From positions 1 through 29,703 of the IMG/VR virus record IMGVR_UViG_3300030110_001840: a stretch of 29,703 bases of DNA; one strand, written 5' to 3'. Positions 1 to 29,703 of the stretch are shown here, piece after piece. A program made the translations under genes and the position numbers. The stretch's first letter is position 1. Every line of letters begins with the position of its first letter. Under the pieces are notes generated by a model that was given only the letters and a program-made list of their open reading frames with translations, searched no databases and had not been told where the DNA came from. This DNA comes from a virus.

Positions 1-2
1 TA

Positions 3-89
3 AAATCAATAAAAGTAGAATCAAAAATAAATGATAGTTTGTGGTTAAAGAATCCAGATTATGATATAACAGATAGATATGCCAGATAA
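3..89 (+). CDS. 3' end of an upstream gene (partial)
   Basis: This is an open frame entering from the left edge and stopping with TAA. The visible 28 residues are rich in K, D and N and end in DITDRYAR. Its stop lies 10 bases inside the small terminase gene, an overlap style seen repeatedly in this window, which supports it being real. Nothing can be said about its function from so short a piece. Confidence 0.45.
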   Translation, partial: KSIKVESKINDSLWLKNPDYDITDRYAR

Positions 90-456
90 AGGTAGGCCAT
101 TAAAGAAATTAGAAGATTTACCAGAGGGATGGGAGAATATTATTATTAACCTATCTAAGGAGGGTGCTAGTATTGTTGAATTAGCAGTTGCTTTAGACAT
201 TAGTAGGCAAACTTTATACAATTTATCTGAACGTGATGAGCATTTTTTAGACACCATAAAAAAGTGTAAGAGATATTGTGAGGCATGGTGGTTATCAAAA
301 GGCCGTACAGAGCTGGATAATAAAGACTTTTCTTATACTGGTTGGTATATGAATATGAAAAACAGATTTGGATGGGCAGACAAACAAGAAAACAAAAATG
401 AGAATACTCATACAGGAGAGATTAAAATAAACTATAACCTACCTAATGGAGATTGA
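79..456 (+). CDS. terS: Terminase small subunit
   Basis: This 125-residue protein probably recognises the packaging site on phage DNA and recruits the large terminase. A helix-turn-helix is visible at about residues 29-56 (GASIVELAVALDISRQTLY then an acidic helix), a typical DNA-binding segment of small terminases. The rest is basic and aromatic, ending in an N/E/T-rich tail. It overlaps the large terminase start by 11 bases, the classic terS-terL arrangement, and that context is the main reason for the name. Known: small terminases diverge strongly in sequence. Inferred: the exact DNA site and oligomeric state. Confidence 0.8.
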   Translation: MPDKGRPLKKLEDLPEGWENIIINLSKEGASIVELAVALDISRQTLYNLSERDEHFLDTIKKCKRYCEAWWLSKGRTELDNKDFSYTGWYMNMKNRFGWADKQENKNENTHTGEIKINYNLPNGD

Positions 457-1783
457 TATTAATCCATCTAAAAAACAGCATGAAGCATACAATAAACTAA
501 ATGATAGCATTACAAAAGAAACTCTTTACGGTGGTGCTGCTGGAGGTGGTAAATCGTGGCTAGGATGTGAATGGCTATTAGTAAACTGTTTACGCTATCC
601 AAAAACTAAATGGTTTATAGGCAGAGAAGAGTTAAAAAGGCTAAGAGCTTCTACATATCAAACACTACTCAAAGTAAGACAACATCACAATTTACCTCAT
701 GACTTCTGGAGGTATCAAGGGCAAGATAACTTTATTGAATTTCCTAACGGCTCAAGAATAGACTTATTAGATTTACAGTATAAGCCATCAGACCCAATGT
801 ATGAAAGGTTTGGTTCATTAGAATATACAGGAGGCTGGATTGAAGAGGGTGGAGAAATAAACTTTGGTGCTTATGATGTACTTAGAACTAGAATAGGGAG
901 GTGGTTTAATACTGAATACAATATACTACCTAAGTTACTTATAACATGTAACCCTAAAAGAAACTGGATGTATGAGGAGTTTATCCAACCATACAGAGCA
1001 AACAAATTACCCACTACTCAAGCATTTATAGAGGCTTATGTAACAGATAACCCATACATTGATAAAGAGTATATTATTAACCTTAAATCTATTAAAGACC
1101 AATCTAAAAAAGAAAGGCTTTTACTAGGTAACTGGGATTATGATAATGACCCTAACAGAATTTACGCAGATGATGGTTTAGATAATCTTCTTACTAATGA
1201 ATTTATAAAGCCAGAAGGTAAAGCTTTTATTACTTGTGATGTTGCAAGGTTTGGAGCTGATAAAACTGTGATAATGGTATGGCAAGGGTTTGTATTAGCA
1301 GATATTCATATAATAGATAAATCTGGTATTGATGAGGTTGTATTGACTATAAGACAAATGGCAAATAAATACAATGTTGCTAGAAGTAATATAGTACTTG
1401 ACCAAGATGGTGTAGGTGGTGGTGCTGTTGATGTCTTAAAAGGTTCAAAAGGTTTTACCAATAATGCTAAGGCAATAGTTAATAAATTTAAAAACGAGAA
1501 CTATAAGAACTTAAAAACTCAGTGTTATTTTAAGAGTGCTGAGAGGGTTAATGATTATGGTATTTACATTGCTCCTAATGTTGCTAATAAATGTTGGCAA
1601 GAGTTAAAAGAAGAGCTTGCAAGTATCAAACAGGCTAACCCTGATAACGATGAAAACAGGTTAGGTATAATTGCTAAGGATAAGATTAAAGAGAGCATAG
1701 GACGTTCTCCGGATTATGCAGATTGTTTTATGATGAGAGAGTTTTTTGAGCTTGCTAAGAAGTCAGTTAGAGCAGTTGCATAA
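446..1783 (+). CDS. terL: Terminase large subunit
   Basis: This 445-residue DNA-packaging motor combines an N-terminal ATPase with a C-terminal RNase H-like nuclease. The Walker A loop is GGAAGGGKS (residues 29-37), and the Walker B region is YTGGWIEE (127-134) with a double glutamate. The coupling motif is ITCNP (166-170). The nuclease acidic residues are D265 (TCDVARFG), D319 (VLDQDG) and D423/D426 (SPDYADCF). Length and motif spacing are normal for a complete enzyme. It cuts concatemeric DNA and drives it into the procapsid through the portal. The start overlaps terS by 11 bases. Confidence 0.95.
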   Translation: MEIDINPSKKQHEAYNKLNDSITKETLYGGAAGGGKSWLGCEWLLVNCLRYPKTKWFIGREELKRLRASTYQTLLKVRQHHNLPHDFWRYQGQDNFIEFPNGSRIDLLDLQYKPSDPMYERFGSLEYTGGWIEEGGEINFGAYDVLRTRIGRWFNTEYNILPKLLITCNPKRNWMYEEFIQPYRANKLPTTQAFIEAYVTDNPYIDKEYIINLKSIKDQSKKERLLLGNWDYDNDPNRIYADDGLDNLLTNEFIKPEGKAFITCDVARFGADKTVIMVWQGFVLADIHIIDKSGIDEVVLTIRQMANKYNVARSNIVLDQDGVGGGAVDVLKGSKGFTNNAKAIVNKFKNENYKNLKTQCYFKSAERVNDYGIYIAPNVANKCWQELKEELASIKQANPDNDENRLGIIAKDKIKESIGRSPDYADCFMMREFFELAKKSVRAVA

Positions 1784-1793
1784 CTTTTTACTT

Positions 1794-1821
1794 TTGTATT
1801 ACAATTTTATTATTATATTTG
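1794..1821 (+). promoter_or_regulatory. Bacteroidota-type promoter
   Basis: A TTG at 1794-1796 and a TATATTTG box at 1814-1821 are 17 bases apart, matching the Bacteroidota consensus TTG-N17-23-TAnnTTTG. The box lies 23 bases before the ATG of the small membrane gene at 1845, leaving an A/C-rich leader. It would drive the accessory block after terL. Confidence 0.6.
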
Positions 1822-1844
1822 ATTTTCAAACAAACTATTTAACA

Positions 1845-1982
1845 ATGAAAAAAGATAAAAGATTTAAGATTAAGCATGAAAACATCTTTATGTTTTTGCT
1901 AATAGTATTAGCCATATTTACAAGCTGTTTATTCTATTGTGAAAAGGCTTATTTATTCATCAAAAAGCTATTTAAGAAATGA
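1845..1982 (+). CDS. Small single-pass membrane protein
   Basis: A 45-residue protein with a basic N-terminus (MKKDKRFKIK), one hydrophobic segment at about residues 14-31 (IFMFLLIVLAIFTSCLFY) and a basic C-terminus (LFIKKLFKK). The frame is open further upstream to 1746, but that extension lies over the promoter and the end of terL, so the ATG at 1845 is the better start. Its stop overlaps the methyltransferase start as ATGA. The function is unknown; a membrane or host-interaction role is possible. Confidence 0.6.
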   Translation: MKKDKRFKIKHENIFMFLLIVLAIFTSCLFYCEKAYLFIKKLFKK

Positions 1983-2641
1983 AGATACTTAATTTATATG
2001 CTTGTTTAGGTGGCAATAGATACAAGTGGAATGAGGTTAAAAGTGATATTGAAGTTACAGCTGTTGAATTAGACCCTGAAGCTGCTAGATTATATCAAGA
2101 GAGGTTCCCTAATGATAAAGTAATAGTAGCAGATGCTCACCAGTATTTATTAGACCACTATAAAGAATTTGATTTTATATGGAGTTCTCCGCCATGTCCT
2201 ACTCATTCTAGGGCTAGAGGTTATAATTCAAAAGTTGAAACTAAATATCCAGACATGAAATTATATGAAGAAATCATATTACTTCAAACAGTTTCTAAGG
2301 GAGAGGATGCTAGGTTTAAAGGGCGTTTTGTTGTTGAAAATGTAATACCGTATTATGAGCCATTAATCCCAGCTCAAAAAAGGCATAGGCATTTATATTG
2401 GGCTAATTTCACTTTACCGGGTAATTTAAGTAATCGTAAAGCTCCAAAAATAGGAGCTGGTTTAAATGAGGTGACAAAATGGTGTAAATTTCATGATTAC
2501 GATTTTAGAAAATACAAAGGTAAACAACCTACAAATAAAATGGCTCGTAATTTAGTAGATTATGAAGCTGGTAAAACAATATTTGAAACAGTATTAGGCA
2601 TTTATAAAAGCGATAACGCAAATCAAACAACACTATTTTAA
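1979..2641 (+). CDS. Short DNA cytosine-C5 methyltransferase
   Basis: Probably methylates cytosine at C5 in DNA using S-adenosylmethionine. Motif I is LNLYACLGGNR (residues 4-14), with an acidic SAM contact near E30 (VELD). Motif IV is SSPPCPTHS with catalytic Cys73, motif VI is VVENV with E120, a motif VIII-like QKRHRHL lies at 133-139, and a motif X-like RNLVDYEAG at 190-198. At 220 residues it is well below the roughly 300-400 usual for the family, and the space for a target-recognition domain (about 140-185) is small. Known: phages carry such enzymes to evade restriction or mark their own DNA. Inferred: specificity. Start overlaps the preceding stop by 4 bases. Confidence 0.85.
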   Translation: MKILNLYACLGGNRYKWNEVKSDIEVTAVELDPEAARLYQERFPNDKVIVADAHQYLLDHYKEFDFIWSSPPCPTHSRARGYNSKVETKYPDMKLYEEIILLQTVSKGEDARFKGRFVVENVIPYYEPLIPAQKRHRHLYWANFTLPGNLSNRKAPKIGAGLNEVTKWCKFHDYDFRKYKGKQPTNKMARNLVDYEAGKTIFETVLGIYKSDNANQTTLF

Positions 2642-2642
2642 C

Positions 2643-2855
2643 ATGAATATTGATAGTAAGGATTATCTATTAGATAAGCTAATTAGAATAGAGGTGTCTA
2701 ATTACAGGAGAATAGGATTATTAACAGAGGGTAGGTATAAGAGAGAGCCGTTAGGGTACTTTCAGGAGCTTAGAAGTATTTACAGCCAGTTGAGTAAGGA
2801 GGATATTAAACAGCTTATTAATATTAAGCCTAAGAGCGATTGTTTTAAGAGATGA
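2643..2855 (+). CDS. Small protein of unknown function
   Basis: A 70-residue, charged, probably helical protein without a recognisable domain. It begins one base after the methyltransferase stop and its own stop overlaps the next start as ATGA, so it is translationally linked to the methyltransferase and the PP-loop enzyme. That suggests an accessory role to one of them, but nothing in the sequence proves it. Confidence 0.6.
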   Translation: MNIDSKDYLLDKLIRIEVSNYRRIGLLTEGRYKREPLGYFQELRSIYSQLSKEDIKQLINIKPKSDCFKR

Positions 2856-3682
2856 AAGAAAATTTATTAGTAAGTTTTAGCGGTGGAGAAACAAGTGCAT
2901 ATCTAGCAAAATGGCTCATGGATAATAAATCTGAAGTCTATAATATGATTTTTGTTTATGCTAATACTGGAGATGAAGAAGAAAGTACATTAACCTTTAT
3001 TGAGTTATGTTCTAAAAAATGGAATATAAATATAGTTTGGGTTGAGGCTTTTGTTCATCATAATGAAAGAATTGCATCAACTCATAAAATTGTAAACTTT
3101 AAAACAGCATCAAGAAACAGAGAACCTTTTAAACAAGTAATTAAAAAGTATGGTATACCTAATCAAAACTTTTTACACTGTAACAGAGAAATGAAGTTAA
3201 ACCCTATAAAAAGCTACGTTAAAAGTATAGGCTGGAAAAAGTATAAAACTGCAATAGGTATTAGAGTTGATGAAGTTGATAGAATAAATAAAAACAGAAA
3301 AGAGTTAGGCTTAATTTATCCTTTTATTTCTGATAAACCAACAACAAAGCAAGAGGTTTCTTATTGGTGGAATAAACAAGATTTTAGGTTAAAACTAAAA
3401 AGTTATAATACTAATTGTAGAACTTGTTGGAAAAAGTCTGATAAAGTGTTGGCACAAATCTATAAAGAGAATCCTAACTATTTTGATTTTAATAAAGAGA
3501 TGGAAAATAAATACGGAAAAGATAAATACACTTTTTTTAGAAATGGTAGAAGCACTGAACAACTTATAAAAGACTTAGAGAAAATAAACTCAAAGCCAAG
3601 AGATAAACATTCAGAGATGAATTTTCAAACTAACTTATTTTCTGAAAGCTGTGATATTTACTCCTTATGTGGTGGGGAGTAG
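2852..3682 (+). CDS. PAPS-reductase-like PP-loop (adenine nucleotide alpha hydrolase) enzyme
   Basis: A 276-residue member of the PP-loop ATP pyrophosphatase superfamily, PAPS-reductase-like branch. The PP-loop is SFSGGETS (residues 8-15), followed by FVYANTGDE (34-42), where this branch places its second nucleotide-contacting segment, and by IGIRVDE (135-141). Cysteines at C110 (HCNRE), C189/C192 (NCRTCW) and a C-terminal C267/C273 pair could bind metal or an Fe-S cluster, or act as a redox pair. Relatives in phages are often called PAPS reductases, but the real substrate is usually unknown. Related enzymes adenylate or thiolate nucleic acids (DndC, TtcA). Its position beside a DNA methyltransferase suggests DNA or nucleotide modification; this is inference. 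Confidence 0.75.
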   Translation: MKENLLVSFSGGETSAYLAKWLMDNKSEVYNMIFVYANTGDEEESTLTFIELCSKKWNINIVWVEAFVHHNERIASTHKIVNFKTASRNREPFKQVIKKYGIPNQNFLHCNREMKLNPIKSYVKSIGWKKYKTAIGIRVDEVDRINKNRKELGLIYPFISDKPTTKQEVSYWWNKQDFRLKLKSYNTNCRTCWKKSDKVLAQIYKENPNYFDFNKEMENKYGKDKYTFFRNGRSTEQLIKDLEKINSKPRDKHSEMNFQTNLFSESCDIYSLCGGE

Positions 3683-3701
3683 TGTCTTTTTAAAATTTTA
3701 T

Positions 3702-3709
3702 TATATTTA
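3702..3709 (+). promoter_or_regulatory. TATATTTA box 4 nt before a start codon
   Basis: A promoter-like TATATTTA box followed by TAAC and the ATG at 3714. No good TTG lies at the expected upstream distance. If it is a -7 box, transcription would begin at or next to the ATG. The same box with the same 4-nt spacing recurs at 15858, 19497 and 23654. Confidence 0.4.
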
Positions 3710-3713
3710 TAAC

Positions 3714-3926
3714 ATGGAAAAGAAAGAAGTAAAGGCTAAAAAGCCAGCAGCAAAGGCTAAGAAGCCCGTTAAAGTAGAGTTAAAAGATAAGCTAAATGAG
3801 ATAGCAGAGTTTATTGATAAAACTATTAAAGAAGAGCGTAATAAACAACTAAGTACAGTTGCTTGTGCAAGGCTGGGAAAAGTAAAGCAAGATTTAATAT
3901 TTATTGCTAGAAACATTATCCAATAA
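3714..3926 (+). CDS. Small lysine/alanine-rich protein
   Basis: A 70-residue protein whose first 20 residues are mostly K, A, P, E and V (two KAKKP repeats), resembling the flexible basic tail of nucleic-acid-binding proteins. It is followed by a predicted helical part ending in LIFIARNIIQ. The open frame extends back to 3651, but that start lies inside the preceding gene and on top of the TATATTTA box, so the ATG at 3714 is preferred. The stop shares one base with the next start (TAATG). A histone-like role is possible but unproven. Confidence 0.65.
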   Translation: MEKKEVKAKKPAAKAKKPVKVELKDKLNEIAEFIDKTIKEERNKQLSTVACARLGKVKQDLIFIARNIIQ

Positions 3927-4723
3927 TGCTCAAAGTAACTATCCTAGATAAACCATATCAAATACGTAATAACTGGGAGGATAACACTATTAAACAAATG
4001 GGTATAGCACAAAACTACATTAGTGCTATGCCTAAATGGTTATCCAACTACATCTACTCAGATAAAGATGAGCCTGTAAGTGATTCTAAACTACTAGGCT
4101 TTTATATTGACTGGATAGAGATGTTTAGTGATATACCTAGAAAGTACTTAGAATCTGAAATAAGCGTTAATAAAGCTGATGAGTTAAGCCTTATTGAAAT
4201 ATTTAATCTAGTTGCTAAGTTTTTAGGTGAGCCATCACAGGATGATATAGGTACTTCTGATACTATCACACTAAACAAAATACAATACGTATTAATTAAA
4301 TCTGTTAAAACTTCTGGAGGTATTGATAAGATGTTAGGAGGTGCTACTTATAAACATTTCTCAGAATCACAAGCATTAAGTACTTTGTTTCAATCTAAGC
4401 AGTATAGAAAATGGAGTTACCTGAGTAAGATAACCGCAATACTATTTAGAGAATCAGAGGATGAGCAATACGATGAGGATATAATAGATATGAGAGCAAA
4501 GGCTTTTGAGAATCTTACAATATCTGAAGCGTATAAAGGGTATTTTTTTTTGCAAGAGCATACCAGCAAATTACAAAAGTCTATGCTAACATCTTTAACG
4601 GCAAAAAAGGCAAAGCTACGAACACGAAAAGCGAATCTATTGTTAAGAATCTTTTTTGGCAAAGCAAAGCTTATAAGATTGCTCAAAAGGGTATTTTCAA
4701 TCAGAAAAACAAAACTCCTTTAG
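3926..4723 (+). CDS. Unknown protein, zero-frame product of a frameshift gene
   Basis: The zero frame encodes 265 residues. The first 208 look like normal protein: a beta-rich start (MLKVTILDKPYQI), then helical, acidic segments. After the T9 run at 4543 the composition changes to a very basic K/R/L-rich tail (about the last 57 residues), as expected when AT-rich DNA is read out of frame. The -1 frame over the same stretch looks like real protein and runs to 4854. It sits in the late region and may be a tail-assembly-chaperone-like gene by analogy with lambda G/GT, but no homology was recognised. Confidence 0.6.
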   Translation: MLKVTILDKPYQIRNNWEDNTIKQMGIAQNYISAMPKWLSNYIYSDKDEPVSDSKLLGFYIDWIEMFSDIPRKYLESEISVNKADELSLIEIFNLVAKFLGEPSQDDIGTSDTITLNKIQYVLIKSVKTSGGIDKMLGGATYKHFSESQALSTLFQSKQYRKWSYLSKITAILFRESEDEQYDEDIIDMRAKAFENLTISEAYKGYFFLQEHTSKLQKSMLTSLTAKKAKLRTRKANLLLRIFFGKAKLIRLLKRVFSIRKTKLL

Positions 4724-4854
4724 ATAGTGTTTATAGTACAAATCTTTGGAAGGTGTTAGAATTTATTAGCATAGAAACAGCAGAGGAAACTTACAAAGCA
4801 GAGTTACAGCAACAGGCCCATGATGATGCAATGAAAAAGAATCGTAAAAAGTGA
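3926..4854 (+). CDS. Probable -1 frameshift fusion product (309 aa)
   Basis: Joining zero frame 3926-4549 to the -1 frame 4549-4854 gives 208 + 101 residues. The C-terminal part is normal in composition (for example KTPLDSVYSTNLWKVLEF and AEETYKAELQQQ). The -1 frame is closed by TAA at 4534-4536, just before the T run, so any switch must occur at or after it. The fused stop overlaps the next gene's GTG start as GTGA, as expected for a true gene end. This is either programmed -1 frameshifting or a single missing T in the homopolymer. Phage precedent: gpG/gpGT tail chaperones. Confidence 0.6.
4543..4587 (+). promoter_or_regulatory. Putative -1 frameshift signal: T9 slippery run and stem
   Basis: In the zero frame the run reads T-TTT-TTT-TTG (4543-4552), giving two overlapping slippery heptamers (T TTT TTT and T TTT TTG). 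Seven bases after the first heptamer is a perfect 6-bp stem: AGCATA at 4557-4562 pairs with TATGCT at 4582-4587 across a 19-nt loop. The spacing suits a stimulatory element. Both frames are open across the site. Confidence 0.6.
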
Positions 4855-5066
4855 ATAGAGAGGAGTTTCTAAGTGAGATTTTAGAAGCTTGTGCTTTTTT
4901 TCATTGGGAGTTTTACGGTGCTTATAAGAACTATCAGATAGTAGCAGTTACTCCCAGTTTTATACAAATATCAATTATACATTTTGAGGCTAAGGAGCAA
5001 TGGGCTGAGGTTGTAGATTTTGATAATGATGAGGGTTTAATTGATAAAATGTTAGATAAGTTATAA
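4851..5066 (+). CDS. Small acidic protein of unknown function
   Basis: A 71-residue protein with aromatic residues near the N-terminus (ACAFFHWEFYGAY) and an acidic C-terminus (VVDFDNDEGLIDKMLDKL). It starts with GTG, overlapping the stop of the frameshifted upstream frame as GTGA, which indicates coupled translation. The alpha-beta pattern suggests a small globular protein; no family is recognised. Confidence 0.55.
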   Translation: MNREEFLSEILEACAFFHWEFYGAYKNYQIVAVTPSFIQISIIHFEAKEQWAEVVDFDNDEGLIDKMLDKL

Positions 5067-5083
5067 ATGTTTTAAAAATTTAT

Positions 5084-5091
5084 TATATTTA
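5084..5091 (+). promoter_or_regulatory. TATATTTA promoter-like box
   Basis: TATATTTA lies 23 bases before the ATG at 5115, the same distance as the boxes before 1845 and 26827. The leader is A/C-rich (CAAAC-type). No clear TTG is seen upstream. Confidence 0.45.
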
Positions 5092-5114
5092 AGCAAACTT
5101 TAAAAACAAACAAG

Positions 5115-5192
5115 ATGACAATCAAAGATTTTATTTCAGTAATTATTATTATGTTTTCAGTAGCTGCAATGTTTATTCTAGGCTTAATATGA
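5115..5192 (+). CDS. 25-residue membrane micropeptide
   Basis: The frame encodes 25 residues, starting MTIKDFISV and continuing almost wholly hydrophobic to GLI, so it is essentially one membrane helix. It has a promoter-like box and an A-rich leader, and its stop overlaps the glycosyltransferase start as ATGA. It may be a real micropeptide or a leader that couples ribosomes into the glycosyltransferase. Confidence 0.45.
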   Translation: MTIKDFISVIIIMFSVAAMFILGLI

Positions 5193-5899
5193 ACTATCCT
5201 AAAATACTAATAGGTTTTCCATCATCTTCAGTTAAAGATTATTGTTTAGATGAATTTGTAGAGCAGATAACCACTTTCACCTATCCCTTATACGATATTT
5301 TTGTAGTAGATAACAGCAAGGATAAAAGCCATGTTAAAGAATACCATAAAAGAGGTATCAAGGCTATTCATGAGCCATTAAACGGTGACTTTAGAGAAGA
5401 GTTAGCAAGGCATCAAAACATTATAAGAGAATACTTTTTAAATGGTGACTATGACTATTTAATGATGATTGAATCTGATGTATTTACAGGTGAATGCATA
5501 TTAGAAAAGCTTGTAAGCTATGCGGAATGCTCAGGAGCTGGTGCAGTTACTTGTACTTATGAGATTATGAGAGGTGAGCCTACATTATGCTTAACATCTA
5601 CTAGTGATTATAGGGCGGTAAGAAGTGAAAAGATATTAGAACGCTCGCATGGTATTGATATTATGGGTCAAGGTGTTTTACCTCTTAATCAAATATTAAT
5701 AGACCCTGATGCAAAGATAACAGCAACAGGAATAGGATGTACTTTATTTAGAAGAGAAGCTTTAGAACTGGTTTATTTTAGAGTAGATTTAGAACTAAAC
5801 AATAGGGCTTTTAGTGATACTTTTATATTTACTGATATGCAGAAGTTAGGCTTTAAAGTATTAATAGATAGTAACATTATTTGTGAGCATAGAAAATGA
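5189..5899 (+). CDS. GT-A fold glycosyltransferase (family 2-like)
   Basis: A 236-residue soluble glycosyltransferase that probably uses a nucleotide-sugar donor. Visible elements are an N-terminal beta strand (KILIGFPSS), VVDNS at 39-43, the metal-binding DxD-like ESD at 95-97 after MMI, GIGCTLFRREAL at 181-192 (typical of the acceptor region) and FSDTFIFTDMQKLGF at 208-222, ending in ICEHR. There is no membrane anchor. The acceptor is unknown; phage relatives can decorate modified DNA bases, virion proteins or host surface sugars. Proximity to the methyltransferase makes DNA a candidate, but C5-methylcytosine offers no hydroxyl to glycosylate. The start overlaps the preceding stop by 4 bases. 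Confidence 0.75.
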   Translation: MNYPKILIGFPSSSVKDYCLDEFVEQITTFTYPLYDIFVVDNSKDKSHVKEYHKRGIKAIHEPLNGDFREELARHQNIIREYFLNGDYDYLMMIESDVFTGECILEKLVSYAECSGAGAVTCTYEIMRGEPTLCLTSTSDYRAVRSEKILERSHGIDIMGQGVLPLNQILIDPDAKITATGIGCTLFRREALELVYFRVDLELNNRAFSDTFIFTDMQKLGFKVLIDSNIICEHRK

Positions 5900-5915
5900 T
5901 TCATAATATTAAATT

Positions 5916-6068
5916 ATGGATGAAGATACTGAGTACTTTTTTTTAGTAAACAAAGAATCAGATAACGAAAAGGAATTATTAGCAATAGGTGAGGATTTAA
6001 TGCAATGGCAAATAGCCATAGGGAGCATTCCTGAAGATGCAAAAATAGAAATGATAAAACATAATTAA
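5916..6068 (+). CDS. Small acidic protein of unknown function
   Basis: A 50-residue acidic ORF (MDEDTEYFFLVNKESDNEKE at the start) that fills the gap between the glycosyltransferase and the coiled-coil gene, ending two bases before the next ATG. Tight packing and sensible composition support it. It contains a T8 run near its start (5937-5944). No family is recognised. Confidence 0.55.
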   Translation: MDEDTEYFFLVNKESDNEKELLAIGEDLMQWQIAIGSIPEDAKIEMIKHN

Positions 6069-6070
6069 CA

Positions 6071-6574
6071 ATGTTAGCAACTATCCAGAAACTAGAAGAA
6101 GAATTAGAAAACTATAAAAAGAGGGTTAACTTTTTAAAGCAATATATCGAACATTTAACACAATATACCGTAAACAGCAAAGGAGATAGGGTTTATAAAT
6201 CATTACATGATGTTGATAAAGCTTACAGGCTCCAGAATGAATTAGATTTTAAAAACAGTTTAATTGAGCAGAGAAAAGCACAGATTAAACAAGTTAACGA
6301 GCAAGAAGATTTAAAAGATAAAGCTATTAAAGAGATGCCTGAGTTAATAGACAAGTCTAACGAGGTTCATGATATGATGTTGGATGATTTAGATAGGCTT
6401 AATAAGTCTAAAAAAACTAAAGAGATTAAAGAAGCTATTAAGATGGTTGAAATGCAGATAGATGAAGTTAGTGATTTAATAGATGGTATACAGGAGAGGT
6501 ATAATAATAAAAACTTTAATCAGATACTAAATGATTTTAGGCAAATTAATAACATTTTAAAGCTCAAAAATTGA
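6071..6574 (+). CDS. Coiled-coil protein of unknown function
   Basis: A 167-residue, highly charged, almost fully helical protein. Heptad-like patterns are visible at about 5-30 (IQKLEEELENYKKRV) and 100-150 (MMLDDLDRLNK, VEMQIDEVSDLI). Such proteins often act in assembly or scaffolding, but a scaffold-like domain already exists on the protease at 16698, so no role is assigned. The stop overlaps a possible TTG start as TTGA. Confidence 0.65.
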   Translation: MLATIQKLEEELENYKKRVNFLKQYIEHLTQYTVNSKGDRVYKSLHDVDKAYRLQNELDFKNSLIEQRKAQIKQVNEQEDLKDKAIKEMPELIDKSNEVHDMMLDDLDRLNKSKKTKEIKEAIKMVEMQIDEVSDLIDGIQERYNNKNFNQILNDFRQINNILKLKN

Positions 6575-6654
6575 GTCCAATAGCAGTATTATTCTTATTT
6601 GTATTGATACAATTAATATTCAGAGTATTAGAAAAAAGTATAAATAAAAAGTAG
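6571..6654 (+). CDS. Possible 27-residue membrane micropeptide (TTG start)
   Basis: Starting at TTG 6571, which overlaps the previous stop as TTGA, the frame encodes SPIAVLFLFVLIQLIF followed by a charged end (RVLEKSINKK). A hydrophobic helix with a positive C-terminal flank is a plausible membrane peptide, and the start-stop overlap matches its neighbours. The rare start codon and small size make this uncertain. Confidence 0.4.
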   Translation: MSPIAVLFLFVLIQLIFRVLEKSINKK

Positions 6655-6674
6655 TTCTTTATTAAAAAAAATTG

Positions 6675-6704
6675 ACAGCCAAAAATTATTGGCTGTTTTT
6701 TTTT
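6675..6704 (+). terminator. Rho-independent terminator
   Basis: A perfect 8-bp stem, ACAGCCAA (6675-6682) with TTGGCTGT (6689-6696), has a 6-nt loop and is followed by a run of eight more T. It separates the accessory block from the fibre and tail genes. Confidence 0.85.
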
Positions 6705-6745
6705 ATATTAGTGTTATCCATACATAAGCTATACATTTAAAAGAT

Positions 6746-6985
6746 ATGGCTACAATTACAAATAAAACAGATGGCATTGAGATAGTTGATGCTGGAGGTG
6801 ATACCTACTTTATTAAGTATGGTAATGTCAAATTAATTAAGAGTTCATTAACCCTTTCAATCTACGATAACTCAGAAAACAGAAGAGGTGCAGATGCTTT
6901 AAAAGTAAAACATGCAGATGTTACAAGCCCTGTTACAACAGATTTAAATGATTTATACACAACTATAAGAGGATATATTGACTAA
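6746..6985 (+). CDS. Small paralogue of the fibre-like N-terminal domain
   Basis: A 79-residue protein that aligns over its full length with residues 1-81 of the next gene: both start MATITN, have GIEI near residue 10, a NVKL segment near residue 28, and end in a TxRGYID motif. It is therefore a stand-alone copy of that domain, from tandem duplication or domain loss. Probably a small virion protein. A TACATTTA box lies 6 bases before the ATG. The stop and next start share one base (TAATG). Confidence 0.7.
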   Translation: MATITNKTDGIEIVDAGGDTYFIKYGNVKLIKSSLTLSIYDNSENRRGADALKVKHADVTSPVTTDLNDLYTTIRGYID

Positions 6986-7863
6986 TGGCAACGATAACTA
7001 ATTTAACAAGCGGAATAGAGATAAATTTTGCAGGAGCAGTAACTTACATTAAACATAATAATGTTAAGCTACTTAAAAGAGGTACTAATATTAATATCTA
7101 TGATGATTCAGATGATGATGGTAATCAGAGAGGACAGGTTTACATAAGTATTCCCTTTTCAGAGGTTGCTAGCCCTAGTGAAGCTGATATAGATGCTTTA
7201 TATGCTACTGTAAGAGGTTATATCGATGTTTCTGCTGGTGGAGGTACTGATGCAAATGCTGTGCATGTAAATGTAGGAGGTGAGATAAATGGCATAACTG
7301 CTAAAGGTACTCCTACAACTAGTGATATTCTGTTAATAGAAGATGCTGCTGATGGCAACAATAAAAAGAAAATTACTATTGCAGATTTACCAGCTACTAG
7401 TGATGCAAATGCTGTTCATGTTAATGCTGCTAATGAGATAACAGCAATAACAGAAAAAACATCAGTAGCCAGTGATGATGAGTTTATTATTGAAGATAGT
7501 GCTGATAGTGGAAACAAAAAGAGCATTAAGAGAAAAGCGGTTGTTAATCCTATTGTAAGCTCAACAGCATCAACAGCCACATTAACAGTAGATGCTGATA
7601 GTACAGATTTTGCAGTAATAACGGCACAATCTGAAGGGTTAACAATAGCAGCTCCAACTGGTTCACCTGTTGAAGGTCAAAAGTTAATCATTAGACTTAA
7701 AGATGATGGTAGTGCTAGAGCAATTACTTTTAACGCTATTTTTAGAGCTTTAGGAGTTACTTTACCAACTACAACAGTAGTAAGTAAGATAACTTATTTA
7801 GGACTTGTTTATAATAGCACTGATACAAAATGGGATATAGTAGCAACTAAAACAGAAGCGTAA
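6985..7863 (+). CDS. Fibre- or decoration-like virion protein with internal repeats
   Basis: A 292-residue protein. Residues 1-81 are the MATITN domain shared with the previous gene. Two repeats follow at about 88-135 and 139-184, each with DANAVHVN, an EI-x-I/A-ITxK segment and an IEDxAD turn followed by NKK. The C-terminal part (about 190-292) is beta-rich, with EGQKLIIRLKDDGSARAI and a closing TDTKWDIVATK strand, a pattern I recognise from phage tail-fibre and baseplate-attached proteins. Probably a virion surface protein, perhaps trimeric. Assignment is by pattern and context. Confidence 0.6.
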   Translation: MATITNLTSGIEINFAGAVTYIKHNNVKLLKRGTNINIYDDSDDDGNQRGQVYISIPFSEVASPSEADIDALYATVRGYIDVSAGGGTDANAVHVNVGGEINGITAKGTPTTSDILLIEDAADGNNKKKITIADLPATSDANAVHVNAANEITAITEKTSVASDDEFIIEDSADSGNKKSIKRKAVVNPIVSSTASTATLTVDADSTDFAVITAQSEGLTIAAPTGSPVEGQKLIIRLKDDGSARAITFNAIFRALGVTLPTTTVVSKITYLGLVYNSTDTKWDIVATKTEA

Positions 7864-7864
7864 A

Positions 7865-8143
7865 ATGATTATAATTAGTAAAATAGAATTAGAAGGATTA
7901 GACAATCTTAAATACACTGATATTGGTTATACAACTGATATTAATGTAGCAAATGAGATTAATGAGGATTATGATAGTACTTTAGGTAAGTTTTTAGGTG
8001 AAAATAGAACTAAATTAACTTTAGGAGAGGTATCAATAAGTACTTTTTTTAGTGGTATTGATTCTGTTAATGAGGCTAGAACAGAGGTTGAAACTGTTGA
8101 CGGTTTAGGAATATCAGAAATAACTAACGTAAATCAATTATAA
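7865..8143 (+). CDS. Unknown protein in fibre cluster
   Basis: A 92-residue acidic protein starting MIIISKIELEGLDNLKYTDI, with mixed alpha-beta character. It lies between two probable virion surface genes and shares one base with the next start (TAATG), so it is co-translated with them. No family is recognised; a minor structural component is possible. Confidence 0.55.
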   Translation: MIIISKIELEGLDNLKYTDIGYTTDINVANEINEDYDSTLGKFLGENRTKLTLGEVSISTFFSGIDSVNEARTEVETVDGLGISEITNVNQL

Positions 8144-8808
8144 TGGCTGTACCTACCAAAGGAAATGTAACAAATGCGAATCCTACTCCGGGAGCTAACT
8201 TTAAAACTCAATCTCATAACCATAATACGGGTGATGATGGTTTAATAGTTGCTCAGTTTACTATGAGTAATGCTAGGAGCTATACAAGTTGTACTTATGG
8301 AGGTGTTGCAATGACTCAACTTTATTCAATTAGTAGAGGTGGTTTGAGTCAAAGAATGGCTTTTTTTTATTTAGAGAATCCTCCAACAGGTAACAACACT
8401 TTAAGAATTAATTTTAATAACTCCCAATGGAATCCAATTAGCTTACACATAAGAAGCTTTACTAATTCAGGAGGCGTAGGAGCTAGTTCAAGAACGGGCG
8501 GTCAACCAACTCCCAATACTCAGAGTTTAACTGTTGAAGATGATTCGTTAGTAATGATTACATCATGTTCAATTAACGCTATTACAAGCCAACAGATACC
8601 ACAAGCAACTAATAGAACTTATGTACAGCATAACACAAATAGACAGGTAGCAACAGGTGCAATTAGTGCTGATGCTGGGCATAGTGCTGGTAGTATTTCT
8701 CTAAGGTCAACTTCTACCTTTGGAAGTATAACGCTAGATAGAACAGAAATAAAAGGCTTATCAAGTTCAGTTGATACTAGTGGAGGTGATTTCTTTGCAA
8801 TGTTTTAA
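8143..8808 (+). CDS. Beta-sandwich virion surface protein (probable)
   Basis: A 221-residue beta-rich protein high in S, T, N and G and poor in charge. Segments such as DDGLIVAQFTMSNARSY, a CTYGGVAMTQL strand, FFYLENPPTGNNTLRI and a late SLVMITSCSI strand resemble a jelly-roll-like surface domain common in bacterial adhesins and phage appendages. No signal peptide. Probably an appendage or decoration protein exposed on the particle; the receptor or partner is unknown. Confidence 0.5.
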   Translation: MAVPTKGNVTNANPTPGANFKTQSHNHNTGDDGLIVAQFTMSNARSYTSCTYGGVAMTQLYSISRGGLSQRMAFFYLENPPTGNNTLRINFNNSQWNPISLHIRSFTNSGGVGASSRTGGQPTPNTQSLTVEDDSLVMITSCSINAITSQQIPQATNRTYVQHNTNRQVATGAISADAGHSAGSISLRSTSTFGSITLDRTEIKGLSSSVDTSGGDFFAMF

Positions 8809-8810
8809 TT

Positions 8811-9293
8811 ATGGCAGTATTTAAAGATATAATAGATGAGTTCAAAACGGTTGCAGATGCTTTTGCTTCCGTTAATTATTTTGTATATGATAGGGTTAGT
8901 AGGGTTAATGGAACTTTACAAAATAAAGCATATCCTATGATATTAATTAACTCTACTCCAAACTTTGTAAGGGGTGTAAATAATAATAGTTTTTTGCCTA
9001 GAGGTAAGCAATTTACTTTTAACATCTTTTGTTATGGAGATTATAATAGTGCTGAAAGAGGTACTAAGAGCTTACAACAAAAGCAAGGAGAGATAGATAA
9101 TATTTTAGACCAGTACATAGCTGAAGTTATGAGAAGAAATATAGATGGCTCTAATGGGTTTAGTATTGTAAATAATACTTCTTTATCTGGTTTTCTGGCT
9201 CATGATGTTCACAATGATAAGCTAGTACAAAGCACTTACACAATAACAGTAGAATTAGATAGTAATTGTACTTTAGGTTCATTTAGTTACTGA
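8811..9293 (+). CDS. Tail completion or tail terminator-like protein
   Basis: A 160-residue alpha-beta protein: an N-terminal helix (FKDIIDEFKTVADAFASV), a beta hairpin with YPMILINSTP, then a beta-helix-beta region ending in TYTITVELDSNC. This order and size, directly before an HK97 gp10-like gene, fit the small proteins that cap the tail tube in siphoviruses. The sequence match is by pattern only. It shares a base with the next start (TGATG). Confidence 0.45.
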   Translation: MAVFKDIIDEFKTVADAFASVNYFVYDRVSRVNGTLQNKAYPMILINSTPNFVRGVNNNSFLPRGKQFTFNIFCYGDYNSAERGTKSLQQKQGEIDNILDQYIAEVMRRNIDGSNGFSIVNNTSLSGFLAHDVHNDKLVQSTYTITVELDSNCTLGSFSY

Positions 9294-9784
9294 TGGTTGA
9301 TTTTAACAAAGTAGGTAAATTAATAATAGCTTCTTTACAAAAGGAGTTAATTGAGCAGGGCCATGAAGCTACTGGTAATTTGGTTAACAGTTTTGAGCAA
9401 AGGGTTATTGAAGTGCCTAATAGCATAGTTATTGAGATTCTAATGGATGAATACGGTATCTATGTTAATGAGGGTAGAAAAACAGGAGGTAAAAAAGTAC
9501 CTATTAATGTTTTAGTAGATTGGATAGAACGTAAGGCTATTGTTAACGGTGATAAAGAGGTTAAAAGTTTGGCTTTTGCTATTCAACAAACTATTCATAA
9601 AGAAGGAATACCTACAAAGGGAAGTTTTAAGTTTAGCAATAACGGAAGGAGAAAAGGCTTTATAGACTTTGTAATTAATAATGAATTAGATGAAGTTTAT
9701 AATGAATTAGAACAGCAAGTATTTGATGGCTATGATGATGCAATAGCTACAATAGTTAAAGATTTTAATATAAAAAATAAGTAA
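9293..9784 (+). CDS. HK97 gp10-like tail completion protein
   Basis: A 163-residue protein with features of the HK97 gp10 family: an N-terminal helix, EATGNLVNSF at about 25-34, DEYGIYVNEGRK, VPINVLVDWIERK, AFAIQQTIHKEGI and PTKGS. Family members join the head connector and tail or complete the tail. The following gene is tail-like, consistent with this role. Confidence 0.6.
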   Translation: MVDFNKVGKLIIASLQKELIEQGHEATGNLVNSFEQRVIEVPNSIVIEILMDEYGIYVNEGRKTGGKKVPINVLVDWIERKAIVNGDKEVKSLAFAIQQTIHKEGIPTKGSFKFSNNGRRKGFIDFVINNELDEVYNELEQQVFDGYDDAIATIVKDFNIKNK

Positions 9785-11010
9785 TGGCAATAACAATAAT
9801 AACACAGCCTACAATAGCAGTTCCCAATGTTGCATACGGTGAAAAAGATAAAGTTATTTACAAGTTTAGTAGTAGTCCTTCAGCTTCATTAGTTTCATGT
9901 ATTGTTGAGGTTATAGTTAATAATGTTAAAATAGCAGCCTTAAATGTTCAAAAGGATAAAGGAACTACTAATGAATTCACAATAGTGTTAAATGAAATAT
10001 TACAAAACTATTTAGATTTTAAACTTTATACAACCACTCTTAGTACTTATGATGCTACTGATTCTGGCACAAAACAATATAGTATAAAAATATATGAGGT
10101 AACTGAATCTGGCACTACCTTACAAACTACTTATGACCCTGATAATGATAGTAATGTAAACTATCAATTTTTTGATGCAAATATTAGAAATGTCTTTAAC
10201 TGCACATTAGATGCAATTCAACAAAATAGTTTTAACGCAACAGATTACCAACTATCAGCAAATACAAAGAAGTTCTTAAACGATACACCAAGCTCTAAAA
10301 ATATAGAGTTAAATCAGAGTGAATATCTAGGTGCTTTATGGTATGATGGCACAGCATCACAAGCATTTAAAGTAGAGATATTAACCTATGATATTAGTGA
10401 TTCTCTTTTAAATACTGATTACATTAATATTACTGACTGGAATGCAGGGTATTCTGGTGGTAATTTTTCATCTTATTATATCACTATACCAGTAGGAACT
10501 GCTAATCTAATTGCTGCTAGTGTTAGTTTGACAAATGTTGCTTATTATACTATAAGAATAATTAATAATACTGGTGATGTAAGCGAGTTAAAGAGGTTTA
10601 ATATAGTGGATTCATGTACTCATGATGTAAGAATACACTGGCAAAACAAATACGGAAAAAGAGATAGTTATACTTTTAAAGGTAATAAGCAGGAAAGCTT
10701 AGAGCATAAAGCAAGTACATTTATAAAAGCTAAAGGGATAACATATTCAAGTGATGCGAGAGGTGTTAGTATTATGCAAAATACGCTAAACAGCACATTT
10801 ACGGCATACAGCAAATCAATAGGAAGGGATGAGTACCATTGGTTAAGTGATATGTTAATTAATAAGAGAGCATGGGTTGAGATTGATGGAGATTATTTTC
10901 CTATCATTATAGAAGATGGTACTTTTTTTAAAACTGATGAGCGTGATATGCCTATACAATTTGTGTTAAATTATAGTTTTGCTAATCCAACAAAAGGTAT
11001 TAGAGGATGA
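9784..11010 (+). CDS. Large beta-rich tail protein
   Basis: A 408-residue protein made mostly of beta strands with S/T/N-rich linkers. The N-terminus (TIITQPTIAVPNVAYGE) and periodic strands suggest Ig- or FN3-like modules. The C-terminal part has longer helices and aromatic strands (GRDEYHWLSDMLINKRAWVE, then GDYFPIIIEDG). Between tail-completion genes and the 748-residue tail-tip gene it is best read as a tail-tip or baseplate component. The start and stop overlap both neighbours. Confidence 0.5.
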   Translation: MAITIITQPTIAVPNVAYGEKDKVIYKFSSSPSASLVSCIVEVIVNNVKIAALNVQKDKGTTNEFTIVLNEILQNYLDFKLYTTTLSTYDATDSGTKQYSIKIYEVTESGTTLQTTYDPDNDSNVNYQFFDANIRNVFNCTLDAIQQNSFNATDYQLSANTKKFLNDTPSSKNIELNQSEYLGALWYDGTASQAFKVEILTYDISDSLLNTDYINITDWNAGYSGGNFSSYYITIPVGTANLIAASVSLTNVAYYTIRIINNTGDVSELKRFNIVDSCTHDVRIHWQNKYGKRDSYTFKGNKQESLEHKASTFIKAKGITYSSDARGVSIMQNTLNSTFTAYSKSIGRDEYHWLSDMLINKRAWVEIDGDYFPIIIEDGTFFKTDERDMPIQFVLNYSFANPTKGIRG

Positions 11011-13253
11011 ATGAAGTAATTATAAGAATAATAGACACTACTAATAATGTTCAAGGTGATTTAGAATTGGCTAATTTTAATGATTTCCCTTTAGCAATTA
11101 ATAAAGGTATTGTTAATCTTGATAATTTAAAAGAGCGTACAGGCACATATACGAAAAGTTTTAAAGCTCCTAATACTAAAAATAATGCAGATTTATTATC
11201 AAATGTAGATAATATTAACAGTAGAAAAGATTACAGAAGGGCATTAAATAGAAAGCCATGTATAATATTAGTGAATAATTCACCTATTGAAAAAGGCTTT
11301 TTACAGGTTAGTAAAGTTTATAATGGTTTAGAAGTTGAAAGTTTTGAACTGGTTTTTTACGGCAATAATATTGATTGGGTTAAATCTGCTGCGGAGCTTC
11401 AATTAAATCAAATTACAACATGGCAGGGTAACAACCAGCAAAACTATACACAGGATAACATAAATGCTCTAAACGCTTCTAATTCTGATAGTAATGATAT
11501 AGCATACCCTTATATTAATAGAGGAGGTAATAATGAAAAAAGCCGCACTAATGTTGCTGATTATAGACCTGTATTTTATTTAAAAAATATTATTGATAAA
11601 TGTTTTAATCATTTAGGCTATAAAACAGAAACATCATTTTTTAGTAATAATGTACATTTAAAAAAGTTAGTTTGTGATTTTGATTTAAAATTTACAGAAG
11701 ATGAAACAGATACAACAGATGCTTATTTAAAAGCATATAACTCTTCTGATTACAATATGCCTAGTAACATTAATGATAATGTACATGAAAGGGTAAGATA
11801 TGATGCAGACCCTTCAAATACTGGCAACCATTATAACACTAGTACATATGAATACACAGTACCAACTAATGGAACTTATGAAATTAAATATAGTTTAAGA
11901 ATAAAACAAATATCTAGTGGAGGTGGTCAATTTGTTGATTTTAAAATAGTAAAAAATGGTGTTAGCACAACTGATATAGGCGGTGAGGATAATGTTTTAT
12001 TTGTAAGAGAAGTAGATGCAACTACCAACTATGACCCTATTTCTGGCCAAGTATCATTAGCACTAGTGGCGGGGCAAAAAATCTCTTTTTATTTAAAAGG
12101 AAAATCACCAAGCCTAGAAGCAATAACCGTACAGGGTAATACAGGAGCAAACACAAGCATTGAAATAAATAGACAAAGTGAGATTGAAAAAAATGATGCT
12201 TTTTTAATTAGTGAAACAATACCTGATAACATAAAGTTTTTAGATATACTAAATGATTTTACAAGAATGTTCAATATTTATTATTGGACTGATGTAAAAA
12301 GTAAAAAAGTTTATTTTGATACTAGGAATGAATTTTTTAAAAGTGAAACAACTGCTATTGATTGGAGTGAAAAGGTTAATGTAAATACTTATGAGGTGGA
12401 TTATGTTAGCTCATATAAAAGAACTTTAAATTTTTCTTATAATCCAGTAAATAAAGATAATTATTTAAAAGGTTGGCAGGATGAATTTAAGCGTATTTAT
12501 GCTAGTTATAACCTTGTTTTAAGTGATAGATTTGCAGAAGGTAATCAAAAAATACAATTAGATTCTTTCAGTGCTACTTATGCAATAAAAGATACTAGTG
12601 TAGTAGAAAACACAGAACAAGCTCCTGTAACTTTAAAGATATGGAATGATTACGAAAACACACCTCCTGAAACAAGAACTACTAACTATAATTTTAGAAT
12701 ATACTTTTTTGAAAATGCAGTACAAACTGTATCTGGTATAACTAATCAAATTAATGCTTTTGGTTCAGTCACAAACACAATACCATATGGAATTTTTGAA
12801 AGTTATGAAGGTGTTACAAGTCCTCAAAATTTAAGCTTTACGGGTTCTGATGGTTTATTTGCTACTTATTATGCTAAGATGATAAAAAACATTGAGGAGG
12901 GTGGTCGTTTAATTGCTTTTTTTGATTTAAGTAGTACAGATATTGAAAATTTAGACTTTAGAAGGTTAATTTATTTAGATAATGAACCTAATATTAAAGG
13001 GTATTATTTTGTAGAAAGTGTTATAGATTATAAACCTGTTCAAGGTGGCTTAACAAAAGTTAGTTTGTTTAAGTTTGAGAATATTGGCAGTGTAGATATT
13101 GATACTACTCAAACTGGTAATAACAGCGGTATAATTGATAATAGTAATAATCCTCCTATATTGTTTCCTATTTATGTAGAGGATGGGTCACAACTAATAG
13201 AGGTAATGATTGAGAACCCGACAACAGGATTAATAGAACCAGTTTATAGATAA
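11007..13253 (+). CDS. Tail tip/baseplate protein
   Basis: A 748-residue protein. The N-terminal 130 residues (LANFNDFPLAINKGIVNL, RTGTYTKSFKAPNTKNNADL, IEKGFLQVSKVYNGLE, FELVFYGNN) resemble the starting domain of large tail-tip proteins in flavobacterial phages, as far as I recall the pattern. The middle has a Ca-site-like D/N-rich stretch and a beta domain; around 400-480 is a hub-like region (FLDILNDFTRMFNIYYWTD). It probably forms the distal tail structure that contacts the host. The next gene is the tape measure, a reversed order compared with lambda. Confidence 0.55.
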   Translation: MNEVIIRIIDTTNNVQGDLELANFNDFPLAINKGIVNLDNLKERTGTYTKSFKAPNTKNNADLLSNVDNINSRKDYRRALNRKPCIILVNNSPIEKGFLQVSKVYNGLEVESFELVFYGNNIDWVKSAAELQLNQITTWQGNNQQNYTQDNINALNASNSDSNDIAYPYINRGGNNEKSRTNVADYRPVFYLKNIIDKCFNHLGYKTETSFFSNNVHLKKLVCDFDLKFTEDETDTTDAYLKAYNSSDYNMPSNINDNVHERVRYDADPSNTGNHYNTSTYEYTVPTNGTYEIKYSLRIKQISSGGGQFVDFKIVKNGVSTTDIGGEDNVLFVREVDATTNYDPISGQVSLALVAGQKISFYLKGKSPSLEAITVQGNTGANTSIEINRQSEIEKNDAFLISETIPDNIKFLDILNDFTRMFNIYYWTDVKSKKVYFDTRNEFFKSETTAIDWSEKVNVNTYEVDYVSSYKRTLNFSYNPVNKDNYLKGWQDEFKRIYASYNLVLSDRFAEGNQKIQLDSFSATYAIKDTSVVENTEQAPVTLKIWNDYENTPPETRTTNYNFRIYFFENAVQTVSGITNQINAFGSVTNTIPYGIFESYEGVTSPQNLSFTGSDGLFATYYAKMIKNIEEGGRLIAFFDLSSTDIENLDFRRLIYLDNEPNIKGYYFVESVIDYKPVQGGLTKVSLFKFENIGSVDIDTTQTGNNSGIIDNSNNPPILFPIYVEDGSQLIEVMIENPTTGLIEPVYR

Positions 13254-13256
13254 GAG

Positions 13257-15851
13257 ATGGCAGAGAAGGTAATAGCGATAAAAGTTGATTTACAAGGTAC
13301 TGAAGCCCAGCGAAAAAAAATAGCAAGGTTAGAAACTGAGGTTAAAAAATTAACTAACAGAAGGACGCAATTAAATAAGGCTCAAAAAAATGGTACAATA
13401 TCTCTTAAAAAATATGGCCAAGAGATAGCAAAAGTTAACACAGGTTTAAAATCCCATAGAAGGCAGTTATTAGTTACTAGGCAGGAAATGCTGGGTATTG
13501 ATGGGTTTACTACTAGACTAGGTAAATCATTTAGAAAAATGGGTTCTAGTATAGTTGCTGGTTTTGCTGGTTTGTTTGCTGTTCAGCAAGTTTTTCAAGT
13601 TTTTAAAGATGCTATTAAAACATTAGAAGAGTTTGAGCAGCAGATGGCAAAAGTAAGAGCTGTTACAGGTGCTACTGAAACTGAGTTTAATCTATTAACA
13701 ACTTCTGCAAAGGAACTAGGTAGGGCATCTTTATTTACTTCAACTGAAGTGGGTAAGCTACAAGAGGAACTTGCTAAATTAGGTTTTACTACTCCTGAAA
13801 TATTAGCAGCATCTGATGCCATATTACAACTTGCTACCGCTTCTGGTTCAGACCTTGCTCAGTCCGCTGTTGTTTCTGCTTCTACTCTTAGAGGGTTTGC
13901 CTTAGATGCTACTGAAACTCAGAGAATAGTTGATGTGATGGCTAAGTCATTTAGCAGTACTTCATTAGATATAAATAAGTTTCAAACTGCGATGGCTACG
14001 GTGGCTCCGGTTGCTAAAACAGCAGGTATAAGCGTTGAGAAAACAACAGCATTACTAGGTACTTTGACAGATGCTGGTTTTGATGCTAGTACTGCTGGTA
14101 CTGCATTAAGAAACATATTTTTAGAAATAGGTAAAAGAGGGATAACATTAGAACAGGGATTAAGTCAAATAAGAAACAGCTCAGATAAAACTACTACCGC
14201 TTTAGATTTGTTTGGTAAAAGGGGAGCTGCATTAGCTATAACATTAGCAGATAATGAGCAAAAAAGTATTGATTTAACCCATGCTTTTAATGATGCTTCT
14301 GGTGCAGCTAGTGAAATGGCTGATATTATTGGTAATACTTCAGTGGGAGCTACTAAAAAATTAAGCAGTGCTTATGAGGGTATGATATTAACCATTGGAG
14401 AAGGTAGTGAAGATGGATTAACAAAAGTAAAGCTTCTTGCAGCTGAACTATTAAATGCTTTTACAGATGTAAATAATCAAATTAATAGATTGAGGGCTGT
14501 TGGTGAAAATTCAATAGGTTTAAGCTTTGGAAGTATAAGCGAAAGCCAAGAGGATTTATTAAAGCTTTTAGATGCAAATGATGAGTTTTTAAAAAACAAT
14601 GTAAGTAATGCTGAAGCGGTTAAACAGAAAAGAATAGATACTGCTGAAAACATTTTAAAATTAAAAGAGCAAATTAAACAAGCTCAAAAAGATGATAATG
14701 ATGATTTAGCAGAAAGTTTAACAGTAATAGCTAACATACAGGCAAAGTTTTTTAAAGATTTAACAGCTCAAAAAGACGCTCTAAAAAATGTAGCAGAAGC
14801 ATCTAAGGCATCATCACTACAAGCGGAAATAGAAGCTAAGGCATTAGATAAAAAAGCAGATGCAGTTGATAATGTAAAGTTTGCATTAGAAGAGCTTGAA
14901 GAGGTTGAAGATGATACTTTTGATTTTGAAGAAGAGCAAATACAAAAATCAACAAATGCTATTCTAGCGTTTTCAGATTTAATAAATGAGGAGTCGGAAA
15001 AACGTTTAGAGATTGCAGAAAATGAAGCGGAGAGAAAGCTTGATATTGATTCTGCTGCTATGCAAAATGAATTAGAACAGAGGGCAAACTTTGAGCAGGA
15101 ACTACAAAGGCAAAAAATAGATTTAGCTGAACAGGCTGCTAGTGCCTTAGTTGATGTTTCTAATAGAAGAGTTGAGAGAGAAAAAACTTTAGAACTGGCT
15201 GCTTTAGATTCAAGATTACAACAGGGTTTAATATCACAAGAAGAGTTTGAAAAACAAAGAGAAGCGATAGAAAGAAAAGCCTTTAACAGGCAAAAAAGGC
15301 TTGAAATAGCACAGATTGCTATTAGTTTAGCTAGAGAAATAGCAAACATTGCAGCAAATTCAGCAGGTAACCCATTAAATGCGTTTACTTTTGGTAGTGC
15401 AGGAGCTGCCCAGAATATTGCTTTAGCAGGTATTGCCACGGCTAGAAGTGCAGTACAGGCAGGTATAGTTGCTAGTCAAAAATTTGCAGAAGGAGGTTAT
15501 ACAGGTGCTGGTTTTGGTTCTCCTGATAGCTCAGGATTTAAGCAAGCTGGAGTAGTGCATGAGGGTGAATATGTAGTACCTAAGAATGTACTAGAATCAC
15601 AAAGAGGTAGTAGCTTAGTAGGTGCATTAGAAGCCATGCGTACAAGTAGGCCCCAGCCATTTAGTAATATAGGTTTTGCTAATGGTGGTTTTGCTGGTGC
15701 TAGCGGTGTTGATATATCTGGTTTACGTAATGAAATTACTCAAGCTGTTGCAAGTTCAATAGGAGCTATTCAAGTTGTTAATAATGCTACTGATACAATC
15801 ACACAAGCTGCAAAGGTTAACAACATACAATCAGAAGCTACATTTGGTTAA
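13257..15851 (+). CDS. Tail tape measure protein (TP901 type)
   Basis: An 864-residue protein that sets tail length. A coiled coil occupies about residues 18-75. Residues about 122-330 match the TP901 tape-measure core: FEQQMAKVRAVTGA, LGRASLFTSTEVGKLQEELA, GISVEKTTALLGTLTDAG and STAGTALRNIFLEI. Then come long charged helices (about 430-680), a hydrophobic A/I/G segment and a G-rich end with AGVVHEGEYVVPKNVL, often found in these proteins. At about 1.5 angstrom per residue the tail would be near 130 nm (estimate). It sits after, not before, the tail-tip genes. Confidence 0.9.
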   Translation: MAEKVIAIKVDLQGTEAQRKKIARLETEVKKLTNRRTQLNKAQKNGTISLKKYGQEIAKVNTGLKSHRRQLLVTRQEMLGIDGFTTRLGKSFRKMGSSIVAGFAGLFAVQQVFQVFKDAIKTLEEFEQQMAKVRAVTGATETEFNLLTTSAKELGRASLFTSTEVGKLQEELAKLGFTTPEILAASDAILQLATASGSDLAQSAVVSASTLRGFALDATETQRIVDVMAKSFSSTSLDINKFQTAMATVAPVAKTAGISVEKTTALLGTLTDAGFDASTAGTALRNIFLEIGKRGITLEQGLSQIRNSSDKTTTALDLFGKRGAALAITLADNEQKSIDLTHAFNDASGAASEMADIIGNTSVGATKKLSSAYEGMILTIGEGSEDGLTKVKLLAAELLNAFTDVNNQINRLRAVGENSIGLSFGSISESQEDLLKLLDANDEFLKNNVSNAEAVKQKRIDTAENILKLKEQIKQAQKDDNDDLAESLTVIANIQAKFFKDLTAQKDALKNVAEASKASSLQAEIEAKALDKKADAVDNVKFALEELEEVEDDTFDFEEEQIQKSTNAILAFSDLINEESEKRLEIAENEAERKLDIDSAAMQNELEQRANFEQELQRQKIDLAEQAASALVDVSNRRVEREKTLELAALDSRLQQGLISQEEFEKQREAIERKAFNRQKRLEIAQIAISLAREIANIAANSAGNPLNAFTFGSAGAAQNIALAGIATARSAVQAGIVASQKFAEGGYTGAGFGSPDSSGFKQAGVVHEGEYVVPKNVLESQRGSSLVGALEAMRTSRPQPFSNIGFANGGFAGASGVDISGLRNEITQAVASSIGAIQVVNNATDTITQAAKVNNIQSEATFG

Positions 15852-15857
15852 AATTAT

Positions 15858-15865
15858 TATATTTA
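15858..15865 (+). promoter_or_regulatory. TATATTTA box 4 nt before a start codon
   Basis: TATATTTA is followed by AATT and the ATG at 15870. Same box and same 4-nt spacing as at 3702, 19497 and 23654. No TTG at the normal distance. Confidence 0.4.
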
Positions 15866-15869
15866 AATT

Positions 15870-16100
15870 ATGTGGTTAACTAGTTTATTCGGTAAGGCAA
15901 AAAATATAAGCAGTGAATTATCAAGTTATCAAAAGAAATTAAAAAGGCTTAACATTTGTGAAGGTTGCAACGATAAAAGAGATAACTTTAGATTCCTATG
16001 GTTTGAAAAAGAGGGAATATCACAGTGCGGTATTTGTAAATGTGCTTTAATAGATAAAACAATATGGGAAGATGAGCAATGTCCTAAAGGTAAATGGTAG
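15870..16100 (+). CDS. Small zinc-ribbon-like protein
   Basis: A 76-residue protein with six cysteines: C30-x2-C33 and C53-x2-C56-x-C58, plus C71 (CPKGKW). The paired CxxC motifs about 20 residues apart look like a zinc ribbon. The N-terminal half is amphipathic (MWLTSLFGKAKNISSELSSY). Probably metal binding; the role is unknown. The end overlaps the next start by 7 bases. Confidence 0.6.
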   Translation: MWLTSLFGKAKNISSELSSYQKKLKRLNICEGCNDKRDNFRFLWFEKEGISQCGICKCALIDKTIWEDEQCPKGKW

Positions 16101-16333
16101 ATTTTGATGTAAATAAAAACTTAGAAAACTTAGACCAGCAAGAGAGGCTAAGTATTAAAGAGGCTATTATTAAAACTCATGGAAAAATGTTTCCATGTAG
16201 TAAAAGCCTTGAATATTTATCAGACCTATTTAAAGAGAATGTTGAACCAAACTTTAAGATTTCATGTGGACGGTGCAAAAGGAGAATAATAAACTTTTGG
16301 AAGCAGAGGCTAGAGAATTGGCAAATGTACTAA
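16094..16333 (+). CDS. Small protein with a CxxC motif
   Basis: A 79-residue protein, helical, with C35 and a C58-x2-C61 motif within ISCGRCKRRIINFWKQRLENW. It starts inside the zinc-ribbon gene and overlaps the next gene by up to 70 bases. Its cysteine-bearing C-terminus and position suggest a functional link with the preceding protein. No family is assigned. Confidence 0.5.
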   Translation: MVDFDVNKNLENLDQQERLSIKEAIIKTHGKMFPCSKSLEYLSDLFKENVEPNFKISCGRCKRRIINFWKQRLENWQMY

Positions 16334-16566
16334 ATGATACTTTGTTTAGTGTAGTTAATAATGCTAATGATATAAAACATGCTACTGAGTTATTATTAAG
16401 CACTGGTTTAATTAATCAAAAGGCTGTAAGAAATATGGCTGTAATTAATGATTACCATATAATGCGAAAGAATCCTTTAATGATGATGAAGGATATTTAT
16501 TATAACCTATCTGTTAAGTATGATATTTCTGTTAATCTGGTTATAAAAATTGTGTTACAAAAATAA
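16264..16566 (+). CDS. Small helical protein of unknown function
   Basis: A 100-residue helical protein. A GTG at 16273 is an alternative start (giving MQKENNKLLEAEARELA) that shortens the overlap with the preceding gene to 61 bases. N-terminal part is amphipathic and charged; the C-terminus is hydrophobic (VSVNLVIKIVL-type). No motif is recognised. A strong hairpin follows, closing this transcription unit. Confidence 0.5.
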   Translation: MWTVQKENNKLLEAEARELANVLNDTLFSVVNNANDIKHATELLLSTGLINQKAVRNMAVINDYHIMRKNPLMMMKDIYYNLSVKYDISVNLVIKIVLQK

Positions 16567-16618
16567 TTTTATATATTAGCTTTTTACTTCATAAGTAAGT
16601 AGTTTGTGATTATTAAGA

Positions 16619-16647
16619 GAGGGTTTTTAGGGTAACCCTCTTTTTTT
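16619..16647 (+). terminator. Rho-independent terminator
   Basis: GAGGGTT (16619-16625) pairs with AACCCTC (16634-16640), with an 8-nt loop and a seven-T tail. It ends the unit of small cysteine-rich genes just before the head genes. Confidence 0.8.
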
Positions 16648-16697
16648 ATGTAAAAAAATTATATATCAATTTTAAAACAATTTGCTATTGTTGTTTA

Positions 16698-17753
16698 ATG
16701 AATTGGTATAATCTAAGTAATTCAATAAATAATAAGTTATCTATATCAATAGATGAGGAAATAGGCTCTTTTGGAATTGATGCTAAAACCTTTATTGATG
16801 AGGTTAAGGCTTCAGGTTCTAAAGATATAGAGCTTACTGTAAATAGTGGTGGTGGTTCAGTATTTGATGCCCTTGCTATTTATGACTTCTTAAAAAATTC
16901 TTCTTATAATGTATCTGTTAAAATTGAAGGTTTAGCTGCTAGTGCTGCTACAATCATTGCTCTATCTGGTAGTGAGTTACCTGTTATGAGTGAAAACAGT
17001 TTCTTTATGATTCACAATGCATGGATGCCGGTAGTTTCAATGGAGGGCATGAATAGTGATGAGATAAGAGATTATAAAGAAGAGCTAGAAAAGCAAGCCC
17101 AGTTAATGGATAAGATTAATCTTAAACTTGCTAAAATTTACGCTAATGCAACAGGTCTTGAATTATCTACTATACAGGACATGATGAAAGCGGAAACATG
17201 GCTAACTGCTGAAGAAGCTAAAGAGTATAATTTTATAGGTAGTATAGAAGTTGCAATGGCAATAGCTGCTTATGCATCTCCTAAAGAGTTAGCCAAAAAA
17301 GGGTACAATGTACCATCTAATTATGTAAATCAATTAAATAACGTGAATATGTCTGAAAAGGAAGGTCTATTAGACCAGCTTAAGGCTTATGTATCTGAAT
17401 TGCTAGCTCCTAAAGCTGAAGCAGTAGAAGAGGTAACAGAAGAAACTCCAGAAGTTGAGGCTGTTGAGGAAACTACTGAGGAAGTTGAGGAAACTACTGA
17501 GGAAGTAACAGAAGAGCCACAGGATGCAGTAGATGTTGAAGCCATTAAAGCAGAGCTTATGGACTCAATTAAAGCTGAACTAACCGCTAAAGATAGCGAG
17601 TTAGCAGAAATGAAAAAGGAACTGGATAAGGCAAAAGCATCAAGAGAGCCATTAGAGGCTAAAGAAGATGTAGTTAATCCTGAAGCTAATGTTAAAGAGG
17701 TGGATGAGTTAGGTGCTGCAATCCTTAATATTTTAAAATCTTCATATAAATAA
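16698..17753 (+). CDS. ClpP-type head maturation protease fused to an acidic scaffold-like tail
   Basis: A 351-residue protein. The N-terminal part (about 1-190) is a ClpP-fold serine protease: VNSGGGSVFDALAIYDFL at 48-65, nucleophile Ser82 in GLAASAA (residues 78-84), His106 in FMIHNAW, and a WLTAEEAKEYNFIG end. From about 218 it is highly acidic with E/T/V repeats (about 230-275) and then a helical K/E-rich coil (AELTAKDSELAEMKKELDKA). The tail looks like a scaffolding domain. Known: such proteases digest the scaffold and trim the capsid protein. Inferred: an in-frame ATG at 17349 (M218) could make a separate scaffold, as lambda Nu3 arises within C. Confidence 0.85.
   Translation: MNWYNLSNSINNKLSISIDEEIGSFGIDAKTFIDEVKASGSKDIELTVNSGGGSVFDALAIYDFLKNSSYNVSVKIEGLAASAATIIALSGSELPVMSENSFFMIHNAWMPVVSMEGMNSDEIRDYKEELEKQAQLMDKINLKLAKIYANATGLELSTIQDMMKAETWLTAEEAKEYNFIGSIEVAMAIAAYASPKELAKKGYNVPSNYVNQLNNVNMSEKEGLLDQLKAYVSELLAPKAEAVEEVTEETPEVEAVEETTEEVEETTEEVTEEPQDAVDVEAIKAELMDSIKAELTAKDSELAEMKKELDKAKASREPLEAKEDVVNPEANVKEVDELGAAILNILKSSYK
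17463..17504 (+). repeat. Two perfect tandem 21-bp copies inside the protease gene
   Basis: Two identical adjacent 21-base units (17463-17483 and 17484-17504) each encode VEETTEE. They lie in the acidic linker between protease and scaffold-like region. Repeat copy number could vary among relatives without breaking the frame. Confidence 0.85.
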
Positions 17754-17761
17754 TTTAAAAA

Positions 17762-18775
17762 ATGGCAAATTTTATTACACAATCGATTTCGTCTACTTAC
17801 GCTGGACAGGAATTTACAGAAATCCTATTTGCACCTCAAGAAGGTAGCTCGGATTTAGCAGGTATTAGAGTAATACCTAACATCAAAGTTAAGGCTAATA
17901 TGTACCTTAACTCATCTCTTACAAAAATTGTAAGAAAGTATACAACTTGTGGTTTTTCTGCAACAGGTGGAGTTACTAATGTATCAGACAGAACTTTAGA
18001 AGTATCTAAACTTAAAGTTAATCTTGAAGAATGTGGAGATGCTTTTTACGGTACTATTTTTGAGGAGTTTTACGGTTCAGGAACTGCAATAGATGACCTA
18101 ACTGATACAGTTGTAGGTGAGGTTGCTAGAAAAAGAGTTGCTGAAGCTATCGCTGATGATAACGGACGTATGGCATGGTTTTCTGCTACTACTGCTGCAA
18201 ATGCTGATTATAATCAGTTTGATGGTTTTGTACAGTTGTTTGTAGATAACTCTGCATCTTTAGGTAAATATGTTGAGATGACAGATATTGCAAATGTTGA
18301 AGACACTAACGGTGATTTAGTTGCTGATGGTGCTTATACTTTGTTAAAGTCTGCATATGAGAATCAAACTAAGGTTTTAAGACAAATGCCAAACGCTTCT
18401 AAGAGTTTTAGAGTTACTGCTACAATCGTAGATAACTTAATGACTACTTATGAGCAACTTGGTACTGGAAACGCTTTAGGGCTTCAGTTATTGCAAGATG
18501 GTCAATCTTTATCTTTTAGAGGTATTCCAGTTATAGAAGTTACTGGATGGGATACTCAATTAGCTGATGCTACAAATCCAAATGCTAACATTGGAAAGAA
18601 CATGGTAGTATATACAGTAAATGATAACTTAGTTATCGGTACTGATGTTGCTGATGCTGGTTCTCAGTTAAAGTTTAGAAGTAATGATGATGATGATGAG
18701 TTGTTAAAGATTATTGCTAAATATAAAATGGGTGCTCAGTTTGTATTTGGTGAGTTGATTTCTTTCTACTACTAA
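17762..18775 (+). CDS. Major capsid protein (probable)
   Basis: A 337-residue protein directly after the protease/scaffold gene, the normal place for the capsid subunit. It has a short N-terminal arm, a central acidic, G/T-rich region, helices (GEVARKRVAEAIADDNGR; KVLRQMPNASKSFRVTATIVDNL) and a beta-rich C-terminus (AKYKMGAQFVFGELISFYY). A terminator follows immediately. This fits a highly expressed capsid protein of HK97 fold; identification is by position, size and composition. The long N-terminal extension of some relatives is absent, fitting scaffold supplied by the fused protease. Confidence 0.7.
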   Translation: MANFITQSISSTYAGQEFTEILFAPQEGSSDLAGIRVIPNIKVKANMYLNSSLTKIVRKYTTCGFSATGGVTNVSDRTLEVSKLKVNLEECGDAFYGTIFEEFYGSGTAIDDLTDTVVGEVARKRVAEAIADDNGRMAWFSATTAANADYNQFDGFVQLFVDNSASLGKYVEMTDIANVEDTNGDLVADGAYTLLKSAYENQTKVLRQMPNASKSFRVTATIVDNLMTTYEQLGTGNALGLQLLQDGQSLSFRGIPVIEVTGWDTQLADATNPNANIGKNMVVYTVNDNLVIGTDVADAGSQLKFRSNDDDDELLKIIAKYKMGAQFVFGELISFYY

Positions 18776-18783
18776 GAATTAAA

Positions 18784-18810
18784 GCCCCTCTTTATGGGGG
18801 GCATTTTTTT
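18784..18810 (+). terminator. Rho-independent terminator after the capsid gene
   Basis: GCCCCTC (18784-18790) pairs with GGGGGGC (18796-18802), with one T-G wobble, a 5-nt loop and a following A then eight T. It separates capsid from probable tail-tube gene. Confidence 0.8.
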
Positions 18811-18830
18811 AACTAATAAATTTTATAAAG

Positions 18831-19400
18831 ATGTCAGAAATTTCAACAGATATTTTAATTAATTGTAACGATGAAAACCGCAGAGGGGGTATTAAAAGAG
18901 TATTCGTTATTAATAAAGATGATGTAACAAGTTTCACAGCCTCTACTGATAATCATAGCTATACAGCAGTTACTTTAAGTACTACTGATGATAAGTTTTT
19001 TGAGATTGAAGGAGAGTTAGAAACTAAGTTATATAGCTCAGAGGGTTCTCGTGAGAATGGTTCTATTTCTTATGAAACTTCTTTAGAGGTGTTTTCTCCA
19101 AAAATGGAGAAAGTAAAAGCAAAAGGAATTAATTCATATGTTGAGTCATGTGGTTTAGTTGTAATATTTGAAACTTACAACAAAGAAACTAATGATAATA
19201 AAGCTTTTGTACTAGGTTATGATGAAATCATGGGTAAAGATGCATCAGTTGATGCTATTGCTAATGAAGTTTTAGAGGCTGAGTTACAAGGGCAAAACGG
19301 ATATACAGTTACTTTTGCTGGTAAACAAGCCCAGCTAGTAAGGGAGTTTGTAGGTTCAATTACTACTAATAGCTCCGGTACAGTATCACTAGGTTCATAA
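18831..19400 (+). CDS. Probable major tail tube protein
   Basis: A 189-residue protein of mixed beta character (RVFVINKDDVTSFTAST, KFFEIEGELETKLYSS, GSISYETSLEVFSP, GLVVIFETYNKE), closing with a T/S/G-rich strand region. Size and beta content fit a major tail subunit. The gene is alone between two terminators, as expected for a virion protein needed in large amounts. An alternative is a capsid decoration protein. A weak TAAATTTT box lies 6 bases before the ATG. Confidence 0.55.
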   Translation: MSEISTDILINCNDENRRGGIKRVFVINKDDVTSFTASTDNHSYTAVTLSTTDDKFFEIEGELETKLYSSEGSRENGSISYETSLEVFSPKMEKVKAKGINSYVESCGLVVIFETYNKETNDNKAFVLGYDEIMGKDASVDAIANEVLEAELQGQNGYTVTFAGKQAQLVREFVGSITTNSSGTVSLGS

Positions 19401-19438
19401 ATTTAGTTTATGGTGGATAGTTGCTTTGCAACATTTTT

Positions 19439-19471
19439 GGGAGAGCAGTTATGTGTTCTCCCTTTTTTTTT
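19439..19471 (+). terminator. Rho-independent terminator
   Basis: GGGAGAGC (19439-19446) pairs with GTTCTCCC (19455-19462; one G-T wobble), 8-nt loop, nine-T tail. A smaller hairpin GTTGC-TTT-GCAAC at 19420-19432 lies just before it. Together they close the tail-tube unit. Confidence 0.85.
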
Positions 19472-19496
19472 GTATAGTGAATATCAATAATTTTAT

Positions 19497-19504
19497 TATA
19501 TTTA
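19497..19504 (+). promoter_or_regulatory. TATATTTA box 4 nt before a start codon
   Basis: TATATTTA is followed by TAAT and the ATG at 19509. A TTTG ends at 19472, a 24-base gap, slightly longer than consensus. It follows a terminator directly, so a promoter is needed here for the portal unit. This makes a promoter reading more likely for this box than for the others of the class. Confidence 0.5.
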
Positions 19505-19508
19505 TAAT

Positions 19509-19685
19509 ATGAGCAAATTTATTATCATGCCTAGTTTTATAGGTAAAAAAATAATGGGTTCAGTAGGTATTATTAATCTTACTGAGAAAACAAGCCAAAA
19601 AGATTTAAAAAAACTATACAACGCTGGATTTAAAGAAGTTGTATCAATCGAAAAGGTAAAAGATGAGCCAAAAGAAGATAAGTAG
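19509..19685 (+). CDS. Small lysine-rich protein upstream of the portal gene
   Basis: A 58-residue protein (starts MSKFIIMPSFIGKKIMGSVG, ends in KVKDEPKEDK) in the 100-base-plus gap after the terminator. A short helix-rich part contains TEKTSQKDLKKLYNAGFKEV, similar in look to small phage proteins made with the portal. It overlaps the portal start by 23 bases. A leaderless-type box precedes it. Confidence 0.6.
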   Translation: MSKFIIMPSFIGKKIMGSVGIINLTEKTSQKDLKKLYNAGFKEVVSIEKVKDEPKEDK

Positions 19686-21300
19686 TATAAAGGCTAGTAC
19701 TGTTAAGACTGACCCGATTACTACTCCAATAGTTAAGAAGGAGAAAGAGCCTAATATTGATATTGAGCAAAAGTGGGTTCCATTTTTTCAGGATTCAGAT
19801 AACATTTATGTAAATGATTTAGCAAAGAGGGCCAGAAGGTCTAGTACTCACAGCAGTATTATAAATCAAAAAATTACATTTATAAAAGGTAAAGGATTTA
19901 CTTTTAAGTTAGACGGTGAGAATGTTGGTTATGAAGATTTACCTATTGATTTTCAAGAATGGTGCAAAGAAGTCAATCCTGAAGGAGATAGCTTATATGA
20001 TGTATTTAGCGACCTTGTGCAGTCGTATGTTATTACTGGTAATGCTTATCCTTATATTAAAAAAAGTGGTGATTTTACAGCGTTATATTGCTATGATGCT
20101 ACAACGGTAAGAAAAGGTAAAACTAAAGATATTGCATATTTATCAAATTTCTGGAGAGATATAGAATTAAGTAATACCCCATCAGCACAATATCCTGTAA
20201 CAGAATTAAAGTTTTATAATGGCTTAACTCAAAAAGAGTTTTTAATTCACATAATGAGAAAATATCCTGAGTTTAACTTTTATGGATTACCAGATTATGT
20301 AGGTGCTTTAGATTGGATTGATATTGAGTATAGAATGAGTAAGTACAATATTGATAAGTTTGATAATGGATTTTTTCCTAGTGTACTTATTCAGATGTTT
20401 GGTGAGGTTCCAGATGGAATGAATGCTCAACAATACGTTGAAAAGATTAAAGAGAAGTTTACAGGAGAGGCTAACAATGATAAATTTTTAGTAGAGCTAT
20501 TAGACAGCCCTGAACAAGCAGCAAGTATTAAAGAGTTTGACAGGGAGCGTGATGGTGAATTTATGGAGCTATCACAGTTATGTACAAAGGCCATTATTTC
20601 TGCTCATAGGATTACTCCTAGTTTAGCTGGTATTGAAACAGCAGGAAAGCTGGGAAGTAACCAACAGATAAAAGATGAGTATGATAAGTTTATGAATAGC
20701 GTAGTTATTCCTGATTTTCAAGAGCCACTATTAAAAGCATTAAATACTATTATTAAGAGAGATACTAAATACGGAAATATTGAAGTAGGTATTTTAAATG
20801 TTTCTCCTGTTGGGGATAGTGCAAAGGTTGATTTAAATGCTGTTATAACTATTAATGAAGCTCGTAAAATGCTAGGCTTAGAAATGTTAGAAGATGGTAG
20901 AGGTGAGCAGTTTGTTAATGAAAATGCTGTACAGAATATTGAAGAGGATGAAGTTGAGAATGAAATCAATAACACTTATCAAAACAGTATTTATTCTAAA
21001 ACCTATGCAGACTATCCAGATAGTGCAGTTAACAATGCTAAAAGAGGTATTAAGTTAAATGATGAGGTTAATAATAGATGTGCCACTAGCGTAGGTAAGC
21101 AAAGAGCACAGGACATAGCTAATAGAAGAGGCTTAAGCTTTAGCACTATCAAAAGAACATTTAGTTATTTATCAAGAGCAGAAGAGTACTATGACCCTAG
21201 CGATACTAAGGCTTGTGGTACTATCTCATATTTATTGTGGGGAGGTAAGAGTATGAAGAGTTGGGCCGAGAGAAAAATTAAGGAAATAGAAAACAGTTAA
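19663..21300 (+). CDS. Portal protein with an extra C-terminal domain
   Basis: A 545-residue portal protein. Residues about 35-420 match the portal fold by pattern: WVPFFQDSDNIYVNDLAKRARRSS, a DYVGALDWIDIEYRMSKYN helix, PSLAGIETAGKLGSNQQIKDEYDKF, IPDFQEPLLKALNTI. It forms the dodecameric entry ring for DNA. From about 444 to 545 is an added domain: YPDSAVNNAKRGIKLN, C473, VGKQRAQDIANRRGLS, C518 and GTISYLLWGGKSMKSW. I recognise this domain from the ends of portals or prohead proteases in related phages; its role is unknown. Confidence 0.85.
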   Translation: MSQKKISSIKASTVKTDPITTPIVKKEKEPNIDIEQKWVPFFQDSDNIYVNDLAKRARRSSTHSSIINQKITFIKGKGFTFKLDGENVGYEDLPIDFQEWCKEVNPEGDSLYDVFSDLVQSYVITGNAYPYIKKSGDFTALYCYDATTVRKGKTKDIAYLSNFWRDIELSNTPSAQYPVTELKFYNGLTQKEFLIHIMRKYPEFNFYGLPDYVGALDWIDIEYRMSKYNIDKFDNGFFPSVLIQMFGEVPDGMNAQQYVEKIKEKFTGEANNDKFLVELLDSPEQAASIKEFDRERDGEFMELSQLCTKAIISAHRITPSLAGIETAGKLGSNQQIKDEYDKFMNSVVIPDFQEPLLKALNTIIKRDTKYGNIEVGILNVSPVGDSAKVDLNAVITINEARKMLGLEMLEDGRGEQFVNENAVQNIEEDEVENEINNTYQNSIYSKTYADYPDSAVNNAKRGIKLNDEVNNRCATSVGKQRAQDIANRRGLSFSTIKRTFSYLSRAEEYYDPSDTKACGTISYLLWGGKSMKSWAERKIKEIENS

Positions 21301-21305
21301 TAAAT

Positions 21306-21809
21306 ATGGCGTATAATACTGAAATGATGACTCCTACTGAGGTTAGTAGTCAAGCTATAAATGATAATTATTTTGATACTGCTTATTTTGATAAGTACAT
21401 TTTAACTAGTCAAAGAAAGTATATTAAGCCTGTATTGGGTGTTAAGTATTATGATGAGCTTTTAACCCAGATAGCTGGAGCTAGTTTAACAGGTGATAAC
21501 ACTATTATAGTTAATCAGTTTATAAAGCCTATGTTAGCTCATTATGTAGTCTATGAGGTGTATTCTAAGATTCATACACAGCTTACTAATCAGGGTGCAA
21601 TGGAGAATAATACAGAGCAGTCAAATCAGGCTAACAACTTTGAATATTCACAATCTAGGGACTTCTATATTAATAAAGCTGATTTTTGGAAAAAAGATAT
21701 GATAGAATATATCAAAGAGGCTAAAGATGATGATTCTACTAAATTTCCTTTATTTGATGATTGCGAAACTCCTGTACAGGTAAATAAAAAAGGTATTATA
21801 TTTTATTAA
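21306..21809 (+). CDS. Head-tail connector/adaptor-like protein
   Basis: A 167-residue helical protein placed directly after the portal. The N-terminal part has DNYFDTAYFDKYILTSQRKYIKPVLGVKYYDELL, a helical pattern typical of gp6-like adaptors in Bacteroidota phages, then IKPMLAHYVVYEVYSKIHTQ. Position and fold pattern suggest an adaptor that docks under the portal. Confidence is moderate. Confidence 0.6.
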   Translation: MAYNTEMMTPTEVSSQAINDNYFDTAYFDKYILTSQRKYIKPVLGVKYYDELLTQIAGASLTGDNTIIVNQFIKPMLAHYVVYEVYSKIHTQLTNQGAMENNTEQSNQANNFEYSQSRDFYINKADFWKKDMIEYIKEAKDDDSTKFPLFDDCETPVQVNKKGIIFY

Positions 21810-21812
21810 GAT

Positions 21813-23414
21813 ATGGCGATATTACATAAGAATATAAACAATGAAGCTGACATCCATAATCCTAAATGGTTTCAAAATGCTAATAATGGGGATATTGCTT
21901 TTAAGAATGAAAAAGGGCAGTTAGAGAGTACTGATGAATTATTACTACCAGCCGCTTTAAATTTTGTTGATGGAAGCGTAGCTCCTCCTACTACTAACAC
22001 TGGTGATATTTACATATTATCTTCAGGAGGTAGTGTTAATGCAGGCTGGGGAGGTGTAAGCTTACAGGATTGGGTTAGGTATGATGGTACTGCATGGAAT
22101 AGCATAACCCCCCAAAAGGGCAGTATGTGTTATGATAAAAATGCAGATGCTTTAAAAGTTTTTGATGGTTCTGCGTGGGCTGGTTTAGGTTCTAGTTTCG
22201 GAAAGTTTGGTATTGCTGATAGTTCTGGAGCTTATACATATTATGATGATTTTCAAACAGCATTAAATGCTGCTTCTAGCGGTGATACGGTTGAGATGTT
22301 TACAAATGTAACAGTAAGTTCAGCGAGTACAGTAACATTAATTGATGGTGTTAATATTAACATGAATGGCTATAAATATGAAAATACAGGCTCTACTAAT
22401 GTTAATATGGTTACTTTACCTAGTAGTGCAACGGTGACAATCTATAACGGATATTTTAAGAGAAGCGGAGGAACTAATGGGGTAACAACTAATCTAACTT
22501 TAGATGCTTTTCCATCAACTAGCAGTAATTTATATTTAAAAGGGGTAACTTTTGAAAACACTATAAGCACTTGTTTATACATAAAAGGAGCTTTAGTAGA
22601 AGGGGGTACTTTTATAGGTAATGGGGCAAATTATAACGTATTAACCGCTGGGCCATCAACAAAAATGATAGGAAGTACTTTTATAGGTACTAGTTCTGGT
22701 CATGTTGGTGTTAATAGTACTACTTTAATAAATTGTACATCTTATGCTAATAGCGGTATGGCTTTTTATGTTGGTGCTGGAATATTGCTTAATTGTGTTG
22801 GTGAAAGCATAAGCAACATAGGCATAAGAGCATCAGGAGGTAATAATACTTTAAGTAATTGCACAGGTAAAAGTGAGTCTAATTATGGTATAAGAGTTGG
22901 AGGTGATAGCAGTACTGTTTATACAAAATGTAAAAATACAACAGGGTTCTCAAGTAGTAATTATGGATTCTATATAGATGGATTCGCAGAGGTAAGAAAT
23001 TGTGATGCTCATAGTGCTAGTTTAGCTGGTGCATTAATTACTTCTACTGTCGTGGGAGCTACTCATAAAAAACCTAGAATCTATGATTGTACTTTTATAA
23101 GCGAAGGAGCTAACGGGGCTTTTGCTAATGGTTCTGTACAGATGTTTGATAGTTCATTCATATCACAATATGATAACGCTAACGGGCACGGATTAACTAC
23201 CGGAAATGTCACAGGAGCATCAGACCCTACTATATTAAGTGGTTGTACTTTCCAGTGCGAAAATGCATCAGCTAATGGTTTTAAAAACACTTTAGCAGGT
23301 TATGAAACAAAGATAGCGGCCTGTAAATTTCATGGCATGACAACTGATATAAATGATGTAAATTCAAATCAGATGAGTAATACACCAGATTCATATAATA
23401 ATATATTAATTTAA
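21813..23414 (+). CDS. Tailspike: right-handed beta-helix protein
   Basis: A 533-residue protein. Residues about 50-122 resemble the DUF2793-type domain (PPTTNTGDIYILSS, QDWVRYDGTAWNSITPQKG, CYDKNADALKVFDGSAW). About 140-500 is a run of short strands with NCT/GC and regularly spaced asparagines (LINCTSYANSGMAFYVGAG, LSNCTGKSESNYGIRVGG), typical of a parallel beta-helix. Such spikes usually bind or cut host surface polysaccharide. No catalytic residues can be assigned by eye. Confidence 0.75.
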   Translation: MAILHKNINNEADIHNPKWFQNANNGDIAFKNEKGQLESTDELLLPAALNFVDGSVAPPTTNTGDIYILSSGGSVNAGWGGVSLQDWVRYDGTAWNSITPQKGSMCYDKNADALKVFDGSAWAGLGSSFGKFGIADSSGAYTYYDDFQTALNAASSGDTVEMFTNVTVSSASTVTLIDGVNINMNGYKYENTGSTNVNMVTLPSSATVTIYNGYFKRSGGTNGVTTNLTLDAFPSTSSNLYLKGVTFENTISTCLYIKGALVEGGTFIGNGANYNVLTAGPSTKMIGSTFIGTSSGHVGVNSTTLINCTSYANSGMAFYVGAGILLNCVGESISNIGIRASGGNNTLSNCTGKSESNYGIRVGGDSSTVYTKCKNTTGFSSSNYGFYIDGFAEVRNCDAHSASLAGALITSTVVGATHKKPRIYDCTFISEGANGAFANGSVQMFDSSFISQYDNANGHGLTTGNVTGASDPTILSGCTFQCENASANGFKNTLAGYETKIAACKFHGMTTDINDVNSNQMSNTPDSYNNILI

Positions 23415-23418
23415 AAAG

Positions 23419-23607
23419 ATGGCTAATATTTTAAAACAGGGGATAATCCAAACTGAATATTTTTCAATACCTCCAAGAATTGTTATACAGTATAACAATG
23501 ATGAAGAAGGTGATAAGCAAGTGTTGATAGATTATGATACTTTAGATGATTCTGACAAAGCGGCTTTTGATTCTTTTAGAGAGCTTTGTAAAAGTAAAAT
23601 GGTATAG
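23419..23607 (+). CDS. Small acidic protein of unknown function
   Basis: A 62-residue acidic protein (ILKQGIIQTEYFSIPPRIVI, DKQVLIDYDTLDDSDKAAF) starting four bases after the spike gene. Possibly a chaperone for or attached to the spike; no family is recognised. Confidence 0.5.
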   Translation: MANILKQGIIQTEYFSIPPRIVIQYNNDEEGDKQVLIDYDTLDDSDKAAFDSFRELCKSKMV

Positions 23608-23621
23608 ATATTTTAGATTTT

Positions 23622-23644
23622 AATTACAAAGTTTAAAAGTAATT
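23622..23644 (+). terminator. Weak hairpin, possible terminator
   Basis: AATTAC (23622-23627) pairs with GTAATT (23639-23644), 6 bp with an 11-nt loop, followed by an AT stretch with few T in a row. It may end the spike unit but the stem is weak. Confidence 0.3.
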
Positions 23645-23653
23645 TTAATTTAA

Positions 23654-23661
23654 TATATTTA
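23654..23661 (+). promoter_or_regulatory. TATATTTA box 4 nt before a start codon
   Basis: TATATTTA is followed by TAAA and the ATG at 23666. Fourth member of the 4-nt class. It precedes the lysis cassette. Confidence 0.4.
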
Positions 23662-23665
23662 TAAA

Positions 23666-23728
23666 ATGATTAAAATGTATAATTATTGCTTTAAATTAAG
23701 TTTTTTTACCAAAAATATTTTTATTTAA
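23666..23728 (+). CDS. Possible 20-residue micropeptide
   Basis: The ATG at 23666 opens 20 residues, starting MIKMYNYCFK and ending in KNIFI, with a TAA three bases before the lysis gene start. It may be a short leader that helps ribosomes reach the next gene. Real expression is uncertain. Confidence 0.3.
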   Translation: MIKMYNYCFKLSFFTKNIFI

Positions 23729-23731
23729 GGC

Positions 23732-24004
23732 ATGGATTTTTTAACTGTCGAAAATTTACTACAATTTATAGCATTGTTTATTGGGCTTTTGTCTGCTTTT
23801 ATTAGATTTAACAATAAGACAGAAAAAAATACATTGTTGATTGTGCAGTTAGAAAAAGATGTTCAAGCCATTAAAGAAGATGTAAAGCAAAATTATACAA
23901 AGCTTGAAAATAAAATTAGTGAAGTTGAAGATGATATTAAAAATATTGCAGCTGATATAGGTGAAATAAAAGGATATTTGAAACAGCTTAATCAAAGTTT
24001 ATGA
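23732..24004 (+). CDS. Membrane-anchored coiled-coil protein (lysis cassette)
   Basis: A 90-residue protein with one hydrophobic segment at about 6-25 (VENLLQFIALFIGLLSAFIRF) and then a long coiled coil (KNTLLIVQLEKDVQAIKEDV, LENKISEVEDDIKNIAADIG). The layout is similar to holin-accessory or spanin-like proteins; it could help membrane disruption. The start overlaps nothing, and its stop overlaps the endolysin start as ATGA. Confidence 0.55.
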   Translation: MDFLTVENLLQFIALFIGLLSAFIRFNNKTEKNTLLIVQLEKDVQAIKEDVKQNYTKLENKISEVEDDIKNIAADIGEIKGYLKQLNQSL

Positions 24005-24486
24005 AACTTAGTAATAGTTTTACTTTAGCAGAAATGCTTAAATCCAATACCGCTTCTAGGCTAGGTATTGAAGAGCAATATTCCCCATCAAAAGAAATTA
24101 TTGATAATTTAACTAAGCTCTGTAAAAACGTATTACAGCCTATCAGAGATAGTTTAGAGTTACCTGTTAGAGTTACCAGCGGTTATAGATGTGAAAAGCT
24201 TAATAAATCAATAGGAGGTAGTTCTAATAGTCAGCACGTTAAAGGAGAAGCTGCTGATATTGAGTTGTGGGTTAGAGGAGAAGAAAAAAACGCTATATTA
24301 TTAGATGAGGTTATAAGTTTATCTTTTAATGGTAGTATTAAGTTTGACCAGCTAATTATAGAATATCCTGATGCTGAAGGAGTGCCTAAGTGGCTTCATA
24401 TTAGTTATTCAGATAATAACAGAAATCAGATATTAATAGCTGAGAGGGTTAATGGTAAAACAATTTATAAAAAAGCAAATAGATGA
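24001..24486 (+). CDS. Peptidase M15 endolysin (PF08291-type)
   Basis: A 161-residue peptidoglycan peptidase with a zinc site. Metal and catalytic residues are H79 and D86 in SSNSQHVKGEAADIELW and H133 in WLHISY; upstream SGYRCEKLNKSIGG is a family motif. It lacks a signal peptide, so it needs a holin to reach the wall. The protein probably cleaves peptide cross-links. Flanked by membrane proteins on both sides. Confidence 0.9.
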   Translation: MKLSNSFTLAEMLKSNTASRLGIEEQYSPSKEIIDNLTKLCKNVLQPIRDSLELPVRVTSGYRCEKLNKSIGGSSNSQHVKGEAADIELWVRGEEKNAILLDEVISLSFNGSIKFDQLIIEYPDAEGVPKWLHISYSDNNRNQILIAERVNGKTIYKKANR

Positions 24487-24689
24487 AAAAGTTATTAGGT
24501 ATTGCAAAAGGATTTTTTTTAAAAGGTGAAGCGGTTAAAAATACTGTTGATGGTATTGAAAAGATTGGAAAAGTAAGAGTTAATAAAAAGAAGGTTGTAC
24601 TTGCTATTACTATTGTATTAGCTATCTTAGTACTTGCTGGTGCTATTAGTGAGGAAACATTCATAGAACTGTTTAAAGATATTAACTAA
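24483..24689 (+). CDS. Single-pass membrane protein, candidate holin
   Basis: A 68-residue protein with a basic, amphipathic N-terminus (MKKLLGIAKGFFLKGEAVKN), one strong hydrophobic segment at about 37-54 (KVVLAITIVLAILVLAGA) and an acidic C-terminus. It overlaps the endolysin stop by 4 bases. Position and topology make it a holin or antiholin candidate. Confidence 0.5.
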   Translation: MKKLLGIAKGFFLKGEAVKNTVDGIEKIGKVRVNKKKVVLAITIVLAILVLAGAISEETFIELFKDIN

Positions 24690-24697
24690 GATTTTCC

Positions 24698-24713
24698 AGC
24701 CTCTTCTGAGGCT
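24698..24713 (+). terminator. Hairpin 1 after the lysis cassette
   Basis: AGCCTC (24698-24703) pairs with GAGGCT (24708-24713) with a 4-nt loop, followed by ATTGTTTGTTTGTTTT. Forms a tandem pair with the next hairpin. Confidence 0.6.
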
Positions 24714-24733
24714 ATTGTTTGTTTGTTTTAAGG

Positions 24734-24761
24734 GAGGGGAGTTGTTACCCCTCTTTTTTTT
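24734..24761 (+). terminator. Rho-independent terminator, end of late region
   Basis: GAGGGG (24734-24739) pairs with CCCCTC (24748-24753), 8-nt loop, tail of eight T. With the preceding hairpin it closes the long late transcript before the early-type genes. Confidence 0.8.
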
Positions 24762-24803
24762 GGCCTAAAAATAAATATTAAAAAAATATTACTTTTTATA
24801 TTG

Positions 24804-24830
24804 TTGTATTAGAAAATTATTATATATTTG
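24804..24830 (+). promoter_or_regulatory. Bacteroidota-type promoter of the early region
   Basis: TTG at 24804-24806 (another at 24801-24803) and TATATTTG at 24823-24830 are 16 or 19 bases apart. The box is 31 bases from the ATG at 24862. The leader is rich in CAAA repeats (ACAAACAACAAAAACAACAA). It follows the tandem terminators directly. Confidence 0.65.
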
Positions 24831-24861
24831 TATTATACAAACAACAAAAACAACAAACATT

Positions 24862-25125
24862 ATGGAAAAGTTTAAAAAAGTATTAGAGGAAATTCAAACA
24901 GCAAATAACACTATTTTTAGTGTAGAGTTTATTAAAAAAGATGGTTCAGTTAGAAATATGACTGCAAGACTTCATGTTAAAAAAGGTGTTAAAGGTACTG
25001 GTATGAGTTATGACCCAATAGAAAAAGGTTTACTTCCTGTATGGGATATGCAAAAGAATGCATTTAGAATGATTAACCTTAAAACAGTAACTAAATTACA
25101 AATCAAAGGAGAGGAGCTAATATAG
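24862..25125 (+). CDS. SH3-like small protein of a common phage family (DUF2693-like)
   Basis: An 87-residue protein with a beta-rich core: SVEFIKKDGSVRNMTARLHV, KKGVKGTGMSYDPIEKGLLP, VWDMQKNAFRMINLKTV. The pattern KDGSxRxMxARLxVKKGVKG followed by a V-x-DMQ turn is common in small phage and Bacteroidota proteins with a predicted SH3 barrel, here an early gene. Role unknown, perhaps nucleic-acid binding. Confidence 0.65.
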   Translation: MEKFKKVLEEIQTANNTIFSVEFIKKDGSVRNMTARLHVKKGVKGTGMSYDPIEKGLLPVWDMQKNAFRMINLKTVTKLQIKGEELI

Positions 25126-25169
25126 GCTCTTCTTTATAAATCAATTATTAATATTTAAAACAAATAACA

Positions 25170-25403
25170 ATGAACAGATTAGAAAAATACCAGAGAGAGC
25201 ATTTAGAAAACTTAGCAGAAAAAAAGGCTGAGTTATACAATGAACACTTAGATGCTGTAAAAGAAGAAGAACAGATAGCTAAATGTCAAGATACTTTAAT
25301 AGGTTACATGGGCTTAGAAGAGTTTGAAAAGCTATCTAAGGATAATTTAAACATGATAGTAGGAGCAATGAGAGAATACGCAGAAAACATTAAAAACAGA
25401 TAA
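25170..25403 (+). CDS. Small paralogous protein A
   Basis: A 77-residue, helical, charged protein. It aligns with the next gene: both begin MNRL, contain a KxELYxExL segment, a C-x-D-x-LI-x-x-MG element, KLSKxNxxMIV and end in MxEYAENxKNR. The two are a tandem duplication. No family is recognised. Confidence 0.6.
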   Translation: MNRLEKYQREHLENLAEKKAELYNEHLDAVKEEEQIAKCQDTLIGYMGLEEFEKLSKDNLNMIVGAMREYAENIKNR

Positions 25404-25404
25404 G

Positions 25405-25647
25405 ATGAACAGATTAACAGAAAAATACGAGAAAGAGCTTTTAGAATCAGAATATTTAGGATACAATAAAACTGAATTATACGAAGAGCTTTTAATAGAA
25501 AAGTTGAATCAAGAACAAATAAACGAATGCGAAGATATACTAATAAATTTGATGGGCAGAGATGAGGTTAAAAAGCTATCTAAGGGAAATTTTGACATGA
25601 TAGTAATAGCAATGCATGAATACGCAGAAAACTTTAAAAACAGATAA
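25405..25647 (+). CDS. Small paralogous protein B
   Basis: An 80-residue paralogue of the preceding protein with the same ends and core but a more divergent middle (LESEYLGYNKTELYEELLIE). It starts one base after the previous stop. Divergence suggests both copies are kept and may have different partners. Confidence 0.6.
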   Translation: MNRLTEKYEKELLESEYLGYNKTELYEELLIEKLNQEQINECEDILINLMGRDEVKKLSKGNFDMIVIAMHEYAENFKNR

Positions 25648-25648
25648 G

Positions 25649-25861
25649 ATGACAAACGAACAAAAACATATTAAATTCATGAATAAGATAGAAACTAGTA
25701 TTTATGCATATAATGAAGTATTGAAGGATGCTATAAGGTCGAGAGATAGGAATACGATTGAGGATTTAAAAGATTTCTATGATGGGCAAGTACAGAAGTA
25801 TCAAGGGAAAAAGGATACAGCACAGGAGCTTAAAGATTATTATGAGTACCTTTTTAAATAA
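25649..25861 (+). CDS. Small helical protein of unknown function
   Basis: A 70-residue charged helical protein. The frame is open from 25616 but that start lies inside the previous gene; the ATG at 25649, one base after the previous stop, fits better. It shares a base with the next start (TAATG). Confidence 0.55.
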   Translation: MTNEQKHIKFMNKIETSIYAYNEVLKDAIRSRDRNTIEDLKDFYDGQVQKYQGKKDTAQELKDYYEYLFK

Positions 25862-26082
25862 TGTTAAAAATAAATACTGTAACGATGGAAGAAAAAATAG
25901 TTGAAATATTATTTAAGACAATTTTAACTAATACCGAAATAGAACAATGCACTAAAGAGTTATTGAAATTATTTGATGTTAGTTATTCTGTTTTTGACAA
26001 CGAAACTATTCAAAGAATTAGAAATAGTTCTTCTGATGCGGAAGTTCGTAGAATGATTAAAAGTAAAATTCAAAAATTCTAA
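25861..26082 (+). CDS. Small protein of unknown function
   Basis: A 73-residue helical protein (EKIVEILFKTILTNTEIEQC, LKLFDVSYSVF, AEVRRMIKSKIQKF). The ATG shares one base with the preceding stop; a second ATG at 25885 is possible. Two hairpins follow and end this unit. Confidence 0.5.
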   Translation: MLKINTVTMEEKIVEILFKTILTNTEIEQCTKELLKLFDVSYSVFDNETIQRIRNSSSDAEVRRMIKSKIQKF

Positions 26083-26093
26083 CTAACATCTTA

Positions 26094-26119
26094 ATAACAG
26101 CTTTTTAAATTGCTGTTAT
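26094..26119 (+). terminator. Hairpin before the terminator
   Basis: ATAACAGC (26094-26101) pairs with GCTGTTAT (26112-26119), 8 bp with a 10-nt AT loop. No T tail of its own follows directly. It is in tandem with the next hairpin and may act as a 3' end stabiliser. Confidence 0.55.
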
Positions 26120-26129
26120 GAAATGTTAT

Positions 26130-26153
26130 AGCCCGTTTTAATGGGCTTTTTTT
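26130..26153 (+). terminator. Rho-independent terminator
   Basis: AGCCC (26130-26134) pairs with GGGCT (26143-26147), 8-nt loop and a T tail. Ends the small-gene cluster. Confidence 0.75.
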
Positions 26154-26173
26154 ATTAATTTTAAAATAAAAAG

Positions 26174-26368
26174 ATGAACAAAAAATCAATTATTTATGTA
26201 TGTATAGCGTTATACTGGGCCTTAATAATAGGCTCATACTTTACAGATTCTGAAATATACACAGAGATAGTATTATGGATGTTTGTCATACCAGCAATAT
26301 TAGCAGTTATTTACCTTTTAATTATGCTTTATGTGGGGATTAAAAGCCTATTTGATAAAGAAAAATAA
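26174..26368 (+). CDS. Two-pass membrane protein
   Basis: A 64-residue protein with two hydrophobic segments at about 6-22 (IIYVCIALYWALIIGSYF) and 33-56 (LWMFVIPAILAVIYLLIMLYVG) and a basic tail. Function unknown; the 3' end overlaps the next gene by 38 bases. Confidence 0.55.
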   Translation: MNKKSIIYVCIALYWALIIGSYFTDSEIYTEIVLWMFVIPAILAVIYLLIMLYVGIKSLFDKEK

Positions 26369-26765
26369 ACACTACTCAGGGTTTAGATTTAGACCTTTTT
26401 TTAGATGCAGAGAGATAACAATTATTTTCAAGTTTACTGATTCATGCAGATACATTTCTGATGATGCACAACTATCTGAACAGATTAATAAATTAGTTGG
26501 TTTTGGTGCTTTGTGGCATCATAAAAATAGTGTTAGAATAGGCTGGAAGTATTGCCGTAAAAAAGATATGATAAAACTTTACACCTATAAATATGTTGAA
26601 GGTGTGAGAATACAGAATCATTTTGATACTGTTAAAATAGGTCAATTTAATAAACTAAGAATAAAGGCCCATCGTACTTACTGGCTAGGAAAGTTCTTAT
26701 ATCCATACTTCGGAGGTAAAACTCCAGCCCCTCATGATATTAAAATTTTATTAGATTTTATATAG
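26331..26765 (+). CDS. Conserved protein of unknown function, basic and aromatic
   Basis: A 144-residue basic protein. Visible features: KNKHYSGFRFRPFFRCREITI at the N-terminus, the core GFGALWHHKNSVRIGWKYCR, KLYTYKYVEGVR, and a PYFGGKTPAPHDI end. From memory, proteins of this shape occur in Bacteroidota genomes and phages; no function is known to me. A beta-sandwich fold is possible. The start lies inside the preceding gene; an internal start cannot be excluded. Confidence 0.55.
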   Translation: MWGLKAYLIKKNKHYSGFRFRPFFRCREITIIFKFTDSCRYISDDAQLSEQINKLVGFGALWHHKNSVRIGWKYCRKKDMIKLYTYKYVEGVRIQNHFDTVKIGQFNKLRIKAHRTYWLGKFLYPYFGGKTPAPHDIKILLDFI

Positions 26766-26771
26766 TTTTTT

Positions 26772-26803
26772 TTGTGTTTTATATTAATTTTTTATTATAT
26801 TTG
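26772..26803 (+). promoter_or_regulatory. Bacteroidota-type promoter
   Basis: TTG at 26772-26774 and TATATTTG at 26796-26803 are 21 bases apart. The box lies 23 bases from the ATG at 26827. The leader is A/C-rich (AACAACAAAACAAACAGAC). Likely drives the recombination and replication cluster. Confidence 0.65.
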
Positions 26804-26826
26804 TATTAACAACAAAACAAACAGAC

Positions 26827-27168
26827 ATGAGAAATTTTACACAGTACACAACAAATGAAAAAGATGGGCAAAAAATTGATTTAACAATTAATACAAATCA
26901 AGATGGCTCAGGTAAATTTTATTATACTATTACAGATGAGGTTGCATATGAGGTTGAGTTTGAATATGAGATTGACAACATTAGCTTAAATATTAATGAT
27001 GTTGTAGATGATTTTGATGTTCAACCTTTTAATCTTTATTGTTATGATGTAGAAGGTGAGCAAGTTGAAACTCCTGAAAATGTTGTTAAGGAGTTAGGTT
27101 ATTTATTAAAATATACGCTTGATGGAATTGTTGAAGCTCCAGAGGGTAATTTTAAAGAATGGGTATAA
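26827..27168 (+). CDS. Acidic protein of unknown function
   Basis: A 113-residue protein with strongly acidic composition (VEFEYEIDNISLNINDVVDD). It is beta-rich in the first half. First gene of the promoter-driven unit. Strong negative charge could mimic DNA, as known in anti-restriction or anti-nuclease phage proteins, but this is speculative. Confidence 0.55.
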   Translation: MRNFTQYTTNEKDGQKIDLTINTNQDGSGKFYYTITDEVAYEVEFEYEIDNISLNINDVVDDFDVQPFNLYCYDVEGEQVETPENVVKELGYLLKYTLDGIVEAPEGNFKEWV

Positions 27169-27189
27169 AATAAATTAAATAGTAGAAAG

Positions 27190-27429
27190 ATGGATAAATT
27201 AAACTTAGGGGAGTTCTTACATAGGACTTCCCAGAAAACAAACAAAGAGCTGGCTGATGATATTAGGCATATTAAAAGGCTTAGTAATAAGCATGATAAT
27301 GTAGTAGTACATCAAGAAAAGAAAAGCTTAGATGCCACTGCTGAAAAGTTATCAAAGTCAATTAAAAGCTTTAACAAGGATGCAGAATTAATAATAACTA
27401 TAAACGATAAACAATGGAAACAGGATTAG
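27190..27429 (+). CDS. Small helical protein of unknown function
   Basis: A 79-residue charged helical protein, with an N-terminal LGEFLHRTSQKTNKELADDI and lysine-rich middle. The end overlaps the next gene by 16 bases. No family is recognised; the location next to a recombinase-like gene suggests DNA metabolism. Confidence 0.5.
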   Translation: MDKLNLGEFLHRTSQKTNKELADDIRHIKRLSNKHDNVVVHQEKKSLDATAEKLSKSIKSFNKDAELIITINDKQWKQD

Positions 27430-27848
27430 AAAAAGCCCTTAAAACAGTTGATATTAAAGGTAAAGCTTATGTAACAGTTAATGAGCGTGTAAAGTATTTT
27501 AGAGAGCATTTTACAGGCTATAAGTTAATAAGTGAAATAGTATATCATAATCAAGCTACTTTTTTAGAATGGCATGAGTTTGATGCAGAAGGTAACAAGA
27601 TTAATAAAACAGCATGGACTAAAGGAGAAATTTGCTTTAAGGCTTCGATATTTAATGAAAAGGATGAAGCAGTAGCTACTGGTTATGCAATGGAGAAAGC
27701 TGATAGCTCATACATAAACAAAACTAGTTACATAGAGAATTGTGAAACTAGTGCATGGGGTAGAGCTTTAGCCAATTTTGCAATAGGAGTTGATAGTTCA
27801 GTTGCTAGTGCTGATGAGGTTGCTAATGCTATAAAGAATCAAAAATAA
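27414..27848 (+). CDS. ERF/Rad52-like single-strand annealing protein (probable)
   Basis: A 144-residue protein with VNERVKYFREHF at about 22-33, a beta core (GEICFKASIFNEKDEAVATG), and the region INKTSYIENCETSAWGRALA (101-120), ending in SVASADEVANAI. This layout resembles the ERF/Rad52-superfamily annealing proteins of phages, where a helix near A-Y/W-x-RAL leads into a G-rich segment. It would pair complementary single strands during recombination. The SSB-like gene and RusA lie just downstream, supporting the role. Confidence 0.5.
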   Translation: METGLEKALKTVDIKGKAYVTVNERVKYFREHFTGYKLISEIVYHNQATFLEWHEFDAEGNKINKTAWTKGEICFKASIFNEKDEAVATGYAMEKADSSYINKTSYIENCETSAWGRALANFAIGVDSSVASADEVANAIKNQK

Positions 27849-28073
27849 ATGGGATTTGATAACACTACTGATAATGCTACTGACTGGCAAATATCAATAA
27901 TCGAAAACTTAATACCATTATCATACATACCTCAACCAGAAAAGGATGAAGTAGAAAAAATGATTTTTGATACGGAATTAAAGTATGATGAAGCTGAAGC
28001 TATTATAACTTATTTAAAGGCTAACAGCATACCAACATTAGAAGAGGAATTTAACAGAAAAATAAACAAATAA
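27849..28073 (+). CDS. Small protein with a TDxQ-type helical domain
   Basis: A 74-residue protein: ATDWQISIIENLIPLSYI, then an acidic helix (EKDEVEKMIFDTELKYDEAE) and AIITYLKANSI. The shape recalls short domains of the ATDKQ-x-x-YIExL kind often attached to or near recombination proteins. It starts on the base right after the previous stop. Confidence 0.5.
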   Translation: MGFDNTTDNATDWQISIIENLIPLSYIPQPEKDEVEKMIFDTELKYDEAEAIITYLKANSIPTLEEEFNRKINK

Positions 28074-28086
28074 AAATTTAAAAACT

Positions 28087-28290
28087 ATGCTAAATACAGT
28101 AAAAGAATTAATAGAGGTTTTAAGTGATTTACCAGATGATACTCAAATATTTTTACAAACTTCAGATAAAGTGATAACACCAGCGGAAATAGAGGTAAAT
28201 ACACTTTTAGACAAATCAACTCATGATATACATGGTGTGATTATAACAACCGTACTAAGTGAGGAAATGAAAAGATTAATAAACGATTAA
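28087..28290 (+). CDS. Small protein of unknown function
   Basis: A 67-residue acidic protein (TVKELIEVLSDLPDDTQIFL; SEEMKRLIND end). A helix followed by beta strands with a DLPDDTQI turn is common in small phage proteins; no function can be given. Confidence 0.5.
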   Translation: MLNTVKELIEVLSDLPDDTQIFLQTSDKVITPAEIEVNTLLDKSTHDIHGVIITTVLSEEMKRLIND

Positions 28291-28301
28291 AACTAAATAA
28301 C

Positions 28302-28565
28302 ATGGATAACAATTTAGAATTTCCACAGGGTTTAATATTTAAACTACCTAGAGATAAAGCACCAGATTTTATAAAGGGTAGCTTATCAATTAAGAGAGCA
28401 GAATTAATACAATGGCTTAATAGCAAATCTGATGAATGGATTAACTTAGATTTAAAAGAAGGTAAATCTGGTAAAGGTTATGCTGCTGTTAATAATTGGA
28501 AGCCAGAAGGTCAAACTAATAACACACCAATAGCAAAAGATGCTGCTGATGATTTACCGTTTTAA
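28302..28565 (+). CDS. Small single-stranded DNA-binding protein (probable)
   Basis: An 87-residue protein ending in an acidic, hydrophobic tip DDLPF (residues 83-87), matching the SSB C-terminal tip (D-D-x-P-F) that recruits partners. Body: GLIFKLPRDKAPDFIKGSLS, then WINLDLKEGKSGKGYAAVN and WKP. The body is shorter than an E. coli-type SSB, so the OB fold is not proven. Its place between the annealing protein and RusA supports single-strand binding. Confidence 0.55.
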   Translation: MDNNLEFPQGLIFKLPRDKAPDFIKGSLSIKRAELIQWLNSKSDEWINLDLKEGKSGKGYAAVNNWKPEGQTNNTPIAKDAADDLPF

Positions 28566-28567
28566 TT

Positions 28568-29005
28568 ATGGATAGTAAAGAGATAGATAAATTAATTGAA
28601 GAAATAGCTCTTATTATTAAGGGCTATTCTTCTTTAGATAAAGATTTTAAGGATATTAACAGGTTAATAGTTGCAAAGCGTAAACTAGTGGGCTATTCTT
28701 TTAGATTTAGTGAGGTTGTAGGTTATGCATTGGATGAGTATAATGTTACCTATGCATCCAGAAAAAATGAATTAGCAAATAAGAAGTTAAAGTATATTGA
28801 GGCTGGTGATAGTGCTGCAAAATCTGAGTTAAAAGCGGAGTTGAAAAACTACCAACTAAGATTAGCAGAAGGTGAGAATGAAGCTCTTTATAGGAAGGTT
28901 AAAAGCTACTTTGATACGATGAGAGATGCGATTACTAGTATTACACAGGATATTAGTATATTGCGTAAAGAGTATGAAGATTCAAGAGTTCATGATAACG
29001 GGTAA
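28568..29005 (+). CDS. Helical protein of unknown function
   Basis: A 145-residue charged, helical protein with heptad-like stretches (SRKNELANKKLKYIEAGDSA; KAELKNYQLRLAEGENEALY; ITQDISILRKEYEDSR). It starts two bases after the SSB-like gene and overlaps the RusA gene by about 32 bases, so it is co-translated with both. May be a recombination accessory protein, unproven. Confidence 0.55.
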   Translation: MDSKEIDKLIEEIALIIKGYSSLDKDFKDINRLIVAKRKLVGYSFRFSEVVGYALDEYNVTYASRKNELANKKLKYIEAGDSAAKSELKAELKNYQLRLAEGENEALYRKVKSYFDTMRDAITSITQDISILRKEYEDSRVHDNG

Positions 29006-29336
29006 TACCCCATCCAAAAGTAACTGCTATAAAGTAATTAAGTTAGGCTCTAAATGTTCACTAGGTAAACAAAAACATCTTAAAAGCTATGAGAACTCTT
29101 TTATGCTCCAGATGCTACAATATCAGTATAATTTAATAGATACAGAGTTTAAATTTATTATTGATGTATATTATAATTCACGTAGGCCCGATTTAGATAA
29201 TGCTTTAAAAGTGGTATTAGACTGTTTACAAAAAGCTGGAGCTATTAAGAATGATAATAAATGTATTGAAATAGTAGCAAAAAAGCATTTAGATAAAGAG
29301 AATCCTAGAATTATATTTAGTATATTAAGTATGTAA
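28974..29336 (+). CDS. rusA: RusA-family Holliday junction resolvase
   Basis: A 120-residue resolvase that cuts four-way junctions. The active-site region RRPDLDNALKVVLDCL has D73, D75 and K79, with D94 in IKNDNKC. These match E. coli RusA D70, D72, K76 and D91 in spacing. The N-terminus MKIQEFMITGNTPSKSN fits the first strand and the proline-rich loop, so the ATG at 28974 is preferred to 28926 (too long) and 28992 (would lose the strand). It overlaps the preceding gene by 32 bases. A terminator follows. Confidence 0.85.
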   Translation: MKIQEFMITGNTPSKSNCYKVIKLGSKCSLGKQKHLKSYENSFMLQMLQYQYNLIDTEFKFIIDVYYNSRRPDLDNALKVVLDCLQKAGAIKNDNKCIEIVAKKHLDKENPRIIFSILSM

Positions 29337-29364
29337 ATAATAAGGAGATAATTTATTCTAAACG

Positions 29365-29392
29365 AGGTAAAATTAATTTTTTACCTTTTTTT
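29365..29392 (+). terminator. Rho-independent terminator
   Basis: AGGTAAAA (29365-29372) pairs with TTTTACCT (29379-29386), 6-nt loop, T tail to 29392. Ends the recombination unit after RusA. Confidence 0.75.
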
Positions 29393-29398
29393 GTGTGT

Positions 29399-29432
29399 TT
29401 GTTTTTTATATTAAAAATTTATTATATATTTA
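29399..29432 (+). promoter_or_regulatory. Bacteroidota-type promoter
   Basis: TTG at 29399-29401 and TATATTTA at 29425-29432 are 23 bases apart. The ATG at 29457 is 24 bases after the box; the leader is A-rich (CAAAACAAATAAACAAA). It restarts transcription after the terminator. Confidence 0.6.
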
Positions 29433-29456
29433 TCAAAACAAATAAACAAATTAATC

Positions 29457-29642
29457 ATGGAATTTACAGAAATTAAAAAGAGTATGTTATTGACTAAAGG
29501 TATAGTTAATGTCATTGATGAAGTAGATGAAAACTTATCTTATAAAGAGTTGGCTGAAAGCGTAGCTTTTATAATGCATGAATATTATTCTGAAGATAAT
29601 AGACAAGATTTTTTGAAAACATTAAAAAATTTATTAACATGA
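29457..29642 (+). CDS. Small acidic protein of unknown function
   Basis: A 61-residue helical protein (EIKKSMLLTKGIVNVIDEVD; YKELAESVAFIMHEYYSEDN). First gene of a new unit behind a promoter. The stop overlaps the next start as ATGA. No family is recognised. Confidence 0.55.
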   Translation: MEFTEIKKSMLLTKGIVNVIDEVDENLSYKELAESVAFIMHEYYSEDNRQDFLKTLKNLLT

Positions 29643-29703
29643 GTGAGTTAGATACTTTTAACAAAAATTTTCTAATATTTGCCAATGCTATTAGTAATTT
29701 TGA
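29639..29703 (+). CDS. 5' end of a gene running off the window (partial)
   Basis: An ATG overlapping the previous stop (ATGA) opens a frame that stays open to the last base: MSELDTFNKNFLIFANAISN, followed by F and one incomplete codon. The apparent TGA at the right edge is not in this frame. Product unknown. Confidence 0.5.
   Translation, partial: MSELDTFNKNFLIFANAISNF

Follow-up and report, generated by a model that had tools for sequence, protein, structure and literature searches.

A probable tail assembly chaperone gene with a predicted -1 slip on an invariant T9 run in marine phages

The use of a -1 frameshift by phages to make tail assembly chaperones was reportedly described by Xu, Hendrix and Duda in 2004. 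In the lambda type, the chaperone comes in two forms that have a common N-terminal domain and arise through a -1 slip (PMC5009743), and ribosomal slippage on U-rich heptamers is possible without stimulators (PMC4066793). Nine is also a common threshold, or slippage-prone run length, for RNA polymerase (PMC1088944), and the run is nine long in Thermus dnaX and in IS elements, where the slippage is transcriptional (PMC1088944, PMC5009743). Here we compare with these systems a phage gene for which a sequence-only reading had proposed programmed -1 ribosomal frameshifting and a parallel to the tail chaperone gpG/gpGT.

Reading frames of the locus and their conservation

The window, that is, the whole stretch of DNA analysed, comprises 29,703 nt of an IMG/VR virus record, and the gene under study is ORF 3926-4723. 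Judging from its relatives, the window phage looks like a Bacteroidota phage, and the phage hosting ORF 3926-4723 is most likely a long-tailed one. The gene order of the window is terminase, ORF 3926-4723, a tail module ending in the tape measure gene, protease, capsid and portal. Standard reading of the ORF would yield a form of 265 residues, and a slip back by one base on T9 a predicted form of 309 residues. Both have the same N-terminal domain of 208 residues, and the long form carries in addition a distinct conserved C-terminal domain some 100 residues long. The coordinates that the sequence-only reading had assigned to the T9 run and its in-frame heptamers, to the closing and subsequent opening of the -1 frame, and to the overlap of the -1 stop with the next start all hold (Table 1).

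Table 1. Coordinates of the features of ORF 3926-4723 and of its context in the window
Feature	Position	Strand	Basis or remark
Terminase genes	79-1783		Window context
Terminase large subunit, 5' context	446..1783	+	Pfam Terminase_3, 4e-10
Zero-frame ORF, predicted short product (gpG-like), 265 aa	3926..4723	+	Stop TAG 4721-4723; in relatives whose site is complete, 56-60 codons beyond the slip
N-terminal domain common to both predicted products, 208 aa	3926..4549	+	Comparison of 28 sequences, AlphaFold2 model, BFVD Foldseek matches
TAA closing the -1 frame 5' of the slip	4534..4536	+	Read directly
-1 frame ORF, T-like domain, 103 aa counted from the run	4537..4854	+	Reached only via slippage
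Slippery T9 run	4543..4551	+	Read directly; invariant in 48 relatives, without synonymous variation
In-frame heptamers T_TTT_TTT / T_TTT_TTG	4543-4549 / 4546-4552	+	Zero frame TAT TTT TTT TTG
Dual-coded zero-frame tail	4552..4723	+	Openness kept, charge unconstrained; from stop count and charge z
6-bp inverted repeat AGCATA (4557-4562) / TATGCT (4582-4587)	4557..4587	+	Present in the window, unconserved
Next gene	4851..5066	+	Start overlapping the -1 stop: GTGA in the window, ATGA in most relatives
TGA ending the -1 frame	4852-4854	+	Overlaps GTG 4851-4853 of the next gene
Tape measure protein (presumed client)	13257..15851	+	PhageMin_Tail 3e-29; PHROG tape measure 1e-52

Among the runs of at least nine A or T in the window, only the T9 run at 4543-4551 lies inside a gene. 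The other two, also T9 (6696-6704 and 19463-19471), are intergenic, each 5' of virion genes; a similar T run is found 5' of the g6746 homologue in several relatives (e.g. L019 6033, L024 12963), and these intergenic runs are possibly promoter or leader elements. Directly 3' of the tape measure gene, at 16094-16566, a pair of small ORFs shares 70 nt in a -1 relation; no clear slippery heptamer was seen there, and the overlap is probably ordinary. Adjacent proteins encoded at 6746-7863 have an alike N-terminal stretch (MATITN...G.EI...), which suggests duplication of a virion-associated domain.

Scans of IMG/VR recovered about 50 relative contigs, most of them metagenomic; the relatives are not independent samples. 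Several of the searches used peptide patterns away from the T9 site, so that the set of relatives is not biased towards T9. Exactly T9, in the same codon phase, was present in 48/48 relatives readable in frame, with amino acid identities in the N-terminal domain down to 59%; a further contig (L015), outside these 48, also carries T9, but both of its frames are disrupted by single-base indels elsewhere. The three Phe codons of the run showed 0 synonymous differences versus 271 expected (759 pairwise comparisons), and the Tyr codon nine bases 5' of the run varies freely (16 TAT, 7 TAC). The N-terminal domain is 60-98% identical to that of the window (28 sequences), and the -1 protein, previously described as looking like a normal protein, is indeed conserved, with 48-95% identity to the window among relatives. 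Within the overlap, identity averages 66% in the -1 frame and only 49% in the zero frame, and conservation of the -1 domain starts right at the T9 run. The check proposed along with the sequence-only reading, a comparison of the T run and of both frames in relatives, thus came out in its favour, as both frames are kept along with T9.

The first internal start codon of the -1 domain in the window is codon 70 of 103, and no start codon for a full-length independent -1 protein was found in 11 window-type relatives (none before codon 33, mostly none before codon 60). In most representatives the -1 stop and the following start codon share an ATGA or GTGA, and translation of the next gene may be coupled to ribosomes that made the long form. 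No window-type homologues were found among sequenced bacterial genomes, nor did window-type queries against phage records return any; phrog_25418 matches the product across the frame junction with an E value of 0.001.

Beyond the slip, the zero frame stays open for its 56-60 codons in every relative with a complete site. Over -1 codons 4-54 of 23 representatives, 0 zero-frame stops were seen versus 58.1 expected, the expectation being computed from the -1 protein and codon usage. Control counts in other genes fit expectation (372 vs 380.8 and 376 vs 361.4), and 3' of the overlap there is no avoidance of stops (107 seen vs 84 expected). The probability of a frame open as far as observed ranges from 0.001 to 0.11 per sequence; these values are not to be multiplied, the sequences being related, and several diverged lineages each gave p <0.02. 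The openness of the zero-frame tail is under selection. Its charge matches that of random synonymous codings of the -1 protein (mean z 0.38), so openness alone is selected and the basic charge is a by-product of the -1 codons; a selected basic K/R-rich tail was rejected on this ground. The K/R/L-rich tail had been called unlike normal protein; it owes its basic charge to the -1 codons, but it is not junk, since selection keeps it open. The zero frame may be kept open for a functional tail, or because ribosomes are needed over the overlap.

P12024L-type loci

In Foldseek searches of BFVD, the N-domain model matched proteins of uncultured marine phages and gp40 of Nonlabens phage P12024S (prob 1.00, E 9e-3). 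In the isolated sister phage P12024L, gp40 lies directly after the terminase and carries T9 as CTT TTT TTT TAT, and the -1 frame runs from T9 into gp41. The two are annotated there as separate genes (NC_018272.1, 23946-24640), which is likely a mis-split annotation, and the record of P12024S, whose gp40 is 99% identical, is probably mis-split too. A gp40 scan yielded 63 loci, with a terminase match upstream in 56/63. Among the 62 loci with the motif, T9 was found in 61/62 and T10 in one, and as the T10 relative keeps the zero-frame register (ATC TTT TTT TTT TAT), a slip is still required. One of the search patterns for this second group spanned the Phe-Phe-Tyr motif and was degenerate, so that the Phe codons were free.

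The gene order in P12024L (terminase, gp40-type gene, neck/tail genes, tape measure, protease, capsid, portal) is the same as in the window. The zero-frame tail has 16-25 codons in the P12024L clade and 55-84 in the other members of the second group, and the T9 run starts at codon position 2 in the P12024L group and at position 3 in the window group. The C-domains of the two groups align with a P value of 5e-4 at an hhalign probability of only 31%, and comparison of their N-domain profiles was not significant (prob 1.5%). A count of 0 stops versus 54 in the P12024L-type group was dropped as a test because it is partly circular, the overlap being defined by the open frame. Isolates with similar terminases run terminase-portal-capsid, unlike the window and P12024L; 11b, P12002L, phi10:1, Versailles, Harreka_1 and CRP5 were of no use as a comparison, their terminases being followed by portal or head genes.

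Mechanism of the slip

The slippage, its rate and the chaperone function are inferred here, and both products are very probably expressed. As for the proposed programmed -1 ribosomal frameshifting, two-product -1 recoding is strongly supported by the comparison, and the word ribosomal proved not specific, since T9 fits polymerase equally. By the ribosomal route, a -1 slip would occur on U_UUU_UUU in a U9 mRNA. By the other, RNA polymerase slipping on T9 would add a U and ribosomes would then read the -1 frame of the U10 mRNA normally, with the same two products. We give the ribosome about an even chance and the polymerase slightly less than that, and both could act.

RNA-polymerase slippage requires the run alone, and it would account for a site with no conserved stem after it. 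The 6-bp stem noticed from the sequence is present, 7 nt beyond the first heptamer, but it is unconserved (paired in 65.9% of cells), alifold revealed no conserved structure 3' of the run, and with fold z-scores of -0.9 to +1.7 (pseudoknot-free folds) the region folds no better than shuffles. The AGCATA/TATGCT stem was hence rejected as a candidate and is probably not a stimulator. AAAGG sits only a few nt 5' of the run, with AAAGC, AGAGG or AGTGC instead in some relatives, and no conserved SD-like site was detected in the relatives alignment. As neither an SD-like nor a structural stimulator was found, the efficiency of the slip is not predictable.

The constancy of the run points to the polymerase as well: its length is nine in 48/48 and 61/62 loci of two diverged groups that differ in the codon position of its start, and runs of nine are otherwise near-absent from genes here. 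Moreover, a doubly silent TTC at the second Phe, which would keep the heptamer and break the run, is absent in 13/13 P12024L-group representatives, the chance of which is about 0.012 from a codon usage of 0.71. Nine is a slippage-prone length in many bacteria (PMC1088944), but for known tail chaperones the frameshifting described is ribosomal (PMC5009743), amino acids (hydrophobic codon, Tyr, Leu/Phe) in part dictate the flanking Ts, and every T9 contains an in-frame T_TTT_TTT, so ribosomes fit too. With an invariant T9 and no conserved stem, these loci offer a clean natural test of ribosomal versus transcriptional slippage. More tentatively, slippage of RNA polymerase on a T9 that is obligatory, and not ribosomal frameshifting, could be how a widespread marine phage lineage produces its two chaperone forms, with a long dual-coded tail under selection as the C-terminus of the short form.

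Function and comparison with known systems

ORF 3926-4723 probably encodes a tail assembly chaperone whose short and long forms, like G and GT, would arise by programmed -1 slippage. The parallel to gpG/gpGT is still the best functional reading, given the two forms, the common N-domain, the -1 slip and the location in the morphogenesis region of a phage that has a tape measure protein. If the lambda model applies, the short form (G-like) would be abundant and coat the tape measure protein, while the long form (GT-like) would be rarer and bring in tail-tube subunits; a putative tail-tube protein is encoded at 18831-19400. Structures were predicted for the two halves separately, with an AlphaFold2 pLDDT of 85.6 for the N-domain and a low-confidence model for the C-domain (pLDDT 69). 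The N-domain model matched in BFVD a ctCpR1 protein whose database annotation is 'Tail assembly chaperone' (prob 0.77, E 0.065). The products of the ORF had no match above cut-off in Pfam or NCBIfam, and a fold search of the PDB gave no significant match, the HK97 chaperone 2ob9 appearing only at E 8.9.

It is unlikely that the gene is recoded by a -1 slip into two products with some other role, such as a capsid or packaging factor in two forms. Such a role would fit the place of the gene, which in both groups is a short way 3' of the terminase genes, and the fact that no solved chaperone was matched significantly. Against it stand the lambda-type chaperone architecture, the tape measure proteins of these phages, the position of the gene ahead of the tail module, and the weak fold link to the labelled chaperone. 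The position near the terminase and not just before the tape measure gene had been noted from the sequence as at odds with the parallel. The gene lies about 8.5 kb upstream of the tape measure gene, and wherever a relative shows both the terminase and the tail genes, it is found between them. Because the relatives examined and P12024L have this near-terminase place in common, it counts as a trait of the lineage and does not speak against a chaperone.

Very improbable is a pair of separate overlapping genes, the second independently started and T9 incidental. P12024L is annotated in this way, but the -1 domain lacks a start before codon 33 in 11 relatives and yet is conserved from the run onward, and T9 is invariant. 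Homopolymers are error-prone and one diverged relative carries T10, but a true sequence of T10 with a single 309-residue gene, the alternative named in the sequence-only reading, or a pseudogene has a negligible probability against T9 in 48 contigs and 61/62 of the second group (isolated phage genome included), a zero frame held open far past the site, and a lone T10 relative whose unchanged register needs a slip as well; sequencing error, pseudogene and chance are excluded by these comparisons.

A likely tail assembly chaperone is thereby identified in marine phages that lack annotation, and also in an isolated phage, where the gene is recorded as two. If so, frameshift chaperones can adjoin the terminase and are missed when annotation rules restrict the search to the place just ahead of the tape measure gene.

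The gene resembles the transcriptional slippage genes Thermus dnaX, IS elements and Shigella mxiE in having an A/T run within a gene that would give two products (PMC1088944, PMC5009743), but these are not phage tail chaperones. As in lambda gpG/gpGT, one start would serve two products with a common N-domain, a -1 slip on the slippery heptamer leading into a conserved -1 domain, and the phage appears to be long-tailed and has a tape measure protein. Unlike in lambda, the gene follows the terminase at a short distance and is some 8.5 kb away from the tape measure gene; the slippery site is an invariant T9; and there is no detectable sequence homology. The slip in lambda is near the end of G, whereas in the window group the zero frame runs 56-60 codons past it, a long dual-coded overlap that is unusual for tail chaperone genes. 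Nonlabens (Persicivirga) P12024L and P12024S gp40-gp41 differ in the codon position at which the run starts and have very low sequence identity, but they are alike in T9, in a -1 frame leading into gp41, in the place after the terminase, in gene order, in the fold match and in the C-domain (P 5e-4).
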